Shown: positions 1 through 64,000 of the stretch, in pieces | Numbering within the stretch: the stretch's first letter is position 1 | Layout: each line of letters opens with the position of its first letter | Assembly (NCBI GenBank): GCA_019915135.1 | Contig: JAHLMK010000002.1 | Coordinates: 2,852,001-2,916,000, forward strand | Length of the DNA: 64,000 nucleotides | Source: Strobilurus pachycystidiatus | Lineage: Eukaryota > Basidiomycota > Agaricomycetes > Agaricales > Physalacriaceae | Direction: 5' to 3' | The notes under the pieces: generated by a model | Told to the model about the DNA's origin: nothing | Databases searched by the model: none | Seen by the model: only the letters and a program-made list of their open reading frames with translations | Translations under genes and position numbers: made by a program

Positions 1-196
1 TGCTCGAATGTAGTAACCAATACAGTATTTCCCTGTTCCCGATTACGTGGCGCCGTAAGTTAGGTGTCGTTCGATTATGATAACTCCTGCGCGAGAGACC
101 CAGTGTATGGATTACGATATAACAATATAATTACTTCCTTGTAGTACGCGCACAGTCCAGGTTCTGGAGTTACACACTTAATCGTACTCTACTCAC

Positions 197-1935
197 TCAG
201 ACGTCCATTGACAATTCGTCAACGTCCGGATACCTCGCCACCTGATGGAACCGTCCCTTCCAGTCACTTGTTTCCAAGTCCAACACCGCGGCCCGCTCCC
301 ACGACTCGAAAAAGCTCCTCCTCAGGATGTGCACCGAACATACGTTAACATCAAATCCATTGTCAAATCTGTCTTGGCTGTGACACTTCGACTTCCAAGC
401 CGAGATCCATCCATTGACGCTTGCAGCAAAAGATGCCTGCTGCTGGACCTGGTCCCAGTCGGACTTGGAGATGTTGAAGTAGAGTTGACGGAGGTCGGGC
501 CAGTGGGAGATGCTGTTTAACACAGATGTCTGTCATGTGGTTGTGTTGGTCGGGGGAGAAGGACGTGGGGCTCAAAGACGTACCAGGAGATATTGCGCTT
601 CCTCGTTATCCCTGATGGTTACACGCAGAAACCGCAGCTTCGAACACATCCACAAGTTTGCCAGCGCACTCTCCGTGAATCGGTAAGGCGGTACGTCCAA
701 TATCTGGAGTGTCTCGCTGTGCTTCGTCACCGCTTCCTCGAAGAGACGCTGGCTGAGATCCGACTCCGAGTCGTGCTTGTGGTCATCGGCGGATTGCAGC
801 TCATCCACGGATTGGACCTCGTCGTCGTCGTCGTCGCAGTGCTTCACGGACCGAAGCTTCAGCGTGTGCAGTGCGGGACCAGGATAGGATAAGAGATAGT
901 TGATGACCTCTGCGTTGTTTGGAGCGGATAGCGTGCAGTCGATTTCGCGTAGCGATACACCGGTTTGGCGGAGCCATGTGAAGACGTGATGGGGAGTGTC
1001 TTCGGCGTAAACACCAAGGGACTGCAGGACCGGAGACGAGGATGCGATGTCCTTCTCTGTGGAATCGGAATCTGACTCGGAGTCGAGATGATGTTCAGAA
1101 AGGGACCCTGTCGGGGAGAGGGCGAGGTTATCGACATACACGCGCTTGAGCGTGCGGACGTTGTTTGAGACGATGTGCTGGGTGTCGTTGTGCCCTTCGG
1201 CGAGGTTCTTGGCGTGGGAGTTGATTATGAGGGACTGGAGGTGGGGGAAGTAGTAATAGGACTCGGGATTCGCGGCGGAGACGTGAAGCCGTTTGCCGAG
1301 GATGTGCAATTCGGATATGCGCTTGCAGTGTCGAGATAGAGAGTCTATGATTTCTTGCGCGCGAGGACAGAAGTTGTCTACGTCTTCGAGGCTGTACCAA
1401 CCGTCATTAGTTACGCCAGTAAAAGAAATGGACCGACGTACACAAGCGATTGGATATCCACGAGATGCGGGATGAGCTCAAGGAGTTTCTTCTCGGCAGA
1501 GCGAGTTCGAGGGGACCACTTGAGAGCGCGCTCGAGGATGCCTCGAGAGCGATTCTTGAGGGAGCTTTTGCGCAAGGGCACCGGCGGTGGCGTGGTGTCA
1601 GTCCAAACGCCACGATGTTTATACCATGGGCGTCCAGTGATTTTGAGCTGCTTGACCACAGGCCCCAAGCCAGAGTTGGTTCTGGTGGCGTTGCGAAGGA
1701 ATGCAAAGGATGTTCTGAAGTTGCGACGGCTGTAGATGTCGATGCAGATACGTTCAAAGGCGCGTTCCCTGATGGAGGGATCGGAGGCAAGAGCCTTGCA
1801 AGTCAACCGAGCAGTCAGGCAGTCGCGCTGTGTCAACTACGCTTGATTAGTTTGTTGAACTGTGCACAAATTGCAGTCACGTACATGTTTAGCAATCCCA
1901 GCGAGAACGGCGGGGGAATCGAGGACCCGGTCCAT
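197..1935 (-). CDS. F-box/LRR-like protein (4 exons)
   Basis: Probable substrate adaptor of an SCF ubiquitin ligase. I place the start at 1935 because an in-frame ATG there opens MDRVLDSPAVLAGIAKH, which splices straight into LTQRDCLTARLTCKALA, an F-box-like helix set at residues 5-35. Exons read 1935-1885, 1836-1442, 1391-584 and 529-197. The introns (48, 50 and 54 nt) are GT-AG, and the exon sum (1587 nt) keeps one open frame of 528 codons plus stop. The rest is leucine-rich with alternating hydrophobic strands, as in Agaricomycete F-box proteins, and has an acidic Asp run near the middle. Its target is unknown. The F-box is divergent, so Skp1 binding is inferred. Confidence 0.75.
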
Positions 1936-2620
1936 GGTGGAGAGCAGAAGACAGAACATGTATGCGAAAAGCAGAGGTCTTTTTTTTCGCCCTATTTAAG
2001 ACGGAAGATTCCTATTGTTCTCGTTGCGGATGGTCTTCCTTTGTCAGGGCACCGCCACACGAAGACCGTCAGGGAAGGCTGTATGAAATAGCGCAACGCG
2101 AGGCCGACAGAGCGGACGACGCGTCCAAACATTTTTTTCAAACATCTTAAAGTCCTGGCGCTTTTATCAAGTACATGTCGAAGTTGGCCTGCAAGCTGGG
2201 GCGGCTGACAAAGGCCCTCGCGTGGATTAGTATCACGTGCACGTGGCGTGCCCAAATCCGAATCGCCCAGACCATTCCAAGCTCCTTTCCTTCGAACCAT
2301 CATCCTGCTCTGGTAGCGCGGTGCTGCTTCATTTCTATCCCCCGCTTTTTCTACTCTATCTGCATTTCTGCTCTGGAAGCGTAATATTGCGAGTGTTCTT
2401 TTCTCGACGGCGACAATGAGCTGATTGTGCTGTGTAGACGATAAAAACGCGATTTTATCCTACAGTCTACCCTATTCAGGCGAGTATACCCAATCGCCCT
2501 TCCTTCTCTTTCTGATGCCATGTTTAGACTACAACACAGACTATTATAGGCGAGCCACACGACTAGCGGACGTGGGGATCGCGCTGATATCTGTTGCAGA
2601 TTCCTTCCGATTTCCGTGGG
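1936..2620. promoter_or_regulatory. Divergent intergenic region between F-box gene and membrane-protein gene
   Basis: 685 bp between two divergently transcribed genes. About 60 bp before the F-box ATG there is an A/T-rich TTAAATAG-like element on the minus strand, a weak TATA candidate. A CTTTTTTTTC-type pyrimidine run lies at about 1978-1990. I see no coding region that fits splicing to either neighbour. Confidence 0.3.
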
Positions 2621-4429
2621 ATGCACATCCATAGACTGCGCAACCATGCTGGTCGCTCAAATCTTGTCCTGGATCCTGGCACGGGATTCCAATACGTCGC
2701 TTCGGTTGCGGACCCGAACAGTCAGGTCGGATTAACGGCGACGACAGTGACCGAGGCGGGCACGACGAGCGGAGCGACCGCTTCGAGTCTAGCGGCGACA
2801 ACAGCGACTCAGGCAGCTGTGACTAGTGGAGTGACTGCTTCGACTCAAGCGTCGATTGCAGCTGAGCCCAGTCAGACCGAGGAATCCACGGCCGCGGTTT
2901 CGAGCACAGACACGGCGGTCGCCTCTTCCATCCTTTCGTCGAGCAGCAGCAGTGTCCCCCTGCAGGCAGCTACATCTTCCAGTTCATTGATCGCTGCCAC
3001 TACGACAAGCACCTCGGCATCCGCTTCTGTATACCCCCCCTCTTCATCTCCAACCTCTGCCACATCGACCATGGTGTCCACAACCAGCATGTCCACTTCT
3101 GACACCACGTCATCCTCGTCCTTATCCAGCTCTGTTGATCCATCTTCGATTTCAGCGAGCTCCCCGACGACCTCGTCGGCATCGTCCGTGTCTGTTGCGT
3201 CCCTCGCCGCAACTCAGTCACCATCGCCCTCGTCATCACCTTCGGCTACTCCAGTCTCTGCACTTAGCAGACATTCTCCGCCATTCTATATCGGTATAGT
3301 TCTTGCCGCAGTTCTTCTCGTTGCTATCGTTGCCGCCGTAATTGCCTGGTGCCTCCGCTGCCGACGAAACTCGCGGAAAGGCTTTTGGAAGCACGACACC
3401 GAGGATTGGACGCCTACGGTTGAAGACACAGGTGCCGAGAAAGCCAACATCTGGGAGCCGAGGGGTGATCGTGACGCCGGGGAGCCAAGGCGCGACGAAC
3501 AGCACGGATTAGTCCCTGGACTTCCTCCTCTTCCAATCTTTGGAAGTTTGCGAGAAAGTGTCGCGTACCCGTTGCCCGTCATGACCTCGCCTTACGCGTT
3601 TCCGCCCTCTACGCCGATTTCCGGGTCGTCGCCCTATCTAATCCCCGTCTCGATGCCCATGACCGCGGCCGCGCAGGCCGCGCAGTTCTCATCAGTGGGT
3701 ACTACCACTGCCACGCCATACCATTCACGAGCTGCTCTCCTTGCGAACAACGGGTTTGGCACGCCGCGGATTGACCAGGACCGGCCGAGGTATATGAGTC
3801 TGACAAGCGGGAAGGGGTTGGCTGTTCCGTGGCGGCAAGCGGAGGGTTCGTTTGTGAGGATGGAGGATCAGATGCAGCATCTCGCACCGCCACCACCGAA
3901 GGAGGAGGCCGCGCGATACTTGGATATCCCCGAGGCGAATACGGGTGGGTGGACGAGCTCGTTGAGGACGAATATCATGAACGCGCTTGGCGGGCTGACG
4001 TCGCCTGCCCGAGTGTTCGATCCTCAAGATAATTTGACGCCTGAGCCTACAAGGCATCGATCTGTGCGTAAGGGTGCGGGTGCGTTGCCTAGCCAGGAGG
4101 GCCAGGAGGGGTGGACGAGTTGGTTTGGGGGCGAGCTTGTTGGGCCTGAGTCGGGGTCGGAGTCGACGTATGTGGGTCGAAATCCTGATGAGGACAAGGA
4201 GAAGGGACTGGACTCGAAGCCGAAAAGGATGGACTCGCTCGCGGATTATAAGGGTGCAGATAATGCCTTCTCGGAGTCGGTGAATGCGACGAGGGTTGGC
4301 TCGGTTTCGGAGAAGGAGAAGGGATTGGGAGTTGAGAGGAAGGATTCGATGGTTTCGGCTTTCACGCCTGAGGAGGAGGCTGCGAGTGAGGCGTTAGCTG
4401 CCAGGAGGGCGAAGGGTACGGGGGTGTAG
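2621..4429 (+). CDS. Ser/Thr-rich single-pass plasma-membrane protein
   Basis: About 600 residues. The first ~220 residues are dominated by Ser, Thr and Ala, as in heavily O-glycosylated ectodomains. One strong membrane helix follows (YIGIVLAAVLLVAIVAAVIA, about residues 222-245), then a basic stop-transfer run (CLRCRRNSRK) and a long cytoplasmic tail ending in acidic and basic low-complexity sequence. This is the layout of wall-stress-sensor or mucin-like proteins common in Agaricomycetes, but no ligand domain is visible, so a sensor role is only a guess. The start is uncertain: the ATG at 2621 gives no signal peptide. A possible intron acceptor (gttgcag) lies just upstream, and a signal-like peptide occurs in another frame at 2646. 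Confidence 0.7.
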   Translation: MHIHRLRNHAGRSNLVLDPGTGFQYVASVADPNSQVGLTATTVTEAGTTSGATASSLAATTATQAAVTSGVTASTQASIAAEPSQTEESTAAVSSTDTAVASSILSSSSSSVPLQAATSSSSLIAATTTSTSASASVYPPSSSPTSATSTMVSTTSMSTSDTTSSSSLSSSVDPSSISASSPTTSSASSVSVASLAATQSPSPSSSPSATPVSALSRHSPPFYIGIVLAAVLLVAIVAAVIAWCLRCRRNSRKGFWKHDTEDWTPTVEDTGAEKANIWEPRGDRDAGEPRRDEQHGLVPGLPPLPIFGSLRESVAYPLPVMTSPYAFPPSTPISGSSPYLIPVSMPMTAAAQAAQFSSVGTTTATPYHSRAALLANNGFGTPRIDQDRPRYMSLTSGKGLAVPWRQAEGSFVRMEDQMQHLAPPPPKEEAARYLDIPEANTGGWTSSLRTNIMNALGGLTSPARVFDPQDNLTPEPTRHRSVRKGAGALPSQEGQEGWTSWFGGELVGPESGSESTYVGRNPDEDKEKGLDSKPKRMDSLADYKGADNAFSESVNATRVGSVSEKEKGLGVERKDSMVSAFTPEEEAASEALAARRAKGTGV

Positions 4430-5046
4430 GGGTGGAGCGTCTTGTCTTACTATTGTAAGCAAGTAGAGTTGCGATGTTGTTGTTGTGGCGGCCTTTACCT
4501 TAGATGTATCGGAATAGAATACGCGTATTTGTCGCACATGTTTGTCTACCTCATCAGTGTTGCTGCAGCCAAAGGGACTGGGAGCACCGCTGGCGTGTGT
4601 TACCCTCCAGATACCATTCGTATTAGGACCTATCAGACGGTAAGACTTTTTAGCTACGTAACATATGCCTGTGTCTCAGAGTCGTGCGTCGGTACATGTT
4701 GAGACGCGGAAGTACTATCTATGACCGTCCGTCTGCACATAAACAACAATCAAAAGATAACGGAGTGCCCAAGAGGTACTAAGGTCCCTGCACTGCTTGA
4801 CATCGCGATGAGTTTGAGCAGCGTTTCACGATTGACACGACACGTACATGTAGCCTTATTTTGGTTATTGTTATTCCAATCGTCGTCGGTCACAGTTGTT
4901 GTCATCTCCCGTACGATCTTAATAGGCATGTCCGGTGTAGTGTGCGCATGTCCGCTGCTCACTGCCTATTTAAAAAGTCAGAGTGAGCTCGATAAATATG
5001 CCTGCCATGACTCACCCGTAAGTCCATGGCCTCGAAGGTATTGATG
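4430..5046. other. Intergenic, convergent 3' ends
   Basis: 617 bp between the 3' ends of the membrane-protein gene and the DUF6534 gene. Only short unsupported open frames occur. I see no repeat or RNA gene. Confidence 0.4.
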
Positions 5047-6207
5047 TTATATCCCTTCTCGACTTCCTGGAACTCCTTTCGAGTGTTGAGGGTCTAAGTG
5101 TGGGTACGGTGAGACGAGAGCAGGCGAGGGACGGCAGTCGAGACATACGATCAGCATCGTCAGGCTGAGAGTCATTGAGTCAAGGTATACAAATCGTAGA
5201 AACGGAGCACTCACGAATACAGACGGCCGACGTTCAATGTAAAGACAAAGGCTATATTTGTGTCAATGGTTGCCTCGGTGAAAATGAGGATGCAGGTCTG
5301 TGGAAACTCGATGTCAGTTGCACTTCGTGATATCTTCCGGAGAGATTTACTGTGCAAAGCGCGACGGGGATAGCAGACTGGAGGCTGATCTGGATGTAAC
5401 GACCTAGGATCTTGTTTGTACCTGGAATAAAGCTTTAATGGGGAACCAAGGAGGTGCTACTGACACTCACGCTTGAACAACGTCTTGCTCGCGTGTAGGT
5501 AGTAAACCATGAGGGCCCTGAGGAACGTTAACGGACTGCACTGAGCTCTGTAGGCCGGACTGACGTCAAGGTGATATCGAGCACTACAATGAGACAAAGA
5601 AAAGCTCTCGCAACGTTGATTAGCATCGGACGATCTTCGACACTGTGGGCTAGTTGCATCTTGATCGAGACAACCCAACCATTAGCCGCAATACCGATGG
5701 ACGCCGTGACGAGGGCAATGAAAAGCCAATTGGCACGTGAAAAGTGGCGGATGCGAGTGGCGAGGAAGATCTGAACGGGAACAGCATTCCTAGAATTTCA
5801 ATCCATTTTTAGCCGCCCAGACAGAGAGTTTGAGTCCACTCACAGCGTGGAGTATAACAGGACAAAGTTGGCAGTCCACGGTGACCCCAACAATACGGAA
5901 GAATCACCAAAGTGCGTCACTGCGTAGTACCATATCAGTCCTACGGAGTTCGCGAAGCTCCCTGCGTCTACTACGGCTAGCCATAATACAACGAGCCTGT
6001 AGGAATGTCAATGAACCGAGTACTAAATGGTGAACAGTAGAGGAAGTCGGACCAAGTAAGGAGCTTGTCTTTATGACCGGTCGTCCAAAAGTATTGGATA
6101 TAGTGGGCGGCACAGATACCAGTGAGAAGGCCGTTAATGAGAGCGCCAACAACGAGGGGACCGATAATGTCGTTGACGATCTGGAGGGTGTCTTTAGAGA
6201 GGGACAT
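5047..6207 (-). CDS. DUF6534 family multi-pass membrane protein
   Basis: Multi-exon gene encoding a seven-helix-type fungal membrane protein of the DUF6534 family, whose function is unknown. Exon 1 starts at ATG 6207 (MSLSKDTLQIVNDIIGPLVVG) and holds the signature GPLVVGALINGLLTGICAAHY. Later exons give VVDAGSFANSVGLIWYYAV, then AVPVQIFLATRIRHFSRANW with the family's VQxFxAxRIxxxS motif. After that come helical IALVTASIGIAANGW and RYIQISLQSAIPVALCT. TEATIDTNIAFVFTLNVGRL matches the conserved C-terminal domain, and the stop is at 5047. Introns are about 50 nt. All exons are in register, so the gene looks intact. Such genes occur in many copies in Agaricomycetes. Confidence 0.8.
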
Positions 6208-7455
6208 GTTTCGAAGCACCGAATAGACTGCATGCGCACTGGAACTATAAGAGCAGCGTGACGGTAACAGAGGGCTAACGAGGGAAGCGCTTCTCTCATT
6301 AACTTTGCCAAGGGTTCGCCACGCGGATGATGAGAGTCTGATGAGATCTCTATTACCCTGTATTGTAGTGGTGCATCAGGATCCAGTTGGCTATCAAGCC
6401 AGTGGCGACCATCAGAAACAAGACGGGCCGATGGGTTGTGTCGCTATGGGCGTTAAATTCGGGGTTCACATCGATTTTCCTATTCTGAATCTTCCTACAA
6501 TGCCTCCATGACCCGTGCTTTGCTGCTGCGAATTGAGATTTGGGCTTTTTGGGACATATCTGTCAGTCTTCACCAGGGGATAGAGGACTCTGGAAACTCT
6601 GTGACACGAAGCGGAGCAGTTGTGTCGCAAAGCCCAGGGTCAGGCTCTCGCCGCTTGGGTTGTCAGGCTGCTAAATTTTGGATAACCTGTGTAAAGAGTG
6701 AAATATCGAACGGTGATCGCCGAGCTTCAGAAGTGGGACGGGTCACGGCGATCAGTTGTCGGCACTCCTGCAGGGTCCGTGCCGTGTATTTACTGGTTGA
6801 TTGGTCACGGCACGGCAGCTCTGCATCATGTTAATGGCATCGTCTGGTTGTGGTTCTCAATAGACTGTATCCGCGACTCGGTCGAAATTATTTTGACCTG
6901 TCGAGCACCCAATGGGAGCTCTTTAAATCTTGTGTGAACTGGTGTTGATACCAGTTGCGGATACACTCTGTTACTTGTCTGTTTCATTTTTGCTAACCCT
7001 TTCGCGAGTCCCTGAGAGCCGCGTCGTGCCGCTTCCATCGACAGGGCGCGTCGTCGTCCAGTCGTCGTCTATCAAGCATTTCCTTCCCAACAACAACTTT
7101 GGGCTTATCCAACCGTTTCCTTCGTTCAATCTGGTCCTCCGTCACTGAGGACTAAGACCTCTCGATGCATCGAATCAAGACCATTCCGCGAGCAGAAATT
7201 TTCCCGACTCGCAAAAAACGGAAACTCATCTACGTCGTGGTGATGACCCTGCTGATGCAGTTGGACTGCGCTCCTGGAGTGTATCTTGACTTTGAGCTGT
7301 TCCATCAGATGCCACCAGTATCCCAATGCAGCTGTCCCCCCGTCACACACCCTACTAGTAAGCGACGTCGTGGGAAGATAAACATTACGGCCCTTCGAGT
7401 GGGCAATCTTCCTTAAAATACACCTGATTTACGCCCATCATCATCGCGGACGAGT
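6208..7455. other. 1.2-kb divergent intergenic region
   Basis: Separates the DUF6534 gene (minus) from the P450 gene (plus). I find no convincing gene. A small perfect hairpin, AACTGGT-gttgat-ACCAGTT, lies at 6937-6956. The 250 bp before the P450 ATG contain pyrimidine-rich promoter-like sequence. Confidence 0.35.
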
Positions 7456-9559
7456 ATGCAAGGCATTCTTCTCGTTGCGTTTTTCATCGTGCTCTTTGTA
7501 GCCTTGCGGCAGCGAAAGGCTGTCGTGTATCCTCCGGGCCCCAAGGGTATCCCTATCCTCGGGAATCTCTTCGATTTTCCGGAGAAGCAACACTGGCTCA
7601 AGTTCACGGAATGGGGCCGCATGTTCGGCGACGTGGTCTACTTGAACGTGCCGGGAACGCCTATGGTCATCTTAAATTCGGCGCAGGCGACAAACGACTT
7701 GCTCGCGCGACGCTCTGCGAACTACTCCGGTAGACCTTGTACGTGATTTTGGTTCGGCCAGAGACGCTGCTGACTTATGTGTATTGAAGATAGCACCCTG
7801 ATCAATGATATGATGGGATGGGACTTCAACATTGTCTTCATTGGTTATACGGATCGCTGGAGGTACGCACCGAACCTTTGTTCGTCTTCATTGACTTAAG
7901 CTCGGATACCCTACAGGAAATACCGTCGTCTTTTCCACCAGTCATTCAACCAGCTCGCTGTGGAAGTTTACAACCCAATTCAGATGGCTGCCGTCAACGT
8001 CCTTTTGAAGAATCTGCTCGATAACCCGAAGAAGTTTACCGATCATGCACACCAGTTCGTTATTCTCTCGCGGCGAGAACTTGGAAACTCATGAGCAACA
8101 GGTTTTCAGGGTCCGTTATTCTTCGCCTTGTCTATGGATACGACGTCAAGGTCAAGCACGAGTCGTACGTTGCGCTTGCTGAAGAAGCTACGAGCCAGCT
8201 TGTCGAAGCAGCTACCCCTGGCAAGTACTACGTCGACTTCATGCCGTTCCTCAAGCATGTGCCAGGTTGGTCCTCTTTACATCCCACTGACAACACGGCT
8301 TGCTGAGTTGTTACGATTAGCCTGGCTTCCCGGTGCTGGGTTCAAGCGCAAGGCCCAACAATGGGCTGCGACAGCGACGTCTCTCATCGAAACACCATGG
8401 AACATGTTGATGACGAAGATGGTGCGTCTTTCACCGTTCAGCTTTTCCTCGGGCTGATGCTCATGCTCATCCACAGGCAGACGGGAGTGCGTCTTCTTGC
8501 TTTGTCACCGAGAACTTGGCGCGTATGCACGAAGGCGATCCCGACGCCGATACCGAGTCGATCAAGAACTGCGCAGCTATGATGTTCTTGGGAGGCGCAG
8601 ATACCGTATGTATCCATCCCTTCCGACCGACTACATCTCAGACGACCATTTGTAGACTTACTCTGCTGTCGCGTCCTTCATGCTTGCGATGGTGCTGTAT
8701 CCTGAGGTGCAGAAAAGGGCTCAGGCAGAAATCGACGCCGTTGTTGGGCGTGACCGCCTCCCTGGCTTCAGTGACCGCCCACACATGCCGTACATTGAAG
8801 CGATGCTTTCGGAAACTCTTCGATGGAATCCAGCATTGCCCATGGGTGAGAACATTTTTTTTTCGCCTTGTTCCGCGCCATGACAAACATTCTCGCTACG
8901 CTCAGGCTTCGTACATCGGTCCCTGGAAGAAGACGCGTACAATGGGCAATACATCCCTGCTGGTAAATGGCTTCCAAACTGTCTCGAACTACTCATCTGA
9001 GACAATTGCAGGTAGTCTCGTCATTGGGAACGTCTGGTAGATACTTTCTCCACTCATCCAGTACAAGTCTTCACGGCATGTCTCCTAGGGCCATTCTTCG
9101 GAACGAAGTCGATTATCCGGAACCTGCTGTATTCAAACCCGAACGGTTCCTCAAACAAGATGGCAAGGAACTCCCTCCCGATCCCGCGACCGTTGCAGCG
9201 TTCGGATTCGGCAGACGGTGAGAGAGTCATAGGGTTTATCTGGCCTCTGATTTACGATGCTGTCAGTATATGCCCCGGTCGTTATCTCGCCATGAACAAC
9301 ACCTGGATTGCGATTGTTTCGATTCTTGCCGCATTCAATCTGGAGAAGGCCCTGGACGCTGATGGAAAGGAGATTATACCGGACGCGGATGCATTTACTG
9401 ACGGACACATAAGGTTGGCTTCTCTTTTTGTGGCGTTTGTCATCGGCTCATCTAGTATACAGACATCCGTTACCATTCAAGTGCCAGATTCAGCCGCGGT
9501 CAGAGGAGTCAGCGCGACTCGTGCGGGACGCGGCGGAGGATACGAATTCGCGGATGTGA
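7456..9559 (+). CDS. Cytochrome P450 monooxygenase
   Basis: Membrane-anchored heme-thiolate monooxygenase of the fungal secondary-metabolism/xenobiotic type. The N-terminal anchor (ILLVAFFIVLFVALRQ) is followed by the Pro-rich hinge YPPGPKGIPILGN. The I-helix reads MMFLGGADT, the K-helix ETLRW supplies ExxR, the meander reads FKPERFL, and the heme loop is FGFGRR|ICPGR, split by an intron directly before the Ile. The final exon ends RLVRDAAEDTNSRM at TGA 9557-9559. At least eight short introns are needed. The usual PHR before the beta-turn reads VHR here (FVHRSLEEDAYNGQYIPAG). All landmark motifs are present, so it is probably functional. It resembles the CYP5144-type 'O-methylsterigmatocystin oxidoreductase-like' group. 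The substrate is unknown. Confidence 0.9.
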
Positions 9560-9804
9560 TAAGCTGGACATACAATAGTGGTGGACGCGCTTCATCATGA
9601 AGTGCAGGGAGGCGAGTGCCGTTTGACGAGCTAAGTCGTTTTCCGGATGCAGACCTGGCTCTAGATATATATCACCTTGCGTATCACAACACAAGGACGT
9701 GACAATACCCTTACATTTCATCAAATTTATACAACGTGCTTGCTGTCTGAGACAAAGTCAAGTACGCTCAGCGACAATGTAGTTTTTTTAGAAACATCTG
9801 CCCT

Positions 9805-10845
9805 TTAGGCCTTGAACGCACTCCAATCCAACTTTCTAAACGCCTGCTCAGCACTCACTAGATCTCCATCCGCGATGCCCAACGCCTCCTTCGTTACCCG
9901 CTCAAGCCCCGGCTTGGTCCAACTCCTTAATCCGGTACTCCATTTCGCAAAGTACGCCATATTAAGTCCCATCTCGTGCCCAAACGCTTCCCCTTGTCTG
10001 AACGCCTTCGCATACTCATCAAACGTCACCTGCTCCACGCGCGCCTCAACACCGACAACCTTGGCCCACAGGGCGATGGTCTCGGCAAAGGTGAGTATCT
10101 CGGAGATGCATTGAACGTACTTGCCCACAGTGAGAGCGCGATTGCGGAAGATCGCCTCGGCATACACGCCTGTCCCTTGCTCTGCCTCGCCGATGAACGG
10201 GATATTCGACTCGGGCTGTCCAGGCTGGCGCCACACGTACGTATTCCCGTCCTCATCCTTCACAGGCGGGTCGTACTCTAGGAGGTTGGACGCATAGTAC
10301 CCAAGTAGGAGGTACGTCGTCTTCTGCGCCAGAGAGGGGTAGGTCTGCTCGAGGTACTCGTCGATGAGGAGCTTGCTCTGCATGTGCGGGACAGAGTGGT
10401 CGAGGTTGGCGAGGGAGCTCCAGATGTAGTGCCTCAGCGTCGGGGTAGCGGCCGCGGCGTCGACGAGGTGTTTACCCTGCCGGACTTCGATGGCCACCGC
10501 GCGCGGGCTGTCGAGATGGATCATGAAAGGCTCCCAGAAGTTGGTAGTTCCAAAGGCTAATTCTGCCCCCTGAAGGGTGCGTTAGGTCACGGAGCCAGAG
10601 CACGGAAGGATCGAGCGTACTTCGAAGGCTCTCAAGACAGAATCATAATCGTCGAGATCACCTGCTACGACCTCGACGCCTTGTTGGGCGAGAACCTTCC
10701 CCTTCGAGCTCAACGGGTTACGAGTGACTGCTCGGATGGAATAGATGTCTCCTGACGAAGACTGTTTGTTCGCGTCAAGGAGGCTAGAGACGACGGAGCT
10801 GCCCTGCTTTCCGGTAGCTCCAAAGACGACGACGAGCGATGGCAT
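9805..10845 (-). CDS. NmrA-like NAD(P)-binding protein
   Basis: Atypical short-chain dehydrogenase of the NmrA/isoflavone-reductase-like family. Residues 4-15 (LVVVFGATGKQG) form the Rossmann glycine motif GxxGxxG, followed by the NmrA-typical IRAVTRNP and VVAGDLDDYDSVLRAF. One intron separates this exon from FWEPFMIHLDSPRAVAIEV onward. The region HYIWSSLANLDH fits the family's (I/V)xSSL strand in place of a Tyr-xxx-Lys catalytic site, so it may sense dinucleotides or act as a reductase. It ends LDWSAFKA at 9805, about 310 residues. It is convergent with the P450, about 245 bp apart, but a shared pathway is only a guess. Confidence 0.88.
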
Positions 10846-10884
10846 GGTCCTTTTTGATAGTTGTGATGCATATCGACTCCAATG

Positions 10885-10891
10885 TTTTATA
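10885..10891 (-). promoter_or_regulatory. TATA box of the NmrA-like gene
   Basis: TATAAAA on the minus strand, about 40 bp upstream of the ATG at 10845, within gtataaaac. Confidence 0.5.
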
Positions 10892-12566
10892 CAAGCAATT
10901 ACGGCCGCTGAAAGGCGAATCAGTCAGCAACTGTGTACAGTAAGACTCGTGGACTACGGCGGTATGCTTACCAGGTCAGATGGACGTGCTATCATTGTCG
11001 CGAAGAGCAGTCATGCGCACAACCTGATACATCCGGGTCGCAAGGAGTGTAAAGCCGGCGCCACCAATCCGGTATAAAAACCGAATGCCACCCCAATTGT
11101 CGGTGACATATAGTTCGGAAGTCATTCTCGGTGGAAGTGGGACCTGCAATTAGAACATGAGGACTCATATAGAATGAGAGGGCATGAACGTCGTATTGGG
11201 TGACTCCTCACATTGTCGAGACACATATTCAATGATTGGGGGAGCTGATACGCATATAGTTGTCCATTGCCCGTGGATTCGCGTTCCTGTGCGATGGTTT
11301 CTGGAATGTACGCAAGTTCATGCTCAGGAAATGTTGCATCTGGAAGCGAGATATTGCATGACGGGGGTCGAGCGGCCGTACACAGGATGAGGAAGACTGG
11401 AGCGTTCGGTCTAGGACACTCATTGAACGACGAATTCCACTACTGGGAGAGACGACGTACTTGTTCGGAATAGAATGAAGCCGAAAGGGACATGCTTGAC
11501 GCGAATAAGCATTCGGCTTGAGGAGCCGCAGATTTCCGGGCGCCGAATGGGAGGGCACCAAAATACATGTGGCGGCACATGTATCGCCACCGCTACGACG
11601 ATGCACCAGGAGATTTAGTTCAGAGGCTGCCGTGCATGGGCCGAGGCCAGCAGGGTACAGGCTGCGCAGCCAGCGGTCCGGGGTTCCGTCAACAGTCTGG
11701 GTGCCATAGTCTGAGTTATGATTTCTTTTGGACGGCAGACGGCGCGATGGCGACGCGGAGTAGCTCGGGCGCAAGCACGCGTCGAATCGGGGCACGCAGA
11801 GCGCCAGCGCATTGAATGGGTTGTCACGGGGTCAGCCTCGCTGCTGGACGTCCTTGAGCGCATCGTTCGGGCGATGGTGATGGAAAGGGAGAAAGGAAGG
11901 GGCATCGTGTTGGGTTAGGGTTAGATTCGTCACCAGTTTTCGATGGATACAAAAACTTGCCAATGTCCTGTAAATTTAATTCTGCAGAATATCAAGTTCA
12001 AAATCATGGGAAGTTCGGTTTTCGACGGCATCTCTATGATCTTCGTGTGAGAAGAAAGTTCAAGAAACACGCCACACAAGTTGCCCGGATCAAGATTGAG
12101 TGATCCACGCGCAACAATTGACGAACAACAACATTTTGTGCCTTTCTCTAACCGCTCACTCCCATCCTTCCATAGCCGACCTTGCCGAGGATCTTCTGCA
12201 TCGCCTCGAAATCCTAGAACCTGGAATATCTCGGAGGGATGTAGAAGTCTGCGCCTGGCCTGCCGCTGGTAACATTAAGCGAAGAAAGACACTAACACGC
12301 GGGCCTTGAATCGGGTCTCCTCTACGGTCCACGACATCTGTGCTCTCTCCGAGTCTGAGCACGAATGCCTGATGTCACACTACAGATCCTCTCGGCAACA
12401 CTGCGATGACGACAGCTCCAGGTTACTCAAAGGACTGGTTTAAAGCGAGGTTCCAGATTCTCATTATGCCACAGTACTTCAACTTGCGTGTAAGTTTCGC
12501 TTCATCACGCCAAAGTATACTGTACTTGTGTAGGTTTTGCTGCCATGGTACTGTCTTCTATATAAA
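10892..12566. other. 1.7-kb region without a supported gene
   Basis: Contains several medium open frames on both strands (the longest is minus 11229-11795), but they are Arg/Ser-rich, lack recognisable motifs and show no exon chain. I treat the stretch as intergenic. A decayed gene cannot be excluded. Confidence 0.35.
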
Positions 12567-14191
12567 TTACAACACCTTGAAAGTGTATGCACGACCATCC
12601 TGCACTAAAGTGTAATTGTTTATACACACACTGCATTGCCTGGTCATAATCCGCAGCGCCAATGGCCTGCGATCCAGTGAGCCACGGTAGTCCTCGCAGT
12701 ACTTTCTCAGCACTGAATACGACATGCCTCGACCAGGGACCGGCATCTGACCTTCGCGGATCCAGCCACTGACAATGAAGTTCACAAGTTCAACTGATGG
12801 CCAACACTCAATGTACGAGAGCATGCGCCTCTAGAATCATTGAGAAATGGAATATTCATGCTTGCCAATCTGTACTCACCGCCAAACCCAACTCTAGGAC
12901 AGGCCACTCCGCTATAGGAATGTCCACTTCCCGCAACGACGTCCAGCGTCCGATACATAGCATCATGACACGCTCAAGCACAGCGTGCCCTGGGTCCCAG
13001 ACGCCCGCTCCTAGCTTCAGTACCTCTAACGTCCGCGTGTGTTTTAGCAGTCCCGTCACCAAAGTCTCCCCCGTGGTACTGTCGACCTCAAAAGATCGCA
13101 GCCCGTCGAAAGACACCTCCCGCAGTCCCTCATACGAGGCGATATACCTCGCGCAACTCCCTGATACGTACGGCATGTTGATCGACTGCAGCCCCGGGGA
13201 GGAGCTCAGTGCGACCCAGAAGGACGACCCAATGACCGTTCTCCAGGACTCTGACCGAGCCCTGAAGTGGTGCAGTCCAGGGAGTTGCCTGGCTAAATTA
13301 GCCGTCAAACGAAGCGATCCCGTAAGATCAAGGGATTCCACCTGGGGACACGGCTGAGGAAAGAGTACAGTGAGATTGCGACCGCTTCCTGTATTTCCGA
13401 GACCGTGGATCCTCAGTGAATGCAGGTGTGGGTTGTTGGATAGTAGGAAGGAGAATGACTCGAGATCCGCGGTGGTATAGACGTACAGTTCCAGGTATGT
13501 CAAGCGGCGTAAGTTTGGAAATTGAGGAAATTGAGGTTGGGGATACAGCAGGAGGGATAGTTTAGCAAGCCTTGGTAGCGTACAGATGGACTGTCTGAGT
13601 CCTCTGATAAGCACGTCGACGTGGTGAGACTCGCTTATCTCGGTACAGTCACTAAGACTACAGAGCAGTGAGAAGTTGCAGACAAAGGCGGCAATGAGTG
13701 GATGCACTCACTGCAGGCTCTCCAGTGATTGAAGACGTGGTATAAGCTTCTCAAGCTCCTTCCATAACATGCCAGCGTGCTCCGACGCCCGCTTTTGAGT
13801 CCTGGAAGGTAGATGTACGTCCATTTCAACCTTCAACGTCACGACCCGCTGCACGAGTACCTGGTCAGAGGCAATGTGTTTGATGAGCAGAGCCCTAGAG
13901 TCAAGTATCTCTCCAAGCTTAGTCTCGGACTCATGCTCCGTCAAGGCTCGCGAATAGACAGGTGGTGGATGGCCGTTCCGCCACGGCAAGCGCAATGTAG
14001 AGAATATCACGTAGCGCAGGTAGCTGTTCCATTGACGGCATACACTCCGTGCGCTCTTGAGGTCACGTATACCGAGGAAAGGCTGTGAAGTGAATGAAAA
14101 CGAGACGCAGCAAGACAACATAGTGCCGAACCGAAGTGAAAATCGCTTCAAGGAGTTCTACCGGAAGTTGTGTAGCAGCATGAGGAGGCAT
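12567..14191 (-). CDS. F-box/LRR protein
   Basis: Predicted SCF adaptor. The start is the ATG at 14191, whose exon reads MPPHAATQLPVELLEAIFTS and splices onto PFLGIRDLKSARSVCRQW, giving a clear F-box over residues 8-40. A second intron (GTGAGT...GTAG) near 13710 joins LQSLESLH to LSDCTEISESHHVDVL. Eight or more Leu-rich repeats follow (for example LRRLTYLELYVY, LHSLRIHGLGNT, VESLDLTGSLRL). A third intron joins LELGLA to RRMLSYIECWPSVEL, and the protein ends RAYTFKVL. The junctions I checked keep the frame. The target is unknown. The next F-box gene on the same strand, at 14.8-16.2 kb, is decayed. Confidence 0.78.
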
Positions 14192-14393
14192 CGTCACAGT
14201 GTCGTAGAAGTCCGGTGGGTCCCAAGCCAGCAATGGGGACATTTGGCCAAGGAATCAGGATCATGGGGCATGAATCATGGCCGTGATAAGTATCATCGGG
14301 CTCGGTTAAGATGCCATTGGGCATGCCCGGAGAATCCCGAACGACGTAAGCAGCTTACGTATCCTCGTCAGACTGGCTGCAAGTGGCGGCCTG

Positions 14394-14477
14394 TAGCCAG
14401 GTAACCTGGCCATACTGTAATGAGCAGGTCTCGATACAGTAACCTGCTCATTACAGTACGGCTAGGTTGCCTGGCTA
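14394..14477. repeat. 84-bp imperfect inverted repeat (hairpin)
   Basis: The arms meet across a 12-nt loop (14430-14441). The inner 17 bp, TACTGTAATGAGCAGGT at 14413-14429, pair perfectly with 14442-14458. The outer part (AGCCAGGTAACCTGGCCA) continues the pairing with three mismatches to about 14477. It lies about 200 bp upstream of the F-box gene start. Candidates are a MITE-like remnant or a folded-DNA element. Confidence 0.8.
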
Positions 14478-14780
14478 GGCGACCTGGTGGCGGCTTCACG
14501 GATTAATCATTAGGCCTTAGGCCCGACTGCCTTCCTCCGCTCGGCGCTCACACGAAATTGTGGCTGACTACAGTAGTAACATGAACTCGGATGTGGAGAG
14601 CACAGTCCATGGTTGGGCTGAGTGCATTAGAAAGTCACCCCGCTTCATTAAGTAAATCATTATTTATTGCACCATGCACATGTTACTATCCGGACCAGGT
14701 CTTCGGCTGCTCGCCCAACTCAACATCTCGATTTTCTATTGTCAACATATATTTTTCCTGTGATGTATAGTAGGAAGAGC

Positions 14781-16191
14781 TCAATGCCTCAGGTCAATAG
14801 ACCACTCACCGTAAAATATGAAGGAAATGGACTGGCAATGCCCGCTGCCGCGGAAAGATTTCTCTCGCATCAGTGTAATCGGGCAAGGAATCGGGCCATG
14901 CTTCCAACGCATATTAGGGAGCCCGGAGGCTGGCAGATTCTCATAGTAAAGATGCCAGGCCATGACCCAGCAAACGTCAAGATTCCGAGCACACAAGAGC
15001 CTCAGGAGGAGGCATGAGATTATATCTAGATATGCACCCTTGTCAAAACCTGTTGGTAGCCCTTCCGAAATCCCATTTGATGTGGAGAGAGTGAGGTGCT
15101 TCAGATGCGGGAAGACATCATAATGCGCGAGGAGGCTGAGATATGTGGAGAAAGTCGTTAAGTTGGGTGACACGGTGATGGACAATTTGTGGAGGCATGA
15201 ATAGGTCGAAGACACTGCTCGTGCATCAATCGCTGGCTCCAGCTCGCTCGGACAGAGTGAGATAGCAGTTACTTTTCGGCATTGAACTGCCTCCAGAATA
15301 GACTTGAAGGCTGACCAGTTAGTAGGCTGGTCAACAAAGTGAAGCCCCTGAAGGTTGGGAGCAATCAAATTCTTCAGAAGGACTTTGCGATCTACACGTA
15401 GATCGAGGAGGGACTGAAGCAAGACGCGAGGATTGCGTAGACCACCGGCCCCACAGAGCCAAACCTCGGACTCTCCGTCGCCATGAATTTGGAAAGGTTC
15501 AGTGACAGCCGTAAGACTGACCGGGCGCGTTCCAGCGTCGCAGCTTCATAGTAAAAGCAATCGTATTCAGCTAGTTTTGTCCAGGTAAATTCGAAAGGGA
15601 CTATCTCGGGCCACTGCCTGATTCTCTTCAACAGCGGTGCGTCGCTGAAGCACTGGAGAGGGATGCCGGAGTCGGGTACTGGAGAGGGATGCCGGAGTCG
15701 GGTACTGCGCCGTAGCACCTCACATGGAGGTGCTCGAGAACGGTGAAAGGACCACCTGAGATGGCGATTGTCAATAAGGAGGGTGGCAAGGGGATCACGC
15801 CTGAACGCCACTGCGACGCGTGACGCGCAATGGCTGGGGCGATGCTACTACGCGGCTCAGATGAGAGATCCGAATCCTCAATCTCGACCCTGACGTTGAG
15901 CTCCAATGCATGCCCCCCAGTCCGCGTTAGCGCCAGAGGAATAAGGTTGGCTTTCAACGCTTGGTTCGGTGCATCGACGTGTAGATAGATGGTTGCCAAA
16001 AGAGCGTAGCAGCCGAGGGCTACGTTCCTCCACCGTCTACAGACGCTGGAAAGAGTCTACTGAGCAATTGCACCATCGCCTCTGTCATGCCATCCTATGC
16101 TTTCGTACACGCAGATGAGCATGACTTCAAGAAGCAGCTCGTCTGGTAGATCGTCCATGGTGATGAATGCGGCCACTGGCAGATCAGACAT
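14781..16191 (-). pseudogene. Decayed F-box/LRR gene
   Basis: The start is at ATG 16191 (MSDLPVAAFITMDDLPDELL), a good F-box beginning. The F-box should run on into SSVCRRWRNVALGCYALLAT, but a TAG at 16057-16059 interrupts it in frame (GAIAQ-stop-TLSSVCRRW). Further on, a 26-bp unit is duplicated head-to-tail (15653-15678 and 15679-15704). Because 26 is not a multiple of 3, the frame jumps between HVRCYGAVPDSGIPLQ and CFSDAPLLKRIRQWPEIV. Removing one unit restores one frame. A third frame change is needed near 15480-15545 to reach LTAVTEPFQIHGDGE. Downstream LRR-like sequence (14781-15422) is open. At least two independent lesions argue for a dead gene rather than an assembly error. Confidence 0.75.
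15653..15704. repeat. 26-bp perfect tandem duplication
   Basis: Two identical adjacent 26-bp units, 15653-15678 and 15679-15704. They lie inside the decayed F-box gene and shift its frame. The unit cannot be a spliced intron: it is too short, and its removal as a GT-AG intron would not restore the frame. Confidence 0.9.
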
Positions 16192-17237
16192 TTTTAATGA
16201 CTGTGTCAGCAAGCATTCAGATGCTCGAAGTAACGGTTGAGAGCACACCGAGAACGCGGTGGGAGGTGGATAAAGTCTTAGGCGCCACTGGGTCAGGATG
16301 GTACCTTATCGTAATGTGAGGTCAGTTTGAGGTTCTGTGGGTGGCCGTCCACACATAGGGTAAGATAGAGCGAGTTAAGCACCCCAACCAATCAAACGGT
16401 CCTAGCAGGTGAGGAACACAAGCGCCTTACTCCCAATGTACTCTATGATATCGTCCGACTTGCCGACGAACCATCAAACCACATCTAAAATCAAAGAAAA
16501 GTGGCGATAGATGCATGTGGGGCAACATACACATTCATATTGAGCTCGGCCCGACACTTCATCTCACAGAGCACCCGTAATTGGGGACATAGTCAGCGTT
16601 GATTTTCTGGAGAGGCCGTCGTGGATGGTCTGTCTAGGTGTGAGCTCATCATTATGATTAAGCTTGAGAGTGCGTTTTCTCGGAGGCTGGTATGATTGAT
16701 GAGAATGAAGTCTGACGGAAAAAGAAAGAAGATTCGATACCAGCACCCAGTGGAACGAACCGGTCGTTAGCTAGCCGATAACCTCCTTGACGGAAACAGC
16801 GATGATGCGACGGCTGAATGGAGGGATGACCATTGGCCGTCCCCAAAGGACGTCTAGAGCATGAGTGGTGCGAGGAATCACTTTAGTTGACTGTCGATAC
16901 GAACGCGGACCACTATGATTGACGTCGATGTGATGGAGGCATGTGAAATGGCGGAGTTTGAATTTCAACCTTCACTTTTCACTTTCATGCCCCGGAACGC
17001 AAATCATCGCCTCTATTCTGTTGATCTGCGGCCGAGTCGGTTACGCGAAACCGCTGCACTATGTATCTCGGCAACTCCCCTCTATCATTCCAGCTGCATA
17101 CCTCAGGCTCGGTTCCCCCGTCGCGGTACTCCGAGTCCTCTCCATGTACTTAAACGCACGTGGGACAGCATACTCTGCTCTGCCAGTGCTATATCATTTG
17201 TCGCTGTCAACATACAGGCAAGAAGACAACCTTGACG
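16192..17237. other. 1-kb intergenic region
   Basis: Divergent spacer between the decayed F-box gene and the plus-strand F-box-like gene. Open frames here are short and featureless. No repeats or RNA genes seen. Confidence 0.4.
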
Positions 17238-18258
17238 ATGGTCTACCATGACCTTCCCCTCGACCTCGGACGACACATCGTCGAAATTGCCGCACAGTCC
17301 GACAGGAAGGCTGCTGTGAGCTCGCTGGTGCTCATCTCGAAGCGCGTGCGGAGCTGGTGCGTGCCTTGCTATACGTCTATAATTGACACTGACGATGCAC
17401 AGGGTTGACCCATTCATATACCACACTGTCGTCCTGCCCAACGAGCTCTCCCGGCGCCAGTTCGTCGAGTCCGCCAAGGCGCGCCTCTCCCGCGATCCCG
17501 AAGGCGGCGCAGAATTCTACGCGCGGACGGTGAAGGTCCTCTGCCTGCAGCGCTCCGCGAACATCATCACCATCGAGTACATCCTCTCTCTATGCCCCGG
17601 CGTGGAGACGCTCGCGATCTGGTTCTTCCTCTACGGCAACAGCACGCGGAGCATCGAGCTCCTCGCGGCGCTGCCCAACGTGCGGCGGCTGTCCCTCGTC
17701 GGCAAAGGCTTCGTTGACGTCAAGTGCATGCTACCCAGCGTCACGCATTTGAATGTCTCCTTCGAAGCCCTGCGCACGCGCCGCATACGATGGGGAGAGG
17801 TCTTTGACAAGTGCCCGCAGCTGACGCACATCCTCATCGACCTCAACGGGGATGCGGTGACCAAGTGGGAAGTGATCCTGCTGTATTATGAGACTGTGCT
17901 GCTGTTTGAGGAGATTCTGAATCTCGCGCCGAGTACGTTGAAGGCGCTGATATTCGAGGTGTTTGAGGGGGTGGACACGTGTGAGCGGAATGCGACCCGA
18001 CGGTGGTTGGGGGCGGGCCCGGACTTTGGGGCGGCAGCGACGCAGTTCGTTGGAAGGATTACGGACCCGCGGTTCGTATTCATGTGTGCTAGTGGGCGGT
18101 TTGAGCACGTCGCACCGGAGAGGATGGTGTGTTATCAGGCGGAGCACGATCCGTTGGCGGATTGGGGCTATATCGAGGGGAAGGAGATGGATGCGTGGGA
18201 GATGGCGGATCGGTGGTTGGATAGTGGGAAGAGAAGTGCGGACTCAGTGCGTCTATGA
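17238..18258 (+). CDS. Short F-box-like protein, family member 1
   Basis: 324 residues from two exons, 17238-17356 and 17403-18258 (975 nt, in frame). The F-box-like N-terminus reads MVYHDLPLDLGRHIVEIAAQ. The 46-nt intron splits the Trp codon of RVRSW, giving RSWVDPFIYHTVVLPN. An LRR-like body follows. The C-terminus carries HDPLADWGYIEGKEMDAWEM, a motif shared with the genes at 29.5 and 35.8 kb, and all three have the same intron position and phase. Probably an adaptor or scaffold. I cannot say that it binds Skp1. It looks intact. Confidence 0.82.
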
Positions 18259-18618
18259 ATACATTCCTCATCTTCTGATACATGTACAACAATGGGGTGC
18301 GGAGGACACCCGCAATCGTTTGTATTATTACACTCATCAACTTCCTCTCACCTGTCAATCGCCATCTTCATGGATGTCGTTGTCTACTCGTGGTCTTTCG
18401 CTCTCATTCGAAAGCTCTCTGCCATGAGAAATTAACCATAGAAAAGCCTGAGTAGAACTCTTCGTATCTTCCGTAGAGACCATATTGATCCGTAGTATAT
18501 ATCTTCTGTCCCGTCAATATGAGCTTGCATGCAATGTCCTTGGACGGCAGGAACGAAGGATCGTCCGGGCCGATAACCCGAACAACAGCCCTGCACCCAT
18601 GGTTCTTTGTCCCAAACC

Positions 18619-19106
18619 ATGACCCAGCTCCCCGACCCACCGCGAGTCAGCCGGCGCACGACCGTCGAGGACGCGTCGGACAGCGACGACGATACCCCCA
18701 AGCCCAGCCAGGACGACGACGAGCACGAACGTCTGCTCCGCAAGCGCCGACCAGTAGTCGGCACCCGGCTCGAGGACTTTCCCTACGACCCGCGCTTCCG
18801 CCCTCCAGCGCCCGCCCCGTGGAAGCGCGGAGCCCTGCTCCTGTTCGTCGCGGTCATGTTCTGGCTGGCGTTTTCCCTGCGCAAGCGGGCATGGGACAGG
18901 AAGAATAAGGTGCTGTTCGCTAAGCGGTGCGTGTACTATGCTCTTACGGTGTTGGGCTATGCTGAGGAGGCGGGTGCAGGTACTTGGACAGATTCCAGAA
19001 TGGCCATGGCGGCGTTGGGCCGGGGATGCAGCATGCAGTGCCGACGCAGTCGATACCGGAGGCGCAGAAGAAAAGGAGGAGGCGCTCGAAGAAGCATGCG
19101 GGTTGA
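18619..19106 (+). CDS. Small single-pass membrane protein with basic tail
   Basis: 144 residues from exons 18619-18926 and 18980-19106 (435 nt, in frame). An acidic N-terminus (EDASDSDDDTPK, SQDDDEHERLLRKRRP) precedes RLEDFPYDPRFRPPAPAP, a single membrane helix (ALLLFVAVMFWLAFSL, about residues 75-90), a short conserved-looking stretch (LFAKRYLDRFQNGHGG) and a Lys/Arg-rich end (PEAQKKRRRRSKKHAG). The tail resembles nuclear-localisation or ER-retention-type basic tails. No family name is recognised. Orientation in the membrane and function are unknown. Confidence 0.72.
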
Positions 19107-19512
19107 ACTAGGTGCGTATCTCTCATCCATCTGCGGCCGGCTGGCTGGCTAACGTGGCGTAGATTTCTTGTATACCACGGACATGGATTATTTATTTTTG
19201 ATTTCCTTCCAATTGCCGGCGCATGTCCGACGGGTTCGAGCATTATGCAAGCTCCAGTCATCCAAGCCTCGTTGGTATCGTCGCAAAGGTGTCGAACATG
19301 CGTCAGTGCAGCCGAATCGTTTCGCAATTGCAAGAGTGCGTCCAGGGTACCAGCCAAAGCTTTGACAGCAGAAACAAACGCTCGCCACTTTCTTTCCGTC
19401 AGGCCTACTCCCTCGTTCATCGGCAGGACGACCACAAGAAGCGCGCGTCTGGTGAGTGCTTCGACCGATTGAGTGGATGTGGCCGACTAACATGGTGCAC
19501 GTTTAGCACATA

Positions 19513-19815
19513 GACTTCTGTGCGAGTGCACCTCAAAACATGGTTAACTATCGATCCTTTCCTCTGGACGTCCCAAGTAGGCGTGCGGTGTATCGAAGGG
19601 ACCCACATCCAGGGAGTCACGGTGCACTGGCAGCTGGTCGATGCTGCAAATCAGACCATCTTACTGGGGACTTCCGTCTGAGTGCACCTTGAACCTCGGT
19701 TGACTGTCAAACTTTTCTTCTGGACGTTCCAAAGTAGGCGTGCCGTGGCTCAAAGGGACCTACAGTTGTGTGTGGAGATTTGTCGCGCTGGCAGCTGGCC
19801 GATGCTCCAAATCGA
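19513..19815. repeat. Diverged tandem direct repeat, two copies of ~140 bp
   Basis: Copy 1 runs from about 19513 to 19655 and copy 2 from about 19670 to 19815. Shared blocks occur in the same order: GAGTGCACCT, CTGGACGT-CCAA, GTAGGCGTGC, AAGGGACC, CTGGCAGCTGG-CGATGCT. A third, weaker block (about 19900-19955, TTCAAATGGGACCTAG) may be another copy. Plus-strand frames in the two copies start similarly (VHLKTWLT and VHLEPRLT), so a degenerate coding origin is possible. Confidence 0.65.
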
Positions 19816-19955
19816 TTCTGTCATGCAGCACATTGTCCTCGTCGGCAATCGCGCCCTCCAATTTCCCTTCCTATACGACCATTCACTGTTGACTAGAGTT
19901 CAAAGAATATGGGCGGCGGAACTGAGTTGCTCGGGTTCAAATGGGACCTAGTTGG

Positions 19956-20368
19956 ACACGCCGTCGCCTTTTCTTTCTCTTGATGCGAGGTAGATGCGAG
20001 TAACCCCCGGTGGATACTTGGGGAGAGGATCGTCCACGAGCACAGTTGACGTACTTCTCAATGGTTGTGCCGCTATGTGATCTTTTGCTGATCACTCGCT
20101 ACCCTAGGCGCGCGTCTCAGCTCAGAGAATTGTGACAGAAACCAAATTTTAGACTTTCGACGGCGATTGAATCTGAATTTTTTGCTCGGATCTGCAAGTA
20201 CTTTCCTTTGCAACGTGAGATGTGGATTCGAACGAATTGCAATGTTGTGGGCGGTGAGCGCCTAATTAAGCGAGCACACAGCCCTGCGGCATGTCATAAC
20301 CAGCCATCATGACATTGTGCTTATCGATGCGGCACAGAGTCATCACAGCCTCTGATCAACGCCCATGA
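19956..20368. other. Intergenic upstream of DUF6699 gene
   Basis: No gene or repeat recognised. A/T-rich compared with the coding region that follows. Confidence 0.35.
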
Positions 20369-20375
20369 TATAAAT
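20369..20375 (+). promoter_or_regulatory. TATA box of DUF6699 gene
   Basis: TATAAAT, 58 bp before the ATG at 20433, within gatataaatcc. Confidence 0.5.
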
Positions 20376-20432
20376 CCCGAGCGCATCTTCAACCGACACG
20401 ACATCCTCACCCACTAAGTACACGTACACGCG

Positions 20433-21163
20433 ATGGCATTCTGGCCTGGCCAACAAGCAACCGCAGCCGCGCCCCCGTGGGCGGGCTTCCAAGCCCAACC
20501 TCAACCACAGATGATGTACAATCAGTACGGACAGCCGGTCCCTCAGCCGCAGTGGCCCTTTGGAAATGATAACAATCCATGTGCGTTTTTCCTACGTGTG
20601 TTTTCGCTCTAACGGCTAATTGTCGATCATGAACAGCTCCGTGGCGCAATCACACCAAATACTCCAACCTCCACCCTATCCTCGCCGCCGACAGCACCCT
20701 TCTCGCCGTACCCCTCACCGACAAGCCCAGCTCTACCGTCGCCCCCGCCGCGTACATGACCAACGCCGGTGCGCCCGCCACGCGCAGCGGCTCCCCGCAC
20801 CTGCGCCTCATCTCCCCATCCTTCCCCTGGCGCATCGAAGTGCAGAACCCCAACCACGGGCCCGTGACGGTCGGGATGGTGTGGGACGCCCTGCACGCGC
20901 TGTTCAAGGACGCGGAGATCAAGGACTCGGAGTGGGGCGCGATCGCCACGGACAAGAAGCAAAGGACGGCGATTGAGAAGGCGGCGAAGAAGAGGATCGA
21001 CAACGGGGGGAAGGCGGAGAGTAAGGCGTTGAAGAGGATTGATTGGGTGGGGGAGGCTGTTTGTTTCAAAGGGTTGGAGAAGGATGAGAACTTTGAGAAA
21101 ATGAGGTTGATCCCAGGGGAGAAGGAGGCTGCGGAGACGTGGGTTGTGAAGTTGGGCGCGTGA
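20433..21163 (+). CDS. DUF6699 domain protein
   Basis: 224 residues from exons 20433-20580 and 20637-21163 (675 nt, in frame). The Gln/Pro-rich disordered N-terminus (MAFWPGQQATAAAPPWAG) leads into WRNHTKYSNLHPILAADSTL. The DUF6699 core follows, with the family's SPSFPWRIEVQN strand, TVGMVWDALHALF helix and a lysine-rich helix before a C-terminal RIDWVGEAVCFKGLEKD. The family is abundant in Agaricomycetes and has no known biochemical role. The gene looks intact and has a TATA box. Confidence 0.82.
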
Positions 21164-21458
21164 GAGTGTTGTACGACGTACATTTCTTTTGGGTTTCGGG
21201 ATTGTATAGTGATGTTACCAGATCTACAAATGACTAGTAATTATGTTTCATCAAGACTCGACGCAAAGGGGGCTCGAATGATGCGCAAAATGGGATGGAT
21301 GAGTCGAGAACATATGACAGAAAATGGAACGTTGAAACTTCAGAACACTATGTAGACGCTCAGAACAAATGACTTTCAACGATGCACTTTGATCCAATAT
21401 AAAGTCATGTTCAAACCTGTGCCCCTGATAGAAAGCTACCAAATACATGAACTGTTCT

Positions 21459-24310
21459 CTACTCAATACGCCAATACTCGCTCAGCTTCCAAGGGAGCGC
21501 CGCGCGACTCGGATTGGCCATCTGCGCGTCAGCCATGTCCTCTCCCAGCGTGTTCTCCATGCGAGTCCACACTCGACTGGGAAAACTCCCAACAGGATCC
21601 CATGCGCCGGGAATGCCGTTGAATGAGATAGCTTCAAGACTGGGACATGTGCCGAAGAACATAACAGCGTGTTGACGCTGGATGGCGTCGAGACCGTCGT
21701 CATCAACTAGGAAGTCTTCCCTTCTCGGGCGATACGAGAGAGAGGGGATGGTCATGATCAAGGTTTTCAAGGAAGGGAAGGATGCGGCAATAATCCCGGC
21801 TGCTTCCACCTGGAGGAACGAATCAGACGGCCCTAAATCAAAGTGAGCTTGAGCTGACGTACCAGATTTTGTTCAAACCGGTCATAGGCATAGTCACGGA
21901 TAGCATTGCGTTTGATCTCCAACGATAGGATATCTTGCAAGTTGCACAATTTGCGCTTAATGAGCCTCAGCTCCGAACCCGTCAGCATGGCCTTCACAGG
22001 CGAGGGTGCGAAGGTGGGGATGAATATAAGCCCCGAATTGATGTTTTGCTTCTCGAACGCCGACAAGGTTTGCAAAGTGGCTGGAAGGGCAGAGACGGCG
22101 TAACCCGCAACGTTTAAGTGTCGAAGGCGTGGACATGAGGCGGCCAAGTCAAAATCTTTCGCAGAGGGCGGGGGGCCCCGGGGCAATGGGATGAAACCCG
22201 GCGCAAATTCCTTGTTGATACGCAGAGACGTGATGGAGGAGAAGCATCGAGCGAGGACATCCCGCAGCGCAATCGGTGTCAGATCCGTGGCTAATAGATC
22301 CAACACGTCCAGGTTGGCGCATACGGGTAATCCGTCGGGCTCGTTCCATCTGCCCTGCCCGGAAAACATCGGCATAGTGAGCGAGCACAGTGAAGGTGAG
22401 CCGATGATAGGTTCAATGGGCACCTGGAAAGATGCGGGCAGAAGGTCCATACCGAAACACTGAATGCTGGGTGGAATTCGTCCCCGATGCGCTGTCACCT
22501 GCGGTTGATTGTGCGGGTTAGCGGCTTCAAATTCTGGTCCTGAGAGCACAAAAGGCCGGATATTGATGGCGACCATATTTGGCCAGTGTCTTGCAATAAA
22601 GTCAAGAGCGACGTTCATCACATCAGAGATGGAAGCGTTCAACGCATCGGTGAGAGAGGGGTCGACCGAGGTCACTGTGTCAGAAATGGGCGTTAAGAGG
22701 GTAATATGGGAGAGTCCAGTCATGGATCTCGCTAAGGGCGACATCAAGGTAGGCATAACGTCCGGCACGGTCAAAGCATTGTGGGAGGTGTAATCGTATA
22801 ACCGGAAATGATACGTCCGTACAAGCCCAGCAAGGGCGGGGTTGTTGGCAAGCATGCTGCACAAATTGATACCGCTTTCGAGAGTGTTGGCGGATAACGG
22901 GCGGGACCAAGGTGAGGCCTTGAGGAAAGCCAGCGACTTGATAAATTCGGTTGGATCGGCATATATCAGCGGCCGACAGACGTCGCTCATTGCATGGGAG
23001 ACAAGTGTCAGGTCGAGAAGTGAGTCAGAGGGGAGGTATAAGATAATATGCATGTGTAGCTCTGTGGGAAGGTCGGCAAAAGGACTTCGTTGAGCATGGA
23101 CAGGAGTGGAGACTTCAAGACTGGGAGAAGAAGGGTTGGAAGTCATTGGAAGTTTGGCAGTGAGTGTTTGATAGAGTTCCCCTATTGCATCGGCAAAATC
23201 TCCCCCAAGATTCAGCAGTTCCTCTCCAATAAGCATCGCAAGCCAACGACGATCGGGAACGACTTCGGGCATCCTGATCCCCACCGCTCTATTTCGTGCT
23301 GCCGCTTCTCTCAAAAGTACATACAGCGCGATGATGGTTTCGAAGCACTTCTGATTGTATGTTTGTCGCCACTCGGAGGTTCTGGTGAACCAGGCTGACT
23401 CGTCGTCGGTTCTCCATCGAGGGTGGGCTTGGGCCCAAAAGTCTTTGTGTAGGCGCTCGCCAGGGTACAAGGGGCCATTGAAGATTGTGTCGAATTCGGC
23501 GTCATGGATCATTACCGCGTCGAAGAATTTGTCGTCGACGCTGAACTGCTTCGCCATACCGCACGCCGGGGTCAAATTGACCCGGAGGAAATAGGCCACG
23601 GTGATAGAAATGAAGTGTGTCAAGCCAACCTCGCGCTGAGCTCTGGGTCCATCTAGTGAGGGTAAGTTTGACTCTGTGGATGCGGACAAACATAAGTACC
23701 GAGTACAGCGTTCAGTTGATAGAACTCGACTCGAGGATGTTGGGCAAGATACATAAGACTAGGCAGGCATTCAGAGACATTGGCGGGTATAGTGATGGCA
23801 TGGATAACAAGATTTGAGGCTCCTGGATTTGGTAATGGACGGGGACTAAGTATCGTCTCCCAGTACGCCAGCGTGTTGTACCTATCCTCAGGTATCGCCT
23901 CCCACCTCGGCGTGTCGTACCTAGCCTCAATCAGATGTACGTTGAGTTTGGACCACGTATCTGCTGGAAACAGACAGTCTGGCGTCACACCCAAGTCGAG
24001 CCACTCTGTTGGGGTTGCGTTTGGTTTTGGGAAACCAGGGATCAAAGCATCAGCAGCATCTACGATCACGGAAGTGAGGCGTTGAGTGAAGGCCGAGAAG
24101 TGCTGAGGCAGAGAAGAATGGGTTCCGTCGGATGATTGACGAGACTTGAACTCCAGTGTAGGACTTGGACTGTTCGTATCACCACGGTCGAACGATAACT
24201 CGATGACATCTGCGAGTACTGTGTAAATTGTAGCCGGAATTGAACAGGAGCAGCAAGGGTAAAATCTCACGGTGCCACGGGATGTTAGAATTGTTGAATA
24301 AAGGAAACAT
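21459..24310 (-). CDS. Large F-box protein with novel N-terminal half, copy A
   Basis: 899 residues. Exons are 24310-24271, 24218-23700, 23652-21863 and 21809-21459, which sum to 2700 nt in one frame. The start is ATG 24310 (MFPLFNNSNIPWH), spliced onto LLADVIELSFDRGDT. The first ~400 residues form no family I recognise. The F-box lies near the middle (FADLPTELHMHIILYLPSDS, then LLDLTLVSHAMSDVCRPLIY), followed by an LRR-like C-terminus. The last exon (SFPSLKTLIMTIPSLSYRP to LSEYWRIE) is the best conserved against copy B. Relative to copy B it has a 13-residue insertion that looks like a degenerate tandem duplication. The unusual feature is a long folded domain ahead of the F-box, since most F-box proteins place the F-box near the start. 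Confidence 0.85.
23850..23930. repeat. 39-42 bp degenerate tandem duplication in F-box copy A
   Basis: Unit 1 (about 23850-23891) and unit 2 (about 23892-23930) both read GTATCG-CTCCCA ... CGTGT-GTACCTA-CCTCA. They encode RYNTLAYWETI and RYDTPRWEAI. Copy B has only one unit. The change is in frame: the two genes differ by exactly 39 coding nt. Confidence 0.75.
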
Positions 24311-24387
24311 CCTGGGCAATGCTCTCTGGTACCTAGTCTGGACCGCGCTGGAGGGCCCTTGTTCGTGGTGGTACGTGTTCACACTGT

Positions 24388-24458
24388 GATCGGCAAAGCA
24401 ACGGCAGTCGGAAAGGGCGGTCCGCGGACTGCCTGCCTGACTCGAGTTCGATCCTCTC
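24388..24458. promoter_or_regulatory. 71-bp block identical to 29443-29513, upstream of copy A
   Basis: Begins GATCGGCAAAGCAACGGCAG and ends TTCGATCCTCTC. It is identical base for base to the block upstream of copy B, although the two coding regions differ at many sites. It contains the perfect 10-bp palindrome GTCCGCGGAC and starts 78 bp before the copy A ATG. It is probably a shared regulatory element. Confidence 0.65.
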
Positions 24459-25152
24459 CTCACGCTGACTCGGCACACAGGAAGCTCAAATGGTACGCAA
24501 ATTGAGGCGGGTGGCTCGAAGAAGATAAAACATGATTCAAGTTCAAACTAGAGCATCTGTTGAGCTGTGTAGCCGCTCAAGACAAACGCCGGCAGCGTAT
24601 CTCGAAAGTCAGGGACGCGAGATTGCCACCTCGGTTATCACGCAAATCCATACCTGACGTTGAGGCCTACATATGCTCAATTGTAGGTCTGAGCTCCTGA
24701 GAGAGGTGACTGTCTTTCAGATACTGTGCAAATGTGTCCAGGCTGATCTGGAGAGCATGATGCACGCTCGGCACATGATTGCTCCAGTGCGGCACGGAGA
24801 CGCGACGGAGACGCGTATCAGCGGCCGTGACGTGAGGTGAATGGTCGATAGCGAGGATGTCCTTGCGAGTGATCAGACTGCAGCAATCAACGCCAACAAT
24901 GGAAAGTACCGAGCGCCGAGGAAGATTGTGTCTGTAGTTTGGGAACTTGCAGCAAGCAGAGGTCAGTATTTGAGAATGTCAAGGAGGATTCAAGGTGGCC
25001 ACGCCGGAAGTGATGCTTCTTTCCTTCTAGATTGACTGTCAAGTTGACTAAGCTTTCCGAAGTTTATTATCCGGATCCAAATCAACGCCTTATAGTGTGA
25101 CGATGCGAAAGGTCAAATACGATTTTCAACCCCCACGATCCCCATACCACAC
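24459..25152. other. Intergenic, upstream of the hydrolase gene
   Basis: About 690 bp with no convincing gene. One short plus-strand frame at 24841-25035 has an ATG but no recognisable product. Confidence 0.35.
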
Positions 25153-26457
25153 ATGTCTGAAATCACCATAACGCCCGCTCCTCTCCCCTCCTCTGTGTCT
25201 GGTGCCATGGTCTCTGTGCGCGCCATGATCGCAGGACATCTCACCCTCCCTGCGGCTATGTTTTTCACCCCTGTTCTACCCGGTCGCGAGCGCGCGCACT
25301 TTCCAATATGGGCGTTCCTCATCGAGCATCACGCCACAGGAAGGAAACTGATGTTCGACCTCGGCATGAGGACGGACGTCGAGAACCTTCCCCCGATGTT
25401 CAACAAAATGGTTAACATGGTCAAGGAATTGCCTGGAGGGTTTCAGGAGATGATCCTAGAGAAAGATGTGGCGACTCAGTTGAAGGAAGGAGGCGTCGCT
25501 CTTGAAGACGTTGGAGCTGTAATTTGGAGGTGAGCAGGTTTTCATGGCTTCACAGAAGTCAGGAAGCATCCTAATATGCCTTTGAAGCCATTATCACGTC
25601 GACCATATTGGTAGGTCACTGCTTTCATGTATCGAATGGCCTTCGCGACTGATTAGGACAAACTCCAGGCGACGTGTCCACCTTTCCAGTTGAAACGGAT
25701 CTCGTCATTCACGAGGATACGGACATACGTACCTATCCTACGCACGAGGATTCTGTGCTCACAGAAAGCTCCTTCGAGTGAGTTGACTAGTCACTCGTCT
25801 CACATGCTCTGAGCTTGAGCTTCTCTGTATCAGGAACCGTAACGTTATCAAGCTTTCCTTCAAAGCCACCGATCTCTCCATCGCTGGCCTGGATGCTCTG
25901 GATTACTTTGGCGACGGAAGTTTCTACCTTCTGAACACTCTCGGGGTGTGTACTTTTTTCATTCAACTGTTCATTCATCTAACGTATAACGGTAGCATTG
26001 CCGCGGCCACATGTCCGCTCTAGCGCGCGTTACACCAACAACGTTTGTCCTCCTAGGCGGAGACTGTTGCCATCACGTTGGAGACATCCGTCCCTCGCCC
26101 CACCACCGCGCGTTGTGTCCGTGCCCATCCCATGTCGTGAAACTCGCGAACGCCGCTGTATCAAACGAGCATTATCCGAACTTCGATCTGGAAACGCGGA
26201 CGGAGCCAATGCTCCACCCAGCTGTCGGGCCATACGAGGATTATGATATTGCCAAGGAGACGATGGGGAAGGTGGGGCAGTTGGATGCGCATCCGGATGT
26301 TTTGACGCTGTTGGCACATGACGCCGCGGCTGAGGAGGTCCTGGAGGTGTTCCCAGGAAGTGTTGATGAATGGAAAGCGAAAGGATGGAAGGAGAGGATG
26401 CTCTGGGCTTTCATGGAGGTGGGCAATAAGGATTTTAGGTTCTCTGCTGAGGTTTAA
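25153..26457 (+). CDS. Metallo-beta-lactamase-fold hydrolase
   Basis: About 330 residues in five or six exons. Likely a di-zinc hydrolase of the lactonase-like fungal group. The start MSEITITPAPLPSSVSGAMV precedes FPIWAFLIEHHATGRKLMFD. The zinc-1 motif is assembled across an intron as SHYHVDHIG (HxHxDH). A further exon supplies GLDALDYFGDGSFYLLNTLG, which splices to HCRGHMSALARVTP (the GH-x-x-GH position, here GHCRGH), then FVLLGGDCCHHVGDIRP. The C-terminus ends FRFSAEV. All main metal ligands are visible. The Cys inside GHCRGH is uncommon. The substrate is unknown. It sits between the two F-box paralogues, so it was either trapped by or travelled with their duplication. Confidence 0.85.
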
Positions 26458-26541
26458 GCTGTGATGGTTAGTAGAAAGAGCTCTGCCAGTCACTGAACAG
26501 GAAACTTTCGATAACTAGCTACTACATATATAAGCTGTTTT

Positions 26542-29355
26542 CTACTCGATACGCCAATACTCACTGAGCTTCCAAGGGAGCGCCGCGCGACTCGGATTAG
26601 CCATATTCGCGTCAGCCATCGCCTCTCCCAACGGGTTCCCCATGCGAGTCCACACTCGACTGGGAAAACTACCAACAGGATCCCATACGGCGGGCATTCC
26701 GTTGAACGAGATACCTTCAAGACTGGGACATGTGTTGAAGAACATCACAGCGTGTTGACGCTGGATGGCGTCGAGACCGTCGTCATCAACTGGGAAGTCT
26801 TCCCTTCTTGGTCGATACGAAAGAGAGGGGATGGTCATGATCAGGGATTTTAGGGAAGGGAGTGATTCGGCTATAGTCCTGGCTGCTTCCACCTAAAGAA
26901 ATGAATTAGACGGCCGCAGATTCAAATGGGCGTTGAAGCGACGGACCAAATCTTGTTCATCCTGACCATAGGCATGGTCATACATGGCATGCCGTTTGAT
27001 CTCTAGCGAGAGAAGATTCGGGAAGTTGTGCGCCGTGTCCTTGATGAGCGACAATCCCGACCCCGTCAGCATCGCCTTCACAGCCGAGGGTGCGAAGGAA
27101 GGGAAGTATACACGCCCTGTAAATATGTTTAGCTTCTCGAACGCCGCCAAGGACTCCAAACTGTCTGGAAGTGCAGCGACCGAATACCCCGAGACGAATA
27201 AGTGTTGGAGGTGTGGACATGAGACGGCTAAATCGAGACCGGTCGCAGTCTGCAGGGTGTCATTGGGCGATGGAAAAACACCCGGCGCAAGATCCTTGGT
27301 GATACGCAGAGACGTGATGGAGGAGAAGCATCGAGCGAGGACATCCTGCAGCGCAGTCGATGTCAGATCTGTGGCTGATAGATTGAGCGTCTCTAGGTTG
27401 ACGCATACGGGCATTCCGTCGGCCTCGTTCCATCTGCCTTGTCCGGCAAACAGCGGCATGGTGAGCGAGCGCAATGAAGGTGAGCCGATGATACGTTTTA
27501 TGGGCATCTGGAAAGATGCGGGAAGAGCATTCATTTCGAAACACTGAACGCTGTGCGGGATTTGTCCCCGAGGCACTGTCACCCGCGGTTGATTCTGCGG
27601 GTTGGCGGCTTCTGGATCCGGGAGCACGAAGCGTTGAAGACGGATGGTGACCATATTTGGCCAGTGTTTCGCGATGAAGTCAAGAGCAACGGCCATTACA
27701 TCGGAGATGGAAGCGTTCGTCGCATCGGAGATAGACGGGTCGAACAAGCTCGCCGTGTCAGAAATGGGTGTGAAGATGGTAATATGGGAGAGTCCAGTCA
27801 TGGATCTCGCTAAGGGCGACATCAAGGTAGGCATAACGTCCGGCACGGTGGGAGTATTGTGGGAGGTAAAATTGTATAAATGAAAATGAAACGTCCGTAC
27901 AAGCCCAGCGAGGGCGGGGTTGTCGGAAAGCATCCTGGTCAAAGTGATGACGCTTTCGGAAGTGTTGGCGGGTAACGGGCGGAACCAGGGTGGGGTCTTG
28001 TAGTAAAAAAACAGCGACTCGACGAATTTGGTTGGATCGGCATATATCAGCGGCCGACATACGTCGCACATTGCGCGAGAGACAAGCGTCAGGTTAAGAA
28101 GAGAATCAGAGGGGAGGTAAGTAATGATATGCATGTGTAGTTCTGTGGGAAGGTCGGCGAAAGGACTTTGTTGAGCATGAGCAGGAGTAGAGAGCTCAAG
28201 ACTAGGAGGAGATGGGCTGGAAGTCGCCGGAAGTTCGGCAATGAGTGTCCGATAGAGATCTCCTATCGCATCAGCAAAATCTCCCCCAAGATTCAGCAGT
28301 TCTTCGCCAATCAGCATCGAAAGCCAACGACGATCGGAGACGACCTCGGGCATCCTGATCCCCACCGCTCGATTTCGTGCTGCCGCCTCTCTAAGAAGCA
28401 CATACAGCGCGATGATGGTCTCAAAGCACTTCTGATTGTATGTTTCTCGCAACTCTGAGCTTTTGGTGAGCCAGGCTGCCTCGTCGTCGGTTCTTCGTCG
28501 AGGGTGGGCTTGAGCCCAAAAGTCTTTGTGTAGGCGTTCGCCAGAATACGCAGCGCCATTGAAGGTCGTACGGGATTCGGTGTCATAGATCTTTACCGCG
28601 TCGAAGACTTTCTCGTCGACGCTGAACTGCTTTGCCATACCGCACGCTGCGACCAAATTGACCCTGAGGAAATAGGCCACGGTAATAGACATGAAGCGTG
28701 TCAAGCCGACCTCGCGCTGAGCTCTGGTGGCCGCGTCTAGTGAATATAAGCTTGGCTCTCCGGCTATGGACAAACATAAGTACCGAGTACAGCGTCCAGT
28801 TGATAGAACTCGACTCGAGGATGTTGGGAAAGATACACAAGACTAGGCAAGCAGTGGGAGACATCGGCGGGTATCGTGATAGCCTGGATCACGAGATTCG
28901 AGGCTCTTGGATTTGGTGGCGAGTGGGGACGGAGTATCGTCTCCCAGTACGCCAGAGTGTTGTACCTATCCTCAACCGGAGGCACGTTGATTCTGGACCA
29001 GGTATCTGTTGGAAACAGACCGTCCGGAGTCACACCCCCGTTGAGCCACTCTGTTGTGGATGCGTTCGGCTTGGGAAGACCAGAGATCAAGGCATCAGCA
29101 GCATCTACGATCACGGAAGTGAGGTGCTGAGTGAAGGCAGAGAAGTGCGGAGGAAGAGAAGAATGGGTTCCGTCGGAGGTTCGACGAGACCTGAATTCCA
29201 GTTTAGGGCCAGGACTTTTTGTTTTACCACGGTCGAGAGATAGCTCAATGACATCTGTGAGTACTGCTTCGATTTTAGCCGGAATTGAACGGGACCAACA
29301 AGGGTAAAATCTCACTGTGCCACGGAATGTCAGAATCGTTGAATAAGGGAAGCAT
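26542..29355 (-). CDS. Large F-box protein with novel N-terminal half, copy B
   Basis: 886 residues. Exons are 29355-29316, 29263-28784, 28736-26947 and 26892-26542 (2661 nt, in frame). All three introns are at the same sites as in copy A, and exons 1, 3 and 4 have the same lengths as in A. The start MLPLFNDSDIPWH splices onto ILTDVIELSLDRGKT. The F-box is FADLPTELHMHIITYLPSDS with LLNLTLVSRAMCDVCRPLIY. Donor 3 is GTCCGT rather than GTACGT. It is the upstream member of a tandem pair and has a 183-bp divergent promoter shared with the gene at 29539. It appears functional. The ligand or substrate is unknown. Confidence 0.85.
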
Positions 29356-29442
29356 CTTGGAGGCAGGTTCTCTAGTTTTCTAAATCTGGAGCGCGTTGGG
29401 AGGCCCCTGCTCGTGAGTCGTGGTGGTGCGTGTTTACGTTGC

Positions 29443-29513
29443 GATCGGCAAAGCAACGGCAGTCGGAAAGGGCGGTCCGCGGACTGCCTGCCTGACTCGA
29501 GTTCGATCCTCTC
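29443..29513. promoter_or_regulatory. 71-bp block identical to 24388-24458, in a bidirectional promoter
   Basis: Same 71 bases as upstream of copy A, including the GTCCGCGGAC palindrome. It lies 88 bp before the copy B ATG and only 25 bp before the divergent ATG at 29539, so it could serve both genes. It contains a match to the Pol III B-box consensus (GTTCGATCC), but I cannot fold a tRNA around it. Confidence 0.65.
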
Positions 29514-29538
29514 TTGACGCTTTCCATCTTAGTGCATC

Positions 29539-30519
29539 ATGGACTGTGAACTCATGGCGCCCATACGTGCCGACATTCCTGTAGATGTTGCGCGCTACAT
29601 ATCTGAGATCGCAGCGACCGACCATAAATCGACAGCTTCGGCGCTCGTTCGAGTATCCAAGACGATTCACCGCTGGTAAGTGGCCTTCCTCCGCGTGCCA
29701 TGCATACTACATGATGTCTCCTGTAGGATCGAGCCCATTCTCTACCGATTTATATGCATCCGAACCGATAAGCAGCTTTATGCCTTTCACAGAACCGCTC
29801 GTGCTCGAAAATCAAGCAATCCCACGTTTCTACCTACCGCTGTGAAGGTCCTTCACTGCATTGACATACTATCGAGTGCACCCCCAGAACACATTGCGTA
29901 TATTCTTTCGCAGTCTACAGGCGCTGTGTCGGCTTCGTTATGGTCCTACCACCCTGTAGACACAATGGACTCCATCCTAGAACATTACGCTTCGCCTGCC
30001 ACCCTCCGTCGTCTCTCAATCCGATACGACCACACTTCCGTGGATTGCCGGGACATCCCCAGATCTCTCACACATCTTGAATTATTGATGCGAACCACTG
30101 GTTCTGTGACTGGTCTCTGGGGCGATCTGTTCTCTCGCTGCCGGTCCCTCACCCATCTCATGCTGCGATTCAATCCATACAGGACAACAGTCTTGGCCTC
30201 AGGGGCATTTTGCGCCACCTCCAAGGCGATATTTGCGGCTGCCACACCGCGCCTCAGAGTCCTAATATTGTCACCTCTTCCCCCATCTCTAGGGCAGGGT
30301 CGAACCCAATCAGTCCATGTAGCTGGAAAACGTAAATGGGAGTTCTTTGCAGAGCAGTTGGCGGAGAAGGTTGATGACGTGCGATTGGTTTTGCTGCGTT
30401 CGAGAGCGGAGTGGGGGACGGACTTTGACTCGAAGCCGAGGGTGGGGTACCTACCGCCTGAGGAAACAGGCGCATGGGAAGCCGCCGAGTCACTTTTGAC
30501 TGCTCAGTTGAATCTGTGA
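29539..30519 (+). CDS. Short F-box-like protein, family member 2
   Basis: 309 residues from exons 29539-29675 and 29727-30519 (930 nt, in frame). The N-terminus APIRADIPVDVARYISEIAA matches the F-box-like start of the 17.2-kb and 35.8-kb genes, and the intron splits the same Trp codon (TIHRW-IEPILYRF). The body includes SLTHLELLMRTTG and SLTHLMLRFNPY LRR-like strands. The C-terminus RVGYLPPEETGAWEAAESLL is a diverged form of the DWGY...DAWE motif. It is divergent from F-box copy B, and the promoter is shared. Confidence 0.8.
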
Positions 30520-31030
30520 AGAAGTTTTCCACAAGTAGTCCAAGTCCAGTCATCCAACTGAATTTCTTTCTTTCCTATTCCACGGCTACCGTAATGTGAA
30601 AGTCGTCTGGTACAGCCCGAAATCCCCAATGTATTTCTCGTGTATATTAAATGTGGATCCCTTTTCTTGACCGTTGACCTGCGGAGTCTTTGCCCTATGC
30701 CCATCATGCTGCTCAGGATACGAAGTATGAGGACCGTGCACCAGCTACCACTGCGCCCTTCCTGCGAATAGAGGACACAGCGCAGGATGTGACATCTATC
30801 AGGAAGAAAAAAAATGCATGGGACGCGATAGGTTCATACAGCCTCCTTGACCTCTTCGAGCGAGTAAACTACCCCTCCTGGAAGACCAGACACTGGAACT
30901 ATATCTATGCTTCTACAATTACAATACAAAGAAATACGCGTCGTACCAGCCGTTGCTTACAGTTCGTGATTTTACTGTCCTACTCAGTATGTATATAGGA
31001 AAGAAAGTTAGATCACGGAAATACACAACA
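30520..31030. other. Convergent intergenic region
   Basis: Holds the 3' ends of two convergent genes. The only sizeable frame (30690-30998 plus) has no recognisable features. Confidence 0.4.
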
Positions 31031-32841
31031 TCAGTCCTGAAATTTGTCCATATGAACATTCGACATGTTGATGTGGTCAACACTAGCACCGGGGCCATCA
31101 TTCGTGGAAGTATATGACTCTGCCCATCGGCCCTTCCGAGCCTCAGCCTCCTGCCGGTACTGCTTAGGCAAGAACGCCAAGCCAGCAAAGTACGCCACGG
31201 GAACGATCTGCGTCGCAACTGAGTCAATCCCAACGTGCGCATCGACTGAGAACCGGACTCACCACAACCCACACATGCCATGCGACGTCAACGGAATGAG
31301 GTGCGTCCCCGCGTCCAGTCATATTCGGCCACTCCGTATGGTACCCTGTTCTTACCTGATAAAACGCCATCGCAATAATGAGCAAACCGAACACGGCGTG
31401 CACGTAGTTCTGGACCGGGCGTCTCGTAGCGCCCTTCGGTTTCACATAATGGATGAACGCTCCAATGCCGCACTGGACGAGATAGATGACGAAGAGCGCG
31501 ACGCCCCATCGCTATGACATATCAATGTGGTAAGTGACGACCAGACGCTGACAGACAGCAATATACATACCTTGTGGTTGTCATCTAAATGAAGCGCTTG
31601 AGCTGATTCGACGCTCTGAATGCCCAATGCAAACCCGATGAGGATAGTGCTTCCGGCTGTGTCAAGTACATGTCAGTCAGGTTCCACGTCTAGCAACGCT
31701 CGAAATTAGTCTCACCCAATGCGAACTGAGATATCCAATGGCCGGTGTACCACTGAGGCGAGAACGTCCTTAGATACCGGGCGAGGAGGGAGCCAAAGGG
31801 GAGGAAGATCAAGAAGCCAATTGAGCAAAAGACGGCGTGTGCGACGATAAGGCGCTGATAGGGCTGTAATGGGATGTCGTCCGTTGGTCCACTCGAAGAG
31901 GAGGAGCCTCCTCTCGAACTAGTACTGGTGGCGGTACTCGCAGCCGTAGTAGAAGTGCCAGTGCCAGTACCCGTGTCAGTGGCGGTCGAGGTGGCCGTCA
32001 AATCTAGCGTGGCAGACCCATGCTCGAGATGCTGCTGGATGGTCGCATCCGCATCTTTCGAGTCCGGGTTGGTAATCCCGAAGGCAAAGACGATATTCTG
32101 CGACGAAGCACCATCCGTCTATTACACAACACCGTTAGGAATCGCGCAGCACATCAGTGCGCAGTCAACGCACCTCAACGGAGAACGTAAACTTGGTATC
32201 AGAAGTGGACGTCTGAAATGAAATCGGGAATCAGGATCAGGCCCGAATGACACCCTTCCTTCGCGACGTACTGAGCTGAGACTCTCTTGCAGCGTTGCCA
32301 CACGGGCGGGGTTCGTCACAACGCTCGGCATAGTGTATCTGCTCGCCTGTCTCTGCGACAGCGTGATGGACCCGTCGTCGTTCGCCCACATGATGACCAT
32401 TGGCGACCCAACCATTCGGGACCCAAAACCCCTGAAAAGCGAGGGACGGTAAGCTTCCGCAGAGAACAAAGGTTGAAGGATGGAAGGGTCAGGACGTACA
32501 TTCCCATCCATCCCGGCGTCCGCTTTCCAGTACTCGAGAGTTCATCTGGTAGATCCATATCGTTAACATTCCTGTGCAAGAAACCAAGATTGAAGGACGC
32601 GTACATTCGACAACGGACCCATTGACGGTCGCAGTAACACACATGTTCTATCTCGGGATTGAACGCGTGTGTAGTAGAACACAAATGGGAGACCCACAGT
32701 ACCGCATTGTTTATCGCCAGTCGCCCGACGCTGTACTCATCATTAGAAAACAACCTCGCCACAAAACGCAGAGCGCACCAAACTCGACGCCGACACCGAA
32801 TACCCGAGCAATGACAGTGAAGCGAGAAGGAAAAAATGCAT
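31031..32841 (-). CDS. DOMON-cytochrome b561 membrane protein
   Basis: Secreted-side DOMON heme domain fused to a cytochrome b561 electron-transfer domain. The start at 32841 gives a signal peptide (MHFFLLASLSLLGYSVSA). DOMON segments are CVTATVNGSVVE, GWMGM, GFGSRMVGSPMVIMWANDD and SITLSQRQA. A Ser/Thr/Gly linker follows, then b561: LIVAHAVFCSIGFLIFLPFG, YTGHWISQFALG, HLDDNHK and NYVHAVFGLLIIAMAFYQ, which supply the four His expected for two hemes. The last exon ends MSNVHMDKFQD. About nine short introns are needed, and not every junction was checked. Such proteins pass electrons across the membrane to extracellular acceptors. A role in feeding LPMOs is inferred only. Confidence 0.85.
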
Positions 32842-33106
32842 GGGGTGAGGATGGGGGAACCGGATCCTTACCATTCATCCCGACTTATATACAATGCAGA
32901 GAGTGCCTGTCAGTTCTTTACGAATATCATTTAGAAACGGAGGAAGGGGCGAATGGTTACGTCGTGCCGTGCCGTACCTTGACCGATGCCCGCTCAGAAG
33001 GGAGATCCGCCACCCAAATCTTTCCCACGTAGACGAACGTCGCTCAAGGTGAAACCCACGTTATCAAAGTATGTACTACACCTTAATCAATCACAATCTA
33101 TCCCCA

Positions 33107-35161
33107 CTAGCGCTTATGATGTCTGCGTGCCTCCCCGCCCAGCCGAGTCAGCAATGTCGGCGGGGGCGCTGGCGCCGGCGGCGGTTCTTCCTTACTCAGC
33201 GCCGCGCCCCTAATGGAGAACCCGCCCCCGCCCCCGCCCCCTGGACTCTTGATCCCCGGACTCTTGAGCGATAGCTGTCTCAAACCTTCCACCGGAGGCT
33301 CTGGTCTGCTTCCCATGCGCTCCAACAACGACACCGTCGCCTGGGTCTTGACCTTCTTCGCATTTCGTGGAGGGAGCTCGGACGTCTGGGTGCGCGGACG
33401 CTTGAGGGGCGGTGACGGCAGGGGTGACTTACTTGGCGGCTTGGAGGGCAATGAGTGGTGGACGGATTTGAGCGGCGCCGTTGCCGGTGCTCTGACTGGA
33501 AGCAGAGGTGCTGGTGGTGTCTTGACTGGAGGAGGAGGCACATTTTGCACGGGCGGTTTGATGGACTGACGAGCGGAAGAAGAAATCAACTTGACGCAGA
33601 AAGTAATGAAATACACACCTTCACAAGCCGCTGAATGGATGTGTCTGGTATCGTGGTGAGTGTTTGAACCGCGGTGTATGCGGTAGAGGGGATATGCCAG
33701 CCTTGCTGTTGACACTGCGCAAAACGGTCAGATTGAGCCGTCAACACATGATGAGACTCACTCGTTGACAGACGATCAACAGAGACTTGTATGCGTTGAT
33801 GGTTTCTGGTAGGATTGGTTGACCTGACAATCCCTTGAACAGTGTTAGTGTGCAACCCAAGTAGGAAGATCGAAACGCACATCGAGGATCGCAGGCATCC
33901 CGCCCAACGTCAGCTCTATCTGGCGCGGTAAGGTTTTACCCTGAGCTGCTTCATGCGCGACCCCGAGCATTCCTATGAACTGATACAAGACAAAGAGCCG
34001 CTCAGACCGTGGCAGCTGTTGAAGCTTTGGGCGAGGTATCAACTGCTGCATATATAACATCAGTAGGTCGAGCGCAGAGGCAGCCTTTTTGTCGTAGACG
34101 AGAATGTGTGCAAGTTCAAGAAACGGTTTGGTGGACTGGAGAGTAACTGGGGATCGGGCGTAGTCCACGGGAATAGACGGCCTGATACGGGAGTCGATCT
34201 CAGAAAGTAGTTTCTCGCTGTGTTCGGACTGCTGGGAAAACAAAGCCAGTGGTAGGACATGCTCGCGAACGGCCTTCAGAAAGTCTTCGTCGGTTAGGCC
34301 TGGTAAAGCCTGTAGCAGTCAGCACATGGAAGTCACATTTATAACGGTACCCACTTTCAGGAACGCGGTGGCATATTCTTGATTGTGAGCTGGTTTATTG
34401 TTCTTGTCAATCGCCTGTCTTGCAGAGGTCGTGAGGAAGGTGTGGACCAGAGACGCCAATTTGATCCGAATGTCACGCTCGTCATCGTCCGCAGAGTCGT
34501 CGGCCGGAAGGAGTTGGTCGTACAACACGCTCAGCGTAACAGAGGGCGACATGTCCAAATGGTCCACGAGCGCCTGTTGGATAACACGGACCTCATCTTC
34601 CTCGTCTACAGCAGACATCAGCCTGTGTGCTATGAGCATAGCTGATTACACGCACCGCTTTGCAACAGCTGCAGTAGCACATCGGTGTTCCTTTTGACCA
34701 GTCTCGCGTCGGCGACAGAGAGGGACGTTATGGCCTTGTATCCTTCAATCCTGACCTGTCGTAGTGTCAGACAGGGCGCAGACAGCGCGGAAAAGGGTGG
34801 GCTGACCGACGCGACCGAGTCTTCGCAGACGTCGTACACAGCGTTGATGGCGTCCTCCTCGATGTCGGTGAATTCCGTGAAGAAGAAGCGGATGTTGCGG
34901 ACCGCGAGGATCTTGAGGTGGGTGCTTGTGTGATGCGCCAGTTCGATAAGCTTTTCCAAAACAGATCGTCGCGCCTGTTCCGCGCTGTTAGCATGCGCCA
35001 CAAACTACTATGCCCCAATATCACCTGGGTCTCCTTGGGGGCTGCGTTCGCTTCCTTCAAGGCCGCTGCGTTCGAATGTCAGGCAGAAAGCCCGCGAAAA
35101 ACGCACAAAACGAACCAGAAACTTGCCGTTCTTCCTCTTTAAACAGTCGCGCAGTTTCCAT
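33107..35161 (-). CDS. API5: API5-like helical-repeat protein
   Basis: Homologue of apoptosis inhibitor 5. The start at 35161 (METARLFKEEERQVS) is tentative. The next exons give ALKEANAAPKETQ, joined to ARRSVLEKLIELAHHTS by a 50-nt intron. The family's core follows: NIRFFFTEFTDIEEDAINAV, YDVCEDSVASV-RIEGYKAI, RLVKRNTDVLLQLLQS, EVRVIQQALVDHLDMS. More helical repeats follow (FLELAHILVYDKKAASALDL), then a Pro/Ser/Lys-rich disordered tail with basic RPRTQTSELPPRNAKKVK, a likely nuclear signal, and RLGGEARRHHKR. Animal API5 is a nuclear protein linked to mRNA export and cell survival. The fungal role is unstudied to my knowledge. Confidence 0.8.
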
Positions 35162-35831
35162 CAAGGTCGCCTCTTCAAGCCCAGTCGCAAGCGGGAGTCG
35201 TTTATCTTCGGTTTTGCCGTTTTCTGGCCAAGAAAGATGAAGGAAAAGCGGGGGAGGGTGGCCCGAAAATTGGGAGATGGTAGTAGCAGGAAGAGATGGA
35301 AAGCAGTCACGTGTGGCACTGCCGTCAAGAAGCGCCGCCCGCCGCTCTGATCGATCGCGACTTTCCCTTTTGGAGTAGCGGGCTGAGGGTAAGAAACTGT
35401 ACAGGATCTCTGAGTGGGCCAGTAACATTTCGGTAGGCAGCAAGACGACGAGTCACTGGACGAAATCGAACATACGCTCATAGAATTCCTTTCAGCTTTA
35501 GATGAGACCCAACCCGCCCATTCATCCGCCAAGAGTACCTCACGGTGTCTCTACCTACAATTGCGATACGTAGCAAACGAGCGGGTCTGTCTGCGCCACA
35601 CGGTGTGTTATTCACTTCCCAAAAGAAGTCCCGCGATCCATATTGAAAAAAAATAGGCCAATAACGGAGATTCAGATCGGCAAGCACGAAAGGACCAGAA
35701 GATGTCAAGAGCCAAAATGAATGGAGACATCTTCGACGACTGTGCTGGGTTGGAATGAATCCGACAGGATCTCTGCGTTATCAAAGTTCAAAGCGTGATA
35801 TTCATTGAACCTTGACTTTTTTCAAGCATAC
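35162..35831. other. Intergenic region upstream of the API5-like gene
   Basis: 670 bp, with no supported gene. It must contain the API5-like promoter and possibly an untranslated first exon. Confidence 0.35.
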
Positions 35832-36810
35832 TCATTGCGAAATTGACGCCAGATAGTCGTCAGCCACCTCCCACGCATCCCGGCATTCTGAGGGTAGGTA
35901 CCCCCAATCGTCATCGGGGTCGTGTGTTTTCGCATAACACACCATTGCCCCGCAATCCTTGTGCTCCTGGAAAGGACAAATGAACACAAAGCGCCGGTCT
36001 GGTACTCTCTGCCGCAGCGCTATTGCGAACTTTGGCAGTTTATCGCCCCGTCCGATTGTGTCTCGGAACATGAAAGGTTCACGTAATGAGATGAAAAGAG
36101 GCTCCAGAATGAGAGCTTCGAGGCTCGACGGGGCGATTCGAAGTAGATCGTTGAGATGTGCGGCGAACATATCAACGTCTTCAAGAGTAGTTCCCGAAGG
36201 GGGAAAATGGATCAACAGGTGCGTTATGCCCACTCGATGGAAGAAATATTGCCACGGAAGAGCCATCGTTCCGGGTCTCAGGACAAGACAGAGATGTGTG
36301 ATGAAGGAAGGGATAGTTGGGAGAAGCCTATACATCTCTGCAGGCATCATCCTGGAGAGGGAGACTCGTCGGAGAGTCGAGGGGCAGGACCAAGTTACGA
36401 CATCGGTCAGAAGGGGGATCCATGTCACTGATATCACGCCACTGCATTGCGAGAAGATGTATTCGATTTCTCTGTCCCAGCCGGCAATGAGTCCTATGAT
36501 GCGGAGAACCTTTACCGCGGTGGCCAGGAAAGTTGGATGATAGCTGGCTCGCCCACGAGCTGCGCGATAGAACGAGACCAGGCCACAAGAGTCACGGAGA
36601 TCCACGGCGCGATACAGTATAGGATCCAGCCTGGTGCTGGATGAGCGAGCATACAGTGGAGCGAAACCATACGGACCATTCACGAAAACCTTTCGATACG
36701 CGCACAAGCGCCAAAGCAGATGCTCTATCGGTCAGAGCGGCGAGCTCTATGATATGTAGAGAGAGCTCGAGCGGAAGCTCGAGAAAGAGCAGCGTCGTAA
36801 GTTCGTCCAT
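35832..36810 (-). CDS. Short F-box-like protein, family member 3
   Basis: 310 residues from exons 36810-36677 and 36630-35832 (933 nt, in frame). The N-terminus LELPLELSLHIIELAALTDR and the intron splitting the Trp of GFREW (joined to LDPILYRAVDLRDS) match the genes at 17.2 and 29.5 kb. The C-terminus HDPDDDWGYLPSECRDAWEV is close to member 1. LRR-like strands lie in between (ITHLCLVLRPG, ITHLLIHFPPS, LEALILEPLF). It appears intact. Confidence 0.82.
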
Positions 36811-37824
36811 ATTTCGACAATGATGGTAGGAGCAGGGATTGAACGCGAGGCTGCGCCTGTGACGGCGGGCCGCCCATGCCGTTTGACCGAAGTAAAACCA
36901 TAGACAGAGAAGAACGCCCTGACACCGCCTTTCAGGCTTCCACCAGCATCTGCACTTTCCACCGACCATGCAAGTGAGATCGTACACCGTTTCCTCATGC
37001 CCGAGATCGTCGAAAGGAGAGCACGACACTGGCAGGTGTCCTGCATGCCAGCGACGCCGCCGACGCGTTATAGGCTTGCACTTCCCCGAAGATCTCAGCA
37101 CTTTCAGATTCACCCACACCAAGTTTTCACTCTTTGCCACAACCGTCTTCCTTGTCAGCTTCATCTCTCTCTAGTCATCCCACACACGACGTCACTCGGT
37201 TAATTCTCTATGCCACTCACAGGGTCCTGATTTTAACACAGTAACCTTGTTTCCCCGGGTGTAGTATCCACTGACGCTTCCGATAATAAATCGAGGCAAT
37301 GTGCATCTCGTGCTCAATTAGCACTGCGGCTTCGGGTAGGGTGGTCACAACAACACGGCCATCGCCCATCTGCTGCGAAACGGCACATTTTGCTCCACGG
37401 CTTCCCCGTTTCTCGGAGAGTCGGACCATCTCTCACCCTATGCGCTGCATTCACTGACACCTTTTTTTGCAGCGTAACATTATAGGTGGGCAATCTTGAC
37501 AGGTACTATCACGACAGTATTAGAGTTACCTGGCAGGCAAGACATGCCAGTGGGCGAGACGTGGCCATTGATTGTACCCTTCTTGCCAAGGGTGATCACG
37601 TCGTCTCTTGTCATATTAAGCAATGATTGCAAAAGAGTCTCTTCTCTTCATGACGACAATGCCCGGTTGCGCCACTTCTGCGTCCGGGGTTGATCCTTCG
37701 GGGGATTTTCGGTTCGTCTCGTCGCTATGTGCTCTCTGGGTATCTATAAAGGAGGTACTTTCGAGCGGGTAGCTACATCTGCCACTCACTGTTTCCTTGG
37801 TTTTCATTCGACAGTCAGCCAGAG
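36811..37824. promoter_or_regulatory. 1-kb divergent region before the AA9 gene
   Basis: Separates the minus-strand F-box-like gene from the plus-strand LPMO gene. A TATA box (TATAAAG) lies at 37745-37751, 74 bp before the LPMO ATG. No other gene is supported. Confidence 0.45.
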
Positions 37825-38740
37825 ATGAAGTTCCTCCTTGCCGCTCTCGCTCTTGCACACACCGCCTCTGCCCACTGTGAGCCGTGTCTACTATCATAGT
37901 CCACGCTCAACGATTCTGACCGTTTCTCCTTAGACATCTGGACGACCCTCGTAACGTCCGGCGGCCAAAGCACTGCCGCCGTCCGCACACCTGTTAACAA
38001 CTCGCCTGTGACCTCAGTCACCGACGCAGGGATTGCATGCAACACCGATCCCGGTGCAGCCACTGACACTGTCTCCGTTGCTGCGGGCTCTTCCATTGGG
38101 TTTCTCCTGGACAACACGTTGTACCACCAGGGACCGGCTGCAATCTACTTGGGCGCTGCTCCGTCCAGCGGTGTTGCGAGCTGGGACGGGAGTGGAGCGA
38201 GTTGGTTCAAGGTCAGCTGGCCGTTGTGATCCTTAATGGACGAAGGGCTCACTGTTGTTCATACATAGATCGCCGAATGGGGCGCAGAATTCGACCCGTT
38301 CTCATTCACTGATTTCAACGCAAACGCCCTCAACACTACGATTCCCTCTAGCGTCCCAACTGGCGAGGTATGATCATTCCGCCAATGTTCGCACTCATAG
38401 AGTAACGTTCTCTCAGTACTTGGTCCGCATTGAGCAGATCGGCCTGCATGTTGCCGGTTCACCGCAGTGGTACATTTCTTGCGCCCAGATTTCTGTTACC
38501 GGAGGCGGAAGCGCGAGCCCCTCGAAGGTCTCCATCCCTGGATACGTTGCTGCCGATGGTGAGTGATGGTCTCAGTCTACGAGCTACGACGTCCAATACG
38601 TTCCGCAGATCCGGGTCTCACAGTGAACATCTACAACCCCGTCCCCACAGCATACACCGTCAGTTTTACTTTTGACTACCTTGGAAGAACAACCGCTCAC
38701 GCTGATTTAGGTCCCTGGCCCGGCAGTTTTCACTGGGTAG
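37825..38740 (+). CDS. AA9 lytic polysaccharide monooxygenase
   Basis: Secreted copper oxidase that cleaves cellulose or related glucans. The signal peptide MKFLLAALALAHTASA is followed directly by HYIWTTL, so the mature N-terminal residue is the His of the copper brace. The His codon is completed before a short intron in the next codon. The second copper His is in DNTLYHQGPAAIYLG, and the axial Tyr is in SPQWYISCAQISVTG. The last exon ends NPVPTAYTV-PGPAVFTG at TAG 38738. Five introns. About 230 residues, single domain, no cellulose-binding module. All active-site residues are present. Confidence 0.92.
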
Positions 38741-39253
38741 AGAGGTAGATGCGCGAGACTGAGTCTCCTGGCTCACCATCCCTCTGTTCCATGTCAGGGA
38801 GAATGAAAGGAAGTATACTCCGCCAGTATACAATGTACATATCGTCGCACTAAATACTATCTATTTGCTGTTGTCATCAGTTCGATCCAAAACTTTAAGG
38901 CGGCCACGCAGGAACTCCTGAGCAGGGGAATAAGAGTCTTTGGAAAAGTCAGGGAGCAAAGCTTCGCGACTCGGAGATGTCCACAATCGACCAGCACTTT
39001 TTTTTGAAGAGAGATCTATAGTACCATACTGTGAATGGCGATTAAATGACTCCTCACAGCGAGCGTCAGTTTGACTCTCACGTCGAGCACTATCTGAAAC
39101 CTGTGACTAGGCAACGTACGGTAATTTTGCCGTTCAAGGTTGCAGGCCCGTTATATTACTACTTTGAAAACATTCAGAGAGGAGAAGAAAATGTTAGTAC
39201 ATATGTTGTGATTACAGAGTCCGTTCAGAGTCCGTGTTCTTTGCACGTATCAA
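38741..39253. other. Convergent intergenic region
   Basis: 513 bp between the LPMO stop and the stop of the next minus-strand gene. No gene or repeat recognised. Confidence 0.4.
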
Positions 39254-40111
39254 CTACTTATGCTTAGATGCCTTCAAACGGGAAGTGGCGGACGCCACGG
39301 ATCTTAACCTTTTCCATCCCGACATCGCCTTCGCCTTCTTGGTCTCCTCCTGCGACGCAGATAGATCCGCCTCATAGTCGGCATCTGACGTAGAGCCTGG
39401 ATCTTTCTCCCTCGAGGACTCGGAGTGCGTCGAGTAGATGGAGAACCTTCGACTCCGAGTCGAGCCATTCGACTCCTGGTCCGATGGCGGGGGTCGATAT
39501 GCAGAGGGTGCACCGCTACTACTGTTGGTACCACTTGAGATGGAGCGACTCATCCGATGATCGTGATCTGAAGAGGTCCTGGAGCTGCGACTTGTGCCGA
39601 TGGGAAATGCTGTTGAAATGTTAGCCTGTGAGAGAGATAGCGGCAAAGTGCGTCGTACATCGATCTCCATGCATCGGTCCAGCGGAAAGTCTTCGTCCGT
39701 CGATGCGAGTAGATGAAGAATAGGGTGACCTACATAGAGTTAAAACAGAAGGTGGCGCAGAATGACTGTGGCGACGTACGACCCAGGATTTTCAGACGTC
39801 TCTGCTAGCGGAGGGGAGACTAGGACCTCAGGGATAGAAGAGTGACTCTGACGTTGAAAGCCTCCAGAGGTGTTACTTGCAAACTTTGCGTCAACAAAAT
39901 GCTTCAAACTGAGGTGACTAGAAATCCGTACGCGCCGCCCTTAGTCTTATCATTCTTTGCCGCTCTTCTTCGGTCCAGGAAGGGCTTATACTGCTCATAA
40001 AGCTTGTGGGGAACCCCATGGCTGGGATCATCGACTGGTGTTCGACGTTGACTAAGTATTGCGAATGATGCTGTTGGTTTGTGGCTTACATTTATCATCA
40101 AAGTAGGCCAT
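39254..40111 (-). CDS. Uncharacterised Ser-rich protein
   Basis: Tentative multi-exon gene. The start ATG at 40111 (MAYFDDK) splices to QRRTPVDDPSHGVPHKLYEQ and continues YKPFLDRRRAAKNDKTKGG. Later exons are KHFVDAKFASNTSGGFQRQS ... TSENPGS, then GHPILHLLASTDEDFPLDRC (39724-39661), then a long Ser/Arg-rich stretch ending SATSRLKASKHK. The C-terminal part is disordered, with many Ser-Arg and Ser-Thr pairs that look like kinase targets. I could not join the exons near 39900 with a plausible intron, so one boundary is wrong or the gene is damaged. No family recognised. Confidence 0.5.
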
Positions 40112-41458
40112 GTCGCTTTGGCACTGGTGTCGGTTCTTTGTTGGAGTTTAGAATGGTGTTAGCAAAACAAGAGAGAAAGGTAATATAATAGAACGGGCAG
40201 CGATGATGCGTTACTTATAGGTAGAGGTCACTGATCAGCGGAAAACAAAGACCATCAGAGGATGTGCGCATGCGCCTTGACCAGTGCCAATCCCAGCTGT
40301 ACCGCATCAGCACAGCAACGAGCTGTTACCATTTTATTGGACAGAAAACAGGTCAGAGAGTCAGAGAGCCGGCGAATAAAGAGGACGTGAGCGCGAGACA
40401 AGTTTCGGAGATGATCGGCCCACCGGTCCGATCAACCAATTACGGCCATGCCGTCCTTGCCGACCAGTCGTGTACACGTCGCTCCTCTCCGCCGACCAAT
40501 ACAGCGTCTCAAGAAAGTAACAAGCCATGGCTGAAGCCAGAATTTGACATCGCGGCTCTATCAACCGCGGATGGACTCTTTGCTGCGCCACACTGCTGAT
40601 GGCAATGGCAATGATGTGGCAGTGCTGACAGTCTATTCATAGACGCCTTGATCCCGGTCCGAGTCTATTCTTCCACCTCCGTCATCCACGACCCATCTTG
40701 CAACATGCGTCCTTCCTTCTTCGCGCACTCTGCTCTGACCCCATTGCGTCGGTTCATCAAATTATCAGAGCTGACTCACGGTTCGAGAATCCGTCGCGCC
40801 AGTGGTCTGTCGACGTGGTCAGGAAAGAACTCCACTCGGAACCCTAATACATTTGGTCTTATCTGTGCGACGAGCATGCAGCGAGAAGATCTACTGTGTT
40901 CTATTGCCCATTCTACGGGTTCACAACGCGCAGTGGGCATCAGTACGGGACATCAAAGAATCTCGCATGCGTAGGGACACGACGCGAGGTCCTCCGAGCT
41001 GGTCATCCTCACTTTGTTCGGCTTTACAGTCTTCTCTCCGGCGGGCCTCTAGACAGTCCGATACGACGACATACGTATGCCAGAAACGCGGACCACTACT
41101 GCGACCAGATCTCTAAGGGTGTGCACATCCGCTTCACTCCTACCAGACGCGTAAAAACCCTCTGGACATGTACGCGTTTCTTGTCTCGACGTGGTGACAA
41201 GGCTCTCCTTCCATGGCCGCCGGACCATACCCGCTCTGCGCAATTCTCCGTAGCAACCACGGCCCGGCATCACATTGGTATCCTGATCCCAGATCCTCAT
41301 CCACGAGGTCATGACATCGGACGGGGGATACCTACCAGACGAGATGTCGACACTGTGTCCTTCGCTCAAATACATAAGTGCCGCACTGTCATGCTTTCAG
41401 TAGGTTTCATCTCCCCTTTCGTCGCACTCCCACCTCAGACCCAGACCCAGCTCCAAGG
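40112..41458. other. 1.35-kb upstream region of fungalysin 1
   Basis: Open frames here (for example plus 40896 onward) have no recognisable product and overlap the fungalysin start. A TATA-like TACATAA at 41371-41377 is 82 bp before the fungalysin ATG. The same box, in similar flanking sequence, precedes fungalysin 2. Confidence 0.4.
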
Positions 41459-43692
41459 ATGGTTTCCTTCACAAGGCTTTTGTCTTTCGTTCTCCTCGCG
41501 GTGTCAACACAGGCCGTCCCATTCCCGGGATCCTCCAAGCACAGCACACACCGAACTCGCGTCGTTGGCAAACGCGGTCTGACGCTAGAGACTTTCCACC
41601 CCGAATCGACCTACACGGTTCGTTCTGTTATTCGTGTGCTATCCATGTAAGATACGCTGACATCATTGAAAGACCTTTGGAACCGATGGAAAAACCCTCC
41701 CATCGTCTCTGGTTGCTCAGTCTGTCGAGGACAGGACGACCGCCTTCGTGGCATCTGAGCTTGGGATTGATGCCGAAAAAGTCGGATTCACGAGCGGCTT
41801 CTCTCAGAAGTCCGCGGATGTCACCTATGCATATGCGAAGCAGGTTCATGTAAGTGCTTTAGATGTATCGCACAGGTTTCTTAATCTGACATTCGAAAGG
41901 ATGGCGTCGACTTCATCAACGCCGTCGCAAACATTGCTATCGTGAACGACAAGGTCGTCGCGTTTGGTGCTTCTTTTGTCGACACCGGTTCGTTTATGCT
42001 ATCCTTCTCTATCAGATTTCTAACGAAATCGCAGATAACATCGCCGACTCCACGCCAACCATCAGTGTGGACTCTGTGATCTCAACTGTCGAAGAACAGC
42101 TGGACGGTAAATTCAACGGTTACACGGCCCTGAACTACCTCTCGATGGCCGATGGTAGCGTTGCTCTCACGCATGCAATCCAGATTCAGAACGCCGACAC
42201 CAACGCGTGGTTTGAGGTCTACGTGGACGCACACTCGGGAGAGATTCTGAGTGTTGTTGACTTCGTGGCCGAACTTACTGTGCGTCTCCACACATCCTCC
42301 TTCGTCTGTACTATTTGACCAATCTGCCCAACAGTACAGGGTCATTCCCATCGAGAAAGATGCAGTCACCGAGGGCTTGGAACTTCTTGTGGATCCCGAG
42401 AACCTTGCCTCTTCCCCAAGCGGATGGGTTACCACTAATACTACCGCGTGAGTCCATGCTGTTCTCAACGTTAAAGATCGAGCTAATTAGATCACAGTGG
42501 AAACAACGTCATCGCGTACAAGAGCAGTCAGACCGCTGTTACCACCGAGTCGTCGCCCGACGTCTTTGACTACACTTATGATACGACTTTGGCACCCACT
42601 GGGGGATCGAACATCGACGCTGCACGCGTCAACGCGTTCTATATCATCAACACCGTCCATGACTTCCTCTACCAGTATGGTTGGACCGAAAGCGCCTTCA
42701 ACTTCCAGAACGACAATTTTGGTCTTGGCGGCGCCGCGAACGATCGTGTCTTGATGAGCGTCCAGGATTCCAGCGGCACAAACAACGCCAACTTTGCCAC
42801 ACCTCGCGAGTAAGCGAAGTTTTATCTTATTGTTTGAGGCGACGCGTTGACAACAGTATCAGTGGCTCTTCAGGGACGTGCAGAATGTATATCTGGACTC
42901 TTACCACCCCCTACAGAGATGGCTCCCTCCAGAACGACATCATCGTCCATGAGTTCACCCACGGATTGACGAACCGGATGACTGGCGGTGGAACCGGAAC
43001 GTGTCTGCAGACTACCGAAGCCGGTGGAATGGGCGAGGGCTGGTCTGATGCTATGTCTGCGTACGTCCCATAGCTTCCCTTCTTGCCAGCATGGGGTGCT
43101 GAAAACAGATTAGCTGGACCGAGCAGACGGACGCCAGTGTGCGCGACTTCACAGTGGGAGACTGGGTCATCAACTCTTCAGCTGGTGTCAGGACACACCC
43201 ATACTCCACGTCGGCGACTGTCAACCCCCTTCGCTACTCCAGCATCGCCTCCCTCAATGAAGTCCACAGTGAGTGCCAGTTACGCATTGAGTTACGAAGC
43301 TTACCCCGCATCAATGCCAGACATTGGCGAGGTCTGGGCCAACCTACTGTACAACGTCTATGCCGCCCTCGTAGAGGCTCACGGATGGTCTGAGACTGCC
43401 AAGACCGATCCCACTGGCACCGCTGGCAACAACGTCTGGCTTCATCTTCTTGTTGACGCCCTTGCACTTCAGCCTTGCAACCCGACTTGTAAGCCTATAT
43501 AGCCTGCATCTTCGGCTCGTATGCTCATATAATTTTGTAGTCCCTACCGCTCGCGATGCTTGGATTCAAGCCGACGTTAACCGATACGGAGGTGCGAATA
43601 GATGTATTCTCTGGACAGCATTTGCCAGTCGTGGGCTTGGTGTCGGCGCTGCTAGTTATGTCGACAGCACTGTCGTTCCAGATGACTGCTAA
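41459..43692 (+). CDS. Fungalysin (peptidase M36), copy 1
   Basis: Secreted zinc metallopeptidase made as a pre-pro-enzyme of about 590 residues in about 11 exons. Signal peptide: [20 protein letters not shown]. The FTP/PepSY-type prodomain includes [20 protein letters not shown] and [20 protein letters not shown]. The mature catalytic domain has [20 protein letters not shown], then the zinc site [10 protein letters not shown] (HEXXH) and GGMGEGWSD (third ligand Glu). Copies 2 and 3 end with the same exon ([13 protein letters not shown] ... [20 protein letters not shown]). The Arg-Val-Gly-Lys-Arg-Gly sequence at about residues 35-40 is a possible Kex2-like site. It appears functional and probably degrades extracellular protein. 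Confidence 0.92.
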
Positions 43693-44470
43693 TTCCTCGG
43701 CTTATTTATTCGTCTCATTGCATGGTATACCCAACGACGTTCATGAAGGACTGTACATTACATCTATTCCTTTGGATCGTGGCGTATTGCCCGGTAATGA
43801 ATAAACACTCAAATCAGATTTCGTGTGTCCCAGGTGTATTAACTATGTCTCGAAGAGGAGAGGGGCGAATACGTCTCTCAATTTCTTCCATCCCGTCAAA
43901 CGCCTGTGTCTGCCTGGCGTTCCTTCGGCGACACAAATATCGTTCTCCGGATAGAGCCGGATAGTCATCAGATGACGTAAAACCTCATCCCTCAATACAA
44001 CACGGATACGTTCTGCACTGCCAGATGTGTATCCTGTCAAATTTCGACGCGGTATCCCGAAGAAGTCGACGCCTTTCTCGCCTCAAGGTGTTGGAGGTGC
44101 GGTTCGAGGCTCAGGACATCACAAGAGTGGCCTGGCATGAAGTGTTAGTTGCTGTCTCTAGGCCGAGGGAAGTGCTAGGCGTACTAGTAGCAGATCAGGG
44201 TCAGCAGATGTTCAGCTAATCGCCACCCTTCTCCGCCGTTCTGCACAGTCTTCGCATTCTTCGCCAGGACGCCCATCTCCTAAGCGATGGACATCGCAAC
44301 GACGATCGTCTCGACCACAGGCGCAATTCTTGCCTGTTCAAAGAGGCAGCACTGGAGGCCCTGCGCACTACCCTCACTAACGTCCAGGCCGTGTTACAGT
44401 ATCCCCGCTTGTAGAGCGATCCCGAGACTCTTCCCTACCTCAGCTTGACAGTAACGTCTCGTGTTGTCTT
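43693..44470. other. Intergenic region, possible gene remnant
   Basis: A plus-strand frame at 44025-44219 (SRLKVLEVRFEAQDITRVAW) and a second open stretch near 44240-44415 (FKEAALEALRTTLTNVQAVL) look protein-like but have no joint start or domain. They could be upstream exons of the 44.5-kb gene or a decayed F-box gene. Confidence 0.3.
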
Positions 44471-45579
44471 ATGGCAATTCTTGTCGACGTATTGAAGGCC
44501 AACGAGCACCTCCAAGTATGGAGTGGGGAGTCCCAGCAGCGAGCGCGAAAACGCGACAAGCTGATCGCTTTTTGGAAGCCGTCTGTAGTACTTGATGAGT
44601 TGAAGGGAGACGAAGAGCGCATATACAAGAGTCCGATGCTTCTCAATACTGCTTTTGGGTCACATCTCCGTGCCCTCTTTTCCATCCCCAACTTCGCGGA
44701 AGTGAGCGCGAAGCAAGGACGAGCCGGTGCTGGATATAATCAGCCCGTCCCTCGGTCTCAGACGGAAGCTGCGCGCCTCTGTGAGCAAGAGATTGGTGCA
44801 AAGGTGATTGGTTCCTTCCCCGCAAGAGCATGCGAATAGTAAATTCCTCTAGATCTCGTCCTGCTCAGTTGACGATGATCCTGTGCAATGCCCTCGAACG
44901 CTGGCTTCACAGGTCGTTCGATAGTGACACTCGCATACTCTTAGGCTTGAACTTCGAGGAAGACGGTATGGATGGTGTCTCAAGAAGCTCGTTTGAGAAC
45001 ATGGTGGGGGACATGTCGCTGGAAGGAGCAATCAGAAAGGTTCTGCAAGGTATGCTTCGGTCAGAGAGTTGATCCAGTGCTAGAGCATCCTCATTTGGGT
45101 CGACGACAAGTTTCAAAAGATTGCAAAGCAAATTCATCATGGCGCTGAACACCGGATGTGACGATCGCTGGTGGCGGGACGTAGCTGTTGAGCCTCTTTT
45201 ACACGTGCGCCCTTCATCGACAGTCCATTTCGTGATGCTCACTTTCTTTATTGAAGGATACATCGAGCGACTATCAGCCAGAAACTCTCTACGCGTCGTC
45301 ACCGACAACTCGAGATACGGGGCAGTCAATCCTATGAGCCAGACATCGGCTGTGGTGAAGAAAGAGTTTGCTGGGCGGGATCTTCTCAGGGCACTACGGA
45401 CAGCAGGCCACAAGTGTCCTGTTCTGGTGTTCCCGCGGATGAAGAAGAACACAGAGTTTGTCTCGGATTTCGAACAGGCCGGATCAACGACGAGTTGGAA
45501 GGTGGTTGAGAATTATATCAACGGGCTTGCTCATCGTTCTGGGATGGACGTGTCCTGGAGAAAGTTCAATGCAACATGA
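44471..45579 (+). CDS. Uncharacterised protein (3 exons)
   Basis: Starts at ATG 44471 (MAILVDVLKANEHLQVWSGE). One intron (GTGATT to GCTCAG) joins LCEQEIGAK to LTMILCNALERWLHRSFDSD. A second (donor GTCAGAG near 45061) joins VLQGMLR to FKRLQSKFIMALNTGCDDRW. The last exon ends GMDVSWRKFNAT at 45579. About 330 residues, mixed helix and strand, soluble, with no signal peptide or known motif. Upstream exons may be missing. Function unknown. Confidence 0.55.
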
Positions 45580-45654
45580 GGTTGGGTTCAATGTAACAGT
45601 AATGTAGGGCATAAGTGGATGAGACGCCTTGGATGCTAGCGTAATGATACACCA

Positions 45655-46661
45655 TCAGACCATTCCTTCAGCTCCGAACTCGTAAGACTTCAATTGGGCC
45701 ATCAACAGCTTGAACGGAGAGTCCTTCTGGATGAGAGGACAGTCGTTCCACTGGTAAGATAGCTCGTACATCGACAAGAGGCTGTCCACCAGGTACGGAT
45801 CTTGTACGCTCCAGTCATATAGCAACTCGTCGACAGAATCGTATCTCTGACCGACAGTGGAGTCCCCGTACGCAAACCCGCGATACCACTGCAACCACTC
45901 CGGCGGTATCACCCGCGTCAGGTATCGTTCGAAGTTTTCGCCAAGTATGGGCATCTTGCCAGTCATCCAAGGGTAGAGTCCTTCCTCCCATGGCCAGTCG
46001 TTGGTGTACGGCGAACCGATCCCACCATGTACGTCGCGAAAGTGCATAAAATACAGAGCCTTCTTCCAGAAAGTGCGAGTGTGACAGAGGTCGCGCTGCA
46101 TACTAGTGCCGACCAGCGGGCATTGATAGAAGACTTTGCTACCATGTGAATTCTGAGAGGCAGTAAGTGTCTGCAAGTAGGTGAACTCGATACTACGCAC
46201 CGTTCCGTGGGAAAACGGTTCAGGAATAGCAATCATCCCATGCGCCTCCTTCCAGTGATACTTGCACCAGGTCGTATCGGTTCTGTAAAGGGGCTTTGGA
46301 ATGCGGTGTCTCGTTGATTTGACTTTTTCGCCCCTCGATTCGGCTTCTGCCAGCTTCTGTACCTCCTGTATTGCGCGGAAGGCGTGTTCGATGGTGGGCG
46401 GCGGGCACAGGGGACAGTAAACAGGCGAGTCGGTTCCAAGCCCCGAACATATGCAAAACTGTGGCGCCATGATTGCAATGTACTCCTCCATAGTATAACA
46501 GGACTTACTGGAAGTGCATGAGCGGTTCCACACATCGGGCGCGGCTGGGACCAAAGAAGGAGATAGAAGTTGTCGACTGAATCGGGATTATCTGCACGGA
46601 GCTCAGAGCTGGGGTCCGCCGGCGGAGTCGTGGTCACCGTTTCGTTAGATTCAATTTCCAT
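45655..46661 (-). CDS. Uncharacterised Cys-rich, zinc-finger-like protein
   Basis: 318 residues from exons 46661-46509 and 46458-45655 (957 nt, in frame). Starts MEIESNETVTTTPPADPSS. A Cys cluster spans the junction (MCGTAHALP-FCICSGLGTD, then SPVYCPLCPPP). A second Cys/His motif reads YQCPLVGTSMQRDLCHTRTF ... YFMHFRDVH, spaced like an atypical C2H2 finger. The C-terminal half is Trp/Tyr-rich (WPWEEGLYPWMTG, PEWLQWYRGFAYG). I recognise no family. Zinc binding is inferred. Its stop is 75 bp from that of the convergent gene at 44.5 kb. Confidence 0.62.
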
Positions 46662-47249
46662 TGATGATTGCAAAAAACTGGGAGAAGGTCCGGCTTCTGA
46701 AATGGATAGTCGTTGCGCATGCGATGAAGGAAGGAAGCAGCGACTCAATGATTATCGGCGGGAGCAGTGTTATGTATTCGACAGAACAAGGCCAAAAGAA
46801 CAAGAGCTGGGAGACAAAAGCATCAGGTACGTGTGGACGGCCATGTTTGTGGATGTCGGTAATCCAACCCATGCTAGTAGAGGAAGGCCCAGGCAACTCG
46901 AAAGAGGAACATTGGTCGTGGTTTATGAAGAGAAGCTCAACGAGGGCACCGTAGACAAGCCTGTGAGGATTGGTGCCGTACATATGAGGGGTATCTCTGT
47001 TCCCACCGACTGTTGTCCCCATAGTTCCTCTTTTGGGCTTGATGATACGTCCATCAGCGGAACAAGAGTTGACAACCATAGCACATAGAGACAAAAGAGG
47101 ACATTGATGAACGCACGTAGGAGTGTTTTGGTGGATTTGTAGCGCACACATCAGGTGGAGGTTGAGGACAAGTCGTAATCGAGCGGAATGTGAAAACCGA
47201 ATCGGCATTTTGCGCGCCTCATCACAAAATCAAAAAGGACTAGACCTCT
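46662..47249. other. Intergenic upstream of the Cys-rich gene
   Basis: Only shadow frames seen. No additional gene supported. Confidence 0.35.
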
Positions 47250-47324
47250 TGGACACATTGGGAATTGAACCCAACACCTCCCGCATGCTAAGCGGGCGTG
47301 ATAAACCAACTACACCATGTGCCC
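47250..47324 (-). tRNA. tRNA-Ala (anticodon AGC)
   Basis: Read on the minus strand, it folds into a cloverleaf. The acceptor stem is GGGCACA/TGTGTCC with one G-T pair. The D-arm includes AGTTGGTTTATC. The anticodon arm is CCCGC-TTAGCAT-GCGGG with AGC, the variable loop is AGGTG, and the T-arm is TTGGG-TTCAATT-CCCAA. The discriminator base is A. 75 nt, no intron. The A and B boxes are intact. Confidence 0.93.
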
Positions 47325-47622
47325 GGGTGCTTGCGGCCTAGCGTACTTTTATCATCAGTTCAATAGACCGCGCTCGGCCACATCGTTTCTGGGCGAGCGT
47401 AGGACAGATGCCAATGGGCAACAAAAGCGGAGCGAGGCGTGAGTAGCTGACTTCTTGCAGTCGAACGAAGAATAACTTTCAAACTGGGACCTATTCCGTC
47501 ATGACGCTGCAACGACGCCGTAGACATTTGTCAACGAAGGCGCAACGTCTGATTGAGCTCGGCTCGACTCTGGCTTGTCTGCGAGATGATTGCTTTTGCA
47601 TAGCAACAAGTATGAATATCAT
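47325..47622. other. Spacer between tRNA-Ala and F-box gene 3' end
   Basis: About 300 bp on the 5' side of the minus-strand tRNA. No gene seen. Confidence 0.4.
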
Positions 47623-48940
47623 TCAGAAACAAAAGTGTAAAACTTTATTTTCCTGCAAATTTGGGCACTGCGTGGCCACAACGCCACAGAAATCCGGGAC
47701 AACGGAGGAAGCACCGCCACCCTGATCATACCATCGCGCCCTGACCCGAATCTCCACCGACTCCAGCGCCTTCTTATCCTTCAATGCATCGTCAAATGCT
47801 CTCCAGAACGCCGGCCGTAGGAATTCCCCAAAGGCAGCCTCCGTCTTAAGGTTAGTGGACAGGACGACTGGAATGATGATCACAAGGGAGCTGAGGTGCG
47901 GCATTCGAGCCTCCGCAATCTTTCGTATCCACCAACGGGAAACGGTGTCGCATCCTGGATACTGGACTCGCCAATGCTCGTAGGCGTAGAACACGAGTTG
48001 AAGATGGCTCAACGACTCCAGGAATGGTCCGATATCGATTGCTAAAAGGGGTATATGAGCCCAAGAGTTCCAGTCTTCAAGACTCAATGAACGTACCTCG
48101 ACCAATTTCGGGAACAGGCTGATACGTCTCGCCAAGATCGAGTGAGGAGAGTGACTTTGGCGCAACTTGCGCAAGCGTCGGCATGGCAGTAACACGGTAG
48201 TGCGCCAGTGAAAGTCTTTCTAGGTGACGAACCTCCTTCAAGGTGAGAAACGCCATCCACGAATCGAACTGATCGTTAACGAAGAGTTCCCTGATCGATG
48301 AGACGTGAGACAAGCTCTCACAATCAGAATCGTGTGAGACGTGGGGAATGGTGCTAATTCCCCGATATACGCAGTTCTCGACTGCAAGGGATACAAGATG
48401 CGGGAAGTGCGCGAGGAGGGACGACATGGAGTTGTCGCCGAAGTTCAAGAGGCACTCTGCCAGCTGCAGATGCCGTATCCTGCGAAAGGGGAATGTCCCC
48501 GCGGAGATAGTGGAGGCGAACCAATGGGTGCCGACATATGAAAGTGACAGTGCAGATAGATTGACGAGGAGAGGAATGATTTCTGTCCAGTGCGAATCAA
48601 AGATAGCACATGGGCGTGTGTAATGCGCCGCATAGTTGTCTTCTCCGCCGTACATGTATTGGAGCTTCGACCCGCTGAGGTGCAGCTCGCGTATGAAGAC
48701 GATCAAGCGGGGATTGGCCTTGAGAAGGGACAGGAGACGGGATGGGGTGTGATAATGGCGCCTCGGTGGGTCGGAAAAGGTGATAGAGTGGAAGAGGTGG
48801 GTCTGGGCGCGATCGCGGAGGCAACGCGACGAGGCGGCACAAGTCATTAAGGTAGTGTGACTTGCTTTCGGGTTGGAATCGTCAGCAAGAGCGTCAATGA
48901 CACTGTCGAGAAGCTCTTGTGGTAGACTGCAGATAGTCAT
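47623..48940 (-). CDS. F-box/LRR protein
   Basis: 420 residues from exons 48940-48097 and 48041-47623 (1263 nt, in frame). The start MTICSLPQELLDSVIDALAD is a typical F-box opening, followed by TTLMTCAASSRCLRDRAQTH and LFHSITFSD. The body has regular LRR-like strands (LSALSLSYVG, IRHLQLAECLL, LVSLAVENCVY, LERLSLAHYRV, SSLDLGETY). The intron joins EIGR to AIDIGPFLESLSHL. A longer start at 49000 is possible but adds no F-box sequence. Probable SCF adaptor, target unknown. It appears intact. Confidence 0.78.
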
Positions 48941-49726
48941 AGTGGGGCGAGAGATGGTTGAGTACAAGGGGAGGACGCGTAGACCATCCATGCGACACAC
49001 TCCACCTTATAACCGTCCCGGAGCAAACGATTGAGGGTGTTCCGAGTCCCATCTCGAGTAGGGTTCGAGGCTACATGGGAACGCCTGTGTCAGACTAAAT
49101 CCGACGGACTTGTGGGGGAACATTCTTGCCCCATGGCGACATCGAGCCACGAGAACCTATCGGGACGCTCTACTTAAGACGAAGACGGCAGAGCGCCTTG
49201 AGGATGGCGTCGCACGCTTTGTGGACCAATCGAGGCTCGAGACGGATGTCGCGTCTCGAACGGGGGCTAGGCAACTGTTGGTCAACTGGCAACAAAGCAT
49301 GGGATCGCAATGGCTGCATGACGACTCACGAGTGACGTGCGGATCAACTTTCATCAACGTGCCGGCATTCCGCCGGAAGCCACATCCCGCGCACCCGCCA
49401 CCCTAGGCGCGCTCTTGATCTGGAACATCAAGCAAGCGTTCCGGCCGATTTAAAGTGACCTTAGGTAGTCGCTAGTGCATTCCTTGTTCCTCCGATTTTC
49501 AACAGAGCTGGTGAAAAAATATCGCACCACTGTGAAGACACCCCAGTCAACTGAACGGTCTTACTGGGCATGGGCGCTTGGGTTGCAAATCGGGAAAGAC
49601 CGACGTTTTCCGAAGCGCGGCAAAGCGGCGAGCGCCTAGCGCCGGTGCCAATGTACACCCCGACGCCCGTCTTCTCAGTCTACAATTGAAAGAGGCGCGT
49701 CCTAATGACAAACGTTCATGCATTGA
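48941..49726. other. Intergenic between two minus-strand F-box-like genes
   Basis: 785 bp, no supported gene. Short frames on both strands lack features. Confidence 0.4.
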
Positions 49727-50944
49727 TCATTGACTACTTATTGAGAACGGTCCCGCCTTCACGATGTAGGGCTGCCAAGACGAACCCAGGGCCCGCACCT
49801 TCTCCTCCTCTTGAAAAGCTAGATGAACATTTCCCGGCTCCCTCACACTCTTGACCGAATACCTCTGCATCCCATAGTTCGGTCTACCGTCAATTACAAA
49901 CGTCGTCGGCGCTCGCAGAATATCCAGCGTCTGCAGGATCTTCGTACCATGCACGACGAGGTTGTGTTTGTTCAAAGGGGATTGAGGCGATAAGACGAAA
50001 TGCATTGTCTGAAGGGACTTGAGAGAGTGCAGGTTCAGGATTGGCGGGGTGGCGGTTCTGGGGGGGACGGTGAGCGTCAAGTGTCGAAGGGACTGCCCGT
50101 TCAAGCGGAGGAGCAGCTCGGTTGGGTGAGGGTTCTCCCACCCATCTGTTATTCGTAGCTCGATCGTCTCGAGCGAGCGGCAGAGTGGATGAAGGGCCGC
50201 TATCAGGGCGTCGCATGGTTCATCAGATGTTATATGCAGAGAGCGGATAGGGAGTGGGGTCTTGGGCGTTAGTCCAGACGGTAATGTGACCGGGGATGAC
50301 ACTTCCAATGAAAGGGACTGAAGAGAGGTGAAAGATGGAAGGCTCGATATCATCCCCCCGAGGTCGCTGTGCACTTCCGGGCTTCGATGGACGTATAGAT
50401 GGGTGATATGGGGTAGAGTGGTGTGAACGACGGGTAGGACGTCTGTGAAAACCACATGTACGTGGGTAATGTGCGCACCGCAAAGTGATAGGAGGCGCAG
50501 GACGCGCTCGAGGTGTATAGGCGGACATGCCCTGGAGTCCGGGTCTGAGTCCTTGATGGATATTCGGCGGCAATGAGAGAGGGTCTGGTGCGGCGAGCGA
50601 AGGAGAAGAGCAAGCTGGGCCAGGCCGGCGCGTGTGTGCACCTCCAAAACAAGATTTCGTCTACTCGAGACCGCGCACGCATACGAGACGCGACTCCATG
50701 TCCTCCACTCCCCGCACATGCAGATGATCATGTCCAGGATCTCGGGCGGGAGGGCAGTGTCATCGCCGCGGGTCTCCATCTCCTCCCAAGACAGTGCACT
50801 ACTCTGTCCAGAGGGGGCGACCGACCTGTAAAGACGGCGTCGAAGGGTGTGTACCGCGGGATGGAGCATGACTCTGTCCATGCACATGTCCCAGTGCGCG
50901 AATGCTCGCTTGATGTGACGACTTTTGAGAGGGATGTGCTCCAT
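49727..50944 (-). CDS. Single-exon F-box-like protein
   Basis: 405 residues with no intron, unlike the other F-box genes here. The N-terminal ~65 residues are basic (RRRLYRSVAPSGQSS). The F-box-like segment is DDTALPPEILDMIICMCGEW, followed by ACAVSSRRNLVLEVHTRAGL. LRR-like strands follow (HITHLYVHRSPE, SLQSLSLEVSS, SLETIELRITDG, SLRHLTLTVPP). It ends IVKAGPFSISSQ. Being intronless may mean retroposition or simple intron loss. Function by analogy only. Confidence 0.72.
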   Translation of the reverse strand: MEHIPLKSRHIKRAFAHWDMCMDRVMLHPAVHTLRRRLYRSVAPSGQSSALSWEEMETRGDDTALPPEILDMIICMCGEWRTWSRVSYACAVSSRRNLVLEVHTRAGLAQLALLLRSPHQTLSHCRRISIKDSDPDSRACPPIHLERVLRLLSLCGAHITHVHVVFTDVLPVVHTTLPHITHLYVHRSPEVHSDLGGMISSLPSFTSLQSLSLEVSSPVTLPSGLTPKTPLPIRSLHITSDEPCDALIAALHPLCRSLETIELRITDGWENPHPTELLLRLNGQSLRHLTLTVPPRTATPPILNLHSLKSLQTMHFVLSPQSPLNKHNLVVHGTKILQTLDILRAPTTFVIDGRPNYGMQRYSVKSVREPGNVHLAFQEEEKVRALGSSWQPYIVKAGPFSISSQ

Positions 50945-51620
50945 GGTTGGGTAGAAGGAAAGAAGGGAAGAGAAGGCCCGCTGTTTTGTTCTGTTTTATG
51001 TACTTGATGCGGAAACTAAGGAAAGCACTGCCGCCCACTGCGCTAATCAGTCAAGTGAAGTACCTTTTTGCGGTGCGATTGGCCCTGTCACTGTAGACGC
51101 TCTTCGATAAATAGGACTAGGGAAGAGGGTTGTCAGCAGGAATTATCAAGTCTCTCATGGGCGCTAGAAAAAGGCGTTGCAGGACCAGGTTGCAGGCAAG
51201 CGACGGGATTTCGTGACCCGGGGCTGCGTCTAGTCGGTATCGGTATTTCCCGAGTTGCCTCTTTCCTTCCACCCATCCACCACCAGAACCAACAACAACA
51301 GCAAAAACAACCTACAGTATCGCCGTCTGATTCCCGTACATCAACATGCCTCGTCTCGAGCGTCAGAGAAAAACGCGACGAAAATCATTGTGCCTCGTCA
51401 GCGTGATGACCAAGTTTGTCATCAGGATTACAATCGTGGGCGGCGCAGTTCGCTTTCGGGAAATATGACGCGCTCCCGCTCATTCAGCAGCTCTTTGCTC
51501 GCAAATCATTGTGGTTGGTATCACCGAGAGGGCGACAGCATATAAAATGCGCGACAGTCTCCATCCCCTCCCCAGCCCATCAACTTTCCATCATCTCCCT
51601 TCTCCTTCCCATCATAGTCA
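50945..51620. promoter_or_regulatory. Divergent promoter region with TATA box for pirin
   Basis: TATAAAA at 51541-51547, 74 bp before the pirin ATG, followed by a pyrimidine-rich leader. No other gene is supported in the 676 bp. Confidence 0.5.
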
Positions 51621-52536
51621 TGATATCCGACTCCATTTTCGCCAACAGGATCATTCCTCGCCGCAGTGAGGATCGAGGTCATGCAGACCGCCACTGGCTC
51701 AAGACATATCATTCCTTCTCGTTTGCTACGTACGTCCTTTCTCTTCGTTTACTCCATACCTTTTGCTAACCGATGTCTTCCTCGCCCAGTTATCACGACA
51801 ATCAGCACGAGAAATTTGGCTCTCTGCGCGTTCTCAACGAAGATCGTGTCGCAGCCCATAAAGGCTTTGGCGCACATACACACCGCGAGTTCGAGATATT
51901 CTCGTACATCGTGAGTGGGGCCCTAGAGCAGTAAGTTCCCATGGCTTCATAATCCGTTAGAGGCTGACATAGTTGTTGCTTCGTAGTAAAGACTCGATGG
52001 GCAACACGGAGATTCTTCGTCGAGGCGACATTCAAATGACTTCCGCTGGCACTGGCATATCTCACTCCGAAGTGGCGCATGGGGACAAGGAGGTTCATTT
52101 CCTCCAGATCTGGGCTACACCCTCAACGCCACACCTACAACCACAATACTACACACGCCATTTCAGCGACAAAGAGAAGACGGACAGGTTCGTCCGGATC
52201 GTAGCACCCGTCAGCTCGAAGGGTGTTGAGGATAAGAGAGAGGCGCAGGGTCCGGCGCCGGTGCACAGTGGAGTGACGATGTACGCGACGCTGTTGTCGG
52301 AGGGCAAGACGGTCAGTCAGGCCATGAGAGGAAGGAAGGCGTATATTCACGTCGTGATGTCGAGTGGATATGCTCATCCTGCGACGGAGAAGCGTGCTGG
52401 TGTTGCGGCCATAAGGGTGAATGGTGAGGTACTCAGAGAAGGCGACGGTGCATATATGTTCATCGGAGAGGGAAGTGTCGACGTCGAGAATGTCGGGGAG
52501 GCAAGAGCCGAAGTCGTTCTCTTTGATCAAGCGTAG
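51621..52536 (+). CDS. Pirin family protein
   Basis: Bicupin iron protein, a nuclear cofactor or quercetinase-like enzyme in other organisms. MISDSIFANRIIPRRSEDRG leads to KTYHSFSFAT-YHDNQHEKF, joined by a short intron. The metal site lies in FGAHTHREFEIFSYIVSGAL, with two His and a Glu. A further His is in GTGISHSEVAHGDKEVHFLQ and matches the family. The C-terminal cupin ends RAEVVLFDQA. Two introns, about 270 residues, intact. Confidence 0.92.
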
Positions 52537-52758
52537 AGTCTGTGTCCTTGGCGGTGTATTTATCTTTCTTGTACGTGTATTTCCATACTAGTCCATGTAC
52601 GCCCGTACATACTCAGGCTACCAGTCCGATAAGGAGCACGAAGTTCATCATTGATTCACTGGTTACATTGCATTGCAAGTTCTGCATCCATAAATACATA
52701 TTACACACGTGTTTAAAACAGCCAATCGTTGTGTCAATGGGCGAGTTTGAATGAAAGA

Positions 52759-54990
52759 TTAGCAACCAGAGGGTACGGCAGTGCTGTCGACATGGTTGGC
52801 AGCGCCGACACCGAGACCACGACTGGCGAAGGCCCTCCAGAGAATACACTTGTTGGCACCGGCGTATCGATTTACGTCGGCTTGGATCCAGGCATCCCGA
52901 GCGGTAGGGACTACAAAACACCATTAGCAACACTCAAGTCTAAGCAGCCCGGTAGACTTACAAGTCGGGTTACAAGGCTGGAGCGCCAGGGCATCAACGA
53001 AGAGGTGAAGCCAGACGTTGTTTCCAGCGGTACCGGTCGGATCGGTCTTGGCAGTCGCAGACCATCCGTGAGCGGAAACGAGCGCGGCGTACACGTTATA
53101 CAGCAGGTTGGCCCAGACCTCGCCGATGTCTGACAACAACATTATGTACGCGTCATAATTTGATGCGCAATGTACTTACTGTGGACTTCATTGAGAGTGG
53201 CAATGCTGGAGTAGCGAAGGGGGTTGATAGTCGCCGATGTGGAGTACGGGTGCGTCCTGATCCCAGCTGTAGAGTTGATGACCCAGCCTCCCAAAGTGTA
53301 GTCCAGCACAGTGGCGCTCTTCTGCTCGGTCCATCTACATAGATGTGTGTCAGCACTCGACTCCCCGGCATCGACAGATCTGAGCATACGCAGCCATGGC
53401 ATCGGACCAGCCCTCACCCATTCCACCGGCTTCGGTGGTCTGCAGACAAGTTCCAGTACCACCGCCAGTGAGCCGGTTCGTCAATCCGTGGGTGAACTCG
53501 TGGACGATAATGTCGTTCTGGAGAGATCCATCCCTGTTGGGGGTGGTTAAAGTCCAGATAAACATCCTGCACGTTCCTGAGGAACCACTGGATGCCGTTG
53601 TCAGTGCCTCACTCAAAAGAAATAAAAAGTTTGTCGCCTACTCGCGAGGTGTGGCAAAGTTGGCATTGTTGGTGCCGCTGGAATCCTGGACGCTCATTAA
53701 GACACGGTCGTTCCCCGCACCGCCCTTTCCAAAGTTGTTGGTCTGGAAGTTGAAAGCACTTTCAGTCCAGCCGTACAGGTAGAGGAAGTCATGAACGGTG
53801 TTGATGATGTAAAACGCGTTGACGCGTGCAGCGTCAACGTTCGATCCCCCAGTGGGTGCCAGCGCGGTATTGTACGTGTAGTCAAAGACACCGGACGATG
53901 ACTGGCTCGTAACGGAGGTCTGACTGCCCTTGAACGCGATAACGTTGTTTCCGCTGTCATACTGATTAGCGCGGTGATGGACAAGAGAATCAGCATGGAC
54001 TCACGCGGTAGTAGTAGTGGTGACCCATCCGCTAGGGGAAGAGGCGGTGTTCTCGGGATTCACGAGGAGTGCCAATCCTTCGGTAACCGCATCTTCTTGT
54101 ATGGGAATGACCCTGTACTGTCAAAGATAACGGTCAGATGGTAGAAGCGATGGAGTATATGTGGAACGCACAGTAAGTTCGGCCACAAAGTCGACTACAC
54201 TCAGGATCTCTCCTGAATGCGCGTCCACATATACCTCAAACCACGCGTTGGTTTCGGCGTTCTGGATCTGAATTGCGTGCGTGAGAGCAACGCTACCGTC
54301 GGCCAACGAGAGATAGTTCAGAGCCGTGAAGCCGTTGAAGTTACCGTCCAGCTGTTCCTCGACGGTTGGGATCACAGAGTCGACTGTAATGGTCGGAGTG
54401 GAGTCGGCGATGTTATCTGCGATTTCGTTAGAAACATGGTACAGAAAGCCAGCATAAACGAACCGGTGTCGACAAAGGAAGCACCGAATGCGACGACCTT
54501 GTTGTCCACGAAGGCAATGTTCGCGACGGCGTTGATGAAGTCGACGCCATCCTTTTGAGTGTCAAATGAAGGAATATGTGCGATACACCTTAACCACTTA
54601 CATGGACCTGCTTCGCATATGCGTAGGTGACGTCCGCAGAATCATGAGAGAAGCCGCTCGTGAATCCGACTTTGTCAACATCGATTCCAAGCTCAGACGC
54701 CACGAAGGCGGTAGTCTTGTCTTCGACGGATTGAGCCACCAGAGATGATGGGAAGGCTTTTCCATCAGTTCCAAACGTCTTTCACCAGTGTTAAGCTACT
54801 TCGATTGATATGCAAGAAAAACAGAACGAACCGTATAGGTTGACTCGGGGTGGAAAGTCTCCAGCCTCAAACCGCGTTTGCCAACGATGCGCGTACGATG
54901 TGTGGCGTGCTTAGAAGACTCCGGGAAGGGAACGGCATGTGTTGACACGGCGAGCAAAACAAAAGACAGGAGCTTGGTGAACGAGACCAT
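52759..54990 (-). CDS. Fungalysin (peptidase M36), copy 2
   Basis: Full-length paralogue of copy 1 on the opposite strand, with the same exon plan. Signal peptide: [20 protein letters not shown]. Prodomain: [20 protein letters not shown]. The zinc site is [10 protein letters not shown], with GGMGEGWSD, and the last exon is [13 protein letters not shown] ... [12 protein letters not shown]. The C-terminus differs from copies 1 and 3, which share DSTVVPDDC. The TATA-like box at 55077-55083 and its flanks match those of copy 1. It appears functional. Confidence 0.9.
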
Positions 54991-56308
54991 CTTTGGAGCT
55001 GTGATTGCGTCTGAAATGGAAAAGACCTCAGATAGAAGGGGAGAGGAAGCCTACAGAAACATGACAATGGCCCAGTTTATGTAGATGAGCAAAGGATACA
55101 GCGTCAACATATTGTCTGTTCAGTGTCCCAGTTCGATATCATGACCTCGTGGATTGAGACGCCGAGGCGTCACAGCCGTGGGTTGCATGTCAGCATAGGA
55201 ATGATTGCAAAGACCGGTTATAGGAAGGCGTTGAGGCCGGTCGTAGAAGGCGAGCGACGCCAAGAGCAAGAAACACGCGCATGGCCAATGCGCGTGCGGT
55301 AAATTGAGTTGGATCGGGCATATGGATCAGTGAAGGTAGTCAGCTTTGGAGCCGTAGCTTCTCAAACAGGTGTCTGACAGAGGAGAACTCGCATCGCAGG
55401 TTGACAGCCCAACGCGCGCCAAGTAGCCGAAAAATGAGAAGATAACGAGATCTTCTTCTCACTGCATGCGCCATGTCACAGATAAGACCAAGTGTATTGA
55501 AGGTCGGACGATTTCCGACGCGAGGTTTTGACCGCCGTCTTCTCGAGCACGTTGAACGAGGTTTGATGATTCAGCGCGACTGGGAGGAAAGCTCCAAACT
55601 TGGAAAGAAAATATGCATCAGATATCAAAGAAGGAAAGGAAAGGGATTACTCGGCACGGTCCCCACAAGGGAAGGCATGCTGCAAGATGGAGGGAAGAAA
55701 GGACAGGATATGGCCGGATCTAGACCCAATGCTTTGTCAGAAGCCACGTGACACGCACAACGTGGCGAAGCTCAGACTGAGACTCTGTGTTCTTTGCAAC
55801 TCCTGGAGACATTAGAGCCAGACACTTCTGTTCTGCTGCGCGTAGAATTCTGAGAGATCCGTCCAGTAGACACGTTTTTCACCACAGGTTACAGCTAATG
55901 TTCTGCTCATTGTGATAACTGCGTCGTGTCTCAATTGTTAGTGACGACGCGTAAGGAATTTCTGGCCGATGAGTGTTACTTCTGAGAAGGTCATCACACT
56001 CAAAGACCCCCAGAATGAGCCGGCGATGGAGGGCATACACGTAGGCTCGGGGGTACTGATTCATTCTTGCGCCGCATGAGTAGACGTCAAACCAATCGCT
56101 TGGATGTTTGGCTTCTCGGCGTAGTCCAGAGGTGGCTTACCATCTTTCAACTGTTCCTAATCCAAATGTTAACACGACGCGCCATTTCCATTCGAACCAC
56201 GACATCTGATTTGGGTCTTCATTCTTCATGTAGTTATACGCCACGATTCAACTGAATACACATAATGTACAGGTACGTCACCAAGTCCGTAGGTTTATCA
56301 TGCCTAAA
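54991..56308. other. 1.3-kb spacer between fungalysins 2 and 3
   Basis: Contains the copy 2 promoter at its left edge and nothing else I can support. Frames at 55473-55815 are Lys/Arg-rich without motifs. Confidence 0.4.
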
Positions 56309-58174
56309 TCAGCAGTCATCTGGAACGACAGTGCTGTCGACATGGTTGGCAGCGCCGACACCAAGCCCACGACTGGCGAATGCTGTCCAGAGGATACATC
56401 TATTCGCACCTCCGTATCGGTTTACGTCGGCTTGTATCCAGGCATCGCGAGCGGTAGGGACTACAGAGTTTCATGAGCGTACGGGCTGAAGATGAACCCT
56501 GTGGACTTACAAGTAGGATTGCAAGGCTGAAGCGCAAGGGCGTCAACAAGAAGATGAAGCCAGACGTTGTTGCCAGCGGTGCCAGTAGGGTCAGTCTTGG
56601 CAGTCTCGGACCATCCGTGAGCAGAGACAAGCGCGGCGTACACGTTGTACAGCAAATTGGCCCAGACCTCGCCGATGTCTGCGGGGTAAGCTTTCGTAAC
56701 TCGACTCGGATGCGTGAATCTCACTCACTGTGTACTTCATTGAGAGTGGCAACGCTGGAGTAGCGAAGGGGGTTGGTAGTCGCCGACGTAGAGTATGGGT
56801 GTGTCCTGATACCAGCTGTAGAGTTGATGACCCAGTCTCCCAAGGTGTAATCAGGCACGTCGGCGCTCTTCTGCTCAGTCCAGCTAGATTGACTATCAGC
56901 ATTCAACTCCCAACAGAGATCAAAATAGCAGAACATACGCAGCCATGGCATCAGACCAGCCCTCGCCCATTCCACCGGCTTCGGTAGTCTGCAGACAAGT
57001 CCCGGTTCCACCGCCAGTAAGTCGGTTCGTCAATCCGTGGGTGAACTCGTGGACGATGATGTCGTTTTGAAGAGATCCATCCCTGTTTGGGGTAGTCAAA
57101 GTCCAGATAAACATCCTGCACGTTCCCGAGGAACCACTGTTGAATGCCGTTGTCAATGCCTCACCCGAAAGAGAAAAAAATAATGCGCCTACTCGCGAGG
57201 TGTAGCAAAGTTCGCATTATTCGTGCCGCTGGAATCCTGAACGCTCATCAGAACACGGTCGTTCCCCGCACCGCCCTTTCCGAAGTTGTCGGTCTGGAAG
57301 TTGAAGGCGCTCTCGGTCCATCCGTACAGGTACAGGAAGTCATGGACCGTGTTGATGATGAAGAATGCGTTGACGCGCGCAGCATCAGTGTTCACGCCGC
57401 CAGTGGGTCCCAGAGTGGTATCATAAGTGTAGTCAAAGACGTCGGGCGACGACTCGGTGGTAACAGAGGTCTGGGTGCCTTTGAACGCGATGACGTTGTT
57501 TCCACTGTAATTCTTGTTAGCGTGTTCCGAGTCCTCGACGCTGAAGACAGCATGGACTCACGCGGTGGTATTAGTGGTCACCCATCCGATGGGGGAGGAG
57601 GCAAGGTTCTCGGGATCTACAAGGAGCGCCAGGCCCTCGGTGACTGCATCTTCCTCAATGGGAATGACCCTGTACTGACAAACATATTAGTTACATAGTA
57701 CAGACGAAGGAAGATGTGTGAAACGCACAGTAAGCTCGGACACGAAATCAACGACACTCAGGATTTTTCCCGAATGTGCGTCCACGTAGACCTCAAACCA
57801 CGCGTTGGTGTCGGCGTTCTGGATTTGGATTGCGTGCGTGAGAGCAACGCTGCCGTCGGCCATCGAGAGGTAATTCAAAGTCGTGAATCCGTTGAATTTC
57901 CCGTCCAGCTGTTCTTCGACGGTTGGGATCACAGAGTCCACACTGATGGTCGGCGTGGAGTCAGCGATGTTATCTGCGATTCCGTGAGAAATACAATATC
58001 AGAGAAGGAAAAGATGAGCGAACCAGTGTCAACAAAGGAAGCACCGAACGCGACGACCTTGTCGTTCACGAAGGCAATGTTTGCGACGGCGTTAATGAAG
58101 TCGACTCCATCCTTGCCGAGTGGTCAGCTCATGGGACATAGACGATACGGCTAGGACACTTACATGAACCTGTG
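56309..58174 (-). pseudogene. 5'-truncated fungalysin, copy 3
   Basis: The sequence matches copy 1 from the C-terminal exon (DSTVVPDDC, stop at 56309) back through the intact zinc site ([19 protein letters not shown]), the prodomain exon [20 protein letters not shown] and the exon [20 protein letters not shown]. The preceding intron is complete. Of the exon before that, only the last nine bases (Gln-Val-His codons) remain. Homology stops at 58174. The signal peptide and the first two exons are missing, so no secreted enzyme can be made as it stands. The remaining exons show no stop or frameshift that I can see, so the truncation is recent. Confidence 0.85.
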
Positions 58175-58994
58175 TACGCAACCCCGCGAGTTCGACAAGA
58201 AATAGCTGCGAAAGCAGCGGTTTCGCGGGAGGCTTCGCAAACAGCGAATCGGCGGCGGCTAAGGTAGTGGGGGACAAAGGCGAACTCCGCGAGAGGCGGC
58301 GATACGACCGCGAATAGTCAAAGAGTAGAATAGAACAACAGCGAGCACCACTCGTTGTGTATGAAAACTTGACTGGAGACCGCGACTTCACGAACTCACG
58401 CTGAACCGTATGGTGGTCAAAAGTGAAGTCTTCATTCTCCCCGCTCAGTGCTATATCAAGTCGCGGCTTCGCTTGCCGGTTCTACTACGATTACCCGCCC
58501 GTTCCTGAGTATCCGCGCGACAACGCGGTCACCCGCAGGCGTGGAACCTTCCTTGCCCTGCCCGTTCTGCCGCTACCTGCCAAGGTAAACACTTGGCAAG
58601 GTCCGATTACGCCACCCGCCCGTGGTACCCGGTCGGCCCGCTTCCTATGGATCGCAAGGTTCTGCAGTGGACCGTGTCTGAAAGACCGTCTAAACTGTTT
58701 GGTTTCCGCGGTTTACCTGCGAGCGTCCTCGAGCGAGCCCGCGACCCTGGTGGTACCTGCGAAAGGTCCGCTGGGTCCCTGGTTCCCGCGGTTTACCTGC
58801 GAGCGTCCGCGAGCGAGTCCGCGATCATGGTGGTACCCGCGAGAGGTCCGCAGGATCCGAGTTACAGCTGGGGCGATCGTATCGCGCCCACGCTGTACAT
58901 CTCCCCCCAACCAAAAATTTCCAACCCTCCAGTCCTTCTAGAATGTGGCGCCCAGATAAAAGCGGGCAAGCGCGGCACCAAATCCCAACTCAAA
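58175..58994. other. CGCG-rich DNA abutting the fungalysin breakpoint
   Basis: Begins TGTACGCAACCCCGCGAG immediately at the breakpoint. CGCG and GCGAG motifs recur throughout, unlike the rest of the window. A hairpin TGCCAAG-gtaaaca-CTTGGCA lies at 58578-58598. A GATAAAA box at 58955-58961 precedes the next gene by 40 bp. The opening TG would suit an LTR end, but I could not find the matching CA end or a primer-binding site. Confidence 0.55.
58701..58860. repeat. 80-bp tandem repeat, two copies
   Basis: Unit 1 (58701-58780) and unit 2 (58781-58860) start GGTTTCCGCG and GGTTCCCGCG, and both continue GTTTACCTGCGAGCGTCC. They differ at only about a dozen sites. 80 is not a multiple of 3, which argues against a coding role although a frame stays open. 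Confidence 0.85.
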
Positions 58995-59693
58995 ATGGTC
59001 CTCACGTTATACGACACGCCGAGTCAAGTCCCTTCCAACCGCCGCGCTCGGGCACCCCCTCCTCCGAACCTCCGCTACTCCCCTAGCATCTACTCCGAAG
59101 CATCCGCGTCCAACCTGCGGATCGTCCACGCCGCCGCTGGCTTCATCCTCCGGCACGCACCCAGCGCCGACCTCTATCTCCGCCTCCACGGGGAAGGCCT
59201 CACTGATGCGGACATGAAGACGCTTGACGATCTCCTCGGTGCCGCTGACCTGATGCGCGCGCGGAAACGCGTAGCACGCGAGCGTGGGTACAGCGAGTAC
59301 GATACCTTCGAGGCGGAGAATGTTGTCCAGCGGGTCACCGAGGCCGTAACGGGGACCGCCTGGAAACCTGCCTACGGGCGGTTGAAGAACGGGCCCCTCC
59401 TCCGCCAGCGCGCGGCCGAGAGGCACTCGCTACACATGCAGCTACTCGGACTGTTTGACTTCATCCCGACATCAGGCGTCTTCCTGTATTCCGCGAGGCA
59501 TGGTGAAGTGCACTACCACACCCGCGGCCGGAACGGTGCCCCCGACGCGAGCGAGGGTGTGGACGCTCTGGAGATAGCTGATTACGGCGGCACAGAGGAA
59601 GACATGGTTAACATCGCCAGCGCGATGGCCCAATTTACCGAAGAAGAGGGCGCACTAGAGGAAACCTGCGTCCATGACATGACGTCCGGTTGA
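58995..59693 (+). CDS. Cassette gene 1: uncharacterised protein
   Basis: 232 residues, single exon, from ATG 58995, the first ATG after a TATA-like box. The open frame extends upstream through the 80-bp repeats, but I consider that non-coding. Pro-rich N-terminus (SNRRARAPPPPNLRYSPSIY), then helical sequence (RIVHAAAGFILRHAPSADLY, ADLMRARKRVARERGYSEYD) and FDFIPTSGVFLYSARHGEVH. Acidic C-terminus. No family recognised. GC-rich with codon use like the following three genes and unlike the rest of the window. Confidence 0.6.
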   Translation: MVLTLYDTPSQVPSNRRARAPPPPNLRYSPSIYSEASASNLRIVHAAAGFILRHAPSADLYLRLHGEGLTDADMKTLDDLLGAADLMRARKRVARERGYSEYDTFEAENVVQRVTEAVTGTAWKPAYGRLKNGPLLRQRAAERHSLHMQLLGLFDFIPTSGVFLYSARHGEVHYHTRGRNGAPDASEGVDALEIADYGGTEEDMVNIASAMAQFTEEEGALEETCVHDMTSG

Positions 59694-59887
59694 TCCGGGA
59701 GGAGCAAGTGGAAAAGGAGGGTCCGGGGAACGGGAAGAGCTTCCTAGGAACCTGTAGCCAGTAGTACACGCATGGCGAATGATAGAGAGATTGCGCGGAC
59801 GGGAAGAGCTCCCGCAACGCATCGGTACCCATGACCAATTTCGTGCTATCGCAGTCCCCATCTCGGCCATCGATAACAGCCGCGGCC

Positions 59888-59894
59888 TATAAAA
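59888..59894 (+). promoter_or_regulatory. TATA box of cassette gene 2
   Basis: TATAAAA exactly 40 bp before ATG 59928. Gene 1 has GATAAAA at the same distance from its ATG. Confidence 0.6.
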
Positions 59895-59927
59895 CAAGGA
59901 ATCCTTCCTCGCAAACAACCTATCGCG

Positions 59928-60895
59928 ATGTCCGACCCCAATGCGTACCAAACACTGCTCGCCGCTGCCCAGGCCGAGTTGGACCTCATCCTGAGCACTG
60001 CAGGCACACCTGGCGACACGGGTAGCCCGCCTGTGGACCACATCAACCCCGCCCATGCCACCTTCTACTTCCCCAGCGATCCCTTATTCGAAGCCCGCCG
60101 GGACCTGTTCCCGCTTCCCCAGGAAGGGGTCGAATACGGCACTCCCGGCTGGGGGCGCATGACTTCCGCCGCGTCCACCCTCAACTTGACGAAGATGGCG
60201 GAGACACTTCTACTCCTAAGGACCGCCATTGGCGCCTTCAACTATTCTCACTCCCGCGAGACCATCCCCACCCCTCCCACGGAGACGTCTATCTCCCAGC
60301 TCCTCGTCATCCTCGACCTCGGTAGCGTATACCATGCCAAAGCGATGAAAGCTGCGCAGTCGGGGTGGTGCGTCCCCGACACCACCGCGTTTTACGCGAC
60401 CATGGCGAGCTTCCTAAACCACGTCACTGCTCCAGGTGGCTACCGGGGAACATACGCGCGCGTCCCGCGGCATGGCAGCCGGCTCGCGCATTTAGCAGCT
60501 GCGCGGGCTGACAAGGATGCCACCATCGCCGCTGTGAAGAGGCAGCAATCCCTAGTGATTAATGCCGAACGGCGCCGCGCCCGCGGGGAAGACGTTCCTC
60601 CTCGCCCCCTCACACCTCGTGAGCCTCAACCTGCCCTCCTTTCCTCTCTTGTCACCCTAACCCCCCCCCCCCCCCCCCTTCTGCTGCATACTTGGCAGCT
60701 CCAGCACTCGAGAACGCGTGTGACTTCTGCGCAAGCGCCAACCACCATAGCGAATGCCTCCATCGCGACGCCACCTTCAATATCGCGCAGTACGCCTCCG
60801 GGCTCGCCAACCAGGACGCCGGGTGGCAGGATCGAGAAAGTGATGCGGACTGGGGCGTATATGAGACGTTGGATGGGTACTCAGGGTCCGGGTAG
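59928..60895 (+). CDS. Cassette gene 2: gag-like protein with zinc-knuckle-type motif
   Basis: 295 residues from exons 59928-60618 and 60699-60895 (888 nt, in frame). The intron (80 nt) has a GTGAGC donor, a CTAAC branch site, an unbroken run of 18 C and a GGCAG acceptor. Without splicing the frame runs into Pro-rich nonsense. With it the C-terminus reads PALENACDFCASANHHSECL, a CX2CX4HX3C pattern close to the retroviral CCHC knuckle (CX2CX4HX4C). The N-terminal part is helical (NAYQTLLAAAQAELDLIL, LTKMAETLLLLRTAIGAF) with a Lys/Arg stretch. The layout recalls a gag protein, but no capsid homology is visible to me. Confidence 0.6.
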
Positions 60896-61179
60896 TCAAG
60901 TCAGAGGCGCGCGCCACACTATAATACCACCCGCCCCGTAGACCTAAAGAAAGAAAAACAATGTTCCCTCGCCCATATCCCACTTCCATGCCGCCGCACA
61001 CCAATTGTGGAGCCATCGAGCGCCGGCTCCCAGCTCGGGCACGAAAGTTACTTCGAAAGTTTAATCGGCAGATCGCAGATCCATGACTCATGAAAGAGTA
61101 AGGAACGCCGGGCAGAAGCCCGGGGAGGGGCGTGAAATGGAAAATTTTCTCTTCAAGTTCTCTCTCTCCCTCCAACATC
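60896..61179. other. Spacer between cassette genes 2 and 3
   Basis: 284 bp. No clear TATA box. A pyrimidine-rich leader (TCTCTCTCCCTCC) directly precedes ATG 61180. Confidence 0.45.
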
Positions 61180-63462
61180 ATGCTCGCCGACTCCGACCCA
61201 CCGCCGGACGCTGTCGAGATTCCCGAGCCATCGGAGGAGGACATCCAGACCACGCGATCTATCCTGCTCTCAAAGTGCGGCAAATACCAACACGCGCTGG
61301 AAGGCCTTAGCGGGCGCGCAGGGGATGGGACAGCGGCCACGCTAGAGACTGCGAAGAGTTTCCTAACCACGTTAGTGAGGTGGTCGGTGAGTCTCCCCCC
61401 TCGCCTCTGTATCTTGGTTCGTACACAAGCGTCCTTCTGACTCACTTCTTCTTTTTGCGCAGGGGAAATATGTCGACAAGATGGTCCACCAGGCGGGCGC
61501 CCCAGCGGATCCGGAGTCCGTCAACAAACGACGCGGAGTAGCCTTGCGTCGCGTCGCGCTGGTGGGCCAGCAAATCCTCCCCCCCATGCTAGCGGACTTC
61601 TTCGATGCGAGCTGGTTCGGACTCTGCGGTCAATTCTTCCAGGCCGAACTGAACGCCGCGAGCTCGAAACACGCCTTGGATGTGGACATGTTTTGGGAAG
61701 GGGAAGACGACGATGACGAAGACGCCGAAGGCGGTTCCCGCGCGGATGCGCACCCCATTGCAGTCAAAACCGAGCCCGAAGACACCTCGCTGGACGTCGC
61801 GTCCGCCGCCGAGCACGCTCATTCCTCCAGTTCCTCCCCCCCCAGCCCGGCTGGCCTTCCCCAGTCCATTCCTGCTTCAGCCAAAGAACCAGCATCGTCC
61901 GCGACTCCACGGCCCAGGCCCATTCCTCTGGGGAAGCCTCCCGCCCGACCCACACCCAATGTACCAACCGTTGCACCTTCAAACATCTCGGTCCACTCTC
62001 CCGGGCCCGATCCTGCCCCCCACAACTTCTCTCAAAGCCCTGGTCTCCAAAGGATGGGGTCTGAGACTCCCACCGCGGTAGGGAACCGCCTCGTCCCACT
62101 TCGCCCTGAACTGACTTACGCGGAATGGAAGGAGGTTTCCAAGAGCGCCCCCCCCGCACTTCGCCGTAGGCACCGACCCTGCCGAAACTGGAACCTCCCT
62201 CCTCGACACCGGCCCAGGGAACGATTCCCACAACCGCGAGTACATAGGTACCCCCCGTCCAATCTCCGCCACTGAAAAAGGGAAGGAGCGCGAACTACCA
62301 ACCGCCGCATTTCCCGAAGACCGCGAAACCGGCGACGATGACGAAGTGAAACCCAAATCCCACCGCCGGCGAGGGCCGAAGGACTCTCACGGCAAGTCTC
62401 ATCTCTCCACCCTCCTCCGCTCCCCCACACTCATCCCCCCCCCCTTCCCCCCCCCAGGTACGTGGTCCGACGAGAAACTCCTCGGAGCCGGTGTAGACGT
62501 GAATGACGCCGAGCGGGGCAATGAGGCTACCGCCCTCGCCGCTTACGACCTGGGTCTGCTACAGGTGATCCCGTTTCTCGTTCCCCTCTCTAACCTCCCT
62601 CCTGACCGTTCACCAGCTCGCGAGCCCGGCGTGCAAAGCGTGCGGGAACACCCGCAGCGCCAAAGGAAAACCCCGGCTATGCCTTCTACCTGCTGATCCG
62701 CGACGAGCGATTGGCTGCTTTTACTGCCGCCACCAACGTTCCCGGTGTTCTTTCATGGGCCCAAAGGCGACCACAAAAACCGCCAAGTCGGCGACCAAAT
62801 CCGGTACCGCGCCCTTCAAACCCGCGGGCCACCCTTCTCACAAAGCCACCCCTCATCTCTCTTCAACCGCGGAATCCTCCACCGTCCCCCGCACCCGTCT
62901 CCAATCCAGCGCCATTCCCGACGCCCGCTTCAAACAAGGTCAAGCTGAACTTGACATGATCGTTGGGGCCCGTATAGCTGAAAACGAGTGGTCCGGCGAT
63001 CTCTTCCTAGATCTGGGCTCCCCCCATCTCGCCGCGCACCTTTCCACCCTCCTTCGCGCTTACGACATGGAAATTTGCCACCTGCATAGCGTCGACCGGC
63101 AGATCGCCGCGCTGCAAGATGAGCGCTCATCGCTCGCCGACCACCTCACATTGCTGGTCGATCGGGTCCACACCATCCTCTCGCAACTGGAAACCTTGGA
63201 GGGCGAAAGCCGGGACCAGGATGCTTCCGCGAGCGACGAGAGCGACGAGGAGGACCGCGAAGACCAGGCTAAACCCATCAAGAAAACTCGCGGCAAGGGG
63301 AACCGGAAGGAACCCGACAGCGAAGTGGAAGTCATCGAAAGTCCCGGCCCTTCAGTTCCGCGAAAACGCTCGCGTGTTGTTGAGAAGGAAGTGGAGGGAG
63401 AGAGCGGGGACGACAGCAGCGTTGAAGAGGTCCCGCCTAAAAGCAAGAAACTCCGCGTGTAG
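61180..63462 (+). CDS. Cassette gene 3: zinc-cluster coiled-coil protein (one frame break)
   Basis: Exons 61180-61386, 61463-62391, 62458-62564 and 62617-63462. The sum is 2089 nt, one more than a whole frame. Deleting one C from the run of eight at about 62148-62155 restores a single frame of 695 residues (SKSAPP-HFAVGTDPAETG). Intron 2 uses a GC donor (GGCAAGT). The N-terminus is helical (TTRSILLSKCGKYQHALEGL), then acidic (EGEDDDDEDAEGG) and Pro/Ser-rich. Exon 4 opens with a Cys cluster (ACKACGNTRSAKGKPRLC, then GCFYCRHQRSRCSF), a coiled coil (ICHLHSVDRQIAALQDERSS), then acidic and basic tails (PPKSKKLRV). Probably a nuclear DNA- or RNA-binding protein. Whether the extra C is real or an assembly error is unknown. 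Confidence 0.6.
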
Positions 63463-63688
63463 GTACATCCCCCCCCCCCTTTTTCTTGTAGAGTACATCC
63501 TCCCCTGTAACACTTGTGCGCATGTCCAAAAAAAAAACAAACTTTTTCTTGATCCACCCTCCGGCCGAGTGAAAAGACGGGACGCCTGGGCCGACTTATG
63601 TCACCCGGCCACGTTCCCAACCGTATATAAGAAGGGAAGGAGACGGGGAGTCGCACTCTTGCCTTTCTCCTCCCCCCCCAAAACTTGA
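63463..63688 (+). promoter_or_regulatory. Spacer with TATA box before cassette gene 4
   Basis: TATATAA at 63624-63630, 59 bp before the ATG at 63689, followed by a pyrimidine-rich leader (CTTTCTCCTCCCCCC). Runs of C and A make the spacer low in complexity. Confidence 0.5.
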
Positions 63689-64000
63689 ATGCAAAACCCC
63701 GAGACCAATCCCGTCATACGCCACCAGCGTGACGGCTATCTATGGGATAGATACGACACCAGCGCCGCGTGGGCCACCCGTACCATGGAGTACGCGGGCT
63801 TGGACCCCATGAGTCCACGGAACGAGACCTGGGAACGCCGGGTCGAGATCGGGCTCAAGCAAGGCATCCTATTCGTGCGCTCTATCCCACAGCCGCGCTC
63901 ACGCCTGACATCATGCCCAGAACCGGGAACCCAAATGCGCCGGTTGCGAGGGAACCGCCCACCAATGTCTTACGCCAATAGTCCCCGACAGCATCCCACT
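63689..64000 (+). CDS. Cassette gene 4: partial uncharacterised protein
   Basis: Starts MQNPETNPVIRHQRDGYLWD and stays open for 104 codons to the window edge. It contains TRTMEYAGLDPMSPRNETWE and IGLKQGILFVRSIPQPRS. An intron after LFVRS is possible because another frame is also open there. No family recognised. The same strand, spacing and promoter style as genes 1-3 make it part of the cassette. Confidence 0.5.
   Translation, partial: MQNPETNPVIRHQRDGYLWDRYDTSAAWATRTMEYAGLDPMSPRNETWERRVEIGLKQGILFVRSIPQPRSRLTSCPEPGTQMRRLRGNRPPMSYANSPRQHPT

What the first reader, a model, noticed from the sequence alone, without database searches (positions are those of the whole stretch)
58175..64000. Compact four-gene cassette of unknown families, likely part of a mobile element
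Four same-strand genes sit 226-284 bp apart, GC-rich and unlike the rest of the window. Genes 1, 2 and 4 have TATA-like boxes 40-59 bp before the ATG. One protein ends in a near-CCHC knuckle and another has a Cys cluster plus coiled coil. None belongs to a family I recognise. The left edge is sharp. The combination resembles the accessory gene set of a large transposon or a gag-like module, but reverse transcriptase, integrase or transposase is not in view and would have to lie to the right.
Basis: partly seen in the sequence, partly recalled or inferred. Interest (0 to 1): 0.88.

Follow-up and report, generated by a model that had tools for sequence, protein, structure and literature searches.

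The report
Fungal retrotransposon with four antisense genes
The four unknown genes are a conserved accessory set carried on the reverse strand of a 14-kb, recently inserted LTR retrotransposon, so this jumping element probably makes its own regulatory proteins from the strand opposite its copying genes.

Summary
The sharp left edge is the outer end of a 727-bp LTR; an identical LTR lies 13.3 kb to the right, beyond the window. They bound a 13,990-bp Ty3/gypsy-type element with a 4-bp target-site duplication. The four genes (aA-aD) are thus antisense genes between pol and the 3' LTR. The same four, in the same order, occur in six elements of three divergent lineages in this genome. dN/dS is 0.24-0.33 for three pieces of aC. 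They form two pairs: aA resembles aB; aC resembles aD (six-Cys cluster, predicted coiled coil, an intron just before the cluster). Antisense introns can persist in a retroelement because they are not splice signals in its genomic RNA. A more distant, larger gypsy family here carries two comparable Cys-cluster genes in sense orientation. Antisense ORFs in this position are known in plant Grande/RIRE2/Retand and in fungal Boty; a spliced, duplicated four-gene antisense set appears to be a new variant of that kind. A nuclear regulatory role is inferred, not shown.

The parts
58169..58172 (.). Target-site duplication CCTG (partner copy after the other LTR, outside the window)
58173..58899 (-). 3' LTR (727 bp, TG...CA), identical to the 5' LTR at C2:2923436-2924162
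58900..58914 (-). Purine-rich tract next to the 3' LTR (polypurine-tract candidate)
58995..59693 (+).
59928..60895 (+). Antisense gene aB; inferred exons 59928-60618 and 60699-60895; C-x2-C-x5-H-x2-C near the C-terminus
61180..63462 (+). Antisense gene aC; inferred exons 61180-61386, 61463-62564, 62617-63462. In this copy the frame is broken within exon 2 relative to the C40/C6 copy; not mended
62632..62748 (+). Six-Cys cluster of aC, C-x2-C-x12-C-x11-C-x2-C-x6-C
63689..64000 (+). Antisense gene aD; exon 1 63689-63874, exon 2 from 63921 to about 64421 (beyond the window); its six-Cys cluster starts at 63936
56923..58172 (-). Part of an M36 fungalysin-like host gene left of the insertion (its start lies right of the element)

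Best explanation
Window 58173-64000 is the 3' part of a 13,990-bp Ty3/gypsy-type LTR retrotransposon on the minus strand. It contains four protein-coding genes on the strand opposite gag-pol (shown). They are kept by selection (shown for aC, supported for aA and aB), form two paralogous pairs (supported) and are spliced (inferred from conserved intron boundaries). Inferred mechanism: the genes are transcribed by RNA polymerase II from promoters just inside the 3' LTR and between genes; their introns survive reverse transcription because they lie on the strand complementary to the genomic RNA; aC and aD are nuclear, metal-binding, coiled-coil, probably dimeric regulators that act on the element's own transcription or silencing, in the manner of the antisense gene HBZ of HTLV-1; aA and aB are their partners or act in the same pathway. 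Odds by step: anatomy 0.95, coding antisense genes 0.95, nuclear regulator role 0.45.
For: LTR pair, TSD, gag and pol on the minus strand. The same four genes in the same order in the C2, C20 and C1 lineages and intact in mapping to C13, C9 and C2:1347k apart from one gapped codon and one new stop. dN/dS 0.245, 0.33 and 0.245 for three aC pieces and 0.22 for 49 codons of aD. Pairs aA-aB (probability 88.5) and aC-aD (80.1) by hhalign, the other eight pairings 0.0-0.7. Phase-0 intron 5-8 residues before the Cys cluster of aC and aD in all three lineages. NLS-like basic stretches at the C-terminus of aC. TATAWA 6 of 14 against 0.5 expected.
Against: No transcript, protein or structure data. Sequence profiles match no family above cut-off and no solved DNA-binding domain. 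aC has no TATAWA in any of four copies. In this copy aC has a broken frame. C20 against C9 shows 5 synonymous and 6 nonsynonymous changes, no sign of selection in that small sample.
Confidence: 0.65

Rival explanations
1. Self-restraint rather than self-activation: the antisense transcripts or proteins lower the element's own copying (as Ty1 p22 or dsRNA silencing would), so the genes are a copy-number control.
For: The intact copies are few: six loci with the genes against about 21 places for the sister family's ORF1. Antisense transcription over the 3' part could make dsRNA (argued for plants in PMC7264820, passages).
Against: aA-aD show no similarity to gag, whereas p22 is a Gag fragment (recalled). 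Coding selection means a pure RNA effect is not enough. Nothing here separates activation from repression.
Confidence: 0.2
2. Transduced host genes: passengers picked up by one retrotransposon.
For: The genes have introns like host genes.
Against: Protein searches matched only element loci; the set is shared by three divergent lineages. Host copies in other species were not searchable here.
Confidence: 0.06
3. A second mobile element nested in the gypsy element, which became part of it.
For: Opposite orientation, own promoters and higher content of short genes; the C40/C6 remnant has the genes without gag-pol.
Against: The place and order are the same in three lineages; no transposase-like gene among aA-aD. 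Terminal repeats of such an element were not searched for. As the ancient origin of the block it is not excluded.
Confidence: 0.08
4. The ORFs are chance readings of a conserved non-coding antisense region.
For: Long ORFs are easier by chance at 61% GC.
Against: Third-position excess and dN/dS 0.22-0.33 between C2 and C40, 7 of 8 coding gaps in multiples of three, exons better conserved than spacers.
Confidence: 0.02

Closest known systems
Plant Ty3/gypsy elements with antisense ORFs between pol and 3' LTR: Grande (gene23), RIRE2, Retand (TRP28), PvRetro13 (PMC7264820, passages seen; PMC11963269, abstract, Background and Discussion seen)
   Same: Same place and orientation, long pol-3'LTR region, proteins without clear relatives, some reported nuclear; a regulatory role is proposed there.
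   Different: Here a fungus; four genes in two paralogous pairs, with conserved introns and six-Cys clusters. No sequence comparison with TRP28 or gene23 was made here.
Boty / BcGypsy1 of Botrytis cinerea with the antisense gene brtn (Zhao 2011, known only through citations in PMC7264820 and PMC8365987, passages seen)
   Same: Fungal gypsy-type element with an antisense additional gene downstream of pol.
   Different: One gene is described there.
HTLV-1 HBZ (passage in PMC11963269 Background)
   Same: Antisense gene near the 3' LTR; nuclear protein with a dimerising helix (leucine zipper recalled).
   Different: HBZ is one gene in a retrovirus; no sequence relation is claimed.
Fungal Zn(2)-Cys(6) cluster (PF00172) and DUF3716 (PF12511)
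   Same: Six cysteines with a second half C-x2-C-x6-C, followed by a predicted coiled coil.
   Different: Scores far below cut-off: 8.6 against 21 and 11.2 against 22; first-half spacing varies from x6 to x12.

Membership tests
Ty3/gypsy LTR retrotransposon (the carrier) | Identical or near-identical LTRs with TG...CA ends and short TSD | tested here: met
   727 of 727 identical, CCTG TSD; the same in C20, C9, C13 with their own 4-bp TSDs
Ty3/gypsy LTR retrotransposon (the carrier) | Protease-RT-RNase H-integrase in this order | tested here: met
   Protease domains in gag; RVT_1 at 313-403 (below cut-off), RT_RNaseH at 557-688, Integrase_H2C2 at 842-898; no integrase core model reported
Ty3/gypsy LTR retrotransposon (the carrier) | tRNA primer site and polypurine tract | tested here: inconclusive
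   TGG-starting site 2 nt after the 5' LTR and a purine tract before the 3' LTR; its 13-mer complement has 138 matches in the genome against 4 for a control, but the tRNA was not identified: 0 of 11 sampled matches is a tRNA gene
LTR element with conserved antisense ORFs between pol and 3' LTR (aORF-3R) | ORFs antisense to pol in that place, in most copies | tested here: met
   6 of 8 loci with pol at 68% identity or more
Fungal Zn2Cys6 binuclear cluster (PF00172) | Score above the curated cut-off | tested here: not met
   best 8.6 bits against 21 among nine proteins scanned; a sister-family ORF 10.8
   hhalign probability 0.0-0.5 with the element's own gag; no Pfam gag match. Fold comparison could not be run
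HBZ-like antisense regulator | Antisense transcript, nuclear protein, action on LTR transcription | not testable with these tools
   needs RNA and protein experiments

The most novel reading that the evidence does not exclude
Giant gypsy elements of this fungal group carry a dedicated regulatory gene set built around paired Cys-cluster coiled-coil nuclear proteins, and this set has been turned round relative to gag-pol between families: antisense and intron-bearing in the 14-kb family, sense and without the intron before the Cys cluster in the 20-kb family. Orientation would then decide whether a retroelement's accessory genes can keep introns and their own promoters: a multi-gene fungal counterpart of HBZ-type antisense regulation.
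Probability: 0.3. Interest if true: 0.8.

Novelty: new variant of a known kind. Interest (0 to 1): 0.6.

Why it matters
Antisense ORFs of LTR elements have been noted for years without a known function, mostly in plants and once in a fungus. A four-gene, duplicated, intron-bearing antisense set under coding selection, in elements whose LTRs are identical and which are therefore probably young, makes the question of what these genes do testable in a fungus. A related family with comparable genes in sense is a natural experiment on orientation, introns and expression.

Tried and rejected
Host-gene cassette: disfavoured; protein searches matched only element loci. Gag-like module: not supported. 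Zn2Cys6 membership: not met. Relatives elsewhere: three protein-database searches gave 1, 2 and 0 proteins; the last two scored only the roughly 8,000 candidates sharing most words; the hits come from contigs without names, and no fungal genome collection was at hand, so the spread over other fungi is untested. PDB profile searches: 50 matches for aD, best E 0.0075, mostly to long helical proteins and coiled coils, and one at E 1.3 for aB. tRNA primer: not identified. Host species: not determined. Structure prediction: not available. Papers: nine answered searches; among the listed titles and abstract starts I saw no basidiomycete LTR element with antisense genes; the library lacks most subscription papers and I read only passages or sections of four papers (PMC11963269, PMC7264820, PMC8365987, PMC5408684).
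Full report
WHAT IS THERE. The window is G000:C2:2852001-2916000 of an unnamed 51.8-Mb genome. A DNA search with window 58175-61175 found its first 728 bases again, at 100%, on the same strand 13.3 kb to the right. Extension gives a 727-bp identical direct repeat, window 58173-58899 and C2:2923436-2924162, with TG...CA ends and CCTG on both sides. The element is C2:2910173-2924162, 13,990 bp. Its minus strand encodes gag with DUF4100 and an aspartyl protease (L010:3481-6402) and pol (L010:2-3487, continuing into the window's right-hand neighbourhood) with RNase H and integrase zinc domains above cut-off and a weak RT match. The four genes lie between pol and the 3' LTR on the opposite strand.

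GENE MODELS. aA 58995-59693; aB 59928-60895, one inferred intron; aC 61180-63462, two inferred introns; aD 63689 to about 64421, one inferred intron. None reaches a Pfam or NCBIfam cut-off. aC and aD each have a six-Cys cluster. A pattern written after seeing these clusters finds two hits in each of the C2 and C20 elements and in the antisense half of the C1 element (its gag-pol half was not held), one in the C40 remnant, and none in window 1-58000. The coiled coil is judged from sequence, without a structure. aC ends in basic, NLS-like stretches. In C20 and C1 the start of aD is uncertain, since P0002 also matches upstream.

RECURRENCE. Searches with aB, aC and aD, and DNA or local searches covering aA, matched only at C2 (this element), C20, C13, C9, C2:1347k, C1:3530k and a remnant at C6:1123-1138k that is repeated at 99.9% on contig C40. 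C20, C13, C9 and C2:1347k are about 98-99% alike. LTR pairs are identical in C2, C20, C9 and C13, each with its own 4-bp TSD, and 99.4% identical in C1, so these insertions look young. The order aA-aB-aC-aD is the same in the C2, C20 and C1 lineages. Nine pol matches at 68% identity or more stand for eight loci, if the two C2:1354k/1368k pieces are one split element (only 40 of 411 candidates were scored). Six of the eight have the antisense genes. C1:5275k lacks them (LTR to LTR about 10.4 kb, pol also cut short); no match was listed at C3:498k, whose pol has stops. The C40/C6 remnant has the opposite loss: aC and the start of aD run into an LTR, without gag-pol. Pol is 74-77% identical between lineages and gag 41%, but the antisense proteins of C2 and C20 only about 23-40% over the aligned parts: they change much faster.

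SELECTION. C2 against C40: dN 0.172, 0.173, 0.116 and dS 0.701, 0.525, 0.473 for three aC pieces (exon 2 only up to the frame break); aD exon 1, 49 codons, 0.103 and 0.478. Of eight gaps in coding parts, seven are multiples of three; the eighth is the frame break in exon 2 of the C2 copy. By the final exon model, exon stretches are 73-85% identical, the two introns 68 and 73%, spacers 61 and 68% (features regrouped; the least conserved exon stretches are no better than the better intron). C20 against C1: aA and aB pieces dN 0.37-0.44, dS 1.1-2.9; the aC (0.889/1.499) and aD comparisons are saturated and say little. Within the C20 group, synonymous and nonsynonymous changes over about 990 and 3,030 sites are 8 and 5 (C2:1347k), 5 and 6 (C9, one of them a new stop), 6 and 3 (C13, plus one gapped codon).

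TWO PAIRS AND THEIR INTRONS. hhalign of small profiles: aA-aB probability 88.5, E 2.7e-6, 117 columns; aC-aD 80.1, E 1.4e-5, 39 columns; the other eight pairings, gag included, 0.0-0.7 (the aA profile holds two sequences only). In all three lineages aC and aD have a predicted phase-0 intron 5 to 8 residues before the first cysteine. aA of C20 and C1 and aB of C20 have an intron that the C2 copies lack, so introns have been gained or lost.

WHY ANTISENSE INTRONS CAN PERSIST (inference). New copies are made from the sense genomic RNA. An antisense GT-AG intron reads CT-AC there and is not removed; an intron in a sense gene would be lost.

A SECOND FAMILY. Pol matches at about 53% with a 1304-aa frame belong to another family. 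In one copy, identical LTRs of at least 1,064 bp bound at least 19.6 kb (C2:1282500-1302075). Its ORF1 has 22 matches at 21 places. For the 14 copies whose pol is also listed, ORF1 is in the orientation of pol, 1,858-1,899 bp after the pol match in 13 and 2,343 bp in one (counted by hand). Beside it in the copy read are two sense ORFs with six-Cys clusters and charged helical tails. These two are related to each other (BLASTP E 3e-14). Their combined profile resembles aD weakly (E 2.8e-4, probability 41; reversed decoys 0.41) and aC hardly (E 0.03; decoy 0.33); part of the aD match is coiled coil, so homology is only suggested. Their Cys clusters lie more than 100 codons inside open frames, so the intron of aC and aD is not evident there. 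Minus-strand ORFs also lie near the 3' LTR of that family.

FUNCTION. Shown: the element, the antisense placement, recurrence in order, coding selection on aC. Supported: pairing by paralogy, selection on aA and aB. Inferred: transcription from internal promoters, splicing, nuclear location, metal binding, regulation. Printed reasoning for plant elements points the same way (PMC11963269 Discussion; PMC7264820 passages) and is also unproven.

NOVELTY. Antisense ORFs in this place are known in plants and in Boty. What appears new, within the nine literature searches named in Tried and rejected, is a set of four, in two pairs, with introns, and comparable genes in sense in a second family of the same genome.

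Noticed in passing
C2:1282500-1302075 (L059, L060, L062-L064): A second gypsy family of at least 19.6 kb with identical LTRs and about 21 places of its ORF1; two sense Cys-cluster ORFs after pol and minus-strand ORFs near the 3' LTR.
   Followed up: partly
window 56923-58172 (-) and L010:7164-7601 (-): The element sits in an M36 fungalysin-like gene: metallopeptidase pieces lie left of it (PF02128); the right-hand piece has no Pfam hit but resembles by eye the start of a second fungalysin-like copy near window 54500-55050. The flanks were not joined.
   Followed up: partly
aA and aB of C20, C1 and C2 elements: Introns present in some lineages and precisely absent in others; precise loss would be simplest if antisense mRNA were itself sometimes reverse-transcribed.
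   Followed up: no
C40:70000-87000 and C6:1122000-1139000: A 99.9% duplicate of about 16 kb holding a gag-pol-less remnant of the family; the small contig C40 may be an alternative haplotype or an assembly duplicate.
   Followed up: no
whole genome G000: The 13-base primer-site complement CTCGCGGTGGGCT has 138 matches against 4 for the control; the places sampled look like primer sites of LTR elements.
   Followed up: partly
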